Source: Vulcanimicrobiota bacterium
Lineage (GTDB): Bacteria > Vulcanimicrobiota > Vulcanimicrobiia > Vulcanimicrobiales > Vulcanimicrobiaceae
DNA: 51,550 nt
Assembly (NCBI GenBank): GCA_027306785.1
Contig: DAHUZB010000032.1
Span: 1 to 51,550 of the forward strand
Direction: 5' to 3'
Part shown: positions 1 through 51,550 of the stretch, piece after piece
Numbering within the stretch: the stretch's first letter is position 1
Layout: each line of letters opens with the position of its first letter
The notes under the pieces: generated by a model
The model's database searches: none
The model's input: the letters and a program-made list of their open reading frames with translations, nothing else
What the model was told of the DNA's origin: nothing
Position numbers and translations under genes: made by a program

Positions 1-140
1 CACACGGGTGTGGCGCGCCCTTCGACAGGCTCAGGGTGACACACGGGTGTGGCGGCCCTTCGACAGGCTCAGGGTGACACACGGGGTCAGGGTGACACAC
101 GGGTGTGGCGCCCTTCGACGGGCTCAGGGTGACACATTGT
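1..140. repeat. Left-edge block of short tandem repeats
   Basis: Three near-complete copies of a 23-bp core (CCTTCGACAGGCTCAGGGTGA-type) lie at about 18-40, 56-78 and 111-133, with a truncated copy near 86-96. They are separated by spacers that are short inverted repeats (CACAC-GG-GTGTG). The same core, with A or G changes at two positions, recurs at 51231-51550. No gene is visible in this stretch. The block sits just past the 3' end of the glycosyltransferase gene, so it is intergenic. It resembles dispersed REP-like intergenic repeats; the function is unknown. Confidence 0.85.
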
Positions 141-155
141 GACACAGTTGGGGGG

Positions 156-1271
156 TCAGGTGAAGTCGAGGGTTTTGGGTTTGTCGGGGATTTCGGTGTA
201 GGCCATTGGGCGTTGCCACCAGTCGCGGGTGCGCCACGCGGCTTGCTCCGGCGTCGGCGGCGGCGGGGTGCCGAATTCGAGCGCACGAATGTATGCGTCG
301 ATGTAGCGGTCGATCATGCGCTCCAGGCTGAACGTGCGCTCCACGTGCGCGCGGCAGGCGTGACGATCGAGCGATGCGACCTGCGGCACCTTCGCGACAG
401 CGTCGGCGACATCGTCGCACACGAAACCCGTCACGCCGTCGAGCACGATCTCCGGCACCGATCCCATGTTCGCGCCGAGTACCGGCGTGCCGCAGGCCAT
501 CGCTTCGATCATCGTGAGGCCGAAGCGTTCCGGGCGCGTGGTCATGTGCACGAGCGCGAGCGCGTTGCTCAGCAACTCGTCGCGTGCCTCGCGCTCCACG
601 GGGCCGAGGAATTGCACGCGGTCGCCGTCGATGTGCGGTGCGACCATCTCGCGGAAATAGCCCTCGTCTTGCGGAATCGCCGCGATTTTCAAACGCACGC
701 CGGCACGCTTCGCGATCTCGATTGCGAGGTGCGTTCCCTTCTCGGGATGGAAGCGCCCGAGAAAGACCAGATATTCGCCCGGATGCTCGTGAAATGTGAA
801 CTGAGAGACGTCGATGCCGTTATATGCGGTGCCGAGATAGGCAAGCCCGGGATCGCGATCGGCGTCGCTGATCGAGCAGTAGAAGCTCCGGCGCGCGCAC
901 GCGTAATAGGCCGCTAAAATCTGGGGATTCGAGAAGCCGTGAATCGTCGTCACGAGCGGCGGTGCGCTCGTCGCGAGCGCGTAGGTCATCGGCTTCCAGT
1001 CGAAGTTGTTGTGGATCAAATCGAATTCGCCCGCCCGAGCGAAGAGTTCGCCGATGTGCAGTGCGGAGAAGACATCGCCGTTCAGCGCCGGATCTTCGTT
1101 CAGCCCCACGGACACGACCGACGAGAGCGCACCGTCGAACCGCGAGTTCCCCGTCGCGAAGAGCGTGACGTCGAGACCGCGACGGCGCATGCCGTCGGCG
1201 ATGTTGTACGCGATCTGCTCCCACGGGCCGTACCCCGCGGGCGGCGTCGGCCATGCGATCGGCGCGAGCAC
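156..1271 (-). CDS. Glycosyltransferase family 4 protein
   Basis: A 371-aa retaining GT-B glycosyltransferase. The N-terminal half has the acceptor-side glycine-rich start (APIAWPTPPAGYGPWE); the C-terminal half has LGRFHPEKGT near residue 170 and the family EX7E motif (ERFGLTMIEAMACGTPV) near 255-270, which binds the nucleotide-sugar donor. It should transfer a sugar to a cell-surface or small-molecule acceptor; the substrate cannot be read from sequence. It is last in the minus-strand operon, 38 bp after the amidohydrolase. Relatives usually begin a few residues earlier (MR-I/L-A-VLAP), so a CTG at 1283 giving (M)RLAVLAP may be the true start; GTG at 1271 is the first standard codon. Confidence 0.88.
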   Translation of the reverse strand: MLAPIAWPTPPAGYGPWEQIAYNIADGMRRRGLDVTLFATGNSRFDGALSSVVSVGLNEDPALNGDVFSALHIGELFARAGEFDLIHNNFDWKPMTYALATSAPPLVTTIHGFSNPQILAAYYACARRSFYCSISDADRDPGLAYLGTAYNGIDVSQFTFHEHPGEYLVFLGRFHPEKGTHLAIEIAKRAGVRLKIAAIPQDEGYFREMVAPHIDGDRVQFLGPVEREARDELLSNALALVHMTTRPERFGLTMIEAMACGTPVLGANMGSVPEIVLDGVTGFVCDDVADAVAKVPQVASLDRHACRAHVERTFSLERMIDRYIDAYIRALEFGTPPPPTPEQAAWRTRDWWQRPMAYTEIPDKPKTLDFT

Positions 1272-1309
1272 CGCGAGACGCAGTCCGCGCAGCCGTTCGG
1301 CGGCGTTCG

Positions 1310-2467
1310 TCAGGAGACGAAGGCTCCGGCCTTCATCACGGCCTGCGGCGAGCGCAGGCTGCGGATGTCGGCGAGGGCATCGCGTTCGAAGAGCAGCAGA
1401 TCGGCGGGTTCGCTTTCGGCGAGAATGCCGCGATGCAGACCGATCAGTTCGGCGGCGACGGCCGTCGCCGCGTGCAGTGCTTGCTGCGGTGTCATACCGA
1501 GCAGCGTGTGCATCAGTTCGACTTCGTAGGCGTAATTCTCGTGATAGTTGAACGGCGTGCCCGCGTCGGAGCCGCCCGCGATCTTCACGCCCGCTTCGTA
1601 CGCGCGACGGATGTTCTTTTGCATCGCCTCGTTCACGAATTGGGCTTTGCGGATCACGAACTCGGGCTGGCCGCCGTCGTGCAGGTGCTCCAGGATGCAG
1701 GTGGGAGCGGTGAGCGTCGGCACGAGATAGGTGCCGTTGCGCTTAAAGAGTTCGATCGCTTCGTCGTCGAGCATGTGCCCGTGCTCCACCGAGTCGATCC
1801 CGGCGCGCAGCGCGTTCTTGATACCCTCGGTGCCGATCGCGTGCGACGCAACGCGCAGTCCGTGGCGATGCGCCTCGTGGATCGCCGCCTCGAGCTCTTC
1901 GGGCAGCAACTGCGCGTTGCCGGGAACCGCGCCCTTGGTGAGCACGCCGCCGGTCGCGACCACTTTGATGCAGTCGGCACCGGCCCACAGGTTCTCGCGC
2001 ACCGCTTTGCGCGCGTCCCACGGGCTGTCGATCATGCGCCCCGCGAACCAGCCGTGGCCGCCGGTCATGCAGAGCAGCGGCCCCGACGCGCGCATGCGCG
2101 GACCGGGGATGCGCCCTTCGTTGATGCCGTCGCGAATGTCGATCGCAAAATTGTTCGTGCAGCCTACGTCGCGCACCGTGGTGACGCCCGCGCGCAGCGT
2201 CTTGCCCGCGTTCTCGATCGCGCGGATCATGCGCTGGTTCGGCTTCAAAAGCGCGAGCGAGCCCATCGTATCGGCCTCGCCGCTCATCTCCAGATGCACG
2301 TGCGCGTTCACGAGCCCCGGCGTCACGCACGCCGCGGCGCGATCGTACGTGCCGCCTTCGGCCGCATTGCGAATCGCCGTGACGTTGCCGCCGTCGATCT
2401 CGATATCGACGTTCCGTCGCGGCGCATCGAGCGTTCCGTCATAGAGCAGTCCGGCGCGGACAATCAT
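1310..2467 (-). CDS. Metal-dependent amidohydrolase (imidazolonepropionase/prolidase-like)
   Basis: A 385-aa amidohydrolase-superfamily TIM-barrel enzyme. Visible metal ligands are HVH at residues 56-58, a lysine in CIKVVATGG near 167, histidines in the SHAIGTEG and VEHGHML stretches, and the aspartate of GGSDAGTPF near 310. The family hydrolyses cyclic amides, Xaa-Pro dipeptides or related C-N bonds; the substrate is not evident. The ATG at 2467 overlaps the TGA of the HMG-CoA lyase gene (ATGA), indicating translational coupling. An open frame runs further upstream, but that is a shadow of the lyase gene. There is no signal peptide, so it is cytoplasmic. Confidence 0.9.
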   Translation of the reverse strand: MIVRAGLLYDGTLDAPRRNVDIEIDGGNVTAIRNAAEGGTYDRAAACVTPGLVNAHVHLEMSGEADTMGSLALLKPNQRMIRAIENAGKTLRAGVTTVRDVGCTNNFAIDIRDGINEGRIPGPRMRASGPLLCMTGGHGWFAGRMIDSPWDARKAVRENLWAGADCIKVVATGGVLTKGAVPGNAQLLPEELEAAIHEAHRHGLRVASHAIGTEGIKNALRAGIDSVEHGHMLDDEAIELFKRNGTYLVPTLTAPTCILEHLHDGGQPEFVIRKAQFVNEAMQKNIRRAYEAGVKIAGGSDAGTPFNYHENYAYEVELMHTLLGMTPQQALHAATAVAAELIGLHRGILAESEPADLLLFERDALADIRSLRSPQAVMKAGAFVS

Positions 2468-3396
2468 GCGGGTGTTTCCATTCTCGACGCGCGTGCGTCG
2501 GCGGCTTCGAGGGCTTGAAACGTTTTGCTCGTGAGTTCGTGGTCGAGCACGCTGCGGATGTAGCGCGAGGCGGCGCGAACTTTCCCGAGATCGACGCCGG
2601 TTTCGATGCCCATGCCGTGCAGCATGTTGAGTACGTCTTCGGTGCCGACGTTGCCGGTGGCGCCCGGTGCGTAGGGGCAACCGCCCAAGCCGCCCGCGGA
2701 GCTGTCGAAGATGTGCACGCCGTGCTGCAGCGCGGCGAAGAGATTCGCAAGCGCGGTACCGCGCGTGTCGTGGAAGTGAAACGCCAACCGATCGAGCGGA
2801 ATCGCGCGCGCGAGCGCCGGGATCAATTCGTCGACTTGACTCGGCACGCCGACGCCGATTGTGTCGCCGATGGAGAGCTCGTCGCAGCCCATCTCCATCA
2901 GCTTCACGCCGACATCCACCACCATCCCCGGCGTTACGATGTCGCCGAACGGCGAGCCGAACGCCGTTGAGACGTAGCCGCGCACCCACATGCCGTCGCG
3001 CTTGGCGGCGATCACCACGTCGCGGAACGTCGCGAGCGACTCCTCGATCGTCATGTTGATGTTCCGTTTGGTAAACGCTTCCGATGCGGCGGTGAAGACG
3101 GCGATCGCGTCGGCGCCCACGCTCTTCGCGCGCTCGTAGCCCTTCAGGTTCGGCACCAGCACCGGATAGCGCACGCCCGGCGCCTTGCGGATGCGCGTGA
3201 AGACGTCGGCGGCATCGGCGAGTTGCGGAATCGCCTTCGGGCTCACGAACGAAGTCGTTTCGATCCAGCGTAGTCCGGTCTCGGAGAGGAGATCGATGTA
3301 GCGAATCTTCGCCTCGGTGGAGACGACCGCGTGCTCGTTCTGCAGCCCGTCGCGCGCGCCCATCTCGACGAGCGTGACCTGTTTCGGAAGCGCCAT
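2464..3396 (-). CDS. liuE: Hydroxymethylglutaryl-CoA lyase
   Basis: A 310-aa HMGL-like TIM-barrel lyase that cleaves 3-hydroxy-3-methylglutaryl-CoA into acetoacetate and acetyl-CoA, the last step of leucine breakdown. The N-terminus has the family motif VEMGARDGLQNE (residues 10-21). The metal-binding HFHDTRG and the signature GGLGGCPYAPG (about 235-245, catalytic-loop Cys near 240) are intact. Length is normal. The start MALPKQV at 3396 is 23 bp downstream of the biotin carboxylase stop. Context with a biotin carboxylase and an enoyl-CoA hydratase strongly supports leucine catabolism rather than another HMGL-like aldolase. Confidence 0.95.
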   Translation of the reverse strand: MALPKQVTLVEMGARDGLQNEHAVVSTEAKIRYIDLLSETGLRWIETTSFVSPKAIPQLADAADVFTRIRKAPGVRYPVLVPNLKGYERAKSVGADAIAVFTAASEAFTKRNINMTIEESLATFRDVVIAAKRDGMWVRGYVSTAFGSPFGDIVTPGMVVDVGVKLMEMGCDELSIGDTIGVGVPSQVDELIPALARAIPLDRLAFHFHDTRGTALANLFAALQHGVHIFDSSAGGLGGCPYAPGATGNVGTEDVLNMLHGMGIETGVDLGKVRAASRYIRSVLDHELTSKTFQALEAADARASRMETPA

Positions 3397-3419
3397 ACTC
3401 GCTTGAACCCTCCGCCCGC

Positions 3420-5360
3420 TCAGGCGAGTTCCACGAGCGGCGCTCCGCCCGCGACCACGTCGCCTTCGCGTACCAGAACCGAGCGCACGGTCGCGGCGAC
3501 CGAGGCCTCGATGCGGTGCTCCATCTTCATCGCTTCGAGCACGATCAGCAGCGCGCGCTCTTCGACCGCATCGCCTTCGCGCACGGCGATCTTCACGATC
3601 TTGCCGGGCATCGGCGCGGTGATGCTGCCGTCGCCGCCGCCCGCGCCGCCGCCGCCCGCGCCCGCCTCGGCGCTCGGCGGCGTTTGCAAGGTGATGCGAT
3701 AGCGGCGATCGCCGTAGGTAACGAGCCACGCATCGCCCTCGCGTGCGACCTCGCCCGTGACGTCGAGATCGCCGAGCGACACGTGCAGGCGATCGGCGCG
3801 CGGTTGCGCGCGGAGTTCGCCCGCGAGATCGCCTTGTACGACGAAGCGACGCGGATCGTCGGTCGCGCTCGCCTCGGCGACGAGCACCGTCTGCTCGTGC
3901 ACGAGACGCAGCGGCATCCCGATGCCGCCGATACGCCACGGTGCCGCACCGTCGAGGAGGATCGCTCCCGCCGCGAGCAGGGCCGCTTCGCGCGGCATCT
4001 CGCGCGCGGTGAAGATCGATTCGTCCAGGCGCTGCGCGAGAAAGCTCGTCGTCGTCTTGCCGTCGCGATACCATTCGTCGCGCGCGATCCAGCGCAACAG
4101 CGGCAGGTTGGCGCGCACGCCTTCGATCGTGAAATCGTCGAGCGCGCGCTGCAAACGCGAGATCGCGTGCGCGCGATCGCTGCCGAAGACGATCAGTTTC
4201 GCGAGCATGGGATCGTAGTAGACGCTCACCTCGCTGCCCGTCGTCACGCCCGCATCGGTGCGAATGCCGGGGCCTTCGGGCGGCGCCCAGCGCGCGATCG
4301 TTCCCGTGGAGGGCAGCATGTGGTTGGCGGGATCTTCCGCGTAGATGCGCGTCTCGATCGCCCAGCCGCGCGGATGCACGTCCTCTTGCGCGAGCGTCAG
4401 GCGTTCGCCGTTAGCGATGCGCAGTTGCCACTGCACGAGGTCCACGCCGTACACGAGCTCCGTCACGGGATGCTCCACTTGCAGGCGCGTGTTCATCTCG
4501 AGAAAGTAGAAGCTGCCGTCGCTATCGAGCATGAACTCGCAGGTGCCGGCGTTCACGTAGTGCACCGATTGCGCGGCACGCACGGCGGCGGCGCCCATCG
4601 TGGCACGCAGTTCCGGCGTGAGCGCGACCGACGGCGCCTCTTCGACGATCTTTTGATGGCGGCGCTGGATCGAGCACTCGCGCTCGCCCAGGTGAATCGT
4701 GGCGCCGTGCGCGTCGGCGAGCACTTGAAACTCGATGTGGCGCGGATCGCGCAGGTACCGTTCGAGCAGCACCGCGTCGTCACCGAACGCCGCGAGCGCT
4801 TCGCGCTTGGCGGCGGCGAGCGCTTCGTCGAAGGCATCGAGCGCTTCCACGACGCGCATGCCGCGGCCGCCGCCGCCCGCGCTCGCCTTGATCAGGAGCG
4901 GAAAGCCGACGCGCGCGGCTTCGGTGCGCAGCCGTTCGAGCGACTGATCGTCGCCTTCATAGCCCGGTACCACCGGCACGTCGAACTCGCGCACGCGGCG
5001 CTTCGCCTCGATCTTGCTGCCCATCGCGGCCATCGCTTCGGGCGACGGACCGACGAAGATCATCCCCGCGTCGCGAACGGCTTGCGCGAAGGCGGCGCGT
5101 TCGGAGAGAAAGCCGTAGCCCGGATGCACCGCATCCGCACCCATCTCGCGCGCCGCCGCGATCACCGCATCGACGTTCAGGTACGATTCCGCCGCGGCGG
5201 CCGGACCGACGCAGCGCGCGTCATCCATAAAGCGCAGGTGGTACGCCTCGGCGTCGGCCGCGGAGTAGATGCCGACGGGCGAGATGCCCATCTCGCGCGC
5301 ACCGCGTGCGACGCGGACTGCGATCTCGCCGCGGTTGGCGATCAGAAGACGCTGAATCAT
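3420..5360 (-). CDS. liuD: Acyl-CoA carboxylase biotin carboxylase/BCCP subunit (methylcrotonyl-CoA carboxylase alpha type)
   Basis: A 646-aa fused subunit. Order: biotin carboxylase N-domain (MIQRLLIANRGEIA), ATP-grasp with glycine-rich loop GGGGRGM (162-168) and EMNTRLQVEHPVTE, a linker domain, and a C-terminal biotinyl domain with EAMKM (biotinylated Lys612). It carboxylates its own biotin with ATP and bicarbonate and hands it to a carboxyltransferase, most likely the one at 9881-11464. The neighbours (hydratase, HMG-CoA lyase) point to 3-methylcrotonyl-CoA; propionyl- or geranyl-CoA are alternatives. Its ATG overlaps the hydratase stop by 4 bp. A Gly/Ala-rich hinge (GAGGGGAGGG) precedes the biotinyl domain. 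Confidence 0.94.
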   Translation of the reverse strand: MIQRLLIANRGEIAVRVARGAREMGISPVGIYSAADAEAYHLRFMDDARCVGPAAAAESYLNVDAVIAAAREMGADAVHPGYGFLSERAAFAQAVRDAGMIFVGPSPEAMAAMGSKIEAKRRVREFDVPVVPGYEGDDQSLERLRTEAARVGFPLLIKASAGGGGRGMRVVEALDAFDEALAAAKREALAAFGDDAVLLERYLRDPRHIEFQVLADAHGATIHLGERECSIQRRHQKIVEEAPSVALTPELRATMGAAAVRAAQSVHYVNAGTCEFMLDSDGSFYFLEMNTRLQVEHPVTELVYGVDLVQWQLRIANGERLTLAQEDVHPRGWAIETRIYAEDPANHMLPSTGTIARWAPPEGPGIRTDAGVTTGSEVSVYYDPMLAKLIVFGSDRAHAISRLQRALDDFTIEGVRANLPLLRWIARDEWYRDGKTTTSFLAQRLDESIFTAREMPREAALLAAGAILLDGAAPWRIGGIGMPLRLVHEQTVLVAEASATDDPRRFVVQGDLAGELRAQPRADRLHVSLGDLDVTGEVAREGDAWLVTYGDRRYRITLQTPPSAEAGAGGGGAGGGDGSITAPMPGKIVKIAVREGDAVEERALLIVLEAMKMEHRIEASVAATVRSVLVREGDVVAGGAPLVELA

Positions 5361-6133
5361 CGTGCGAACTCGGCCTTTCGACGTTCCAGAAATGCGCGCA
5401 AACCCTCTTGCCCTTCCTCACTCGTGCGTTGCTTCGCGATCGCGCGTGCGGTGATGTCGCGCGACTCTTCGTACGATGCGGCGCTCACCCGCGGCACCAG
5501 CGCCTTCGCCGCCGCAACTGCGCTCGGTCCGGCGCTCGCGATTTCGCCGAGCACGCGATCGACCGCCGCGTCGAGCTTCTCGGCCGAGACGACCTCGTGC
5601 ACGAGTCCGATGTGCAGCGCGCGCTCCGCGCCGAAGCGCTCGCCCGTGAGAAAGAGCGCGCGCGCGTGCGACGTGCCGATCTTGGCGAGCACGAACGGCG
5701 AGATCACCGCGGGAATGATGCCGAGCTTCACCTCGGTGAAGCCGAAGATCGTCTCGTCGCTCGCGATCGCGACGTCGCAGACCGCGGTGAGCCCGGCGCC
5801 GCCGCCGAGCGCGGCGCCGTGGATGCGCCCGATCACGGGTTTCCCGCAGCGGTCGATCGCGCGGAACATATCGCTCATGGCCTCCGCGTCGGCCACGTTC
5901 TCGTCGTAGCTCAGGTCGAGCGCGCCGCGCATCCACTTGATGTCGGCGCCGCCGCAGAACGATTTGCCTTCGCCCGCGAGCACGATCGCGCGCACCTGCG
6001 CATCTTCGGAGAGGGTTAGAAAGGTTTCGCGCAGCTCGGCGATGACGTCGGCGTTGAAGGCGTTGCGGACGTCGGGGCGCGTGAGGGTCACGCGAGCGAC
6101 GCCGCTCTGCGTCGAGACGGTGATCGTAGTCAT
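5357..6133 (-). CDS. liuC: Enoyl-CoA hydratase/isomerase, probable methylglutaconyl-CoA hydratase
   Basis: A 258-aa crotonase-fold protein. Oxyanion-hole segments are CGGADIKWM (about 61-69) and HGAALGGGAGL (about 108-118). The glutamate of FTEVKLGIIPA sits where the crotonase catalytic Glu is expected. It probably hydrates 3-methylglutaconyl-CoA to HMG-CoA, between the carboxylase and the lyase encoded directly downstream. It is the first gene of the minus-strand operon and is coupled to liuD by an ATGA overlap. A generic fatty-acid enoyl-CoA hydratase cannot be excluded from sequence alone; the assignment rests on context. Confidence 0.9.
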   Translation of the reverse strand: MTTITVSTQSGVARVTLTRPDVRNAFNADVIAELRETFLTLSEDAQVRAIVLAGEGKSFCGGADIKWMRGALDLSYDENVADAEAMSDMFRAIDRCGKPVIGRIHGAALGGGAGLTAVCDVAIASDETIFGFTEVKLGIIPAVISPFVLAKIGTSHARALFLTGERFGAERALHIGLVHEVVSAEKLDAAVDRVLGEIASAGPSAVAAAKALVPRVSAASYEESRDITARAIAKQRTSEEGQEGLRAFLERRKAEFAR

Positions 6134-6192
6134 GACGGGGGAATTTCGTTCGGCCTCTGATCCAAGGCGGCCTGGGAGGCGTTGTCGTAGTC

Positions 6193-7008
6193 GTGAGGAT
6201 GAATCGCGAACCGGGTACGAAGGTCTATCGCTATGCGGTGCTGACGCGGGTCAGCCACTGGTTTTGGGTCGTCGCGTTCGCCGTGCTCGTCTCGAGCGGG
6301 CTCCAGATTTTCAACGCGGCGCCGTACCTCGACGCATCCGATAAATCGAGCCCGACTCACCGCGTGTTCGCGATCGGCTCGCCCTCGGACGGCGTCGGCA
6401 CCACCGAGCTCTTCGGGCACACCTTTACGACCACGGGCTGGCTCGGCTGGACCGACGACGGCATGGGCGGCAAGACCGCGCGCGCGTTCCCGGGCTGGAT
6501 CACGATTCCGGCCTACCAGGATCTCGCCGACGGGCGCCGCTGGCATCTCTTCTTCGCGTGGATCGCCGCCGCGTGTTGGCTCGGATGGCTCGTCTCGAGC
6601 GCGATCAAGGGCAACCTGCGCGAGATCGTGCTGCGGCCGAGCGATCTGCCGAAGCTCTGGCCGATGCAAGCCTACTACTTCAAGCTGCGCAAGGAACCGC
6701 CGCCCCACGGCACCTACAACCCGCTGCAAAAAGCGGCCTACACGACGATCCTCTTCGTGGTCGCGCCGCTCGTGGTGCTCACGGGGCTCGCGCTCTCGCC
6801 GGGCGTCGACGCGATCGCGCAGCCGCTCACCTGGTTCTTCGGCGGTCGCCAGTTCGCGCGGCTGTGGCACTTCACGGCGATGCTGCTGCTGCTCGGCTTC
6901 TTCGCCGTGCACACCTTTCAAGTCGCCACGCAAGGCATTATCAATCAACTGCGCTCGATGATTACCGGCTGGTATCGTCTGGGCGACCACGACGGAGTCG
7001 GACCGTGA
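6193..7008 (+). CDS. Membrane cytochrome b (cytochrome b561/formate-dehydrogenase gamma type)
   Basis: A 271-aa membrane protein with four hydrophobic helices: SHWFWVVAFAVLVSSGLQ, a stretch near WHLFFAWIAAACWLGW, one near LFVVAPLVVLTGLAL, and LWHFTAMLLLLGFFAVHTF. Histidines in or at the ends of the helices are candidate b-haem ligands. It should pass electrons between the quinone pool and the molybdoprotein encoded immediately downstream, whose GTG overlaps this stop. GTG 6193 has a GGGAGG about 12 bp upstream; ATG at 6199 is the alternative. It is not the MsrQ fold; it looks more like the cytochrome b of thiosulfate or formate oxidoreductases. Confidence 0.85.
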   Translation: MRMNREPGTKVYRYAVLTRVSHWFWVVAFAVLVSSGLQIFNAAPYLDASDKSSPTHRVFAIGSPSDGVGTTELFGHTFTTTGWLGWTDDGMGGKTARAFPGWITIPAYQDLADGRRWHLFFAWIAAACWLGWLVSSAIKGNLREIVLRPSDLPKLWPMQAYYFKLRKEPPPHGTYNPLQKAAYTTILFVVAPLVVLTGLALSPGVDAIAQPLTWFFGGRQFARLWHFTAMLLLLGFFAVHTFQVATQGIINQLRSMITGWYRLGDHDGVGP

Positions 7009-7745
7009 ATCGACGTCTTTTTATCGCCACCGGCATCTCGTCGGCGCTTACCGCCTGTTCGCCGATCGGCACCGCGCTCAACGACAACGCCGGCTTTCAT
7101 CACTTTTTGGGCGCGGCGCAGAGCCTGAATCACGCGGTGATCGGCACGCGCGGCTTGGCCCGCGAATACAGCGAGCGCGACATCGATTGGAATTTCCGCG
7201 TCAACGGTCTGCCCACACCGACCGACGCGACGTACGAGCAGTACGTTGCGGATCACTTTCGCTCGTACCGTCTCGTCGTCGACGGCGCGGTCGAACGCCG
7301 CGGCGCCTACACGCTCGATGCGTTGCGGGCGATGCCGCAGGTAACCGAGATCACGCGTCACGACTGCGTGGAAGGCTGGAGCGCGATCGGCAAGTGGAGC
7401 GGCGTGCGTCTCGGCGACGTGATCGATGCGGCCCGCCCGCGTGCCGACGCGCGGTATGTCGTCTTTCACTGCATGGACCGCGACGATCAGGGCACGCCGT
7501 ACTACGAGAGCTTGGATCTGCACGAAGCGCACCATCCGCAGACGATCCTCTCGCTGCGTCTCAACAATGCCGATCTCGATCCCGATCACGGCGCGCCGGT
7601 GCGTTTGCGCGTGCCCACCCAACTCGGCTACAAGAGCGCGAAGTGGGTGAAGCGCATCGAAGTCGTCGGCAGTTACGCAAATCTGTACTCCGGTCACGGC
7701 GGCTACTGGGAAGATCAAGGCTACGAGTGGTACGCGGGGATCTGA
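7005..7745 (+). CDS. Molybdopterin-dependent oxidoreductase, sulfite-oxidase (SUOX/YedY) fold
   Basis: A 246-aa exported molybdoenzyme. The N-terminus begins NRRLFIATGISSALTAC, combining an arginine pair (Tat-like) with a lipobox-like LTAC (Cys18). The molybdenum-ligating cysteine is Cys121 in the motif TRHDCVEGW, typical of the SUOX fold. GTPYYESLD, QLGYKSAKWVKRIE and a C-terminal GGYWEDQGYEW match MsrP/YedY-type proteins. It likely acts on the outer face of the membrane, coupled to the cytochrome b before it (GTG overlaps its TGA). The substrate (methionine sulfoxide, sulfite or another S/N-oxide) cannot be decided. Confidence 0.88.
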   Translation: MNRRLFIATGISSALTACSPIGTALNDNAGFHHFLGAAQSLNHAVIGTRGLAREYSERDIDWNFRVNGLPTPTDATYEQYVADHFRSYRLVVDGAVERRGAYTLDALRAMPQVTEITRHDCVEGWSAIGKWSGVRLGDVIDAARPRADARYVVFHCMDRDDQGTPYYESLDLHEAHHPQTILSLRLNNADLDPDHGAPVRLRVPTQLGYKSAKWVKRIEVVGSYANLYSGHGGYWEDQGYEWYAGI

Positions 7746-8294
7746 CCCGCGTTCGCCCCGATGCGCGCACGCTCGCGCTTGCCGCGGAGCTGAGCGAGGT
7801 GCGCGGCGTGCGCGCTTGCATCGAGCACGCGCAGCGCTGCGCTCCGGGTATGGGCGCCGAGACGCATCTGCTCGCACGCGGTGCGATGAGCTTTGCGGGC
7901 GCGGCGAGCGCCGCTCTCCGAGGCGATCGGGGTCGGCACGCTCGATCCCGCCGGTGACGACGAGGTCGAGGCGATTCTCGGGTTCTACCGCGATCGCGGC
8001 GCTCCGGCTCGCGTCGTCTGCGGACCGAATACGCGGCGCGGCTTTGTCGTCGCGCTGGCGGCCTACGGGTTCGTCGTGGTCGAACATCAGCGGCTGCTCG
8101 TCGCCGATCTCGACGATGTCGCCGCCGTGCGCGACGAACGCGTCGAGCCGCGCCGTTCGAGCGCGGCCCGTGCGCGCGCGGCCGGTGCGCGATTCGGTCG
8201 CACCGCGGTGACGCCGGGGAGCGTTTCGGAGCGGAACTTCCTGCGCCAGGGGTTCGTCGATGCGGGCGAGCGAACGATTTGGCAACGGAGGTGA
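7742..8294 (+). pseudogene. Frameshifted and internally deleted GNAT acetyltransferase gene
   Basis: Two reading frames must be joined to recover one protein. The frame from about 7742 gives DARTLALAAELSEVRGV up to FAGAASAAL (about 7912). The other frame then gives LSEAIGVGTLD, a poorly conserved middle, the segment YGFVVVEHQRLLVADL, and a C-terminus VTPGSVSERNFLRQGF. From memory of this GNAT group, the last segment normally follows an acetyl-CoA-binding domain of roughly 100 residues, which is missing here. A frameshift plus an internal deletion indicates a decayed gene, though an assembly error could explain the frameshift. It directly follows the molybdoprotein gene. Confidence 0.6.
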
Positions 8295-8297
8295 CCC

Positions 8298-9008
8298 ATG
8301 AAGCGTCTCGCAGCCGCGCTCTTCGCCGCGGCATTGGTGCTCGTCGGACCCGGATCGTCGCGGGCCGCGGAACCCGCGCATACCACGTTTTCGCCCGCGC
8401 CGCCCGGAACGATCGTGCAGAATCAGCTCGCCTATCTCGCGGGCGACGGCATGCACTCGCAGTGGCGTACCGTGCTCAGCCGCAAGCTGCTCGGCCGTAG
8501 CGGCGGTACGGCGTACTACCAGTACTATCTCTCGATCTACGCGATCGACGGCAACGTCTATCACCTGCGCTATCAGTCGCCGACCGAGAAGATTCCGTTC
8601 GACACGGTGACCAAGCCGCAGGGCGCGCCACGCTGGTTTCCCTTACAGGATGCGAAAATCGTCGGCGCGGGCGAGTTCATGGGGCCGGGCGCGCAGCAGG
8701 TGGTCGTGCAGTCGCATGCGACTGGCGCCGATTGCGGCTCCGCGCGCGTGGACGTCTTCTTTTTCGATGCGGCGATGCATCGCATTATGACGACGCTCTC
8801 GGTCGAAAATCCGTGCGATCTGCAGGCGACGATCGTGCACGAAAAAGGCGGCGTCGACGCGCTGCGCCTCACCGGACCGTACTATGCGAAGAATGCGGCG
8901 ATGTGCTGCCCCACCAAGGCGAAGGCGAGCGCGCTGCTGCGCTTCGTGAACGGCAAGGGCGTCTGGAAGGAGACGCCGCGCTACTTCACGATTCTGAAGA
9001 CGCCGTAA
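8298..9008 (+). CDS. Secreted protein of unknown function
   Basis: A 236-aa protein with a clear Sec signal peptide (KRLAAALFAAALVLVGPG, cleavage likely after SRA-A near residue 24). The mature part is mixed alpha/beta with an aromatic stretch around residues 70-85. It has cysteines at ADCGS, NPCD and MCCPT that could form disulfides; the late CCPT plus LLRFVNGKGVW resembles small periplasmic LppP/LprE-like proteins, but I do not claim that family. AACGGAGGTGACCC just upstream supplies a ribosome-binding site. Its end overlaps the convergent EamA gene by 23 bp. Confidence 0.75.
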   Translation: MKRLAAALFAAALVLVGPGSSRAAEPAHTTFSPAPPGTIVQNQLAYLAGDGMHSQWRTVLSRKLLGRSGGTAYYQYYLSIYAIDGNVYHLRYQSPTEKIPFDTVTKPQGAPRWFPLQDAKIVGAGEFMGPGAQQVVVQSHATGADCGSARVDVFFFDAAMHRIMTTLSVENPCDLQATIVHEKGGVDALRLTGPYYAKNAAMCCPTKAKASALLRFVNGKGVWKETPRYFTILKTP

Positions 9009-9876
9009 GCGAAGGCTGACCCGTGAGCGCGACTGCGAGGCCGGCGATCACGAGCGCCGCGCCGAGCAGTTCGCGCGCGGTGACGTGCTCGCCGCCGAAG
9101 ATGACGCCGACGCTCACCGCGATCACGGGGATCACGAGCGACGAGAGCCCGACGATCCACGACGCGATGCGCTGCAGCAGCCACATGTTCAGGAAGAACG
9201 CGACGCCGCTGCCCACGAGCGCCAAGTAGCCGAGCGCGAGCAGCGAGCGCGGATCGAGCGCGGCGCCGAGCGACGGGTGTTCGGTTACGATACCGATCGC
9301 GAGGATCACGCCGCCCGCGAGCAGCATGGCGGGCGGCAGCGTGCGCAGCGGATCGTGATGCGCGTGTCGTTTGGCGTACAGGTTGGCGAACGCCGACGAG
9401 AGCGCCGCGCCGATCGCGGCAAGCGCGTAGAGCGGCGAGCCCTGCACCTGCGAGGCGAGCGAGATCACCGCGACGCCGCCGAACGCGACCGCGGCGCCGA
9501 TCCAGATGCGCGGCGTCGTGCGTTCGCGCGCGATCGCGCCCATCGCGAACATGAAGAACGGTAGCGTGCCGAAGAGTACCGCGGTGAGGCCCGAGTCGAG
9601 TCGCGTCTCTGCGGTATACGTGAGCACGTAATTCAAGCCGAAGAGGAAGACGGCGAGCACGCTCACGAGCTTCCACGGAATCGGATCGCGTACGCCGCGC
9701 AGCCGCGCCACGAGCGCGAGCGCCGCGCCCGCCGTAACGAAGCGCAGGCCGACCGCGGTGAACGCGGGCACATAGGCGAGCGAGACTTTGATGACGAGCC
9801 ACGTCGTACCCCAGATGAGGCACATCAGCGCGTACGCGCCGAGCGCGGGGGCGCGATCGTCGGGTGCGGTCGTCAT
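8986..9876 (-). CDS. EamA/DMT-family permease
   Basis: A 296-aa inner-membrane protein with about ten hydrophobic helices in two EamA repeats, beginning at residue 12 with ALGAYALMCLIWGTTWLVIK (the hallmark WGTTW of the first repeat). Members export amino acids, purines or other metabolites; the substrate here is unknown. It lies 4 bp downstream of the carboxyltransferase gene on the same strand, so the two are probably cotranscribed. It converges on the secreted-protein gene with a 23-bp overlap. Length and helix count are typical. Confidence 0.9.
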   Translation of the reverse strand: MTTAPDDRAPALGAYALMCLIWGTTWLVIKVSLAYVPAFTAVGLRFVTAGAALALVARLRGVRDPIPWKLVSVLAVFLFGLNYVLTYTAETRLDSGLTAVLFGTLPFFMFAMGAIARERTTPRIWIGAAVAFGGVAVISLASQVQGSPLYALAAIGAALSSAFANLYAKRHAHHDPLRTLPPAMLLAGGVILAIGIVTEHPSLGAALDPRSLLALGYLALVGSGVAFFLNMWLLQRIASWIVGLSSLVIPVIAVSVGVIFGGEHVTARELLGAALVIAGLAVALTGQPSLTASSES

Positions 9877-9880
9877 CGTG

Positions 9881-11464
9881 TTACATGCGGAAGATGCCGA
9901 ACGAGGTCGGCGGCTGCGGGGCGTTCGCCGCCGCGTCGAGACCCATCGCGACCGCGCGGCGCGTGTCGAGCGGATCGATGATGCCGTCGTCCCAGAGCCG
10001 CGCCGTCGAGTAGTACGGGCTGCCTTCGCGGTCGTACTTGGCGAGAATCGGCGCCTCGAAGGCGGCCTTTTCGTCGGGCGTCATCTCGCCTTTGACGGTG
10101 GAGAGCACGCTTGCGGCCTGCGGTCCGCCCATCACGCTGATGCGCGCGTTCGGCCACATCCACAGCTGGCGCGGCGAGTACGCGCGTCCGCACATACCGT
10201 AATTGCCCGCGCCGAAGCTGCCGCCGATCACGACGGTGAACTTCGGCACCTCGGCGCACGCGACCGCGGTGACGAGCTTGGCGCCGTCCTTGGCGATGCC
10301 GCCGTTTTCGTATTGCTTGCCGACCATGAAGCCGGTGATGTTCTGCAAGAAGAGCAGCGGCGTGCCGCGCTGCGCGCAGAGTTCGATGAAGTGCGCGCCC
10401 TTGAGCGCGCTCTCGCTGAAGAGAATGCCGTTGTTCGCGAGGATGCCGATCGGATGCCCTTCGATGCGCGCGAAACCGCACACGAGCGTGGTCCCGTAAC
10501 GCGCCTTGAACTCGTGGAACTCCGAGCCGTCGACCAGTCGTGCGATGATCTCGCGCACGTCGTAGCCGATGCGGCTGTCGGCGGGGATGATGCCGTAGAT
10601 CTCGCGCGGATCGTACTTCGGCGGGCGCGGTTCGGCGCGATCCCACTGGCGCGGCAACTCGCGATGCAGATTCTCCACGATTTCGCGTACGATGCCGAGC
10701 GCGTGGCGATCGTCGTTCGCAAAGTGATCGGCCACGCCCGAGACGCGCGTGTGCACGTCGGCGCCGCCGAGCTCTTCGGCGGTCACCTCTTCACCGGTCG
10801 CGGCTTTTACGAGCGGCGGTCCGCCGAGGAAGATCGTGCCCTGCCCCTTTACGATCACCGTCTCGTCGCTCATCGCGGGCACGTAGGCGCCGCCCGCGGT
10901 GCACGATCCCATCACGGCGGCGATCTGCGGAATGCGCTTGCCCGACATGCGCGCCTGATTGTAGAAGATGCGCCCGAAGTGATCGCGGTCGGGAAAGACG
11001 TCGGCCTGCAGCGGAAGAAACGCGCCGCCGGAATCCACGAGGTAGATGCACGGCAGATGATTCTGCTCGGCGATCTCCTGCGCGCGCAGATGCTTCTTGA
11101 CCGTCATCGGGTAGTAGGTGCCGCCCTTGACCGTCGCGTCGTTCGCCACGATCACGCAGAGCTGCCCGTGCACGCTGCCGATCCCGGTCACGACACCCGC
11201 AGACGGGGAGCCGTTGTCGTACATATCGTGTGCGGCGAGCGCGGAGAATTCGAGAAAGGCCGAACCTGGATCGATCAGCGTGTCGATGCGTTCGCGCGCG
11301 GTCAGCTTGCCGCGTTTGCGATGCTTGGCAACCGCATCGGGGCCGCCGCCGCCGCGCACCGCGAGCAACCGCTCGCGCAGCTCGGCTACCAGGGTTTCCA
11401 TGCGCGCCGCGTTGCGGGCGAAATCGTCGCTGCGCCGGTCGAGGCGCGATTCCAGTAGGCTCAC
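9881..11464 (-). CDS. liuB: Acyl-CoA carboxylase carboxyltransferase (methylcrotonyl-CoA carboxylase beta type)
   Basis: A 527-aa carboxyltransferase of the crotonase-like CT superfamily, with N-domain [16 protein letters not shown] and C-domain [16 protein letters not shown], each marking an oxyanion-hole region, plus [13 protein letters not shown]. It transfers the carboxyl group from biotin to the acyl-CoA gamma or alpha carbon. It is the expected partner of the biotin carboxylase at 3420-5360; NITGFMVG and length favour methylcrotonyl-CoA over propionyl-CoA. The start is GTG 11464 (VSLLESRLD); the long open frame upstream is the shadow of the opposite-strand DUF1800 gene. The gene is about 3.7 kb from the rest of its pathway. 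Confidence 0.93.
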
Positions 11465-11542
11465 GGGCCACGCCTTTCGGCGAACGAGCGCTTTAACCCG
11501 TCCTTCAGGACGCAGGCGCCGTCGCGCTCGTTCAATGAACGT

Positions 11543-12985
11543 ATGGCTACCGGATTGATTCGCCCCGCCGGGGCACTCGACGCGGCGACGGCACTGCAGC
11601 CCTATCGCGGACCGTGGAGCGCGCGTCACGCGGCGCATCTGCTGCGGCGCGCGGGCTTCGGCGGCTCCGCCGACGAGATCGCACGCTATGCGGGAATGTC
11701 CGCGAGCGACGCCGTCGAGTCGCTGATCCGCTTTCCCGATACCTCGTCGTTGCCGGAACCGCCGGACGTGTACGATCCGCGCCCGCTCTTCGCGAGCTTC
11801 ATCCGCGGCGATAAGACGCAGCGGCGCGCGCTCTTTATGCAGGCGCGCAAAGCGAGCGGCGCGTCGATCCGGTCGATGCGGGAATGGTGGCTCGATCGGA
11901 TGCTCGTCACGCCCGCGCCGCTCCAGGAGAAGATGACGTTCTTCTTTCACGGTCACTTTACGACCGCGGCGCTGCAGAAGGGCGTGTGGCCGTCCTACGT
12001 GTACGCGCAGAATCAACTCTATCGGGCGCACGCGCTCGGAAATCTGCGCGAACTCACGATGGCGGTGAGCAAAGATCCGGCGATGCTGCTCTATCTCGAT
12101 AACGCCGACTCGCGCAAGGCGCACCCCAACGAGAACTACGCGCGCGAGCTGATGGAGCTCTTTACGCTCGGGCACGGCAACTACACCGAAGAGGATGTGC
12201 GCCAGTCGGCGCGCGCCTTCACGGGTTGGAGCATCAACCGCCGAACCGGTGAATTTTTCTTCAATCATCGTACGCACGACGACGGCGTGAAGACGTTTCT
12301 CGGCCGCACCGGCAACTTCGACGGCGCCGATATCGTGAACATCATCTACGAACAGCCGGCCTGCGCGCGCTTTTGGGCGGGCAAATTGCTCGATGCGTTC
12401 GTGTACGACGGGGCCGAGCCGCCCTTGGTCGACGCGGTCGCGGCGCTCATCCGAAAGCACGATTACGATGTCGCGCCGGTCGTCTCGACGCTGCTGCGCA
12501 GCAACGTCTTCTACTCGCCGCGCGCCTATCGCGCGCTCGTGAAGAGTCCGGTCGAGTTCGTGGTCGGCACGCATAAGGCGTTCGGTCTGAGGCGCATCGA
12601 GCCGCGCAGCGTCCCCGCGCTCGCGCAGATGGGGCAGGTGCTCTTCTCGCCGCCCAACGTCGCCGGGTGGCCGGGCGGTCAGAATTGGATCAACTCGCAA
12701 ACCGTGATCTCCCGCGCGAACTTCGTGGCATCGATGGTGAACGCACCGGTGATGGCGCAATCGACGCTCGCGCGCATGCCGCTCGATGCCCACGCCGCGG
12801 CCCGCGCTCTCGCCGATGCGATTCTGCAAGGCGACGCGCCGCCCGAATCGTACGCGCAATTGGAAGCCTACCTCGACGGCGCGGGAACCTCGGCACTCGG
12901 CGCGCTTTCGGCGGAGAATTACGAAGAGCGCGCGCGCGGCGCGGCTTACCTCACGATGGCGATGCCCGCCTACCAACTCGCGTGA
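11543..12985 (+). CDS. DUF1800 domain protein
   Basis: A 480-aa protein of the DUF1800 family, recognised by [12 protein letters not shown] (about residues 31-42), the [14 protein letters not shown] motif near 200, then a FTGW motif and a C-terminal [14 protein letters not shown] segment. No biochemical function is established for the family; it is nearly always encoded next to a DUF1501 protein, as here (25 bp apart). No signal peptide is visible. It diverges from the carboxyltransferase gene across a 78-bp gap. Confidence 0.92.
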
Positions 12986-13010
12986 ACGGCGCGAAGGAGA
13001 TATTGCAACG

Positions 13011-14231
13011 ATGAAACGCGGCAACTTTTTGCTCGGCGCGATCTCGGGAATCACCGTGGTCGCGAACGCGGATCACGTCTTCGCGCGCGCCCTCGCCGAT
13101 GCGACGCTACCGGGGCTTCCCGGTTCGAGCGATCGCGTGCTCGTGCTCGTGAACCTGCAGGGCGGCAATGACGGGTTGAATTGCGTCGTGCCGCACGGCA
13201 ATCCGCAGTACTATCAGCTGCGGCCCGCGCTTGCGATTCCGAAGAACGACGTGCTCGCGATCGACGGCAATCTGGGATTCAATCCCACGATGCGTTCGCT
13301 CAAGGCGATGTACGACAAGGGGATGGTGGCGGTCGTGCAGGGCGTCGGCTATCCGAACCCCGATCACTCGCACTTCCGCTCGACCGAGATCTGGCAGACC
13401 GCCGTGCCCGAACGCTACGAGCACACCGGCTGGCTCGGACGCTATCTCGACGATGCGAACCTGCCGGCGACCAATCTCTTCAACGGCGTCGCGCTCGCGC
13501 AGGTGCTGCCCGAGGTGCTCATCTCGACGAAGACCGACGTTCCGGCCGTCGCGCAACTGCAGGGCTACGGGCTCTTCAGCGATCGGAACGCGGCCGCGCG
13601 GCACACGTTCACCGAGTTGGTGAGCGACAATCGGTTCCCGTTTACGTCCCCCTATCTCGCGCACGTCGCGGAGATCGAGGATCACGCGCAGCGCGGTTCG
13701 GAGGAACTGCCCCGACTCGTGGCCGGCTACAAAACCGATGCGTCGTATCCCGCGACGCCGCTCGGGCGCAGTCTCGCGCTCGCGGCGCAGATCATCGGCA
13801 GCAAGGTCGGGACGCGCGTGCTCTACGTGCAGCACGGCTCGTTCGATACGCACGTGTCGCAGAAAGCGACGCAGGATCGCTTGCTCGGCGAGCTCTCCGA
13901 CGCGCTCAAGGCCTTTTACGACGATCTCGCCGCGCACGGCAACGACCGGCGCGTGCTGACGATGACGTTCAGCGAATTCGGTCGCCGCATCGCGCAGAAC
14001 GCGAGCAACGGCACCGATCACGGCGAGGCCTCGCCGCTCTTTCTGGTCGGCGGCGGCGTGAAGGGCGGCATGTACGGCTCGCTCCCCGATCTCGCGCAGA
14101 CCAACATGGGGAACCTGCGCTTCACGACCGACTTCCGTCAGGTCTACGCGACGGTGATCGAACGGTGGCTCGGGCGGCCGTCGCGCGGCATCCTCGGCGG
14201 CGAGTTCGGCACGCTCCCGGTACTGGCCTAA
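13011..14231 (+). CDS. DUF1501 domain protein
   Basis: A 406-aa DUF1501 protein, a family distantly related to sulfatase/alkaline-phosphatase-like hydrolases. Diagnostic segments are [13 protein letters not shown] (about 44-56), [13 protein letters not shown], the SFDTHVSQ metal-site-like stretch, and TFSEFGRR with GTDHGEA near the C-terminus. The N-terminus ([19 protein letters not shown]) is a plausible export signal but lacks a twin arginine. The start at 13011 is set by AAGGAGA 10 bp upstream; the frame stays open further back within the DUF1800 gene. It forms an operon with that gene. Confidence 0.92.
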
Positions 14232-14234
14232 GCG

Positions 14235-14732
14235 CTAGGCCCGCTCGAGCGCGGCGGCCGCGTTCGAGAGCGGGGTCGCGAGCGCGGGCAGCTCGACGGC
14301 GAGCACGCGGAAGATGCGCGAGGCATAGGCCGCGAGGGAGAGTCGCGGATCGATCGCGCGTCCCGCGACGTCGGCCGAGGGCATCTCGCGCTGCAGGATC
14401 AGCGCGGTCGTCATCATCGGGTTCACGAAGAGCCCCACGAATTCGAGTCCGCCGTCGGTTGCCGCCGCGAGGTCGGGGGGAAAGGCGGCGCCGCTCGGCA
14501 TCGCGGGCGCACCCTCGCGCATGCGGGCCACGGCGTCGCGCAGGCGCGCACCGGCGGGACTCGCCTCGTGCTCGGCCGCCGCCGCGAGCAGGGCGCCGCG
14601 TTCGACCCCGTGCTCGTTGGCGATCGCGGCCACGTCGGCGTTCGCGAAGAGCGCCGTGAGAATCGAGCGCCGGGAGACCTCGCCCCCGGTGAAGAGGCGC
14701 TGCATGAATTCGGCCGTCGGGACGTACTGCAT
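14235..14732 (-). CDS. Unknown 165-aa protein
   Basis: A 165-aa cytoplasmic-looking, alanine-rich and mostly helical protein with no signal peptide or obvious catalytic motif. The segment FVNPMMTTALILQREMPSAD is the most distinctive. It converges tail-to-tail with the DUF1501 gene (3 bp between stops). Codon use is like that of its neighbours, which supports a real gene; no family is recognised. Confidence 0.6.
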   Translation of the reverse strand: MQYVPTAEFMQRLFTGGEVSRRSILTALFANADVAAIANEHGVERGALLAAAAEHEASPAGARLRDAVARMREGAPAMPSGAAFPPDLAAATDGGLEFVGLFVNPMMTTALILQREMPSADVAGRAIDPRLSLAAYASRIFRVLAVELPALATPLSNAAAALERA

Positions 14733-14895
14733 GATGCGTGGGTACCCTCAATGCCGCTTCGCCGGAGTCCTGCTGTGCCAGAAAAACGCCAAAATGCGAC
14801 TTTGTCGGCAGGTTAACATTCCGTAAAGCGACAACAGAGCCGGGGTTGCGGGTCTAGTGCTAAAGACCCATTCTCGGAAGGATACGGCTCGTTTG

Positions 14896-15306
14896 ATGTT
14901 CGTGGAGGAATCATCAGCCGTTCACGCGGGGCGTGACAACGGTCTCCCACCCAAGGGCACCCCGAAGAATTACCTGATGGCATGGCTCCTGGTCATGCTC
15001 AAAGACCATAACCTGCACGGCTACGAGATCATGAAAGAACTCAAAGAGAAGTTCGACGTGGTCAGCGATCCGGGCACCGTCTACCGCGCCCTGCGCCAAC
15101 TCGAACGCGAGGGGTACATTTCATCGTGGTGGGACCCGAAAGACCAGGGCCCCGCTCGTCGGATCTACACCGTCACCGAGTCCGGCTGCGCCGCGCTGCG
15201 GCTCTGGAGCGTCGCGCTCGAGCAATATCGGAGCAACCTCGACCAGTTCTTCAGCTTGTACGCGAGCAAGCATGAAGTCCCGCAGGAGCGACGTAATCTA
15301 GCCTAG
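14896..15306 (+). CDS. PadR-family repressor, PHB-responsive (PhaQ-like) type
   Basis: A 136-aa winged-helix regulator. GTPKNYLMAWLLVMLKD, HGYEIM, DPGTVYRALRQLEREG and GPARRIYTVTESG follow the poly-beta-hydroxybutyrate-responsive PadR repressor pattern; a C-terminal helix (LWSVALEQYRSNLDQF) would dimerise. It probably binds its own promoter or a polyester-storage gene, but none is encoded nearby. The ATG at 14896 is preceded by GGAAGGA; a GTG at 14857 would extend it by 13 residues. It heads an operon with the metallo-hydrolase, which starts 2 bp after its stop. Confidence 0.88.
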   Translation: MFVEESSAVHAGRDNGLPPKGTPKNYLMAWLLVMLKDHNLHGYEIMKELKEKFDVVSDPGTVYRALRQLEREGYISSWWDPKDQGPARRIYTVTESGCAALRLWSVALEQYRSNLDQFFSLYASKHEVPQERRNLA

Positions 15307-15308
15307 CT

Positions 15309-16106
15309 TTGTCCGCATCGGTACTCTTTCTCGGCAGCGGCGGCGCGCGATTCGTCGTCGCGCGCCAGATTCGCGCATCCGGCGGGATGTGGCTGCGTCT
15401 CGGTCAGACGCAGATTCACGTGGACCCCGGCCCGGGTGCCCTCGTTCGCGCGCTCGGACACGTTCCGCCGTGTAACCCGCGCGAACTCGACGCGATCGTG
15501 CTCTCGCACAAACATCTCGATCACGCGGGCGACGCCACCGCGATGATCGAGGCGATGACCTCCGGCGGCTTTCGCAAGCGAGGCGTCTTGCTCGCGCCGC
15601 CCGATGCGCTGAGCGGCGAGGCGACGGTGCTGCCCTACGTGCAAGGCTTTCCCGAACGCGTCGAAGCGCTCGCGCCTCGCTCCGGACCGTACCGCATCGG
15701 CGACGTGGAGATGTACACCTCGATCCGCCACGTGCATGCGGTGGAGACGTACGGCATGCATTTTCGGCACGAGGGGCTGCGCGTCTCGTACCTGCCCTGC
15801 GGTCGCTACTTCGACGAGCTCGCCGACGACTACGCCGCGCACGAACCCGACGCGTTGATCGTCAACGTACTGCGCTTCCGCGACAATATGGACGTCGATC
15901 ACCTCACCTGGGACGACGCATGCCGCATCGTCGAACGCGTGCGTCCGCGCGTCGCGATTTTTCAGCACTTCGGCACGAAGATGCTCGAAGCCGATCCGCC
16001 CGCGCTCGCGCAGGAGCTCGAAGACCGACTCGGTCTGCGCGCGATCGCCGCCCACGATTTTCGCACCATCGATCTGGAGACTGAAATTGCCGCAGCCGGC
16101 CGTTGA
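15309..16106 (+). CDS. MBL-fold metallo-hydrolase
   Basis: A 265-aa metallo-beta-lactamase-fold hydrolase. The zinc motif is LSHKHLDHAGD (HxHxDH, about residues 65-74), with further histidines in SIRHVHAVETYGMHF and a C-terminal FQHFGTKM. The start is TTG 15309, two bases after the PadR stop, with AGGAGCGACG upstream. Such proteins hydrolyse phosphoesters, lactones or nucleic acids; the substrate is unknown. The 3' end overlaps the GNAT start by 20 bp, indicating a three-gene operon. Confidence 0.85.
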   Translation: MSASVLFLGSGGARFVVARQIRASGGMWLRLGQTQIHVDPGPGALVRALGHVPPCNPRELDAIVLSHKHLDHAGDATAMIEAMTSGGFRKRGVLLAPPDALSGEATVLPYVQGFPERVEALAPRSGPYRIGDVEMYTSIRHVHAVETYGMHFRHEGLRVSYLPCGRYFDELADDYAAHEPDALIVNVLRFRDNMDVDHLTWDDACRIVERVRPRVAIFQHFGTKMLEADPPALAQELEDRLGLRAIAAHDFRTIDLETEIAAAGR

Positions 16107-16521
16107 GATTCTGCGCGTGCAAACCTCGGAGCTCGCGGAGTTCTACCGCGAGCACGAGCGCGAGGCGTTGCGCGCGTACTACGAGTTTCCGGTGATCCGG
16201 CACGAAGCCGACTACGGCTTCGCGGTGCGTGAGGGCGAGTCGACGATCGCGGCGGGAACGCTGCGTGTCGCGGCCTCGCTCGGCGCGATCGAAGCGCTCG
16301 TCGTGGATCCCGCGCATCGACGCCGCGGCATCGGCCGCGCGATCGTGGAGCGGATGGCCGACGTGGCGAACTACTACAATTGCCACAAAATGACGGTGAT
16401 GGTGCCGCATCTGCTCGGCGCGCAGCGCTTCTTCGAGGCGTGCGGCTACGGCGTGGAGGCGGTGCTTCCGCAGCACACCTTTAAGCTCGACATGGCGATG
16501 ATGCGCATCTACCTGCTCTAA
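16087..16521 (+). CDS. GNAT N-acetyltransferase
   Basis: A 144-aa single-domain GNAT. The acetyl-CoA pyrophosphate loop is PAHRRRGIGRAIV (R/Q-x-x-G-x-G/A type, about residues 77-89). The C-terminal CGYGVEAV matches the usual late motif. The start is TTG 16087 inside the end of the metallo-hydrolase gene. The acceptor amine is unknown. The stop overlaps the convergent secreted-protein gene by 4 bp. Confidence 0.85.
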   Translation: MPQPAVEILRVQTSELAEFYREHEREALRAYYEFPVIRHEADYGFAVREGESTIAAGTLRVAASLGAIEALVVDPAHRRRGIGRAIVERMADVANYYNCHKMTVMVPHLLGAQRFFEACGYGVEAVLPQHTFKLDMAMMRIYLL

Positions 16522-17549
16522 CGCGGTTTGCGCGGACGCCCGTGCGGGCGGCCGATCGGGCGACCGCCGCCGAACCGCTTCATGGCGGGCACGCGTCGGA
16601 ATTTGAAGCGCTGTAGCAACTGCGGATGCGCGCGGAGCGCGCCGCGATAAAAGATCACCGCGCCGCGTTTGCTCGTGGCGGTCACGACCGGCCCGCCGCG
16701 CTCGAACGCCGCTTGCGCGTCGTTCGCCCCGCGCGTGACCTGCGCGCCGCGCGCGTCGAAGATGCGCCCCGCGTCGCTGTGCGCGTTGATCTGCGCGCCG
16801 CCGTTCACGCCGAGCGCGATGTTGCCGCGCTCGGATTCGAAGCGCGCGAGTCCCGGCGCGAAGGTGCCGTTATCGTAGACGATCGAGCCGAGCAGGCTCG
16901 TCGCCTGGATTTGCGCCGCGTTGCAGTGCTCGAAGTACATCGCCCCGCGCCCCGTGCGCACGCGGATGCGCGCGAAGTCGCTATTCCGGGCGACGAACGG
17001 GCCGTTGTTCAATTGCACCGCACCGGTGCCGCCGACCCCGCTCAGCGTAATCCGCCCGCCGCCCATCAGCGCCGCGAACGTGCCGTTGCGATAGCCGCTG
17101 AGCGCGATCGCGCCGCGCCGGACGACCGTCACGAGCAGCGCGGTGTTCGCGGGAATCATGATCGTCGCGTTGCCGTTGCCGCGCACGAGCACGCCGTCGT
17201 GCGCAGCAGCGGCGAGATCGGGCAGCGGGAACGGCTCGGCGGGAAGCGTGAGCGTGGCGCCGTCCTTCGTGCGGACGCGCTGCGACCACAGCATGATCTG
17301 GTGCGGCAGCCGGCGCGCGACGAAACGCTGCGGTAACGCCCGCGCCTCGACGGTCGGCGCCCCGTCGACGCGAACCACGTCACGTTGCCAGGTGCGCACG
17401 GTCACGTTGCCTTGCGTCATGCGCACGTAGACGACGGGCGCGCTCGCGGGGAACTCGAGCGGTGCCGCCGTGGCCGCGCCGCCGAAGAGCGCTCCCAACG
17501 CGAATGCGAGCGGGAGCCATCCGAGCGCCCGCCGTCGCAACGTCGCCAT
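16518..17549 (-). CDS. Secreted beta-repeat protein, DUF4097/putative-adhesin-like
   Basis: A 343-aa exported protein. Signal peptide: RRRALGWLPLAFALGALFGG, cleaved after ATAA. The mature part is a run of short beta-strand repeats rich in G, N and V (NGNATIMIP, RRGAIALSG, GGRITLSGV, LGSIVYDNG), typical of parallel-beta DUF4097-like proteins. It ends in a basic Arg/Pro/Gly tail (GRPIGRPHGRPRKPR). It is the last gene of the sigma/two-component operon. An ATG at 17588 overlapping the kinase stop would add 13 residues and may be the coupled start; 17549 gives the cleaner signal peptide. Confidence 0.8.
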   Translation of the reverse strand: MATLRRRALGWLPLAFALGALFGGAATAAPLEFPASAPVVYVRMTQGNVTVRTWQRDVVRVDGAPTVEARALPQRFVARRLPHQIMLWSQRVRTKDGATLTLPAEPFPLPDLAAAAHDGVLVRGNGNATIMIPANTALLVTVVRRGAIALSGYRNGTFAALMGGGRITLSGVGGTGAVQLNNGPFVARNSDFARIRVRTGRGAMYFEHCNAAQIQATSLLGSIVYDNGTFAPGLARFESERGNIALGVNGGAQINAHSDAGRIFDARGAQVTRGANDAQAAFERGGPVVTATSKRGAVIFYRGALRAHPQLLQRFKFRRVPAMKRFGGGRPIGRPHGRPRKPR

Positions 17550-17584
17550 CACGCCACCATTGTACGTCCGCCGCGCGCAGGGGT

Positions 17585-19008
17585 TCATGAAGGCTCGGTG
17601 AGGCGCGGATCGATGCGCGGAAAGCTCGCGCGCAGACGAGCGCCGCCTTCGGGCGCACGTCCCGCCTCCACGCTGCCGCCGTGCACGCGGGCGATCGAGC
17701 GCACGATCGCAAGGCCGAGGCCCGTTCCCGCGACCGCGCGCGAATGGGCGCGATCGGCGCGATAAAAACGCTCGAACACGTGGGCGAGCTCCGCTTCGGG
17801 GATGCCGGGACCGGTGTCGTCGACCTCGATCCACGCGGTCGTCTCCGCCGCGCCGAGCGCGATGCGCACGTGTCCGGCGGGCGTGAATTTGATCGCGTTG
17901 TCGATCAGGTTGCCGATCAGCTGCCGCAGCAGGTGCGGATCGCCTTCGACGATCGTCGATTCGCTCGTCGGCTCGAAGACGAGCGAGAGGCCTTTCTCCG
18001 CGGCGCGCCCGGCGCACATCCGCAGCGCTTCCTGCGCCACGTGGGAGAGCGAGACGGGTTCTTTGGGGAGCGCGTCGCCGCGATCGGCTTTGGCGAGCGT
18101 GAGCATGCCGTTGACCATCTCGGCGAGCGCCGCGCTTTCGTGCTCGATCGTCTCCAGACTTTCGCGTCGAATCGTTTCGTCGCGATCGCCCCAGCGCAGC
18201 AGCAACTGGGCGTTCGCGTTGATCGAGGTGAGCGGGGTCTTCAATTCGTGCGATGCGTCGGAGATGAACTGCCGTTCGCGGGCGAACGCCTCTTCGAGCC
18301 GTGCGAGCAGATCGTTGAAGCTACGCATCAGCTCGCCGATTTCGTCGGATCGCGGCGGGCCTTCGAGCCGGCGGTCGAGGCGGTCGGAGCCGATCTCACG
18401 CATGGCCCGCGAGAGTCGCGTGATCGGGGCGATCGTGCGCGCGGCGATCGCGATCGCGAGCACGATGACCGCCGCGATCGCGGCGGCGAGGATGATCGCG
18501 ATCGTCTCGCGCGTCTGCGCGAGCGTGCGTTCGAGCACGTCCAATCGCTCCGCCACGTGAATCACCGCCCCCGAACTGCGTCCCCGCAGCAGGCGATCCT
18601 CGATGAGAAAGGTGCGCCCGTCGGCGCGCACGATGCGATATGCGGTCGGATGCGCGGGGGTGAGCGCGGGGTTCGGGGGAATGCGCACGCCGCCCAGATT
18701 CGATGAGCGCGCGATCGGATAGCCCGCGAGATCGTCGACCTGTAGATAGGTCGTGGCCGATGCCCACGTTTCGAGGTTCGTGCTGTTGAAGAACGGCAGG
18801 ATCGCGTCGCTCGAGAACGGTTCGGTCGCGAACGGATCGGCCGAGAGCGCCGCCTGCACGATCTCGTGCATCGTGGTATCGACCCGCGCGCGCGCCTCGG
18901 CATAGAGGATCGCTTGAAAGCGCGTGACGATCGCCGCGCTCGTCGCGGCGAGCACGAGGATCAGGAGCAGCGCATAGGCGCCGGCGATGCGCCACTTGAG
19001 CGAGAGCT

Positions 19009-19012
<4 letters not shown>
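17585..19012 (-). CDS. Sensor histidine kinase (OmpR/EnvZ-class)
   Basis: A 475-aa membrane kinase: first TM in residues 9-29, a periplasmic sensor region of about 140 residues, a second TM near 170-190 (ending IAIAARTI), a HAMP segment, HisKA with SHELKTPL (phospho-acceptor His255), and HATPase_c with N-box NLIDNAIKF, G1 DDTGPGIP and G2 GTGLGLAI. It phosphorylates the response regulator encoded just upstream, with which it overlaps by 4 bp (ATGA). The sensor-domain ligand is unknown. Location downstream of an ECF sigma factor suggests an envelope signal. Confidence 0.95.
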
Positions 19013-19689
<677 letters not shown>

Positions 19690-19698
19690 GCCGACGAA

Positions 19699-20070
19699 TT
19701 AGCGACGCGGCGTGAACGTGCCCTTCGCCGGAGATTGGAACCCGGTGAAAATCGAGAGCCACAGAGCGGTCGCGCCGCCCGCGGCGATCCACGCGAGGGT
19801 GGTGAGGTTGCCGAAGGCCTCGTTGAGCAGCCCGCCGATCTTCTCGACGCTCTCCACGAAGAGGTTGCTGCCGCCCATCACGATCACGGCGCCGAGCCAG
19901 AGCGCGATCGCGACGATCGTGCCGAGCAGGACGATCTCCCAGGGATTGAAGAGGGGGGCGGGGCGGAAGGCGGTCGCGGTGAGGATCGCGGCACGCAGAT
20001 CGGCCGGCGGCTCCTCGAGCGGCAGCGCGAAGAGAGCTCGGTCGAGGGCATCGTCGCTGTCGTAATTCAT
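19699..20070 (-). CDS. Probable anti-sigma factor (two-TM membrane protein)
   Basis: A 123-aa protein with an acidic N-terminal region (DDALDRALFALPLEEPPADL) and two hydrophobic helices, VLLGTIVAIALWLGAVIVM and LAWIAAGGATALWLSIF. Its ATG overlaps the sigma-factor stop (ATGA). It lacks the zinc HxxxCxxC motif of ZAS anti-sigmas, so identification rests on position, the short cytosolic N-domain and the membrane anchors. It would sequester the sigma factor at the membrane until a signal arrives. Confidence in the role is moderate. Confidence 0.65.
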   Translation of the reverse strand: MNYDSDDALDRALFALPLEEPPADLRAAILTATAFRPAPLFNPWEIVLLGTIVAIALWLGAVIVMGGSNLFVESVEKIGGLLNEAFGNLTTLAWIAAGGATALWLSIFTGFQSPAKGTFTPRR

Positions 20071-20654
20071 TCCGTTACCTCCTCCGCGTTCAAGAGCTTG
20101 CGCAGCTGCTCTTTCGCTCGGAATAGATGTGTTTTCACCGTACCCATCGGCAGACCCAGCACCTCGGCGATTTCTTCGTACTGTTTGCCTTGCAGGTGGT
20201 AGAGGGTGATGACCGTCCGGTACTTCTCGGGCAGCGCGTCGATGGCGGCGCGCAGCCGACGAGCTTCGTCGAGCGCGATCGCTTCGCGCTCGGGGCCGGG
20301 CCCGGGATCCGCCCGTTCCGGAAGCTCCTCATTACTATAACGCTTGCGGCGGTTCAAACGGTCGCAGCAGGCGTGATACACGATGGAAAAAATCCAGGTC
20401 GAGAATTTCGCCCCGGTCTTGAAGGTGCGCAGCGACCGATAGGCCTTGAAAAAGGCTTCCTGCGTCGCATCCTTCGCTTCCTCGACGTCGTGCAGGGTGC
20501 GGAAGGCGAGATGGTAGACCGCGCGGTCGTACCGTGCGACGAGCGTGGCAAAGGCCTCGGGGTTTCCACCGAGGGTCATCGCCACGAGCTGGCCGTCGTC
20601 CGGTTCGGAGTACACCGTCGCTACCCGCCGACGCTCCGCAAGCACTGCCGACAT
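20067..20654 (-). CDS. ECF-subfamily RNA polymerase sigma factor
   Basis: A 195-aa group IV sigma factor with a region 2 signature (VYHLAFRTLHDVEEAKDATQ), region 2.3-2.4 (FSTWIFSIVYHACCDRLNRR), and region 4 helix-turn-helix (YHLQGKQYEEIAEVLGLPMG then TVKTHLFRAKEQLRK). Length is normal. It directs RNA polymerase to alternative promoters; a GGAAC-N16-CGTC element at 20802-20826 in front of the divergent DUF4097 gene is the obvious target. The start codon overlaps the 12-bp palindrome ATGATGCATCAT (20653-20664), a possible operator. Confidence 0.95.
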   Translation of the reverse strand: MSAVLAERRRVATVYSEPDDGQLVAMTLGGNPEAFATLVARYDRAVYHLAFRTLHDVEEAKDATQEAFFKAYRSLRTFKTGAKFSTWIFSIVYHACCDRLNRRKRYSNEELPERADPGPGPEREAIALDEARRLRAAIDALPEKYRTVITLYHLQGKQYEEIAEVLGLPMGTVKTHLFRAKEQLRKLLNAEEVTE

Positions 20655-20887
20655 GATGCATCATCTACGGGGCCACGGTGCCCGATGTTTCGGGTGGTAC
20701 CGTGAAACAACACGTGGGCCGGGGCGTACGTGGGACAGATCGATTTTCGGAGGCCCGACCCTGTGATGCTTACCGCAAACAAATTAGACAAAACCCTTCC
20801 CGGAACGAGAACCACGCTTGGTCGTCTTGATTCCGGCACCCTGCGCCCCACCTTCGACGGTTGGGGTCCGCGGATCTAGTGCTTGCG
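20655..20887. promoter_or_regulatory. Divergent regulatory region between ECF sigma operon and DUF4097 operon
   Basis: A 233-bp gap without a gene. It contains the palindrome ATGATGCATCAT at 20653-20664 overlapping the sigma start, and the ECF promoter reported separately at 20802-20826. I see no GGAAC-type promoter facing the sigma gene and no convincing sigma-70 pair, so how the sigma operon itself is driven is not visible. Confidence 0.5.
20802..20826 (+). promoter_or_regulatory. ECF-type promoter GGAAC-N16-CGTC
   Basis: GGAAC at 20802-20806 and CGTC at 20823-20826 are separated by exactly 16 bp, the canonical ECF spacing. The -10 ends 61 bp upstream of the ATG at 20888. The divergently encoded ECF sigma factor is the natural candidate to use it, giving a closed sigma/target module. 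Confidence 0.65.
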
Positions 20888-21829
20888 ATGCGCCAACCTT
20901 CGAGAGTCGCGGTCGTCGCGATGCTGCTCGCCGTCGAAGTGCTGATCGTCGGCGCCGTCCTTGCGGTCCTGCACGGCGACGGTTGGCATAATGCCTTCGC
21001 GGGATCGATGCATCAATCGTCGTTCACCGCGCACCCGATCGCGCCGATCGCCGCCGGCCCCGCGCCGCACGTGCAGATCGACGACCCGGAGAGCGGTGTG
21101 GCCGTGACGGCGTCGAGTGACGGCATGATCCACGTGAAGGACGATACCACGTTCTCCGGCTGGCGCTTCGGCGGGACGCAGGCGATCCCGCAGGTGCAGG
21201 TGACGCGAACCTTCGACGGCGTGCATATTTCGCGCGCCGACTACTCGACCGGCGGCATCTCGATGTTCTCGCGCCAGCATATCGAGGTGCAGGTGCCGGC
21301 CGGGGCGCACGTCACGATCGGGCACTGCGAAAGTGCGGAGATCACCGGCGTGCGCAACGGCGTCGAGGTGGCCTCGCAGGACGGACATATCGCACTACGC
21401 CATATTAGCGGCATCGTGAACGCACGGAGTGACGACGGCCACATCAGCGCCGAAGACCTGAGCGGGAGTGCGATCTCGCTCGTGACCGACGACGGCCACA
21501 TCACCGCGCGCGGTATCCGTCTACTCGGTGCGGCGCCGCAGGCGAAGATCCATACGAGCGACGGCTCGCTCACCGTGAGCGGCCTCTTCCCGGCGGGCGG
21601 CAGCTACGCGCTCTCGACCGGCGACGGCAGCGTGCATCTCGCGCTCGCCGCGGGCAGCGATGCCCGGATCGCCGCCTCGACCGGCGACGGCAGCATCGAG
21701 GTCGACGGGTCGGAGACCGACGGCGACGACTCGGCGAGCCGCACGGTGCAGGTCGGCGGGGGCAACGCGAGCATGCAGGTGCGTACCGAAGACGGATCGA
21801 TCCATATTTCGACGAACGGAGCCCGGTAG
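20888..21829 (+). CDS. Membrane-anchored DUF4097 family protein
   Basis: A 313-aa protein with an N-terminal signal anchor (VAVVAMLLAVEVLIVGAVLA) and an outside beta-repeat domain. From about residue 160 there are seven copies of an (S/T)xDG-(H/S)-(I/L/V) unit (SQDGHI, SDDGHI, TDDGHI, TSDGSL, TGDGSV, TGDGSI, TEDGSI) at roughly 18-30-residue spacing, typical of a DUF4097 beta-helix. The role is unknown, but such genes are commonly controlled by ECF or two-component systems. ATG 20888 is preferred; a TTG at 20861 would add nine residues. Confidence 0.85.
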   Translation: MRQPSRVAVVAMLLAVEVLIVGAVLAVLHGDGWHNAFAGSMHQSSFTAHPIAPIAAGPAPHVQIDDPESGVAVTASSDGMIHVKDDTTFSGWRFGGTQAIPQVQVTRTFDGVHISRADYSTGGISMFSRQHIEVQVPAGAHVTIGHCESAEITGVRNGVEVASQDGHIALRHISGIVNARSDDGHISAEDLSGSAISLVTDDGHITARGIRLLGAAPQAKIHTSDGSLTVSGLFPAGGSYALSTGDGSVHLALAAGSDARIAASTGDGSIEVDGSETDGDDSASRTVQVGGGNASMQVRTEDGSIHISTNGAR

Positions 21830-21833
21830 AACC

Positions 21834-22430
21834 ATGGAACAGCTGGTACCACTTTTTGCGATCTTCTTTCTCTTCGGTGCGCCGGTCGCGGCCTGGATCA
21901 TCTCACGCGTCCTCGCGCACCAGGAGCGGATGGCGATGATCCGTCAGGGCTACATGCCCCCGCCGGATCTGCGCGCGATGCGCCGCGGCACGTGGCAGGG
22001 CCCGGTTCCGCCGCCGCCCGGCCCCGGGATGCAGATGCCGCCGCCGATGGGCGGCGCGTACGATCCCGCCTACTACGCCCAGATGGCGATGAACAAGGGT
22101 ATCCGGATCACCTTCGTCGGCTTCGCCCTGCTGATCGGGCTCTCGTTCATCGGTATGCACGGCGGCACGTTCTATCCCGGGCCGTGGCTGCTCGGCGGCT
22201 TGGTTCCGATGTTCGTGGGGATCGGGCAGATCATCAGTGCCGTGCTCGGCGGAGCACGTCTCCCCGGCATGATCGCGGGCAACCAGTCGCATCAGGGCGC
22301 GAACTTCGGCCCGCCGCCGGGGCCGTCGCCCGGGCCGACGCCGCCGCCGCCCTCGTCGGGACCGTATGCGTGGCGTCCGGGCTCGACGCCCGAGATCGAG
22401 AAGCCGGTCCAGCCGCCCGACCTGCGCTAA
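21834..22430 (+). CDS. Membrane protein with proline-rich segments
   Basis: A 198-aa protein: N-terminal TM helix (LVPLFAIFFLFGAPVAAWI), a short basic stretch, a Pro/Met-rich linker, two further helices (ITFVGFALLIGLSFIGMH and WLLGGLVPMFVGIGQII), then a Pro/Gly-rich tail with PPPGPSPGPTPPPP. The layout resembles small DUF6249-like membrane proteins encoded with sigma-factor modules, but I cannot assign the family. It starts 4 bp after the DUF4097 stop, so it is in the same ECF-controlled operon. Confidence 0.75.
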   Translation: MEQLVPLFAIFFLFGAPVAAWIISRVLAHQERMAMIRQGYMPPPDLRAMRRGTWQGPVPPPPGPGMQMPPPMGGAYDPAYYAQMAMNKGIRITFVGFALLIGLSFIGMHGGTFYPGPWLLGGLVPMFVGIGQIISAVLGGARLPGMIAGNQSHQGANFGPPPGPSPGPTPPPPSSGPYAWRPGSTPEIEKPVQPPDLR

Positions 22431-22461
22431 CCGCTCCCTCGCTCCGTTCGTTCGACAAAAA

Positions 22462-22495
22462 CAACACCGCCGGTTCGAAAGAACCGGCGGTGTTG
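22462..22495 (-). terminator. Strong intrinsic terminator
   Basis: A perfect 15-bp stem (CAACACCGCCGGTTC and its complement) with a 4-nt loop. Read on the minus strand it is followed by TTTTTG, so it terminates the small gene at 22556-22696. On the plus strand it lacks a T-run but could still help stop readthrough from the operon ending at 22430. Confidence 0.85.
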
Positions 22496-22555
22496 CTGCT
22501 GCTAGAGGTCTTTGGAGGTTACTCGTGTGCGAGGAGTCTTACGAGAAGGAGGTAC

Positions 22556-22696
22556 TTACTTGCAGGAGACGATCGCGATCGCCCAACCCGCCGAAGTTCT
22601 CGTACGTACGAGATACCCGTCCGCAGTACGGTCATACACCTGATACCCGGCGCGAAGTGCGTCGGCTAACGTTTTGAAGACCATGAGACCTGCCAT
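22556..22696 (-). CDS. 46-aa small protein of unknown function
   Basis: A 46-aa ORF whose ATG (22696) is preceded by the near-perfect Shine-Dalgarno AAAGGAGGG at 8-bp spacing, the strongest ribosome-binding site noticed in the window. It is followed by a strong minus-strand terminator at 22462-22495, so it is a complete monocistronic unit. The protein begins MAGLMVFKTLADALRAGYQV, is basic and aromatic, and has one Cys near the end; no TM helix is evident. TATAGA near 22734-22739 is a weak -10 candidate. No family is recognised. High-level expression is expected. Confidence 0.75.
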   Translation of the reverse strand: MAGLMVFKTLADALRAGYQVYDRTADGYLVRTRTSAGWAIAIVSCK

Positions 22697-22814
22697 CTGC
22701 GGACCCTCCTTTCTCGCGTTTGCGTCTCTAATCTCTATAACGGCTTTCGTCGCAGAAAGGTTCAGTGCTTCGGCCCGGACTTTTTTTAAAATTCGGCGAA
22801 ATGCCTGAGCCGTT

Positions 22815-23636
22815 ATGCCCACCGTCTCTCCATCCGCCGTCCACGATGTGACGGTGATCGATCGCCGCGAGCTCGCGCCCGGCATCGTGCTCATAGGATT
22901 ACACGCTCCGGCGCTCGCGCGTGTGACCCGTCCGGGGCACTTCGCGATGGTCATTCCGCCCAGCGGTGAGACCGCCGCGACGGCACTCGGCATCTACGAA
23001 GCGCACGACGAACGCGTGAGCCTGCTCTTCTTCGCGGTCGGAAAGCGCACGCACGAACTCGCTACCTTGAAGATCGGCGATCCGCTCGGCGTGATCGGCC
23101 CGCTTGGCAATGGCTTTACAATCGGCGACGCGCGTGACGTGGCGATCGTGGCGGGCGGCGTCGGCATCGCGTCGGTGCTGCTGCCCGCGCAACGCGCGCT
23201 CGCGGCGGGGGCGCGCGTGCGGCTCTACTACGGTGCGCGCACGCGCGATCTGCTGGTGGAGCGCGAGCGCTTTGCGGCCGAGGGCTGCGACGTGCTCGTC
23301 GCGACCGATGACGGCAGCGACGGATATCGCGGATACGTCACCGAGCTGCTCGCGCAAACGCACGAACCGCCCGAATTGATCCTCGCGTGCGGACCTTCGC
23401 CGATGCTGCGCGCGGTCGCGCGCACGGCGGGCGAGATGAACGTGCCCGCGCAGCTCTCGCTCGAAGAAACCTTTGCCTGCGGCGTCGGCGGATGTTGGGG
23501 CTGCGTCGTACCGCTCGTGCGCGACTCCGCGCAAGCGCCGAGCTTTCCGCCTGCCGAACGGCAAGGCAGCGACGTCGTCTACGCGCGCATCTGCAAAGAG
23601 GGCCCCGTCTTTTGGGCGCACGAGCTTCGGTGGTAG
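22815..23636 (+). CDS. pyrK: Dihydroorotate dehydrogenase electron-transfer subunit
   Basis: A 273-aa FAD/[2Fe-2S] protein of the ferredoxin-reductase type. It has an N-terminal FAD-binding barrel (PGHFAMVIPP), an NAD-binding domain with GGVGIASVLLPAQ and LACGPSPMLRAV, and a C-terminal cluster motif CGVGGCWGC plus a fourth Cys in ARICKEGP. It passes electrons from the PyrD flavin to NAD+. The 8-bp gap to pyrD and the following pyrF and pyrE make a pyrimidine operon. The start ATG 22815 lacks an obvious Shine-Dalgarno sequence. Confidence 0.93.
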   Translation: MPTVSPSAVHDVTVIDRRELAPGIVLIGLHAPALARVTRPGHFAMVIPPSGETAATALGIYEAHDERVSLLFFAVGKRTHELATLKIGDPLGVIGPLGNGFTIGDARDVAIVAGGVGIASVLLPAQRALAAGARVRLYYGARTRDLLVERERFAAEGCDVLVATDDGSDGYRGYVTELLAQTHEPPELILACGPSPMLRAVARTAGEMNVPAQLSLEETFACGVGGCWGCVVPLVRDSAQAPSFPPAERQGSDVVYARICKEGPVFWAHELRW

Positions 23637-23644
23637 GACGAGAC

Positions 23645-24607
23645 GTGAATACACACAGCGTCGATCTCTCGGTGACGATCGGCAAACTCGAGCTTCCGTA
23701 CCCGACCTTCATGGGCAGCGGCTGTTACGGATCGGGCGAGGAATTCGCGCCGTTCGTCGATCTCTCGCGCATCGGCGCCGTGGTGCTCAAGAGCGTCACG
23801 CGCCTGCCGCGCCTGGGCAATCCCACGCCGCGCTTGGTGCACACGCCCGCGGGCATGCTCAACGCGATCGGCCTGCAGAACCCGGGCATCGATTGGTATC
23901 TCGATCACGACGTGAAGAAGTTCGCGGAACGTCCCTGCGCGGTGGTGGGCAGCGTGGCGGGCTTCTCGGTCGACGATTACGCCTACACGGTGGAACGGCT
24001 CGCGGCGCGCGACGAGATCAAAGCGATCGAGCTGAACATCTCGTGTCCGAACGTGGCGCACGAGGGCGAGACCTTCGCGTGCGATCCGCGTCTCACCGCA
24101 AACGTGGTCCGCGCCGCGCGCGCGACGACGGATAAGACGCTGATCGTCAAGCTTTCGCCGAACGTCACCGATATCGCGGGCATCGCGCGCGAAGCCGAGG
24201 CGGCGGGCGCCGATGCGCTCGCGGTGATCAACACGGTGCGCGGCATGGCGATCGACGTGGAGACGTGGCGTCCGCGACTGGGCAACGTGACGGGCGGTCT
24301 CTCCGGACCCGCGATTCGCCCGATCGCGGTGCTCGCGGTCTACGAAGTCGCGCGCGCGGTGAAGATTCCGATCGTCGGACAAGGCGGCATCGAGACCGTC
24401 ACCGATGCGCTCGAGTTCTTCCTTGCGGGCGCAAGCGCCGTCTCGATCGGCACCGGCAACTTTACCGACCCGCGCATTCCCGTGCGCATCGTGGACGAGC
24501 TTGCGGAGTATCTCGCGCGCCGTAACTGCGCGAGCTTGCGGCAGATCGTCGGCAAGGCGAACGTGGGGTTCGCCAATCCCTACCAGTTCGAAGGAGATGA
24601 AGGATAA
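23645..24607 (+). CDS. pyrD: Dihydroorotate dehydrogenase, class 1B catalytic subunit
   Basis: A 320-aa FMN TIM-barrel enzyme oxidising dihydroorotate to orotate. Visible motifs: MGSGCYGSGEE, LQNPGIDWYL, ELNISCPNV (catalytic Cys near 134), INTVRGMAIDVETWRP, GGLSGPAIRP and GQGGIETVTDALEF. Class 1B is shown by the catalytic Cys and the pyrK neighbour. The start is GTG 23645. The stop overlaps the next gene's possible ATG. Confidence 0.95.
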   Translation: MNTHSVDLSVTIGKLELPYPTFMGSGCYGSGEEFAPFVDLSRIGAVVLKSVTRLPRLGNPTPRLVHTPAGMLNAIGLQNPGIDWYLDHDVKKFAERPCAVVGSVAGFSVDDYAYTVERLAARDEIKAIELNISCPNVAHEGETFACDPRLTANVVRAARATTDKTLIVKLSPNVTDIAGIAREAEAAGADALAVINTVRGMAIDVETWRPRLGNVTGGLSGPAIRPIAVLAVYEVARAVKIPIVGQGGIETVTDALEFFLAGASAVSIGTGNFTDPRIPVRIVDELAEYLARRNCASLRQIVGKANVGFANPYQFEGDEG

Positions 24608-24608
24608 C

Positions 24609-25319
24609 GTGGCCCAGCTCATCGTCGCGCTCGACGTACCCTCCGCCGACGAAGCGGAACGCTTGATCGATCGGCTGTACGAGCTCGATGTGATCTTCAA
24701 GATCGGCATGGAGTCGCTCTACGGCTATCCGGAACGCATCTTCTCGTATTGCGAGGCGCGCGACGTACGGTTCTTCGTCGATGCGAAACTGCACGACATT
24801 CCGCGCACGGTCGGCGCCGCGATGCGCGCCCTCGTGCGTCCCGGCGCGCACATCATCAACGTGCACGCGCTCGGCGGCGCCGAGATGATGCGCGCCGCGG
24901 TCGAATCGGCGCGCGCGCGTGCGAGCGAGCTCGGCATCTCGCAGCCGCACGTCTTTGCGGTGACGATCCTCACGAGCCACGCCTCCGACGACCTCGCCAC
25001 CATCGGGCTGCGCGGCGACGCGGCGGAGAATGCCGCGCGTCTGGCGGCGCTCGCGCGCGATGCGGGCTGCGCGGGTGTCGTCTGCAGCGCGCACGAAGCG
25101 CGCGGGATCAAGGAGCGTCTCGGCGCGGATTTCCTTACCCTCACGCCGGGCATTCGGCCGAGCGGAAGCGATCCGGGCGATCAGCGGCGCGTGATGACCC
25201 CGGCGCAAGCGGTTGCCGAAGGCGCCGACTACCTGGTCGTCGGACGACCGATCACGGGCGCGAACGACCCGCTTGCAGCGGCGCGCGCCGTGCTTGACGA
25301 AATGAGCGCGCATGCCTAG
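24609..25319 (+). CDS. pyrF: Orotidine-5'-phosphate decarboxylase
   Basis: A 236-aa TIM-barrel enzyme converting OMP to UMP. LIVALDVPSADEA opens the protein; FVDAKLHDIPRTV (catalytic Asp/Lys/Asp) and LTPGIRPSGSDPGDQRR complete the active and phosphate-binding sites. GTG 24609 has AAGGA four bases upstream; ATG 24597 would add four residues but leaves almost no room after AAGGAG. The 3' end overlaps pyrE by 8 bp. Confidence 0.95.
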   Translation: MAQLIVALDVPSADEAERLIDRLYELDVIFKIGMESLYGYPERIFSYCEARDVRFFVDAKLHDIPRTVGAAMRALVRPGAHIINVHALGGAEMMRAAVESARARASELGISQPHVFAVTILTSHASDDLATIGLRGDAAENAARLAALARDAGCAGVVCSAHEARGIKERLGADFLTLTPGIRPSGSDPGDQRRVMTPAQAVAEGADYLVVGRPITGANDPLAAARAVLDEMSAHA

Positions 25320-25887
25320 TGCGTCCAACGTCGATCTCGCCGCCGCGCTCCAGCAGCGCGGCGCACTGCTGGAGGGGCACTTCCGCCTCAGTTCCGGCCG
25401 TCACAGCAACCGCTTCATCCAGAAGTTCCGCATCCTCGAATCGCCGCCGCTCGTCGAGGCGATCGCCCGCGAGATCGCCGCGCACTTCGCCGATGCGAAG
25501 CCGACGATCGTGGTGAGCGCGGCGGTCGGCGGCATCGTACTCGGCTACGAAGTCGCGCGTCAGCTCGGCACCGACGCGATCTTCGTGGAGAAGGAGAACG
25601 GCGTTCCCAAGCTGCGCCGGAGCTTTCACCTGGCGCCCGGCGATCGGGCTCTGGTGGTGGAAGACGTGGTCACCACCGGACTCTCCGTGCGCGAGGTGCT
25701 CGACGTGGTACGCGAGCACGGCGCCGATCCCGTGGGCGTGGGCGTGATCGTCGAGCGCGGAAACGCGGATTTCGGCGTGCCCACCTTCGCGCTGCTGAAG
25801 ATGCCGATCGTCTCGTACGAAGCGAGTGCGTGTCCGCAGTGCATCGCGGGCGAACCGATCACCGATCCGGGGTCGCGGCGCAACTAA
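25312..25887 (+). CDS. pyrE: Orotate phosphoribosyltransferase
   Basis: A 191-aa type I PRTase adding PRPP to orotate to form OMP. GALLEGHFRLSSGRHSNRF is the hood region, FVEKENG the flexible-loop segment, and VVEDVVTTGLSV (about residues 111-122) the PRPP-binding loop. Length is normal. It is the last pyr gene of the cluster; carA, carB, pyrB and pyrC are not in the window. Confidence 0.95.
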   Translation: MPSASNVDLAAALQQRGALLEGHFRLSSGRHSNRFIQKFRILESPPLVEAIAREIAAHFADAKPTIVVSAAVGGIVLGYEVARQLGTDAIFVEKENGVPKLRRSFHLAPGDRALVVEDVVTTGLSVREVLDVVREHGADPVGVGVIVERGNADFGVPTFALLKMPIVSYEASACPQCIAGEPITDPGSRRN

Positions 25888-25891
25888 TCGC

Positions 25892-26353
25892 ATGACGATC
25901 GCGATCCGCGCCGCCGTGCCCGCCGATCGCGCGTTCATCGAGACGCTCGGGAAACGCACCGTGATGTCGAGCGTCTCGGCCCGGCGGCATCCGCAACCGG
26001 AGACCGTGCTCGCCAACTACGAACGCCTGCTCGAGATCGTCGATACGCGTGCGCACGTTGCGCTCGTGGGCGAACTCGCGGGCGAGCGCGCGGGGTTCAT
26101 CCTCGTGGTCGATTCGATGCCCGACGAAGTGACCGGCGACGATCAGGCGTTCGTCGCGTACATGGCGGTGGAGCGGGCCGCCCGCGGCAAGGGCGTGGGC
26201 CGCGCGTTACTCGCCGCCGCCGAGGATGAGGCACGCAAGCGCGGCGTGCCGTATATGGCGCTCATGGTCACCGAAGAGAACGCCGCCGCGCGTTCGCTCT
26301 ACGAACGATCCGGCTACGCGACCGAACGGCGGTTGATGTGCAAAACGCTCTGA
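25892..26353 (+). CDS. GNAT N-acetyltransferase
   Basis: A 153-aa GNAT with the acetyl-CoA loop AARGKGVGRALLAAAEDEA (about 94-112) and the C-terminal NAAARSLYERSGY signature. It starts 4 bp after pyrE. The substrate is unknown; a protein or small-molecule amine is expected. It overlaps the AI-2E transporter by 16 bp. Confidence 0.88.
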   Translation: MTIAIRAAVPADRAFIETLGKRTVMSSVSARRHPQPETVLANYERLLEIVDTRAHVALVGELAGERAGFILVVDSMPDEVTGDDQAFVAYMAVERAARGKGVGRALLAAAEDEARKRGVPYMALMVTEENAAARSLYERSGYATERRLMCKTL

Positions 26354-27411
26354 GTCCTCGCGGCTGGCGCCGCGCGCTCGTTATCGGCATGGCGGTCGTG
26401 ATACTCGTGCTCGCATGGCTCTTCGCCGAGCATATTCCGCGCACGCTGACGATCTTCATCATCGCTGCGTTCATCGCGTTCGGGCTGCAGCCCATCTGCG
26501 TGCGGCTCGAGCGTAAGATGCCGAAGGCGCTCGCGATCTCGATCGTCTTCGCGGTGCTGATCGTCGCGATCGCGATCGGGCTCGTGATCGTGGTACCGCT
26601 CACGGTCGCGCAGTTGCAGATCCTCGCGACCAACGTGCCCACCTACGCGTCGAATCTGCAGGACTGGATCTCGTCGTCGGAACGCTGGATGATCGGCCAT
26701 ATTCCGGGGCTGCGCATCCCGCAGCGCGCGTTCAACGTGGGGCAGCTGAGTTCGGAGCGGTTGACCGCGCTCGCCACGGGAACGCTGGCATCGCTCGGTA
26801 CGATCCTGATCGGCACCGCGACCGCGTTCTTCGTGGCCTTCTCGGCGATCGTGCTCTCGTTCTTCTTTCTGCTCAACGACAGCGCGATCGCCGAGGGCTT
26901 CGCTTCGCTCTTTCCGCAGCATCGGCGCGACACGGCGCGCAATCTCGCCGCCGAGATCACCGAGACGTTCGGCAGCTACATCTCCGGGCAGGTGATCGTG
27001 AGCGCGATCACCGGGATCGTGGTCGCGGTGATCTCGGCGTTGCTCGGCTTCAAGTTCTCGCTGATCCTCGGCATCATCACCGCCGTCGCGTACGCGATTC
27101 CCGTGATCGGCATGTTGATCGCGCAGGCGATCGCGGTGGTGCTCTGCGCGCCGCAGGGCGGCTGGATGATTCTCTGGGTGCAGATCGTGATGTTCGGGAT
27201 GGCGCGCGTGAGCGATAACGTGCTGGTGCCCAAGATCATGGGGCAGTCGGTCGGCGTCTCGCCGATCGGCGTGATGTTCGCGGTCTTCGCGGGCGGCGAG
27301 CTCTTCGGCATCCCCGGCCTGCTGCTCGGGATTCCGGCCGCGGCGCTGATCAAGATTCTCTGGCGCTACTTCGTGGCGCCGTGGCTCCAGGCGCAACTCG
27401 ACAACGACTGA
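26338..27411 (+). CDS. AI-2E-family transporter
   Basis: A 357-aa inner-membrane protein with about eight helices. The pattern of N-terminal hydrophobic pair, a long amphipathic middle, then IVLSFFFLLND and a C-terminal GVMFAVFAGGELFGIPGLLLG motif identifies the AI-2E/PerM family. Members carry diverse cargo (quorum signals, Na+/H+), so function is unresolved. GTG 26338 lies in the end of the GNAT gene; ATG 26389 is a later possibility. Confidence 0.88.
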   Translation: MQNALSPRGWRRALVIGMAVVILVLAWLFAEHIPRTLTIFIIAAFIAFGLQPICVRLERKMPKALAISIVFAVLIVAIAIGLVIVVPLTVAQLQILATNVPTYASNLQDWISSSERWMIGHIPGLRIPQRAFNVGQLSSERLTALATGTLASLGTILIGTATAFFVAFSAIVLSFFFLLNDSAIAEGFASLFPQHRRDTARNLAAEITETFGSYISGQVIVSAITGIVVAVISALLGFKFSLILGIITAVAYAIPVIGMLIAQAIAVVLCAPQGGWMILWVQIVMFGMARVSDNVLVPKIMGQSVGVSPIGVMFAVFAGGELFGIPGLLLGIPAAALIKILWRYFVAPWLQAQLDND

Positions 27412-27430
27412 TGGCAACGCGGAGGTTCTC

Positions 27431-27805
27431 GTGAAACGTGCGCTCCTTCTCGGGCTCGTCGCTCTCGCCGCATTCGCACCGCTGCAGGCGCGCGCCACGC
27501 GGCTCACGCGCATCGTGCTCGACAATCCGACCGGCCACTGCATGCGGGTGAGCGTGCAGCAGCAGGGTCCGCACAAAGCGGCTGCGTTCGGCCCGTTCCC
27601 GCCCGGCAAGACGTTCGATCACATCTTTTCGGTCGCGGGCGAGGTGACGCCGAACTATTTCATCGAGGTGCAGTTAGAACAGTGCGGGAGCGGAAAGGCG
27701 ATCTATCGCGATTTCCACATTACCGATCGCGCTCGCGACGGGCACATCATCGCGCTCAAGATCGTGCCGCAGGGCAGCGGCTATCGGCTGGCGCCCTGGC
27801 CGTAG
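27431..27805 (+). CDS. Small secreted protein of unknown function
   Basis: A 124-aa exported protein with signal peptide KRALLLGLVALAAFAPLQ, cleaved near ARA-T (about residue 22). The mature protein is beta-rich with two cysteines (GHCMRV and EQCGSG) that may form a disulfide. CGGAGGTTCTCGTG supplies a good ribosome-binding site. It converges with ppk2, overlapping by 25 bp. Confidence 0.72.
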   Translation: MKRALLLGLVALAAFAPLQARATRLTRIVLDNPTGHCMRVSVQQQGPHKAAAFGPFPPGKTFDHIFSVAGEVTPNYFIEVQLEQCGSGKAIYRDFHITDRARDGHIIALKIVPQGSGYRLAPWP

Positions 27806-28506
27806 GGCGCGACGATCGCCGGATCGGCCCCCGCGCGCTCGTGCTTGGGGTCGAGGCGATGCAGTAAATCGGCGATGACGTTCAGGCGCGCGGTCTTCTT
27901 GTCGTTGGCATCGACGACGAGCCAGGGCGATTCCGGCGTGGAGGTGCGTTCGAACATCGCGTCGCGCGCCGCGCTGTAGGCGTCCCAGTGCGCGAGCGCG
28001 CTTTGATCGATCGGGCTGATCTTCCATTGTTTGAGCGGATCCTCGCGGCGCGCTTCCAAGCGCTTGCGCTGCTCGTCCTTGTCGATATCCAGATAGTATT
28101 TCACGAGGCGGATGCCCGAACGGATCAACATGCCTTCGAAGACGGGGACCGTCTCCATGAACTCCTCGTATTCGTCGTGCGTGCAGAAGCCCATCACGCG
28201 CTCCACGCCCGCGCGGTTGTACCAACTGCGGTTGAAGCAGACGAACTCTTGCGCGGCGGGCAGATGCGGGACGTAGCGTTCGAAGTACCACTGCGTCGCC
28301 TCGCGCTGCGTCGGTTTGGGAAGCGCGACCACGCGGGTTTCGCGCGGGCTGGTGTGTTCGGTCAGTCGCTTGATCGTACCGTCTTTGCCGCTTGCGTCGC
28401 GCCCTTCGAAGATGACGAGCACCTTCCAGTCGTGAGCGATCGCGCGTCGCTGCAGTGCGACGAGCTCGACCTGCAACTTGCGCAGACGCTTGCGATACTC
28501 ACCCAT
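27781..28506 (-). CDS. ppk2: Polyphosphate kinase 2
   Basis: A 241-aa PPK2-family P-loop kinase. Walker A is EGRDASGKDGTIKR (about 34-47), then LPKPTQREATQWYFERY, the FNRSWYNRAGVERVMGF lid region and a basic KDEQRKRLEARREDP. It moves phosphate between polyphosphate and nucleoside di- or monophosphates. Length fits a single-domain class I enzyme. The start 28506 overlaps the argS stop by 8 bp; it is the last gene of the dprA-rlmH-argS operon. Confidence 0.93.
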   Translation of the reverse strand: MGEYRKRLRKLQVELVALQRRAIAHDWKVLVIFEGRDASGKDGTIKRLTEHTSPRETRVVALPKPTQREATQWYFERYVPHLPAAQEFVCFNRSWYNRAGVERVMGFCTHDEYEEFMETVPVFEGMLIRSGIRLVKYYLDIDKDEQRKRLEARREDPLKQWKISPIDQSALAHWDAYSAARDAMFERTSTPESPWLVVDANDKKTARLNVIADLLHRLDPKHERAGADPAIVAPYGQGASR

Positions 28507-30199
28507 CGCGTTCCATCGATTCGGGCGCCGAGACGCCGATGAGTCCGAGCACCTGCGCGAGCACGCTCTTGGCCGCGAGGCAGAGCGCGAGCCGCGCGCG
28601 CCGCTGCGCGGGATCGTCGGTGAGGATCTTGCATTCGGTATAAAACTGGTGGAAGTCCGATGCAACGTCGCGTGCATATTTGGCCAGGCGATGCGGCGCG
28701 AGGTGATCGGCGACGCCCTGCACGACGCGCGGCAGTTCGCCCAAGCGGCGCGCGAGCGCGAGTTCGGACGGCTCGCCGAGCGCATCTAGATCGGCGCCCG
28801 AACGCGCGGCCCGCACATCGGCCGGGTCGGCATTTTTGAGCACCGAGGCAATGCGAGCGTGGCCGTATTGCACGTAGTAGACGGGGTTTTCGCTGCTCGC
28901 TTCGACCGCGAGTTTGAGATCGAAGGTGAGCGGCGAATCGGTGGCGAGCATCACGAAGAAGAAGCGCGCCGCATCGACGCCCACTTCGTCGAGGATGTCG
29001 TCGAGCGTGATGATGTTCCCGGCGCGTTTGCTCATGCTCACCTGTTCGTTGCCGCGCATGAGCGTGATCTGCTGCGCGATGAGCACGTCGAGTCGGCCCG
29101 GATAACCGAGCGCTTCGGCGAGGCCTTTGAGCCGGTTGATGTACCCGTGATGATCGGGGCCGAGGATATCGATCACGCGATCGGCGCGCTTGAGTTTTTC
29201 GTAATGATAGGCGATATCCGCGCCGTAGTACGTCGGCCGCCCGTCGCCGCGGATGATCACGCGGTCCTTGTCGTCGCCGAATTCGGAGGCGCGGAAGAAG
29301 AGCGCGCCTTCCAGTTCGTAGGTGTGGCCGAGCTCGCGCAGATGCGCGATGTCGGCGAGCACGTTGCCCGTTTCGTGCAGTTCGCGCTCGCTCTGCCAGA
29401 GATCGTAGCGCACGCCGAACCGCTGCGCGGTGACCTGCTGCTCGGCGACGAGCGTGTCGCGCCCGAACTTCGCGAAGACCGGCAACCACGCGCTCTCCGG
29501 CTCGTGCAGCCACTTCTCGCCGTCGCGCTCGGCGAGTCGTTGCGCGAGCGGCAGCAGATACTCGCCCGGATAGCCGTCTTCTGGGAAGGCGTGCGACGGA
29601 TCGAAGCGCTGCGCGTACCGTGCGTAGAGCGAGCGCCCGAGCGTATCCATCTGATTGCCGTGATCGTTGATGATCCACTCGACGAACACGTCGTAGCCGC
29701 AGTAACGCAGCGCGTTCGCGAGCGTGCCGCCGATCGAGAGCGTGCGCCCCTGCACCACGACGAGCGGTCCGGTGGGATTGGCGCTGCCGAATTCGAGCGA
29801 GATGCGCTCGCCGCGCGGCGCCTTGCGCCCGAACGCCTCGCCGTCGCGCAGGATGGCGGCGATCTGCGTGCGCCACACGATCGGCGCCAGGCGCACGTTG
29901 ATGAAGCCCGCCACCGGATCGATCGCCGCGAAGAGCGCGGCGACATTGGGCGCCTTCTCGCGCAGATCGGCCACCAGGCTCGCGGCGACGTCATTCGGCG
30001 AACGGCGCGCGGCCTTCGCGAGCGAGAACGCGACGTTGGTGGCGAAATCGCCGAACTCCGGGCGACGCGGCGCTTCGAACGCGACCGTCGGTGCGGGCGC
30101 GTCGGGATAGCGTTCGGCGACGAGATCGGCGATCGCGGCCGCGAACGCGGCGAGCGCGTCGTCGGGGAGCATTGCGGAGCTAGTGGTGGTAGGGTTCAT
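28499..30199 (-). CDS. argS: Arginyl-tRNA synthetase
   Basis: A 566-aa class Ia synthetase. The N-terminal Add-1 domain is marked by RRPEFGDFATNVAF; the HIGH-equivalent is SANPTGPLVVVQGRT (HVGH replaced by VVVQ), followed by EWIINDHGNQ, a KMSKS-equivalent SMSKRAG near 390, and a DALR anticodon-binding domain at the C-terminus. It charges tRNA-Arg. Start 30199 overlaps rlmH by 20 bp, in keeping with the other overlaps in this operon; ATG 30172 is the alternative. Confidence 0.94.
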   Translation of the reverse strand: MNPTTTSSAMLPDDALAAFAAAIADLVAERYPDAPAPTVAFEAPRRPEFGDFATNVAFSLAKAARRSPNDVAASLVADLREKAPNVAALFAAIDPVAGFINVRLAPIVWRTQIAAILRDGEAFGRKAPRGERISLEFGSANPTGPLVVVQGRTLSIGGTLANALRYCGYDVFVEWIINDHGNQMDTLGRSLYARYAQRFDPSHAFPEDGYPGEYLLPLAQRLAERDGEKWLHEPESAWLPVFAKFGRDTLVAEQQVTAQRFGVRYDLWQSERELHETGNVLADIAHLRELGHTYELEGALFFRASEFGDDKDRVIIRGDGRPTYYGADIAYHYEKLKRADRVIDILGPDHHGYINRLKGLAEALGYPGRLDVLIAQQITLMRGNEQVSMSKRAGNIITLDDILDEVGVDAARFFFVMLATDSPLTFDLKLAVEASSENPVYYVQYGHARIASVLKNADPADVRAARSGADLDALGEPSELALARRLGELPRVVQGVADHLAPHRLAKYARDVASDFHQFYTECKILTDDPAQRRARLALCLAAKSVLAQVLGLIGVSAPESMERDG

Positions 30200-30641
30200 T
30201 GCGGGCGATCTTCGCCGCGCGGTAGAGCTGTTCCAGCACGAGCATGCGCGCCCACTCGTGCAAGAACGTGAGTTTGGAGAGCGACCACAACGTATCGGCG
30301 CGTTCGATCAGCGCATCGCCCGCACCGTAGGTTCCGGCTACGACAAACGTCAGGCGCGTGGTGCCGTCGTGTGCGACCGCGTCGAGTCGGCGACTGAGCT
30401 CGATGCTCGAAAATTCCGCTCCGGTGCGTTCGAGCAGCCACACGCGTTCGTCGGGGCGGATGAGCTTCAGGATGCGTGCGGTTTCATCGCGTATCGCCGC
30501 GCCCGGGTCGCCGCCCGCCGCGGCGCGCACCTCGACCTCGTCGTAGGGCGCATAGGCGCGCAGGCGCTTGCGAAACTCGTCGCACGCCTGCGCGACGAAG
30601 GGCGAGCGGAGTTTGTCGACGGCGATCAGCCGGAGCTGCAT
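30180..30641 (-). CDS. rlmH: 23S rRNA pseudouridine-1915 N3-methyltransferase
   Basis: A 153-aa SPOUT methyltransferase. The knot segment FVVAGTYGAGDALIERAD and the C-terminal signature LSKLTFLHEWARMLVLEQLY with NEPYHH are intact. It methylates pseudouridine 1915 in helix 69 of 23S rRNA on assembled ribosomes. Length is exact for the family. It overlaps dprA by 16 bp upstream and argS by 20 bp downstream. Confidence 0.95.
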   Translation of the reverse strand: MQLRLIAVDKLRSPFVAQACDEFRKRLRAYAPYDEVEVRAAAGGDPGAAIRDETARILKLIRPDERVWLLERTGAEFSSIELSRRLDAVAHDGTTRLTFVVAGTYGAGDALIERADTLWSLSKLTFLHEWARMLVLEQLYRAAKIARNEPYHH

Positions 30642-31489
30642 GCCCTCCAGCTTGCACCGCTGCGCGCGGCGAGCCCTTCGCATTCGAGCAGCGCGAGCGC
30701 GGCGAGCACGGATGCGGCATTCGCGTTCGCGGCGGCGGCGAGCGTGTCGAGATCGCTCTCGCCGCGCGCGAGCTCGGCCAGCAGCGCGCCCGCGAGCCCC
30801 TCGCGCACCGGCGGCGGAGCGGCGGGCGCTAGGGGCGCGTCGAGCCGCAGCACTTCGAGCACGTCGGCGGCGCCGCGGGCGAGGATTGCACCGTCGCGGA
30901 TCAGTGCGTGACAGCCCTGCACGTGCGCGCGATCCACGTCGCCCGGCACCGCGAAGACCGGAATGCGGTCGGCGGCCCAGCCCGCGGTGTTCAGGGCGCC
31001 GGAGCGCTGGGGCGCTTCGATCACCACCACCGCGTCGGCGAGCGCCGCGACCACCGCGTTGCGCTCGAGAAACTGGTGCGGCAGCGCCGGATGCTCGGGC
31101 GGATAGGGCGAGAGCACCGCGCCGCCCGCGGCGAGCATGCGCTCCGCGAGCGCCGCGTTGCGAGGCGGGAAGAAGCGCTCGTGACCGCCGCCGATCACGC
31201 CCACCGTCGGTGCGCCGACCGCGAGCGCGCCCTCGTGCGCGGCGGCGTCGATGCCGAGTGCGAGTCCCGAGACGACGGTGCAGCCGGCGGCGCCCAGCTC
31301 GCGCGCAAAGCGTTCGGCCAGGCGGCGGCCGTAGGCGGTGGCGGCGCGGGTGCCCACGATCGCCACGCACGGGCGAGCGAGCGCTTTCAAGCTCCCCGCG
31401 ACCCAAAGCTCCTCGCCCGCCCACGCCCAGTCGCGTGCACCTCGCAAAGCGGCAAAGACCTGGGTCAACTCTCGGCGTGCTCGTTCCAT
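30626..31489 (-). CDS. dprA: DNA-processing protein A (DprA/Smf)
   Basis: A 287-aa DprA. The Rossmann core has VAIVGTRAATAYGRRLAE, VSGLALGIDAAAHEGAL, GGGHERFFPPRN and VFAVPGDVDRAHVQG; the C-terminus has a small winged-helix-like domain (LLAELARGESDLDTLAAAAN). The N-terminal SAM domain of many DprAs is absent. It loads RecA on incoming single-stranded DNA during natural transformation. The start at 31489 has GAAGG upstream. The window also encodes comM, another transformation protein. Confidence 0.92.
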   Translation of the reverse strand: MERARRELTQVFAALRGARDWAWAGEELWVAGSLKALARPCVAIVGTRAATAYGRRLAERFARELGAAGCTVVSGLALGIDAAAHEGALAVGAPTVGVIGGGHERFFPPRNAALAERMLAAGGAVLSPYPPEHPALPHQFLERNAVVAALADAVVVIEAPQRSGALNTAGWAADRIPVFAVPGDVDRAHVQGCHALIRDGAILARGAADVLEVLRLDAPLAPAAPPPVREGLAGALLAELARGESDLDTLAAAANANAASVLAALALLECEGLAARSGASWRACSSG

Positions 31490-31628
31490 CCCCGAACCTT
31501 CACGACAAGCGAGCTTTCCGACGAGGGGGCTCCTCACCAGGAGGCAGGGGGCCTCACCCGAATAGGGGCTCCCGCAGTTTCATGCCGGGCCGGCCGAAAT
31601 ACCAGCCCTTGCTCTGGAGGATCCACAG
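31490..31628. other. Intergenic region with GC-rich inverted repeats
   Basis: A 139-bp gap between the divergent dprA and small zinc-ribbon genes. It contains a CTCCT-CACC-AGGAG hairpin and adjacent GGGGGC/GCCTC-type pairs around 31526-31560. I find no tRNA or recognised riboswitch. GGAGGA at 31615-31620 is the ribosome-binding site of the next gene. Confidence 0.4.
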
Positions 31629-31778
31629 GTGGCAGCAGAAGCCTATTGCGTCAAGTGCAAGACGAAGCGTCAGATCAAAGACGCCGTCCAGATTACGATG
31701 AAGAACGGCCGTCCCGCGACCGAGGGCAAGTGCCCCGAGTGCGGTACCAAGATGTTCAAGATCGGCGCGGCCAGCTAG
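31629..31778 (+). CDS. 49-aa zinc-ribbon protein (DUF5679-like)
   Basis: A 49-aa protein starting with GTG 31629, 8 bp after GGAGGA. It has two CxxC knuckles, YCVKCKTKR near the N-terminus and KCPECGTKMFKI near the C-terminus, separated by ITMKNGRPATEG, as in the small DUF5679 family. It should bind one zinc; its role is unknown, perhaps nucleic-acid or ribosome associated. A terminator follows 27 bp after the stop. It is too short for most ORF cut-offs. Confidence 0.85.
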   Translation: MAAEAYCVKCKTKRQIKDAVQITMKNGRPATEGKCPECGTKMFKIGAAS

Positions 31779-31804
31779 GGCACGCGCGAACCCTTCGGTG
31801 TGTG

Positions 31805-31828
31805 GAGGCTGCCCGCTCGGGCGGCCTC
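31805..31828 (+). terminator. Intrinsic terminator after the zinc-ribbon gene
   Basis: GAGGCTGCCCG pairs with CGGGCGGCCTC (one G-U pair) around a very small loop, followed by TTTGCGTTT. It lies between the zinc-ribbon gene and the nrdR promoter. Confidence 0.75.
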
Positions 31829-31829
31829 T

Positions 31830-31881
31830 TTGCGTTTACTAGCGGTAGTGCCGTATAATACGAGAACCCACAAGATGTGGG
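31830..31881 (+). promoter_or_regulatory. nrdR promoter with overlapping palindrome
   Basis: A perfect -10 TATAAT at 31854-31859 lies 18 bp after a TTGCGT -35 (31830-31835). About seven bases downstream is the inverted repeat CCCACA-AGA-TGTGGG (31867-31881), which contains the proposed GTG start of nrdR. It could be an operator for autoregulation or an RNA hairpin hiding the start. It is not a canonical AT-rich NrdR box. Confidence 0.6.
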
Positions 31882-32353
31882 CACCCATGAGGGTAGCCGT
31901 CTGATCTGTCCGACCTGTCGCAAGAGCGAGACGCGCGTCGTCGACTCCCGCGACGACGAAACCGTGGTTCGCCGCCGGCGCGAGTGTCTCGATCCGCGCT
32001 GCAAGCATCGCTTCACGACGTACGAGCGCATGGAAGCTCCGCGTCTCTTCGTCGTCAAAAAAGACGGGCGTCGCGAACAGTACAATCGCGAGAAGATCCT
32101 CGGCGGCTTGCGCAAAGCGTGCGAGAAGCGGCCGATCTCCGAGAGTCAGATGGAGGCGGTCGCCGCCGATTTGGAGCGCGATCTCTTCGCGCGCGGCGAG
32201 AGCGAGGTGAGCTCCACCATGGTCGGTGAGAAGCTCATGGAAGCCCTTAAGAACCTCGACCCGGTCGCCTACATCCGCTTCGCGAGCGTCTATCGGTCGT
32301 TCCGCGATATCGAGAGCTTCCGGGAAGAGTTAGCCCAGCTTCTTGCAAAATGA
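31877..32353 (+). CDS. nrdR: Ribonucleotide reductase transcriptional repressor NrdR
   Basis: A 158-aa regulator with a zinc ribbon ([19 protein letters not shown] then [19 protein letters not shown]) and an ATP-cone ([19 protein letters not shown]). It senses ATP/dATP and represses nrd genes. GTG 31877 gives ten extra residues before the usual start (CPxC); a CTG at 31901 preceded by GAGGGT would give the standard N-terminus, so the true start is uncertain. dut follows 10 bp downstream, a sensible nucleotide-metabolism pairing. No nrd gene is in the window. Confidence 0.93.
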
Positions 32354-32363
32354 CCCTGCCCTG

Positions 32364-32822
32364 ATGTCTGAACGCGTGCGCGTGGCGCTGCGGCGCCTGC
32401 CCGAAGGCGAAGGCTTGCCGCTGCCCGTCTATATGAGCGATCTCGCCGCCGGCGCCGACCTGTGCGCGGCGGTGACGGACGACCTCACCCTGCTGCCGGG
32501 CGCGCGCGCGCTCGTTCCGACCGGATTCGCCATCGCGCTGCCGCCCGGATTCGAAGCGCAGATCCGTCCGCGCAGCGGCCTCGCGCTCAAAGCGGGCGTG
32601 ACGTGCCTGAATTCGCCGGGCACCATCGACGCGGACTACCGCGGGCCGGTCGGCGTGATCCTCGCCAATCTCGGCGCCGAACCGTTCGTGATCCGCCGCG
32701 GCGATCGCATCGCACAGCTGGTCGTGGCGCCGGTCGTGCAGGCGGCATTCGAACCGGTGGCCGAGCTGCCCGCCACGATGCGCGGCGAGGGCGGTTTCGG
32801 CAGCACGGGGCTTGCGTCGTGA
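32364..32822 (+). CDS. dut: dUTP diphosphatase
   Basis: A 152-aa trimeric dUTPase. Motifs: AGADLCAA (1), [14 protein letters not shown] (2), [15 protein letters not shown] (3), [12 protein letters not shown] (4) and the C-terminal GEGGFGSTG (5), all intact. It hydrolyses dUTP to dUMP and PPi. The start ATG 32364 (MSERVRV) is preferred over TTG 32343. Its TGA overlaps the GTG of the next gene. Confidence 0.96.
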
Positions 32823-33802
32823 AGGCCTACATCGTGGGGCGCGGCGCGGTCGGCACCTTTCTCGGCGAACGATTGCAGTCGATCGCCGTTGAGGTGGCAT
32901 ATGCTCCGCGCACGCTCGACGAGGTGACGCCGTTCGAGGCCGATCTCGCAATCGTCGCCACCAAGGCGTACGACACCGAGAGCGCGATTGCCACGCTGCG
33001 TAAGGCGATCGTCGCGCCGGAGCGCTGCGTGTTCGTCACGCCGCAGAACGGCGTGACGAACGAAGAGCAGCTGGCCGCCGCGTTCGGCGCGGACAACGTC
33101 GTCTCGGCCGCGCTCACCGTGCCGGTCGATCGCGATCGCGACGGCCGCGTGACCGCGGCGAACGCGGGCGGCCTGGCCTTCGCGCCGGTCGGCGATCGCG
33201 CGTACAACTGGCTCACCGCGACCTTCGCGAGCGCCGGGATCAACGTCAAAGTCGTTGAGGACTGGCGCGCGATGAAGTGGAGCAAACTCTCGCTCAACGT
33301 GCTCGCCAATGCGGGTTGCGCCATCTTGAACGTGCTGCCGAATCGGCTCGTGCATTTCGAGAAGATCTTCGCACTCGAGATTCGGATGATTCGCGAGGTG
33401 CGCGCGGTGATGAAGGCGATGAACCTTACGCCGATCGATCTGCCGCGTTATCCGGTCAACGCGCTCTTCGGCGTGGCGACGCTGCCGAGTCCGCTCGCGC
33501 GGACGCTGCTTGCGAACCGCATCGCGAGCGGGCGCGGCAGCAAGCCGCCTTCGCTGCTGCTCGATCTGCGCGCCGGCAAGCCGCAGACCGAGGTCGACGC
33601 GCTCAACGGCGCCGTCGCGAACGCCGGACGCGCGCTCGGCGTTCCCACGCCGGTCAACGCCGTCTATGCGCGCGTGCTCGACGACATCACGCACATGCCG
33701 CAGCTCTGGCCGAAATATCGCGAGCGCCCCGAGGCCCTGCTCGCCGAAGTCGAAGCCGAGATGCGCCGCGCTCGCGCGCTGCACCCGGGAGGACCCACGT
33801 AG
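32819..33802 (+). CDS. panE: 2-dehydropantoate 2-reductase family protein
   Basis: A 327-aa ApbA/PanE-type NAD(P)-binding dehydrogenase: N-terminal [16 protein letters not shown], then [11 protein letters not shown], and a C-terminal helical domain with [14 protein letters not shown] (catalytic Lys region) and the late [13 protein letters not shown] motif of the family. It would reduce ketopantoate to pantoate for CoA synthesis. Other 2-oxoacid substrates are possible for this family. GTG 32819 overlaps the dut stop. Confidence 0.82.
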
Positions 33803-33805
33803 ATC

Positions 33806-34675
33806 ATGCGCGACCCGAACGTTCCCGAATCACTCGAAGGCTGGTGGATTCTCCACCGGATGTTCTCGTTCGACCGCATCGGCTGGGATGCGCTCTCCGA
33901 AAAACGTCGCGCCAAACACGCGGCGCATGCGACCGATCTCTTCGATCACCTGCGCTCCGCATCGGGCGGCGACGCGGCGCTCGCGCAGATCGTCGGACAC
34001 AAGGGCGACCTGATGCTCACGCACTACGCGCGCACCTTCGACGGGCTCGCCTATGCGCAGGCGCTGGTGGACAAGCTGGAACTGCGCGCGTTTTTGAAAC
34101 CGCTCGGATCGTACGTTTCGGTGCTGGAACTCGGCATGTACGACGCCACCGGCAAGATTCACGAACAGTTGCGCGAGCGCGGACTCGAGGCGAACTCACC
34201 CGAGTGGATCGATGCGTTCGACGAACTCGTGCGCAAACAGGCGGAGAGCCCGTACGTGGGACCGCGTTTGTGGGCGACGATTCCGCGCCGCCGCTACGCC
34301 TGCTTCTATCCGATGAACAAAAAGCGCGACGGCGCGGATAATTGGTTCATGCTGCCGTTCGCCGAGCGCGCCAAGCTGATGACCGAACACGGCAAGGTCG
34401 GGCGCACGTATCACGGGCAGGTCACGCAGGTGATCTCGGGCTCGATCGGCTTCGATGATTACGAGTGGGGCGTCGACCTCTACGCCGACGACCCGCTCGT
34501 CTTCAAAAAGCTCGTCTACGAGATGCGCTTCGACGAAGCGAGCGCGCGGTACGGCGAGTTCGGACCGTTCTGGAGCGGTCTGCAGTTCTCGCCGAGCGAA
34601 CTGCACGTGTTTCTCGACGGCGACGCCGTGCCCGAACTGCTCGCCGAGGAGACTACGCGCCCGGCCCAACCTTGA
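33806..34675 (+). CDS. chdC: Coproheme decarboxylase (HemQ, chlorite-dismutase family)
   Basis: A 289-aa Cld-family protein. The second half has the HemQ pattern: ACFYPMNKKR with the radical tyrosine near 168, NWFMLP, then LMTEHGKVGRTYHG with the proximal haem ligand His near 195, and FDDYEWGVDLY. It converts coproheme III to haem b in the coproporphyrin-dependent pathway. Other haem genes are not nearby. It starts 3 bp after panE. The 3' end overlaps the convergent YHYH gene by 23 bp. Confidence 0.88.
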   Translation: MRDPNVPESLEGWWILHRMFSFDRIGWDALSEKRRAKHAAHATDLFDHLRSASGGDAALAQIVGHKGDLMLTHYARTFDGLAYAQALVDKLELRAFLKPLGSYVSVLELGMYDATGKIHEQLRERGLEANSPEWIDAFDELVRKQAESPYVGPRLWATIPRRRYACFYPMNKKRDGADNWFMLPFAERAKLMTEHGKVGRTYHGQVTQVISGSIGFDDYEWGVDLYADDPLVFKKLVYEMRFDEASARYGEFGPFWSGLQFSPSELHVFLDGDAVPELLAEETTRPAQP

Positions 34676-35669
34676 TCGGCGTGCCCTTATAGCAGCCGAG
34701 CGTGTACGGGAAATCGTAGGTGGAGACGTAGTGGTACATCGTGACGAGCTTGCCGTCCCACATCACGGGACTCGTCGTGCCGTGACAGGCGTCTAAATCG
34801 GCGCTGGTGAGTATTTTTCCGTCGTACCACGGGCCGTAGATGCCGAAGCCGTCGAGCGCATAGCCGAGCAGCGAAGAGTTCTGCGTGGGCGATCCGTCGT
34901 CGTGCACGCACTGCTGCAGGTGGCCGTGCATGTGGTAGGTGCTCGATTGATCGGGATGTCCGTTGCACGAATCCTGAATCTCGTGCGCGACGCCGTCGTA
35001 TCCGGCCGCATCGAACGCATCGTAAATCGCGACGCCGGTGACGGTGATTCCGATCGTGCCGCCGGAGAGACAGCCGGGCGAGGCCGCCGCGGTGGGATCG
35101 GCGGGCAGGGTAAAGACGTCGTTCTGCGCGGCGATGTGGTTGGGATTGCGATCGTACTGATAGGCCGGATCGCTCGCGGCGATCGGAAAGACGCCCGCGG
35201 TTTCGGGGCCGACCGGTTCGCCGTTGCTGACGATCGTGCGCTGCGTACCGTTTACCGTCTCGGAGAAGGTGCCCGGATACGAGACGCTGCCTTGTACCGC
35301 GATCTTTTGGGTGTAGTTCCAGGTTCCGTTTGCCGTGTCGAGCCACGGGCCGGGCGCTCCGGCGGGCGATCCGTTGCGCGGGGTCGTGCAGAGATAGATG
35401 TAGCCCTGCTTCGCGCCGGTGGTGCTATATTTCAAATCGCCGAGCGGGAGTTTCGTGCAGTCGAGCGGGCCCGAGGACGTCATCGCGGTCGGGCAGGTGA
35501 ACGATGCGCTCGCCGTCGTCCCCGACGACGTGGGCGCGCCCGGCGCGCTCGATTGCACGACGGGAAGCCCGCTGCTTGCGGATGCGCTACCGCCTCCACC
35601 GCCGCCGCAGGCGGTGAGACTGAGGAGAGCTGCGGCCGCGCAGGCCGCGATACGCGCGAGAGGCGTCAT
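34653..35669 (-). CDS. YHYH-domain lipoprotein
   Basis: A 338-aa exported lipoprotein: signal ARIAACAAAALLSLTAC with lipobox LTAC (Cys21), a Gly/Ser-rich linker, then a YHYH domain with TYHMHGHLQQC, SLLGYALDGFGIYGPWYDG and a late MYHYVSTYDFPYTLGCYKG. The first YHYH is YHMH here. It is probably held in the outer face of the membrane. The function of the family is unknown. It diverges from the second two-component system over 115 bp. Confidence 0.85.
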   Translation of the reverse strand: MTPLARIAACAAAALLSLTACGGGGGGSASASSGLPVVQSSAPGAPTSSGTTASASFTCPTAMTSSGPLDCTKLPLGDLKYSTTGAKQGYIYLCTTPRNGSPAGAPGPWLDTANGTWNYTQKIAVQGSVSYPGTFSETVNGTQRTIVSNGEPVGPETAGVFPIAASDPAYQYDRNPNHIAAQNDVFTLPADPTAAASPGCLSGGTIGITVTGVAIYDAFDAAGYDGVAHEIQDSCNGHPDQSSTYHMHGHLQQCVHDDGSPTQNSSLLGYALDGFGIYGPWYDGKILTSADLDACHGTTSPVMWDGKLVTMYHYVSTYDFPYTLGCYKGTPIKVGPGA

Positions 35670-35784
35670 CGCTTCGATCCCTTCGTGTCGCGTGGAGTGA
35701 TGTGACCGCAGCGTAACGTGCGCGTTCCGGGATATCTTTGGGAGCGATCACAGGCCGGCTTAAGTTTGCATCCGAAAATCGAGG

Positions 35785-37053
35785 ATGATGATGCGACGGG
35801 TCTCCGCCCTCACGGCGATCGCGATCGTGCTGATGCTCGGCACGGGTGCCGCCGCGTGGATGATGCGCGTGCACGCGCTCGCGTCGGAAGTATCGGCGCA
35901 GGCGGATCTCGCGCGCACGCTCATCGACGCGGGGGCCGCTCCCGACCGGCGCTTCGTGCGCACGATCGTGCGTGACGATCTGCACGTGATCGTGGCGAAT
36001 TTCGAGACCGGACGCGTGATCGACGCCTTCGGCAGCGACCTGCGCGAGCATCCGCTGCCGCCCGCGATGCCGGGACCCGGCGGGCCCGAAGGACCGGGAG
36101 GTCCCGGCAGGCGCGCGCGGCCGCCCCGCTCGCCGTTCGTGGGGTTCGCGCTGCAACTCGCGCACATCGCACCGATCGCGATTCGTCGCGAGGGCGCGGT
36201 GATAACGGTGGCTCCCGGCGGACCGGCCTTGCTGCGCTTCCTCGCGATCGATGCGTTGCTCGTGCTGCTCGTCTCGACGCTCGCGATCTCGTTCGCCGTT
36301 CGGTACGCGGCGCGGCAGCGGCGCAGCGAACGGGCGGCGCTGCTCGCGAATCTCGAAGAGCGGCGTGCCGCCGCCGAGCGGTATCAGCGCTTTCTTGCCG
36401 AGACCGGGCACGAATTGCGTACGCCGCTGACGATCGTGAGCGGCTATGTGGACATTCTGCGCAAGAGCGACGTGCTCGCCGGTTTCGATCGGCGCGTGAT
36501 CGAGGGCATGTACGCCGAGACCACGCGCATGCGCGCGCTGGTGGAGAAGATGCTCACCCTCGCGCGCCTGAACTCGCCGGTGAGCGTGCCGCGTCTGCTC
36601 GATGCGGCCGACGCGGCGGCGGAGATTACGGCAACCGCGCAGCGGCGCTTTCCAGAGCGCGAGATCGCCCACATCCGCGAGCGCTCGGCGAGTATCGTGA
36701 TCGACGGTGACGATCTGACCGAAGCGCTCGGCAACCTGATCGAAAACGCGGTGAAGTACGCGCCGAACTCGCCGATCGCGGTGCGTTGCACGACCGACGG
36801 CGGCGGTGTGGCGATCGCGGTGAGCGACGGCGGTCCGGGCATTCCCGCCGAGGAGCGCGATGCGATCTTCGAGCGCTTCTATCGCGCGCGCGATCGCAGC
36901 GGAGCCGAGGGTTTAGGGCTCGGCCTCGCGATCGTCAAACGCGTGGTCGATCGCTGGAACGGGACGATCGATCTCGAATCCCGACCCGGGCGCACGGTCT
37001 TCACGCTGCGCTTTCCCGTCGCCGATGAGGAGTCTCATGCCGATTCTCGGTAA
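35785..37053 (+). CDS. Sensor histidine kinase
   Basis: A 422-aa kinase: TM1 (residues 6-25), a short extracytoplasmic region of about 120 residues with a Pro/Gly-rich stretch (PGPGGPEGPGGPGRRARPP), TM2 (LLRFLAIDALLVLLVSTLAI), HisKA with GHELRTPL (His209), and HATPase_c with NLIENAVKY, SDGGPGIP and EGLGLGLAI. No HAMP domain is evident. It overlaps the response regulator by about 17 bp. Three consecutive ATG codons (35785, 35788, 35791) make the start ambiguous by two residues. Confidence 0.94.
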   Translation: MMMRRVSALTAIAIVLMLGTGAAAWMMRVHALASEVSAQADLARTLIDAGAAPDRRFVRTIVRDDLHVIVANFETGRVIDAFGSDLREHPLPPAMPGPGGPEGPGGPGRRARPPRSPFVGFALQLAHIAPIAIRREGAVITVAPGGPALLRFLAIDALLVLLVSTLAISFAVRYAARQRRSERAALLANLEERRAAAERYQRFLAETGHELRTPLTIVSGYVDILRKSDVLAGFDRRVIEGMYAETTRMRALVEKMLTLARLNSPVSVPRLLDAADAAAEITATAQRRFPEREIAHIRERSASIVIDGDDLTEALGNLIENAVKYAPNSPIAVRCTTDGGGVAIAVSDGGPGIPAEERDAIFERFYRARDRSGAEGLGLGLAIVKRVVDRWNGTIDLESRPGRTVFTLRFPVADEESHADSR

Positions 37054-37723
37054 GCCCAACGTGCTCGTGATCGACGACGAGCCGAACATGCGCGAGATGC
37101 TCGAGATCGGTCTCTCGCAGCACGGCTTCGCCGTGTTATGCGCGAGCGACGGCGTACAGGCGCTCGCGATGCTCGAACGGGAGCAACCCGATATCATCGT
37201 GCTCGACGTGATGATGCCGAAGATCGACGGCGTTTCGCTCGTGCCGATGATCCGCCGCGTGACCGAGGCGCCGATCGTTATGCTCTCCGCCCGCACCGAC
37301 ACGCAGGACAAGATCGCCGCGCTCACCGCCGGTGCGGAAGATTACGTCGCCAAGCCCTTCGATCTCGGCGAGATCGCGGCGCGCCTGCGCTCGCAGCTGC
37401 GTCGCCCGCAGCTCACGCAGCGCGACGTGATTCGCTACGCGGATATCGTGATGGACGTGAATACGCGCGCGGTGGAGCGCGCCGGTGAAGCGCTGGTGCT
37501 GACCACGCGTGAATTCGATCTGCTTGCGACGCTGCTGCGCGAGCCGGGCCGCGTGTTCACCCGCGAACAGTTGCTCGATCGGGTGTGGGGTCTCGACGCG
37601 GCGGTCGAACCCAACGTCGTGGAGACGTACATTTCGTACCTGCGCTCGAAGCTCGGCGACCGCGGGGATAAACCGCTGATCCGAACGATCCGAAGAGTGG
37701 GATATACCGCCCGCACCGATTGA
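37037..37723 (+). CDS. OmpR-family response regulator
   Basis: A 228-aa regulator: receiver with IDDEP, phospho-acceptor Asp57 in IIVLDVMMPKIDG and Lys in YVAKPF, then a winged helix (TTREFDLLATLLREPGRVFT and VVETYISYLRSKLG). ATG 37037 has GAGGAG four bases upstream; ATG 37025 would add four residues. It is the partner of the preceding kinase. The next gene begins 11 bp downstream, so the putative outer-membrane protein is likely in the same operon. Confidence 0.95.
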   Translation: MPILGKPNVLVIDDEPNMREMLEIGLSQHGFAVLCASDGVQALAMLEREQPDIIVLDVMMPKIDGVSLVPMIRRVTEAPIVMLSARTDTQDKIAALTAGAEDYVAKPFDLGEIAARLRSQLRRPQLTQRDVIRYADIVMDVNTRAVERAGEALVLTTREFDLLATLLREPGRVFTREQLLDRVWGLDAAVEPNVVETYISYLRSKLGDRGDKPLIRTIRRVGYTARTD

Positions 37724-37734
37724 ACGGAGGCCCG

Positions 37735-38421
37735 ATGCTCGCGGCGCTTATCTTCCTCATCGCTCTCGCGACGCCGACGCCCGGGCCGGTCGTACCGCTG
37801 CAGACTCCGCCGCCGGAACCGAATCACCTCACGCTCGACGTGCAGACGGCGACGCTCGTGACCTCGGGGAACGCGTGGATCGGCGGGCACGGCGGCATGA
37901 CGCAGCTCGGTGCGCGGTACGAATTCCAGGCCACGCCGAAGGCGCGCTTTGCGAACACGCTGCAATGGGAGCGCCTCACGTCGCACTACGCGGCGGACGG
38001 CGGTCCACGTTGGAACTTCGACTACGATCAATTCGACGACGAGTTCGACGTGGAACTCGGGCGGCCGGATCTGCCGACGGGTGTCGGAATCGGCTACTTC
38101 TCGTACAATCCCGTTTACGATTACACGTCGACGTACAACCTGCGCGGCTTCGGGATCGGCGTGGATCGTTGGGCGAACTACTACATGCCGCGCTCGGTGT
38201 ACTACAGCCTGTGGTACTACCCGAGCCTGCGCGGACCCGATCTCGGTAACGGGCTCTACGGCGTGTTGCGCGCCGACGTCGGCGTTAATCTGCGCCCGAA
38301 CCTCGTGCAGCCGTGGAACCTTCGCATCGGCTTTGCGAGCGATACCTGGTTCGCGCGCAACGCCGCCGCCACCGATTCCGGCTTCAACGGCCCGTACATC
38401 GGCCTATCTTACTGGCATTGA
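37735..38421 (+). CDS. Putative outer-membrane or periplasmic beta-barrel protein
   Basis: A 228-aa exported protein with a short signal (MLAALIFLIALATPTPG), then alternating hydrophobic and aromatic strands: LTLDVQTATLV, FANTLQWERLT, GVGIGYFSYNP, YYMPRSVYYSLWYYP, NLRIGFASDTW, and a terminal GPYIGLSYWH ending in an aromatic/His pattern like an outer-membrane barrel strand. No family is recognised. ACGGAGG lies 4 bp before the ATG. Expression is probably tied to the two-component pair. Confidence 0.7.
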   Translation: MLAALIFLIALATPTPGPVVPLQTPPPEPNHLTLDVQTATLVTSGNAWIGGHGGMTQLGARYEFQATPKARFANTLQWERLTSHYAADGGPRWNFDYDQFDDEFDVELGRPDLPTGVGIGYFSYNPVYDYTSTYNLRGFGIGVDRWANYYMPRSVYYSLWYYPSLRGPDLGNGLYGVLRADVGVNLRPNLVQPWNLRIGFASDTWFARNAAATDSGFNGPYIGLSYWH

Positions 38422-38442
38422 GCGGGGTTCGCGGACTAGGCG

Positions 38443-38757
38443 CTACTCGGTGACTTCCTCGCGCGTCTTTTTTGCGTCGCCCGCGTAGAAGCCGAACCGG
38501 CCTTTGATGTGCTCCCAGCCGGACTTCGGCTCGCCGTAAACCCAGGCGATATCGGGGACCCGCTCGGAGCCGTTCACGAAGTCGGCGTAGTAGCACGTGC
38601 CCTTGTAGGGGCAGGTGTAGTCGTGCTGCGTGAGCTGCAATTTCGGGTTGACGGTCGAGGGGTCGAAGTACCAGTTCCCTTCGACCTTCTGCACCTGCCC
38701 CTCGCGGGCGTCGGCGAGCACTTCGCCGGTGGATTTCTCGATGATTCGTACGCGCAT
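38443..38757 (-). CDS. DUF427 protein
   Basis: A 104-aa DUF427 protein, with VLADAREGQVQKVEGNWYF and the conserved CPYKGTCYYADF (about residues 48-59). The family has a small beta-rich fold and unknown function. Upstream in-frame ATGs at 38850 and 38868 would extend it by 31 or 37 residues with no family match, so MRVRIIEK is preferred; GGAGGGGG lies 12-19 bp upstream. It diverges from the SPFH gene. Confidence 0.82.
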   Translation of the reverse strand: MRVRIIEKSTGEVLADAREGQVQKVEGNWYFDPSTVNPKLQLTQHDYTCPYKGTCYYADFVNGSERVPDIAWVYGEPKSGWEHIKGRFGFYAGDAKKTREEVTE

Positions 38758-38891
38758 GGTACCGGTTGCGACCCCCTCCGTCATGGATTGGATGCATCTT
38801 TTCTCGCCGTCGGCCGTAACCTTTCCGGGCGCGCGGGATAGAATGTCCATGGAGCCGTTTTCTCTCACCGTATTCGAGTAAGGAGTTCTTT

Positions 38892-39749
38892 GTGGCGCTT
38901 CGTAACGTCGTCTCGACCCTCAACAATGAAGGCAAGGAGGTCATGGGCCCGACCGTGTTGCTGTTCCACGTCCCGTCGGACGGCATTGCGAACGGCACAT
39001 TGCTGACGGTCGAGAGCAATCACTTCTGCGTGCTGAAATCGCGCGGCGCGATTCTGAACGTGTACGAGACGGGGCAGTATCAGGTGGAGACGCCGCAGCA
39101 TCCGCTCTTCGGCTCGATCCAAACCGCATTCTACGGCGGCCAGAACCCGTGGCAGTACGAAGCGATCTACCTGAACCGCGCCAAGCTCGTCTGCACGACC
39201 CAAGGGCAAGCGCTCTCGAAAGAGATGGCCGAGATGGAGTACAGCGTGGATTATTACATCCACGTCGATACGGCCGACGACGCGGTGAAGCTCGTGCAGC
39301 ATATGCCGTATTCGGGGCACTTCATCACGACCGATAACGTGAATGCCTACGCGGGTCCCGTGATCGAACAGGCGATCAACCAGATCGTGCAGTGCACGCC
39401 GCTCGAACAGGTGAACGAGAAGATCCAAGAGATTACCGAAGGCGTGCACGACAAGCTCTCGCAGTTCCTCAAGGAGTACGGCATCCAGCTCAACAGCGTG
39501 AAGGTGCTGGTGCGCCCCTCCGACGAGCTGATGAAGTCGCTGATCTCGCTCAAGGCCTTCGGTCTCTCCGAAGTCGACGCGGTGCGCTACTATTGCGCGC
39601 TCGAGATGGCGCGGCGCGGCGTGATCAGCGCGCCGAACATGGCCTGCGGCGAGGGCTTCAACATCAGCGGATCGTCGCCGATGGTGCAAGTGCCGCTCGG
39701 CAACAGCAACGGCGGCGGCAACGGCAAGCGGACGGCCGAGAGCGCCTGA
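38892..39749 (+). CDS. SPFH/Band 7-like membrane-associated protein
   Basis: A 285-aa protein with an SPFH-like core: ESNHFCVLKSRGAILNVYETGQY (early beta-strands), AKLVCTTQGQALSKEMAEME (strand pair plus helix), then a helical ITEGVHDKLSQFLKEYGIQL coil typical of prohibitin-homology domains. There is no N-terminal TM helix, so it may attach peripherally to the membrane or to a partner. AAGGAG seven bases before GTG 38892 is a strong ribosome-binding site. The next gene overlaps its stop (TGATG), suggesting the two products act together. Confidence 0.8.
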   Translation: MALRNVVSTLNNEGKEVMGPTVLLFHVPSDGIANGTLLTVESNHFCVLKSRGAILNVYETGQYQVETPQHPLFGSIQTAFYGGQNPWQYEAIYLNRAKLVCTTQGQALSKEMAEMEYSVDYYIHVDTADDAVKLVQHMPYSGHFITTDNVNAYAGPVIEQAINQIVQCTPLEQVNEKIQEITEGVHDKLSQFLKEYGIQLNSVKVLVRPSDELMKSLISLKAFGLSEVDAVRYYCALEMARRGVISAPNMACGEGFNISGSSPMVQVPLGNSNGGGNGKRTAESA

Positions 39750-40303
39750 TGGATCGCCGCATCTCCGAGATCGAGGACGGCTTCGAGCGTGAGCTCGGAG
39801 CCCTCCTCGGCTCCGTCAACTTCAGCGGCTATACCGATCGCACGCGGCTGCGCAGCGACGATCTCGCGGTGCGCAACGCCGCCGGGCGTTACGTGCTCGA
39901 AGCCAAGCAGTCGCTGGGCGCCGCGATTTCCGCGTGGTGGAATGACGCCGCCGGTGAACCGACGCGCGAGAACCCGTTCCCGCCCGCCGAGGTGAGCCGC
40001 AAGCTGCGCGACCTGCGCGCGTTCGAGCAGTCGCTCGCCGATCTGGAAACGACGATCCGCAACGCCGCCACGCCCGATCTCGATGCGGTGTGGAATCACC
40101 GCAGCGACGGCGCGAACGTGCTGCAGAGCCTGGTGACGCTCGATCGCGCGCTGCTGCAGAACGCACGTGCGCTCGCGGTTGCGGCAACGTCGGTCACAAA
40201 GGCAACACTCGGCGAGGGCGACGTGCGCGAGGTGCTAGCGGAAGCGTTACAGGCGCTCAACGCCGCGATCGCATCGCGACGCGATCTCATCGCGTCGTTG
40301 TGA
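39749..40303 (+). CDS. Helical protein coupled to the SPFH gene, unknown function
   Basis: A 184-aa acidic, almost entirely helical protein with heptad-like Leu/Ala patterns (residues 85-115 and 130-175) consistent with coiled coils. It has no signal peptide, TM helix or catalytic motif. Its ATG overlaps the SPFH stop, so the two are translationally coupled and probably act in one complex. It converges with the dehydrogenase gene (24-bp gap). Confidence 0.75.
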   Translation: MDRRISEIEDGFERELGALLGSVNFSGYTDRTRLRSDDLAVRNAAGRYVLEAKQSLGAAISAWWNDAAGEPTRENPFPPAEVSRKLRDLRAFEQSLADLETTIRNAATPDLDAVWNHRSDGANVLQSLVTLDRALLQNARALAVAATSVTKATLGEGDVREVLAEALQALNAAIASRRDLIASL

Positions 40304-40327
40304 GCAGCGTTTCGGGCGCTCCGCGCA

Positions 40328-41323
40328 TCATGAACGACGCGGTATGTCGTCGAGATGCCCGTCGGCGAGTGTTCGAAGCACGTCGGCAGAGTCGCAGAGT
40401 TCGCTGAGGGCGAATGCGCCCGCGCGATCCGCGCTATGCGCGCGATGAGCGGCTTCGATCGCAATCGGTGCGGTGACCGCATAGATATCGCGCCCGCTTG
40501 CCGCGGCTCGTCGCGTTGCCTCTCCGTACCGAACCACGGTTTCGACGAGGAATCGCTGCGTCGAACGCCCGCGTTCGTCGGCCGCGGCGGGAGGCGGCGT
40601 GGCGGGATCACGCAGATCGCGCAGCGGTGCCTCATTGAGGTACGTGTGCATTTCGGTAACGTGTATCCGGCGCGACGCCAGGATCATCTCCGTGAACGGA
40701 AGTTCGATGACGTCTTGCAATCCGAACGGTTGCGGAAATGCCCACGGCTCCGGAGCGGGGCGATCGAGCGGCGTGAGTTCTCCGTTTGCGATGACGAGAC
40801 GCTGCGCCGTATTACGCTGCCCGGTAATGCGCGTTCCGGACGTCGGCCACCAATGGTCGAGTGCGATCGCGACGTCGATCCGATCAGCAGCCTCCCAATC
40901 GTCCATTGCGTAGCTGACGAGCAAGTCGGCAAAAGCTCCGTAGAAGCTCGCGGCAGGCACGAGCGTAACGCCGCGTTCGCGAGCCCGCTCGGCATATGAT
41001 GCGAACGTGTTCATCGCGCCCCCCTGTTCGGCCGTAACGTCGATGTAATCGATTTCGGCTCGCAGTGCCGCCTCGATCACCGGCGGGGCCGTATCGAGAA
41101 ACGGTCCGGCGCAGTTGATCACGGCGTCGGCATCCGCAAAGGCGCGGTCGAGCGCTTCGCCGGAATCGATCGAGGCGGTGCGCCTCTCAACGCGCTCGCC
41201 GAATGCCTCGAGGAGCTTGCGCCCGTCGCGACCGACGGCGATCGGCCTATCGCCGCGCCGCAGAAGCTCGTCGACAACGAAGCGCCCTGTGTGGCCCGCG
41301 GCTCCGTAGACGGCAATATGCAT
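40328..41323 (-). CDS. Saccharopine-dehydrogenase-like NAD(P)-binding protein
   Basis: A 331-aa Rossmann protein: N-terminal IAVYGAAGHTGRFVVDELL, the AVINCAGPFLDTAPPV turn and DYIDVTAEQGG, the saccharopine-dehydrogenase/trans-acting enoyl-reductase pattern. It would act as an NAD(P)-dependent reductase; the substrate is unknown. GAGGAG precedes the ATG. It diverges from a TetR gene over a 59-bp region with two related palindromes, so it is probably repressed by that TetR protein. Confidence 0.87.
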   Translation of the reverse strand: MHIAVYGAAGHTGRFVVDELLRRGDRPIAVGRDGRKLLEAFGERVERRTASIDSGEALDRAFADADAVINCAGPFLDTAPPVIEAALRAEIDYIDVTAEQGGAMNTFASYAERARERGVTLVPAASFYGAFADLLVSYAMDDWEAADRIDVAIALDHWWPTSGTRITGQRNTAQRLVIANGELTPLDRPAPEPWAFPQPFGLQDVIELPFTEMILASRRIHVTEMHTYLNEAPLRDLRDPATPPPAAADERGRSTQRFLVETVVRYGEATRRAAASGRDIYAVTAPIAIEAAHRAHSADRAGAFALSELCDSADVLRTLADGHLDDIPRRS

Positions 41324-41335
41324 GGCTTCTCCTCG

Positions 41336-41381
41336 ATACAGGCCGGTATGTTTTGTTGCATTGAAACATACAGGTCTGTAT
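41336..41381. promoter_or_regulatory. Paired TetR-type operators
   Basis: Two 14-bp palindromes, ATACAGGCCGGTAT (41336-41349, one arm mismatch) and ATACAG-GT-CTGTAT (41368-41381, perfect six-base arms), lie 32 bp apart centre to centre, about three helical turns. Between them GTATGTTT and AAACATAC form a further inverted pair with a 10-bp gap. They fill the gap between the divergent dehydrogenase and tetR, and the second abuts the tetR ATG. Confidence 0.75.
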
Positions 41382-41382
41382 C

Positions 41383-41958
41383 ATGTCAATGATGGCTGGA
41401 CACGACGAAGTGCGGGACCGGATCCTGCGGACTGCATCGGAGCTGTTTTACCGAGAGGGCGCCCGCGCCGTAGGTGTGGATCTCATCGTCGAGCGCGCAG
41501 GCGTTGCAAAGACCAGTCTCTATCGCCACTTCCACACCAAAGACGACCTGATCGCGGCGTTTCTCGAGCGTGAAGACGAAGAGTTTTGGCAGCAGTGGGA
41601 GCGGGTTGCCGAGCAACATCGGGCCGACGCCGAGGCGGAACTCGACGCGCACATGCGCTGGATCGGGGAGCGCCTCGGCCGGCCGAACTATCGGGGCTGC
41701 CCGCAACTGAACATGGCCGCCGAGTTTCCCGACCCCGCGCATCCTGCCCGCACGGTCGCCATCGCGCACAAAAGAGAGCTTCGTCGCCGTCTGATGGGTC
41801 TCGCCCGGCGTCTCAAGGTACGGCGTGCCGACGCGCTTGCCGCGCAGTTACTCGTGCTCATCAACGGTGCGTTCGTGAGCGCGCAGGCGCTCGATGCGGC
41901 CGAAGCGATTCCCGTTCTTACGGCCGCAGCGCGCGCCTTGGTCACCGCCGCCCGTTAA
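41383..41958 (+). CDS. TetR-family transcriptional regulator
   Basis: A 191-aa TetR repressor. N-terminal HTH: DRILRTASELFYREGARAVG then VDLIVERAGVAKTSLYRHF (about residues 28-46). The C-terminal ligand domain has RPNYRGCPQLNMAAEFPDP. Starts are possible at 41383, 41389 and 41392; the operator ends one base before the first. It probably regulates itself and the divergent dehydrogenase. It directly precedes the comM-tail array. Confidence 0.92.
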   Translation: MSMMAGHDEVRDRILRTASELFYREGARAVGVDLIVERAGVAKTSLYRHFHTKDDLIAAFLEREDEEFWQQWERVAEQHRADAEAELDAHMRWIGERLGRPNYRGCPQLNMAAEFPDPAHPARTVAIAHKRELRRRLMGLARRLKVRRADALAAQLLVLINGAFVSAQALDAAEAIPVLTAAARALVTAAR

Positions 41959-41993
41959 CGCGGATTCCGGCCGGTCGCGTATTCGACGATTGC

Positions 41994-42172
41994 CTAGGCC
42001 GCGCGGCCGTCGAGGCGTTCCAGGCTGCGGTACTTGGATTGCTTCTGCAACGTGCTCGGCGCGGATCGCGTCGCAGGCGGCGAGATCGGCGATGGTGCGG
42101 GCTACGCGAGCGATGCGGTCGAGCGCTCGGGCCGAGAATCCGAACGTGCGTTCGGTGTCGGCCAGCATTTTC
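41994..42172 (-). pseudogene. Degenerate copy 1 of the comM 3' end
   Basis: Reads on the minus strand as the last 50 or so codons of comM, ending at a TAG (41994-41996) like the intact gene. The segment 42062-42143 is nearly identical to comM (FSARALDRIARVARTIADLA). The 3'-proximal 60 bp are more diverged and carry a 1-base insertion that shifts frame. Similarity ends near 42163-42172. It is the oldest-looking of three comM tails and marks the outer boundary of the array. Confidence 0.85.
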
Positions 42173-42298
42173 TCTCGTTTTGGCAGACGTATGGCGGCGG
42201 TTTTTGTCTATTTGGCTGCCAAATGGCGGACAAATGTTGTTCTGGGCTGAAATTTCAGGTATGATCGTCGCAACTGAGCACCCCTAGGAGATCCCACC
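42173..42298 (+). promoter_or_regulatory. Promoter and operator of the toxin-antitoxin pair
   Basis: TTGTTC (42237-42242) and TATGAT (42260-42265) are separated by 17 bp, a good sigma-70 promoter. Just upstream is the palindrome ATTTGGC-T-GCCAAAT (42210-42224), a likely operator for autorepression by the ribbon-helix-helix antitoxin. AGGAG at 42287-42291 serves the antitoxin ATG. The rest of this stretch is AT-richer unique sequence. Confidence 0.65.
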
Positions 42299-42592
42299 AT
42301 GCCACGGACAATGCCGCGCCGAGATGCGCGGGTTACCGTCCGCCTCACGCCCGAAGAGCGTGACTTCATCTTGCGAGCAGCTTCGATCGAAACAAATGGC
42401 GACGTCTCTCGCTTTGTCGCGTCCGCAGCTGCCAAAATGGCGAAAGTCGTCATTCACGAGCACGGCGTGTCGCAAGTAAACGATCAAATGCGTGTGCGCT
42501 TTTATGATGTGCTCCTCAATCCACCGAAGCCCACCGAAGAACTCGTTGCCCTTGCCGCGAAGCACGTGCCGGACGGCTTTGAATTGGAATAG
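42299..42592 (+). CDS. tacA: DUF1778 antitoxin (TacA-like)
   Basis: A 97-aa DUF1778 protein. Residues about 9-30 (DARVTVRLTPEERDFILRAA) form a ribbon-helix-helix DNA-binding domain, followed by a dimer helix; the C-terminus (LNPPKPTEELVALA) resembles the segment that wraps the toxin in TacA. It should neutralise the GNAT toxin and repress the operon. The start 42299 has AGGAG upstream. It is the first gene of the insert between comM copies 1 and 2. Confidence 0.85.
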   Translation: MPRTMPRRDARVTVRLTPEERDFILRAASIETNGDVSRFVASAAAKMAKVVIHEHGVSQVNDQMRVRFYDVLLNPPKPTEELVALAAKHVPDGFELE

Positions 42593-42610
42593 TCTGAAAA
42601 GGCAACACGG

Positions 42611-43159
42611 GTGAAGCTCAAGATCGTGCCCCTCGATCCGTCTATCCACGATCGAGGGGCCTTTTCGTGCGGGCATGATGGCGTCGATCGCTATCTCAAA
42701 TCAACCGCGGCGCAGGCTGCGCAGTATTTCAAGGCTGCAACATTCGTGTTGCTCGGGCTCGATGCACCGCAGCGTATCCTCGGATTTTTCACCCTGGTAC
42801 CCCATGCCTATCGCGACGGCGAGCTAGATCAGACCACAGCTCGTGCGCTCAAGGTTCATAAGCTCCAGCAGATCCCGATGATCATGCTCGGTCAATTGGG
42901 AGTCGTCGTCGATCTCAAGGGACGCGGCCTCGGAAAAATGCTCCTGTGGGAAGCGCTATCCCGCGCATACGCCGCTGCTACCGAGATAGGAGGCGTTGCC
43001 GTTATCACCGACCCGATCGATAACGAGGCAGCATCCTTCTACGCGCGTTATTCGTTTGAGACGCTCCATAAGGAGCCGTTTCACCGGATGATTCTGCCGA
43101 TGAAAACAATCAAGACTGCGTTGCCGGAACACACAACGGAGACGCAAGCGAGCCGCTAG
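42611..43159 (+). CDS. tacT: GNAT toxin (TacT-like)
   Basis: A 182-aa GNAT toxin: HDRGAFSCGHDGVDRYLKST at the N-terminus, QIPMIMLGQLGVVVDLKGRG then GLGKMLLWEALSRA (acetyl-CoA loop), and AASFYARYSFETLHKEP. The FxCG...YL start and IPxxxLGxLxVD segment are diagnostic of TacT-type toxins that acetylate the amino group of aminoacyl-tRNA. It follows the antitoxin by 18 bp and starts with GTG. A perfect hairpin with a T-run lies in its 5' coding region. Confidence 0.85.
   Translation: MKLKIVPLDPSIHDRGAFSCGHDGVDRYLKSTAAQAAQYFKAATFVLLGLDAPQRILGFFTLVPHAYRDGELDQTTARALKVHKLQQIPMIMLGQLGVVVDLKGRGLGKMLLWEALSRAYAAATEIGGVAVITDPIDNEAASFYARYSFETLHKEPFHRMILPMKTIKTALPEHTTETQASR
42628..42665 (+). other. Terminator-like hairpin within the toxin coding sequence
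   Basis: GCCCCTCGATC (42628-42638) pairs perfectly with GATCGAGGGGC (42650-42660) across an 11-nt loop and is followed by CTTTTCG. It has the shape of an intrinsic terminator but lies about 18 bp after the toxin start, inside an open frame. It may attenuate transcription or mask translation of the toxin relative to the antitoxin, or be a chance product of this codon sequence. Confidence 0.5.
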
Positions 43160-43256
43160 GCAATCTTTTCTCATGGGACTGAGCCCGTCTTGTAGTCCAT
43201 CAGAAATTGTTCGTTAGCTGATGTGCCGGCGGTTTCTGAACCCCTTTGCTGCGCAT
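43160..43256. other. Unassigned spacer between the toxin gene and comM copy 2
   Basis: About 97 bp with no gene I can support. It ends at the TAG-complement that begins comM copy 2. No terminator or clear repeat is seen. Confidence 0.5.
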
Positions 43257-43546
43257 CTATGCCGCGCGGCCGTCGAGGCGTTCCAGGCTACGGTACTGGA
43301 TGGCCTACGCGACGTGTTCGGCGTGGATCGCGTCGCAGGCGGCGAGATCGGCGATGGTGCGGGCTACGCGAGCGATGCGGTCGAGCGCTCGGGCCGAGAA
43401 TTGCCGCTTTGCGCTCGCTGCGGCCAGCAGGCGTAGTGCGGCTTCGTCGAACGGGCAGTAGCGGCGCATCGCATTGGCGGGTATCTCCGCATTCGAGGTG
43501 ATCGCCGTGCCGACAAAGCGCTGTTGCTGAATCGTGCGCGCCGCGC
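43257..43546 (-). pseudogene. Copy 2 of the comM 3' end (290 bp, about 98% identical)
   Basis: Aligns without gaps to 44664-44953 of intact comM, offset by 1407 bp, with five mismatches in 290. Minus-strand translation gives RRYCPFDEAALRLLAAASAK and the following helices of the ComM C-terminal domain. One mismatch makes an in-frame amber (43305-43307) 16 codons before the normal stop, so the copy is not functional. It has no N-terminal or ATPase part. The very high identity means recent duplication or ongoing gene conversion. Confidence 0.92.
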
Positions 43547-43547
43547 A

Positions 43548-43781
43548 TGGGTGCCATTTGTTCTCCCGACTGGTTCCACCGGGTATTGGGCACCGAAAGG
43601 CGATGGTTACTATGGCCCGGACGGAACACCCTATCTTGACTCTTATGCGGGTGAGATGGAACCGCAAGATGTAAATTCGAATGTGGTCGGTAACGTCGCC
43701 AGCTACGACTTTGCATCTGCGGGCGTCCCCAATATCGATGCGCAGGGCGCGAGTACCTCGTATGGAGGTTTATATTACTGA
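43548..43781 (+). pseudogene. 5'-truncated gene end joined to comM copy 2
   Basis: An open frame of 77 codons running directly out of comM copy 2 without a start of its own. The product contains GYWAPKGDGYYGPDGTPYLD and ends SYGGLYY. It is rich in Gly, Tyr, Ser and Asp, like the C-terminal end of a larger exported or polymorphic protein. I do not recognise the family. The junction at about 43547 looks like the edge of the inserted segment. Confidence 0.55.
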
Positions 43782-44133
43782 GCACGATGCGCATCGAACA
43801 ATCTCGATGCCGCTGAAAGTAAGGCTCTCAATTGCTACGTCGAGCGTAGTGATCTTGATCGTCATTTATGCTTTTGGTTGTGCGGCAGGTGAGATAACGA
43901 TGCACGGTTACTCAAGGTCACTCGTCGCGCTCAGAGAGTCATTTGAGCTTCTGTCGGTCGTCTTCTCGCCCGTGGTGACCCTTCCGGTCGTCCTGATAAT
44001 AGGCGGCTTGAGTCTCGTGTGTCGCTTGATCAAGACGAAGAGACAGCTGCTTTTTGCGTTTGCCCTGCTGTCGTTATTGGCTTTGTTGATATTCGGCTAC
44101 GCAATTGCTTTGGGCAGAAAGACCACCTTATGA
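43762..44133 (+). CDS. Small membrane protein A in the comM-flanked insert
   Basis: A 123-aa protein with three hydrophobic helices (SIATSSVVILIVIYAFGC, VVFSPVVTLPVVLIIGGL, LLFAFALLSLLALLIFGYAI). Start uncertain: ATG 43762 overlaps the truncated upstream frame; ATG 43807 (MPLKVRL) is an alternative giving 108 aa. Base composition is visibly lower in GC than flanking genes. It overlaps the next gene by 4 bp (ATGA), forming a two-gene unit. No family is recognised; an immunity or membrane-effector role is possible but speculative. Confidence 0.6.
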   Translation: MEVYITEHDAHRTISMPLKVRLSIATSSVVILIVIYAFGCAAGEITMHGYSRSLVALRESFELLSVVFSPVVTLPVVLIIGGLSLVCRLIKTKRQLLFAFALLSLLALLIFGYAIALGRKTTL

Positions 44134-44456
44134 AGTTGGCTTCCTTCGTGCGGGGCATATATGCGGCTGCGGCTTCGATCGTGGCTACGATGGCTTACGT
44201 CTATGGGCTGTCTGGGGGCCAATGTCAGCCAGCATTCGACTGGAGACGCGCCTTAGACGGGTTGATAATCTTTATCTCACCGAACCCCTTACTGTGGTCA
44301 TTCGTCATTTTCCTGAGCGTCATTGTGTTTCTTGAGAGCGATAGTGTTGTTGTGAGCAAGAAATTGTTCTTGCAGGCTCTAGCCGTCATGTTTGCACTTG
44401 CGTTCGCTATAGCGTGTATTTCTTCGCGTATCCCGTGTGTGTCTCTGAACTCTTAA
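44130..44456 (+). CDS. Small membrane protein B in the comM-flanked insert
   Basis: A 108-aa protein with three hydrophobic helices (GIYAAAASIVATMAYVYGL, PLLWSFVIFLSVIVFLE, LQALAVMFALAFAIACI). Its ATG overlaps the stop of membrane protein A, so both are made together. Low GC and codon use unlike the neighbours suggest foreign origin. No family is recognised. Confidence 0.6.
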   Translation: MKLASFVRGIYAAAASIVATMAYVYGLSGGQCQPAFDWRRALDGLIIFISPNPLLWSFVIFLSVIVFLESDSVVVSKKLFLQALAVMFALAFAIACISSRIPCVSLNS

Positions 44457-44498
44457 TTGTCAAGGTTGTCGAGATGAGTATGACGGGGGGTTAACCGC

Positions 44499-44663
44499 AT
44501 GACAGACTTTTACAAAGATCTCATCGAGGCTATGAAAACCATTCTGCGAGAAAGTGAGCCGGCGTTCGTTGGGGCTGAGCCCCGACAACAAGGCCAATGC
44601 GAATTGTCGGTTAAGTCTAGGCCGCGTCGCGGTGGAAATCCGGTTGGATCGTCCTCGCAGGCG
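44499..44663 (+). pseudogene. 3'-truncated gene start running into comM
   Basis: An ATG at 44499 with GGGGGG upstream opens a frame of about 55 codons, MTDFYKDLIEAMKTILRESE and on, that then reads antisense into the end of comM. The first 20 residues look like a real helical N-terminus; the rest becomes low-complexity shadow. It appears to be the 5' end of a gene cut off at the insertion boundary. Confidence 0.5.
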
Positions 44664-46202
44664 CTATGCCGCGCGGCCGTCGAGGCGTTCCAGGCTACGG
44701 TACTGGATGGCCTCCGCGACATGTTCGGCGTGGATCGCGTCGCAGGCGGCGAGATCGGCGATGGTGCGGGCTACGCGAGCGATGCGGTCGAGCGCTCGGG
44801 CCGAGAATTGCCGCTTTGCGCTCGCTGCGGCCAGCAGGCGTAGTGCGGCTTCGTCGAGCGGGCAGTAGCGGCGCATCGCATTGGCGGGTATCTCCGCATT
44901 CGAGGTGATCGCCGTGCCGACAAAGCGCTGTTGCTGAATCCTGCGCGCTGCGATCACGCGCTCCCGAATCACGGCAGAGCGCTCCGCGCCGTCGCGACGC
45001 ACCATGTCGTCGAAGGGGACGCGGGCGATCTCGATCTGGATGTCGATGCGGTCGAGCAGCGGGCCCGAGAGTTTCGCGACGTACTTCGCCACCGCGGCGT
45101 CGTCGCAGCGGCATTCGGCGTTGCGCATGCCGCGATAGCCGCACGGGCACGGATTCATCGATGCGACGAGTTGAAAGCTCGCGGGATAGGTGAACGTTCC
45201 CGCCGCGCGCGCGATCGTCACCGCGCCCTCCTCTAGCGGCTGGCGCATCACCTCGATTGCGCTCCGGCTGAACTCCGGCAGCTCGTCGAGAAAGAGTACG
45301 CCGTGGTGCGCGAGCGAAATTTCTCCGGGCTTCGCGAGCGATCCGCCGCCTACGAGCGCGGTCTGGCTGATCGTGTGGTGCGGAAAACGGAATGGTCTCG
45401 CGTTGACGACGCCGTCGTGATGTTTCAGCAAGCCGGCGACGCTGTAAATCTTCGTGACGTCGAGCGCTTCGGCGAGCGTCATCGGCGGAAGAATCGACGG
45501 CAAGCGCCGCGCGAGCATCGTCTTGCCGCAGCCGGGCGGCCCGACGAAGAGCAGATTGTGTCCGCCCGCAGCCGCGATTTCGAGTGCGCGTTTCGCTGCG
45601 AGTTGGCCGCGTACATCAGCAAGATCGCCGTGCACCACGTCGTCGGCGGGGGTGAGATTCGGCGGTTTCGTGTGGCGGCGATGCATGCCGCCGTTGCCGA
45701 GGATGACCGCCACCGCGGTCTGCAGCGAATCCACCGCGTAGAGCTCGATGCCGTCGACGAGCGCGGCTTCCTCGGCATTTGCCTGCGGCACGATCAGCTT
45801 CGTGAACCCCGCATTGCGCGCGCCGAGCACCATCGGCAGAATGCCGTTCACCGAACGCAGCGTGCCGTCGAGCGCGAGTTCGCCGAGTGCGATCACGTTC
45901 TGCAGCGCGAGCCGATCGATCTGTTCGTCGATGGCGAGCAGCGCGAGGGCGATGGCTAAATCGAACGCCGGGCCTTCCTTTCGCACGTCCGCCGGGGAGA
46001 GATTGACGAGCAGCCGTCCCGCGGGATAGGCGAAACCGGAATTAAAGATCGCCGCGCGCACGCGATCGCTCGCCTCGCGCAGCCCGCGATCGGGTAGTCC
46101 GATGATCGAGAAAATCGGCGTCCCCGGCGAACTGTCGGCCTCCACGCGTACCACGTAGCCTTCGATCCCGAGCATTCCGGCGGAAAATGCGAGCGCGAGC
46201 AT
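44664..46202 (-). CDS. comM: ComM/YifB-family Mg-chelatase-like AAA+ ATPase
   Basis: A 512-aa protein: N-terminal ChlI/Lon-like domain (GIEGYVVRVEADSSPGTPIF), AAA+ core with Walker A GPPGCGKTML (221-230), Walker B VLFLDELPEF near 307, a cysteine set NPCPCGYRG and AECRCDD, and a C-terminal Mg-chelatase domain (FSARALDRIARVARTIADLA). ComM is a branch-migration helicase in natural transformation. Length is normal and the gene is intact, but its last 290 bp and last 180 bp recur at 43257 and 41994. Start 46202 lies 28 bp downstream of the TlpA-like gene's stop. Confidence 0.95.
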   Translation of the reverse strand: MLALAFSAGMLGIEGYVVRVEADSSPGTPIFSIIGLPDRGLREASDRVRAAIFNSGFAYPAGRLLVNLSPADVRKEGPAFDLAIALALLAIDEQIDRLALQNVIALGELALDGTLRSVNGILPMVLGARNAGFTKLIVPQANAEEAALVDGIELYAVDSLQTAVAVILGNGGMHRRHTKPPNLTPADDVVHGDLADVRGQLAAKRALEIAAAGGHNLLFVGPPGCGKTMLARRLPSILPPMTLAEALDVTKIYSVAGLLKHHDGVVNARPFRFPHHTISQTALVGGGSLAKPGEISLAHHGVLFLDELPEFSRSAIEVMRQPLEEGAVTIARAAGTFTYPASFQLVASMNPCPCGYRGMRNAECRCDDAAVAKYVAKLSGPLLDRIDIQIEIARVPFDDMVRRDGAERSAVIRERVIAARRIQQQRFVGTAITSNAEIPANAMRRYCPLDEAALRLLAAASAKRQFSARALDRIARVARTIADLAACDAIHAEHVAEAIQYRSLERLDGRAA

Positions 46203-46230
46203 ATCGCGCTGCTTTCACGCGGAGACGCGG

Positions 46231-46866
46231 CTACCGCAAGAGACCCCGCGTTGATCGGGGCGATCGCGATGCTGCGGGCGTCGGTGACGGCGATGCTTCG
46301 GGCGAGGGCGCGGGCGAGGGAACGATCTTCTCGATCTCGCGTTGCCATTCGTCGCTGTCCATCGAATCTTGCACGAAGCACGTCAAACGCCCCGCGGCGT
46401 TGATGAACAGGGTCGAGGGAAAAAGCAGATGCTTGCTCGTGGGGCCCATCTCTAGCGCCTGCGTGAAACCGCCGCCGCGATCCATGGCGATGGGCAGCGT
46501 GATGCCTTCTTTGCTGCGAAAGCGGCGTATCGTGTTGTCGGGCTCGTGAAAATCGACGAGCACCACGCTCACGCCGAGCGGCGCGTAGTGCTTGGCGGCG
46601 GCAAGCAAGGCGGGCATCTCTTCTCGGCACGGTCCGCACCACGATGCGAAGATGTTCAACACCACGCCGCGTCCGCGGTACTTCACCAAGTCGAAATCCG
46701 GTGCGTCGAGCTCCTGCATCGTTAAACCGATCGGGCGATCGTAGGGCAAAGCGCCGTTCGGCGTACAGAGCTTGCCGGCGGCACGCGCGCCCGCGCGGCA
46801 CGCGATCACGAAGAGCACCGCGCAAAGAGCGGCGGCGACGATACGAAGCAAACGAGCGACACCCAT
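46231..46866 (-). CDS. TlpA/ResA-like membrane-anchored thioredoxin
   Basis: A 211-aa protein with an N-terminal anchor (LLRIVAAALCAVLFVIACRA), then a thioredoxin fold: VVLNIFASWCGPCREEMP with active-site CxxC at 77 and 80, FPSTLFINAAGRL with the cis-Pro loop, and a Pro/Ser-rich tail. It should reduce disulfides outside the membrane, for example in cytochrome maturation. The start 46866 places the anchor at the N-terminus; the frame extends upstream without evidence. It is upstream of comM on the same strand. Confidence 0.85.
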   Translation of the reverse strand: MGVARLLRIVAAALCAVLFVIACRAGARAAGKLCTPNGALPYDRPIGLTMQELDAPDFDLVKYRGRGVVLNIFASWCGPCREEMPALLAAAKHYAPLGVSVVLVDFHEPDNTIRRFRSKEGITLPIAMDRGGGFTQALEMGPTSKHLLFPSTLFINAAGRLTCFVQDSMDSDEWQREIEKIVPSPAPSPEASPSPTPAASRSPRSTRGLLR

Positions 46867-46949
46867 GCGCGCCCATTCGCCGGCGACCCCGCGCGACTCA
46901 TGCCGCGGCGGTCGAGGGGTGCGCGCGTGCGAGACGAACATCGCGCACC

Positions 46950-47597
46950 ATGCTCAAACCGATCGTCGTGCTCGATACGCTCCCGTCCGTCTCACCCCAA
47001 CCGCACTCCGTCGCGGTCGACGGTTTGCGCGTCTGGATCGGGTCGCGCGGCACCAAGCGGATCGACGTGATGGATCGCGATTCGTGGCGCAAAATCGATG
47101 AGGTCGTGCCGCCGGGGATGCCGTGGGGTATGAGCTACGGCAACGGCGAGCTGGTGATGACGTGCGGCGAGGGCGAGGACGATATGCGCCGCATTCGCCG
47201 CTATCGGCCCGGCGAGGGCTTGGCGCAGGGCTATCTGGCCTGCCCCGACGACACCGGCTCGCACCTCGCGATCGATGCCGACGGCCGCGTGCTCCTCGGC
47301 CAGTGGTACAACCGCAAGTTGCTCACCCTGGGGGCTGACGGCCATATCCTACGGGCGCTCGATGCGCCCCACGGGATCGCGGGCGTGGCCGTGATCGGCG
47401 ACAACGCCTGCGTCCTGGGCACCGACGACGAGGATGATGGCGAGTACTTCGTCAGCCGAGTCGATTTGAAGACCGGAGTCACCGAAGACATGGCGACCGT
47501 TCCCTTTCGGCTGCGCGGATTGAGCTGGGACGGCAGCCGCTTCTGGAGCAACGAACGCGAGGCCGATCGTACGATCACCTTCGTCCTGCCTTCGTAA
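46950..47597 (+). CDS. Putative beta-propeller protein, unknown function
   Basis: A 215-aa protein with short repeated strand patterns (SVAVDGLRVWIGSRGTKRID, SHLAIDADGRVLLGQWYNRK, IAGVAVIGDNACVLGT, GLSWDGSRFW) like a small NHL/YncE-type propeller. It has no signal peptide, so it is cytoplasmic. It starts in a divergent 83-bp gap from the TlpA-like gene. No enzyme motif is seen. Confidence 0.7.
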   Translation: MLKPIVVLDTLPSVSPQPHSVAVDGLRVWIGSRGTKRIDVMDRDSWRKIDEVVPPGMPWGMSYGNGELVMTCGEGEDDMRRIRRYRPGEGLAQGYLACPDDTGSHLAIDADGRVLLGQWYNRKLLTLGADGHILRALDAPHGIAGVAVIGDNACVLGTDDEDDGEYFVSRVDLKTGVTEDMATVPFRLRGLSWDGSRFWSNEREADRTITFVLPS

Positions 47598-47753
47598 CGC
47601 GCGGGTCACGCTTCTCCACAGATTGCACAAGGCAAAAGTCGACATTTGTGGACAAGGAGGCTCCCGTCGCGCGCGCGCGAGGAACGCCCGCTCGTCGCGC
47701 GCAAATGCCCGCGAGCCGGTTCTCGGCCGGCGCCGTCGATACAGGAGATCGCT
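47598..47753 (+). other. Leader of the sugar ABC importer operon
   Basis: A 156-bp gap. CCACA near 47614 and TGTGG near 47647 are short complementary arms about 28 bp apart, a weak operator candidate. A GC-only run (CGCGCGCGCG) follows. AGGAG at 47743-47747 is the ribosome-binding site for the TTG start. No LacI-family regulator is nearby. Confidence 0.35.
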
Positions 47754-48719
47754 TTGAAGCCTAACCGCCTGCTTGCCCTTGCGCTCTGTGCGAGCGCGCT
47801 CGCCGCGTGTTCGTCGAACAATTCGTCGCAATCGAGCGCTACCAGCGCCGCTTCGGGTGCTCCCGTCGCCGCGACCAAGACGATCGGCGTCTCGATCCAG
47901 AACCGCGAGGCGCAGTTCTATCAGGATATGGAGCGCGGCATGAGGGCCGAGGCCTCCAAGTACGGCTACAAGCTCATCGTCGTCGACGCGAACCGCGACA
48001 ACGCCAAGCAGCAGAGCCAAGTCGAGGACTTCATCTCGAACAAAGTCGATGCAATCGTCCTCACGCCCTACGATTCCACCGCGATCGGCAGCGCGATCGC
48101 CGAAGCGAACCACGCGAAGATCCCGGTCTTCACCGCAGACATCGCGAGCACGAGCAAACGCGGACACGTGATCGCGCACATCGCGAGCGACAACGTGCAA
48201 GGCGGCGCGCAGGCGGGCAAGCTCATGTGCGCGGCGGTCGGCAAAACCGGTACCGTCGCGATCATCGACGAGCCCGAGGTGACGAGCGTGCAGGATCGCG
48301 TGAAGGGCTTCAAACAGACCCTCGCCGCGAATTGCCCCGGCGTGAAGGTCGTCGCCGACGTCGATGCGGGCGGGCAGCGCGATAAAGCCAACAGCGATAT
48401 GAGCGATCTGCTGCAGTCGTTCCCGCATCTGAGCGGCGTCTTCGGCATCAACGACGACTCGGCGCTCGGCGCGCTCACCGCCGTGCGCGCGGCGGGCCTC
48501 ACCGGCAAGATCGCGATCGTCGGCTACGACGCCACGCCCGAAGCGCGCGCTGCGATCAAGGCGGGCGAAATGTACGGCGATGCGATTCAGTACCCCGACC
48601 AGATCGGCAAGCTCACGATCGACACGATCCACGACTACTTCGCGGGCAAAGCGGTCAAACCGATCGATCACGTAAACGTCGGCACCTTCACCAAAGCGGA
48701 CGCGACGAAGGCGCAGTAG
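47754..48719 (+). CDS. Sugar ABC importer substrate-binding lipoprotein (RbsB-like)
   Basis: A 321-aa lipoprotein: TTG start, signal LLALALCASALAAC (lipobox LAAC, Cys19), a Ser/Ala linker, then a Peripla_BP_4 two-lobe fold with IGVSIQNREAQFYQDMERGM, DAIVLTPYDSTAIGSAIAEA, TGTVAIIDEPEVTSVQDRV and GVFGINDDSALGALTAV. It captures a pentose or similar sugar outside the membrane and delivers it to the permease encoded two genes downstream. The substrate is unknown. Confidence 0.92.
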   Translation: MKPNRLLALALCASALAACSSNNSSQSSATSAASGAPVAATKTIGVSIQNREAQFYQDMERGMRAEASKYGYKLIVVDANRDNAKQQSQVEDFISNKVDAIVLTPYDSTAIGSAIAEANHAKIPVFTADIASTSKRGHVIAHIASDNVQGGAQAGKLMCAAVGKTGTVAIIDEPEVTSVQDRVKGFKQTLAANCPGVKVVADVDAGGQRDKANSDMSDLLQSFPHLSGVFGINDDSALGALTAVRAAGLTGKIAIVGYDATPEARAAIKAGEMYGDAIQYPDQIGKLTIDTIHDYFAGKAVKPIDHVNVGTFTKADATKAQ

Positions 48720-48745
48720 CCATCGCACCCGCTCCTCTGCTCGAA

Positions 48746-50221
48746 ATGCGCGGCATCGGGAAATCCTTTCCCGGTGTCCGCGCGCTTTCCGACGTCTCAC
48801 TCACGCTGAACGCGGGCGAAGTGCTCGCGCTCGTGGGCGAGAACGGCGCCGGTAAATCGACGCTGATGAAGATCCTCGCGGGCGCGCAGCGCGCCGACAC
48901 GGGTTCGATCCTCATCGACGGGCGCGAAGCGCGCATCGAATCGCCGCGCGACGCGGAACTGCACGGCGTCGGCATGATCTACCAAGAGTTCAATTTGGTG
49001 CCGCAGTTGAGTGCGCTCGACAATATCGTGCTCGGCAACGAACCCGTGCGCGGCGGCCTGATCGACGAACGTACCGCGCGCGAACGCGCGAAGGCGGTCG
49101 TCGACGAACTCGGCATGGAGCTTCCGCTCGACGCCACGCCCGCGCGCCTCTCGGTCGGCGCGCAGCAGCTCATCGAGATCGCAAAGGCGCTCTCGCGCAA
49201 AGCACGCATCATCGTGATGGACGAACCCACCGCCGCGCTCACCGATCGCGAGATCGATGCGCTCTTCGCGATCATCGCGAAGCTCAAAAGCGGCGGTGCC
49301 GGCATCATTTACATCTCGCATCGCATGGAAGAGTTGCCGAAGATCGCCGATCGCGTGACGGTGCTGCGCGACGGCAGCGCGATCGAGACGCGCCCGACCG
49401 CGCAGTTTCCGCCGAACGAGATCATTCGCGCGATGGTCGGCCGCCCGCTCGACGCGCACTTTCCGGAATTGCCGCCGGTCGCCCCCGACGCGCCCGCGAT
49501 GCTCGACGTCGAGCATCTGTTGCGCGCGCCCGCGGTCAACGACGTCAGCTTCACCGTGCGCGCGGGGGAGATCGTCGGTCTCGCCGGCCTGGTCGGCGCG
49601 GGTCGCAGCGAGATCGTGCGCGCGATCGCCGCGGCCGATCGTATCCATGGCGGCGTCGTGCGCATCGGCGGTGCGCCCGTGCGCTTGCGCGGACCGCACG
49701 ACGCAATCGACGCGGGCATCGCCTTCATCACCGAAGATCGCAAGGGGCAGGGCTTGGTGCTCGGCATGAGCATCCGCGAGAATATCACCCTCGCGCACCT
49801 CGCGCAGTTCCTCAACCGCGAGCATCTGATCGACGAAGCGCGCGAGACGCAGACGGCGACGCGCATGATCGGCGAGCTGAGCATCCGCACGCCCGGGCCC
49901 GAACAGCTCGTGCGCAATCTCTCGGGCGGCAACCAGCAGAAGGTGGTGCTCGCGAAGTGGCTGCTCGGCAAAGCGCGCGTCTTTCTCTTCGACGAACCCA
50001 CACGCGGAATCGACGTCGGCGCCAAAGCCGAAATCTACACGCTGATGCTCAACCTCATCAAGAACGGAGCGGCTATCGTGATGGTATCCAGCGAACTGCC
50101 GGAGGTGCTCGGCATGTCGCATCGCATCCTCGCCATTCGCGGCGGGCGCATCGCGCGCGAGTTCTCGCGCGCCGACGCCACGCCCGACGCCGTCATCGCC
50201 GCCGCAACGGGAGCCGCCTAG
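48746..50221 (+). CDS. Sugar ABC transporter ATPase, two-NBD (RbsA-like)
   Basis: A 491-aa tandem ATPase. NBD1: Walker A LVGENGAGKSTLMKILAG, LSVGAQQLIEIAKAL signature, Walker B IIVMDEPTAALTD. NBD2: degenerate Walker A GLVGAGRSEIV, LSGGNQQKVVLAKWL, FLFDEPTRGIDVG. ATG 48746 cuts off the usual LLEM lead-in; CTG 48737, or the ATC at 48722 just after the previous stop, could be the real start. Its stop is one base before the permease GTG. Confidence 0.94.
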   Translation: MRGIGKSFPGVRALSDVSLTLNAGEVLALVGENGAGKSTLMKILAGAQRADTGSILIDGREARIESPRDAELHGVGMIYQEFNLVPQLSALDNIVLGNEPVRGGLIDERTARERAKAVVDELGMELPLDATPARLSVGAQQLIEIAKALSRKARIIVMDEPTAALTDREIDALFAIIAKLKSGGAGIIYISHRMEELPKIADRVTVLRDGSAIETRPTAQFPPNEIIRAMVGRPLDAHFPELPPVAPDAPAMLDVEHLLRAPAVNDVSFTVRAGEIVGLAGLVGAGRSEIVRAIAAADRIHGGVVRIGGAPVRLRGPHDAIDAGIAFITEDRKGQGLVLGMSIRENITLAHLAQFLNREHLIDEARETQTATRMIGELSIRTPGPEQLVRNLSGGNQQKVVLAKWLLGKARVFLFDEPTRGIDVGAKAEIYTLMLNLIKNGAAIVMVSSELPEVLGMSHRILAIRGGRIAREFSRADATPDAVIAAATGAA

Positions 50222-50222
50222 C

Positions 50223-51224
50223 GTGAACGCCCTGCTCAAGAACGTCTGGCTTCGCAACGTCATCCTCGTGCTGGTCGTCATCGTGCTGATGGCGATCGTC
50301 AACACGGCGGCACACGGCGCATTTTTGCGTCCCGGCAACATCGTGCAAGTGCTGCGCCAGATCACCTACAACTGCATTCTCGGCGTCGGGCAGACGTTCG
50401 TGATCATCACCGCGGGCATCGATCTCTCGATCGGATCGCTCGTCTCGCTCACGGGTGTCGTGATGGCGCTCGTCGCGAACTCGCTGCACATCGGCGGGCT
50501 GCCGCTCTTGATTGTCACGCTGCTCGCGGGCCTCGCGGTCGGCGCGGCGGCAGGCTGGGTGAACGCGATCCCGGTCGTCAAGCTGAATCTGCCGCCCTTC
50601 ATCACCACCTTCGCGATGCTCGAAGTCACGCTCGGACTCTCGTACATCATCTCGGGCGGTCGCCCGGTGGCGGTCACGTCGAATGCGTTCGCGGGCGTCG
50701 GTTACGGGTCGTTTTTAGGCGGCGTCACCAAGGCGCTGCATCTGCCGAGCATTCCCACGCCGGTGATCTGGATGATCGCGGTGATCGTCATCGCCTCGGT
50801 GCTGCTCAATCGCACGCGCTTCGGGCGGTACGTCTTCGCGCTCGGCGGCAACGAAGAAGCGGCGCGTTTGGCGGGCGTCAACGTCGGACGCGTGAAGACG
50901 CTGGTCTACGTGATCAGCGGCATGTGCGCGGCGGTCGTGGGCTTTCTCTACATGGCGCTCTTTTCGTCGGGCTCACCGCAGACCGGCACTGGCGACGAAC
51001 TGCTCGAAGCGATCGCCGCGGTCGTCGTCGGCGGAACGAGCCTGATGGGCGGTCAGGGATCGATCGTCGGCACCTTTTTCGGCGCGCTGCTGATCGGGCT
51101 GCTCTACAACGCGATGAACCTCATCCACGTGGACTCGTACCTGCAGAAGGTCGTGCTCGGCGTGGTGATTCTGCTCGCGGTCGTCCTCGACGAACTGCGC
51201 AAGCGCTACTTGGCGCGCGCCTAA
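50223..51224 (+). CDS. Sugar ABC transporter permease (RbsC-like)
   Basis: A 333-aa inner-membrane permease of the BPD_transp_2 family with about ten helices. Diagnostic segments: GQTFVIITAGIDLSIGSLV, FITTFAMLEVTLGLSYIISG, the EAA-like ALGGNEEAARLAGVNVGRVK, and a glycine-rich GGTSLMGGQGSIVGTFFGA. GTG 50223 follows the ATPase stop by one base. The operon ends here; no sugar kinase or regulator is present. Confidence 0.94.
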   Translation: MNALLKNVWLRNVILVLVVIVLMAIVNTAAHGAFLRPGNIVQVLRQITYNCILGVGQTFVIITAGIDLSIGSLVSLTGVVMALVANSLHIGGLPLLIVTLLAGLAVGAAAGWVNAIPVVKLNLPPFITTFAMLEVTLGLSYIISGGRPVAVTSNAFAGVGYGSFLGGVTKALHLPSIPTPVIWMIAVIVIASVLLNRTRFGRYVFALGGNEEAARLAGVNVGRVKTLVYVISGMCAAVVGFLYMALFSSGSPQTGTGDELLEAIAAVVVGGTSLMGGQGSIVGTFFGALLIGLLYNAMNLIHVDSYLQKVVLGVVILLAVVLDELRKRYLARA

Positions 51225-51230
51225 CCCCGT

Positions 51231-51323
51231 GTCACCCTGAGCCTGTCGAAGGGCGACACAGCGGTGTCACCCTGAGCTTGTCGAAGGGCGACACAACGGT
51301 GTCACCCTGAGCTTGTCGAAGGG
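51231..51323. repeat. Three direct repeats, plus orientation
   Basis: Three copies of a 23-bp core GTCACCCTGAGC(C/T)TGTCGAAGGG at 51231-51253, 51266-51288 and 51301-51323, a 35-bp period. The spacers form inverted repeats GACAC-AGCG-GTGTC and GACAC-AACG-GTGTC. They lie just after the permease stop and before the terminator, and are the reverse complement of the left-edge repeat. Confidence 0.9.
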
Positions 51324-51335
51324 CGAGCAAATGAA

Positions 51336-51372
51336 CGAGCCCGGCATTGAATCATGCCGGGCTCGCGCTTTT
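51336..51372 (+). terminator. Terminator of the sugar importer operon
   Basis: CGAGCCCGGCAT pairs with ATGCCGGGCTCG (12 bp perfect) around a 6-nt loop and is followed by CGCTTTTCC. It sits 112 bp after the permease stop, between the two oppositely oriented repeat arrays. Confidence 0.85.
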
Positions 51373-51385
51373 CCGTGTGCGTCGT

Positions 51386-51550
51386 CCTTCGACAAGCTCA
51401 TCCTTCGACAAGCTCATCCTTCGACAAGCTCAGGATGACACGGTCGTGTCGTCCTTCGACAAGCTCAGGATGACACGGTCGTGTCGTCCTTCGACAAGCT
51501 CAGGATGACACGGTCGTGTCGTCCTTCGACAAGCTCAGGATGACACGGTC
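51386..51550. repeat. Inverted-orientation repeat array at the right edge
   Basis: Two 16-bp partial units (CCTTCGACAAGCTCAT) at 51386 and 51402, then four full CCTTCGACAAGCTCAGGATGAC units at 51418, 51453, 51488 and 51523, a 35-bp period. The spacers contain the palindrome GACACG-GT-CGTGTC. The array continues past the window edge. Orientation is opposite to 51231-51323 and matches the left edge of the window. No gene is visible here. Confidence 0.9.

What the first reader, a model, noticed from the sequence alone, without database searches (positions are those of the whole stretch)
16518..22430. ECF sigma factor and two-component system in one operon, diverging from an ECF-promoter-driven DUF4097 gene
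Sigma, putative anti-sigma, response regulator, kinase and a secreted beta-repeat protein are joined by overlaps or gaps under 10 bp across 4.1 kb. Opposite them a DUF4097 gene has GGAAC-N16-CGTC ahead of it. Two signal systems therefore share one transcript, and beta-repeat proteins lie at both ends. This suggests a closed envelope-sensing circuit in which the beta-repeat proteins are outputs or sensors.
Basis: partly seen in the sequence, partly recalled or inferred. Interest (0 to 1): 0.58.

Follow-up and report, generated by a model that had tools for sequence, protein, structure and literature searches.

The report
Envelope-stress operon with hidden micropeptide gene
In a soil-type bacterium, two stress-sensing systems share one operon that faces a set of membrane-protein genes; the pair is switched by a back-to-back promoter different from the one first proposed, and the facing operon starts with a tiny, overlooked peptide gene whose tail is kept in many relatives.

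Summary
The genes are as described: ECF sigma, two-helix anti-sigma-like protein, OmpR-type regulator, kinase and a secreted beta-repeat protein face DUF4097 and DUF6249 genes (Candidatus Eremiobacterota). All five operon genes stand together in 39 of 40 family loci taken. The proposed promoter GGAAC-N16-CGTC is not one: no relative of 40 keeps it in place, it is common inside genes, and it lies inside a small ORF (20766-20879). The conserved promoters are a back-to-back pair further upstream: GAAAC-N16/17-CGTA towards DUF4097/DUF6249 (41 of 41 loci) and towards sigma (39 of 41). The same motif precedes a second DUF4097 gene, an RND pump and envelope-type protein families elsewhere in the genome. 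Both beta-repeat proteins have the toastrack fold. So a closed envelope-stress circuit is supported, through different DNA. Unexpected is a 37-aa micropeptide whose C-terminus F-x-G-W-G-[PV]-[KR]-[LIFV]-stop is under amino-acid selection. It recurs before YtrA-like GntR/ABC operons, beside ABATE-CGNR regulators and as stand-alone genes, in 86 of 149 phylum genomes. Its function is unknown; a trans-acting peptide fits best.

The parts
20666..20691 (-). Conserved ECF-type promoter of the sigma/anti-sigma/TCS operon, GAAAC-N17-CGTA; its CGTA ends 11 nt before the sigma ATG (8 nt in 28 of the 39 loci that have it)
20704..20728 (+). Conserved ECF-type promoter of the facing operon, GAAAC-N16-CGTA
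   Evidence: 41 of 41 loci, shuffle mean 0.06 of 41
20067..20654 (-). ECF sigma factor, 195 aa, regions 2 and 4 only
   Evidence: PF04542, PF08281; TIGR02937
19699..20070 (-). Putative membrane anti-sigma factor, 123 aa, two hydrophobic segments, no cysteine, no Pfam or NCBIfam match
   Evidence: present in 88 of 99 family genomes
19009..19689 (-). OmpR-type response regulator
   Evidence: PF00072, PF00486
17585..19012 (-). Membrane histidine kinase with HAMP
   Evidence: PF00672, PF00512, PF02518
16518..17549 (-). Secreted beta-repeat protein with toastrack-like fold, 343 aa
   Evidence: hhalign to the DUF4097 alignment 98.9%; model pLDDT 89.9; Z 14.3 to 3lyc_A, 13.3 to 4opw_A, 11.4 to 4qrk
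20766..20879 (+). Small ORF, 37 aa, MLTANKLDKTLPGTRTTLGRLDSGTLRPTFDGWGPRI, preceded by GGAGG; the micropeptide
   Evidence: second genomic copy before a YtrA-like gene
20802..20826 (+).
20879..21829 (+). DUF4097 (toastrack) protein with N-terminal membrane helix; GTG start overlaps the micropeptide stop (TAGTG); an internal ATG lies at 20888
21834..22430 (+). DUF6249 membrane protein with proline-rich tail; the constant member of the facing operon
22463..22494 (.). Perfect 14-bp inverted repeat with GAAA loop after DUF6249, possible end of the facing operon; no T tract
   Evidence: read from the sequence

Best explanation
This is an autoregulated envelope-stress module of Candidatus Eremiobacterota. 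A membrane anti-sigma factor holds an ECF sigma factor. On envelope stress the sigma is released and fires two back-to-back GAAAC-N16/17-CGTA promoters. One transcribes sigma, anti-sigma, regulator, kinase and a secreted toastrack protein, so the two-component system is made on the sigma's own transcript and its level follows sigma activity. The other transcribes the micropeptide, the toastrack DUF4097 protein (when present) and the DUF6249 membrane protein. Further genomic copies of the promoter drive a second DUF4097 lipoprotein, an RND pump and small families of envelope-type proteins. Shown by sequence: the gene set, its conservation, the promoter pair, the regulon motif, the toastrack fold and the coding nature of the small ORF. 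Inferred: that this sigma reads this promoter, that the 123-aa protein is its anti-sigma, and that the stimulus is envelope stress. The micropeptide is most likely a trans-acting product, because it also exists as stand-alone genes; its target is unknown.
For: All five operon genes in 39 of 40 family loci (the 40 were taken from 88 genomes with the anti-sigma). Promoter pair in 41/41 and 39/41 loci, shuffle mean 0.06 of 41. Promoter kept before 10 of 11 well-scoring homologues of one target family, across several genera. Target genes include DUF4097, ACR_tran, DUF4282 and BNR/sortilin-type. Toastrack fold on both sides. Micropeptide: third codon positions free while amino acids of the last eight codons are fixed (the search pattern fixed some first and second positions). 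Copies with GWGV ends were found before GntR genes by gene order, not by pattern. Pattern hits with control: 0 control hits for the P form, 1 for the V form. Stand-alone copies: L267, L270, L272, L354-L356.
Against: No expression or binding data. The motif resembles promoters of other ECF factors, so another sigma of this genome might read it. 33 of 56 genome hits lie inside genes. The promoter before the second DUF4097 gene is kept in only 6 of 30 homologous loci, though many of those are probably paralogues. For the micropeptide, most examined copies do sit directly ahead of a gene, as a cis-acting leader would.
Confidence: 0.75

Rival explanations
1. The micropeptide is a cis-acting leader: translation of its conserved tail stalls or slows termination, and this gates the overlapping or nearby downstream start (DUF4097/DUF6249, GntR).
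For: Conserved C-terminus with variable N-terminus; in the ECF class the stop overlaps or abuts the next start (TAATG, TAGTG) in most loci, and in the GntR class the next start is mostly 3-20 nt away. The ending P-[RK]-[LI] resembles the ending of apidaecin, which arrests ribosomes at stop codons; its last eight residues are the conserved ones (passages of PMC11347161).
Against: Stand-alone copies without a downstream same-strand gene nearby (L267, L270, L272; L354-L356). Downstream genes differ. Class-specific N-terminal conservation (TLPGG, LRPTF). P is replaced by V in 28 copies. Only 5-bp consensus stems in the leader RNA, inconclusive.
Confidence: 0.3
2. The micropeptide is the precursor of a modified peptide (RiPP) made by a YcaO or another unlinked enzyme.
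For: In G055 a copy precedes a 105-aa protein and a YcaO gene.
Against: YcaO is in 46 of 149 genomes and does not follow the peptide: none of the 14 genomes of family f3 is among the 46, yet 13 of the 14 have the peptide. The conserved tail with variable front is the reverse of usual leader/core conservation (recalled).
Confidence: 0.08
3. The reader's promoter GGAAC-N16-CGTC at 20802 drives DUF4097.
For: It is present at a suitable distance from the start codon.
Against: Not conserved, inside a conserved coding sequence, not enriched.
Confidence: 0.03
4. The two-component system only shares the transcript by gene order and has no regulatory link to the sigma factor.
For: L087 among 40 loci lacks regulator, kinase and beta-repeat protein while keeping sigma and anti-sigma, so the sigma pair can exist without them.
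Against: 39 of 40 loci keep the linkage with short gaps.
Confidence: 0.3

Closest known systems
Toastrack/Psp-Lia partner operons (mSystems 2024, PMC11237479; passages read)
   Same: DUF4097 toastrack proteins next to two-component systems, a sigma factor, or GntR-ABC operons in membrane-stress contexts; PDB 4QRK and 4OPW are named there as toastrack examples and match here
   Different: Here sigma, anti-sigma and two-component system share one operon that faces a DUF4097/DUF6249 operon. No PspA, PspC or LiaF was seen among the proteins scanned. The toastrack domains lie behind an N-terminal membrane helix or signal-like segment, so they look extracytoplasmic, whereas the paper predicts an intracellular domain.
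Autoregulated ECF sigma/anti-sigma pairs such as Bacillus SigW (promoter form recalled)
   Same: Sigma and membrane anti-sigma in tandem, sigma promoter of the form TGAAAC-N16-CGTA, envelope regulon
   Different: Anti-sigma without zinc motif or family match; operon continues into a two-component system; sigma mRNA probably leaderless; SigW equivalog cut-off not reached
Bacillus ytrGABCDEF operon (PMC12772383; passages read)
   Same: A small first gene ahead of a YtrA GntR repressor and an ABC transporter; induced by lipid II cycle inhibitors there
   Different: YtrG is a small transmembrane protein; the peptide here has no evident membrane segment and has the FxGWG[PV][KR] ending
Type II proline-rich peptides such as apidaecin (PMC11347161; passages read)
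   Same: Conserved last eight residues, free C-terminal P-[RK]-[L/I]
   Different: Chromosomal bacterial gene, about 31-60 aa, FxGWG motif, P may be V; no activity tested

Membership tests
ECF sigma factor | Sigma-70 regions 2 and 4 only, over the curated cut-offs | tested here: met
   PF04542 60.1 bits, PF08281 70.7 bits, TIGR02937 121.9 bits
SigW | NCBIfam SigW equivalog cut-off | tested here: not met
   116.6 bits against 243.1 for TIGR02948, 133.8 against 209 for NF007223
Zinc-binding anti-sigma (ZAS) | zf-HC2 / HxxxCxxC motif (recalled) | tested here: not met
   No Pfam or NCBIfam match; the sequence has no cysteine
Anti-sigma factor by function | Binds and inhibits the cognate sigma | not testable with these tools
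   Only position, overlap with sigma and two hydrophobic segments
Toastrack DUF4097 (gene 20879-21829) | PF13349 over gathering score | tested here: met
   31.9 bits against 22.9
Toastrack (gene 16518-17549) | PF13349 over gathering score | tested here: not met
   No Pfam family
Toastrack (gene 16518-17549) | Toastrack fold | tested here: met
   hhalign 98.9% to the DUF4097 alignment; Z 11.4 to 4qrk and 13.3 to 4opw_A; Foldseek best match 4qrk E 1.9e-05
DUF6249 | PF19762 over gathering score | tested here: met
   39.9 bits against 33
Psp/Lia system | PspA, PspC or LiaF with toastrack | tested here: inconclusive
   None among the ten proteins scanned around the locus; the genome was not searched for them
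Termination-arrest leader peptide | Always directly upstream of the regulated gene | tested here: not met
   Stand-alone copies in L267, L270, L272, L354, L355, L356
Termination-arrest leader peptide | Ribosome pauses at its end | not testable with these tools
   Needs toeprinting or ribosome profiling
Apidaecin-like type II PrAMP | Traps release factor on the terminating ribosome | not testable with these tools
   Only the similar ending P-R-L/I
YcaO-modified RiPP precursor | Maturase co-occurs with precursor | tested here: not met

The most novel reading that the evidence does not exclude
Two families of Eremiobacterota use one family of micropeptides (about 31-60 aa) with the shared free C-terminus F-x-G-W-G-[PV]-[KR]-[LIFV]. 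Several unrelated stress regulators (this ECF sigma factor, YtrA-like GntR repressors, ABATE-CGNR regulators, another sigma factor) deploy them, and all act in trans on one common target. That target could be the terminating ribosome, which would make them chromosomal analogues of apidaecin that slow translation under envelope stress.
Probability: 0.25. Interest if true: 0.85.

Novelty: new variant of a known kind. Interest (0 to 1): 0.55.

Why it matters
It defines, from sequence, an autoregulated ECF circuit, its promoter and a first regulon for a largely uncultured phylum. It shows a sigma/anti-sigma pair and a two-component system welded into one operon throughout a family. It also corrects a plausible but wrong promoter call that fell inside an overlooked coding sequence. 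The micropeptide family is the part that could open something new: a short, strictly kept C-terminal signature reused by several stress regulators, with no match in the libraries searched and a simple test (synthesise it, look for its target).

Tried and rejected
YcaO/RiPP reading: rejected as general. RNA structure in the micropeptide leader: column-shuffle scores were low, but the consensus had only 5-bp stems, so it is taken as inconclusive. Rfam and tRNA scans of the window: nothing. Sigma-70-type promoter scan of 16000-22900: none found; terminator-like sites 2 against 4.5 in shuffles. PDB sequence search with the beta-repeat alignment: only weak matches up to E 1. Micropeptide in Pfam, NCBIfam, PHROGs and PDB sequences: nothing. 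Literature: six tail strings in full text, no paper; DUF6249/DUF4097/ECF sigma, one paper with two of the terms (listing only); Eremiobacterota with sigma factor, three papers (listing only); small protein, leaderless, microprotein and Eremiobacterota, at least two terms (561 papers hold them, only the 8 listed were seen, listing only). So 'not in print' is claimed only for these searches.

Limits: the 40 loci were chosen from 88 genomes, the best 20 or so and then others spread over genera. Genome-wide classes used a simple codon-score gene finder of my own, which misplaces some starts (for example DUF4097 and sigma in the window). The micropeptide pattern was derived from the ECF copies, so first and second codon positions in the tail are partly fixed by the search; the third positions, the GWGV copies found by gene order and the controls are independent of that. 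In one search, 63 rows (some loci fetched twice) gave 13 copies beside the ECF genes, 44 before a YtrA-like gene and 6 with neither. In one search, 8 of 14 YtrA-like loci were readable by the motif used: 5 had the peptide (L324 already known from the pattern), 3 showed none (L322, L323, L329), although L329's genome has a GWGV hit. In one search, 6 of 30 homologues of the second DUF4097 gene kept the promoter. In one search, 14 loci were read: 11 homologues scored well and 10 of these had the promoter; 2 gave no hit and L320 matched only weakly at its end, without promoter.
Full report
What is there. The window holds, on the minus strand, an ECF sigma factor, a 123-aa protein with two hydrophobic segments, an OmpR-type regulator, a HAMP histidine kinase and a secreted beta-repeat protein. 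On the plus strand it holds a DUF4097 and a DUF6249 gene. The genome is a 3.1-Mb assembly of 35 contigs. Titled relatives of the anti-sigma-like protein are mostly Candidatus Eremiobacterota genomes (11 of 12; one title says only 'bacterium').

Conservation. The anti-sigma-like protein is found in 88 of 99 genomes of the family. With a wider profile it is in 90 of 149 phylum genomes: 88 of 99 of this family, 2 of 4 of the sister family, none elsewhere. In 40 loci taken from those genomes, sigma, anti-sigma, regulator, kinase and beta-repeat protein stand together in 39; L087 lacks the last three. DUF6249 faces them in 40 of 40; DUF4097 is missing by phmmer in 9. Gaps are short: medians -4, 9, 10 and 32 bp.

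The promoter. GGAAC-N16-CGTC at 20802-20826 exists, but none of 40 relatives has it in that place, it is not enriched, and it falls in coding sequence. An alignment of the gap between the two operons showed two other conserved blocks. They are GAAAC-N16-CGTA on the plus strand (41 of 41 loci; 3 with a 17-nt spacer) and GAAAC-N17-CGTA on the minus strand (39 of 41; 8 with a 16-nt spacer). Shuffled sequences gave 0.06 loci of 41 on average. In 28 of the 39 loci only 8 nt separate CGTA from the sigma start codon, 11 in the window, so the sigma messenger probably has no leader.

The regulon. In the own genome GAAAC-N16/17-CGTA occurs 56 times against 29 for the reversed control: 18 hits lie ahead of predicted genes, 5 in other gaps, 33 inside genes. 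Genes behind the motif include a second DUF4097 lipoprotein, an RND pump, a DUF4282 membrane protein, a BNR/sortilin-type protein, an AraC regulator and two sets of related envelope-type proteins. One set, L117/L122, keeps the motif within 60 nt upstream in 10 of 11 well-scoring homologues from several genera. The second DUF4097 gene keeps it in 6 of 30.

The beta-repeat proteins. The DUF4097 gene meets PF13349. The secreted protein has no Pfam family, but its alignment matches the DUF4097 alignment at 98.9% probability. Its model (pLDDT 89.9) aligns with toastrack-type structures at Z 11 to 14; 4QRK and 4OPW are the toastrack examples named in PMC11237479 (passages). Both have an N-terminal helix or signal-like segment, so they are probably outside the cytoplasm.

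The micropeptide. Between the plus-strand promoter and DUF4097 lies a 37-codon ORF after GGAGG. In 26 of 41 loci an ORF of this kind was flagged: 24 end in F-x-G-W-G-P-[RKS]-[LI], L082 is extended by four residues and L069 is only partly similar. In the last eight codons third positions vary freely (glycine -4 uses all four codons) while the residues are fixed apart from the variable x and the allowed swaps at the last two. A pattern for this ending is found in 76 of 149 phylum genomes (63 of 99, 13 of 14 of family f3, none of the other 36) with no control hit. The form with V for P is in 25 genomes with one control hit. The union is 86 of 149.

Where else it lies. In the own genome the second copy is the first ORF of a YtrA-like GntR/ABC operon. 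Of 63 rows read, 44 precede such a GntR gene and 13 lie beside the ECF genes. Other copies lie 6 nt before another sigma gene (L268), before a diguanylate cyclase with the GAAAC motif starting 186 nt before the ORF end (L178), ahead of a YcaO pair (L180), divergent from ABATE-CGNR regulators (L355-L358, L361; the Pfam check covered three such neighbours, in L267/L358, L270/L357 and L361), or alone (L267, L270, L272, L354-L356). Stand-alone copies favour a product that acts in trans. Tight coupling in the ECF class, and the resemblance of the ending to apidaecin (passages of PMC11347161), keep the cis or ribosome reading alive.

How it most likely works. Envelope stress releases the sigma from its membrane partner (inferred). 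The sigma fires both promoters and the scattered regulon (promoters shown, recognition inferred). The same transcript refills the two-component system and its secreted toastrack partner, which may sense or transmit the state of the envelope (inferred). Outputs are toastrack, DUF6249 and other envelope proteins, and the micropeptide. I rate the circuit as a new variant of known envelope-stress modules, and the micropeptide as the open question.

Noticed in passing
L163 5444-7889 (own genome C16): Second micropeptide copy as first ORF of a YtrA-like GntR - ABC ATPase - permease operon, behind a TTGAC-type promoter with palindromic GTACTAGT repeats that look like an operator.
   Followed up: yes
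L355-L358, L361 (family f3): GWGV-type micropeptide genes divergent from ABATE-CGNR-type regulators; in L357/L358 a second, GWGP-type copy lies about 1.3 kb away, beyond a metallophosphatase gene.
   Followed up: partly
L180 4947-6740 (G055): Micropeptide-like ORF (GTG start), then a 105-aa unknown protein and a YcaO cyclodehydratase: a possible peptide-modification cluster.
   Followed up: partly
L117, L122, L131, L238, L251, L258 (own genome): Two sets of related envelope-type proteins behind GAAAC-N16/17-CGTA, several only 8-9 nt from the start codon, so probably leaderless; two have weak LolA-like matches below the cut-off.
   Followed up: partly
window 14857-16521: PadR-type (PhaQ-like) regulator, metallo-hydrolase and GNAT genes flank the operon end and keep that place in many relatives.
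   Followed up: no
own genome C26:74872-77982 and C33:240965-241918: Three YcaO genes in the own genome, two of them in tandem.
   Followed up: no
window 22463-22494: Perfect 14-bp inverted repeat with a GAAA loop but no T tract after DUF6249.
   Followed up: no
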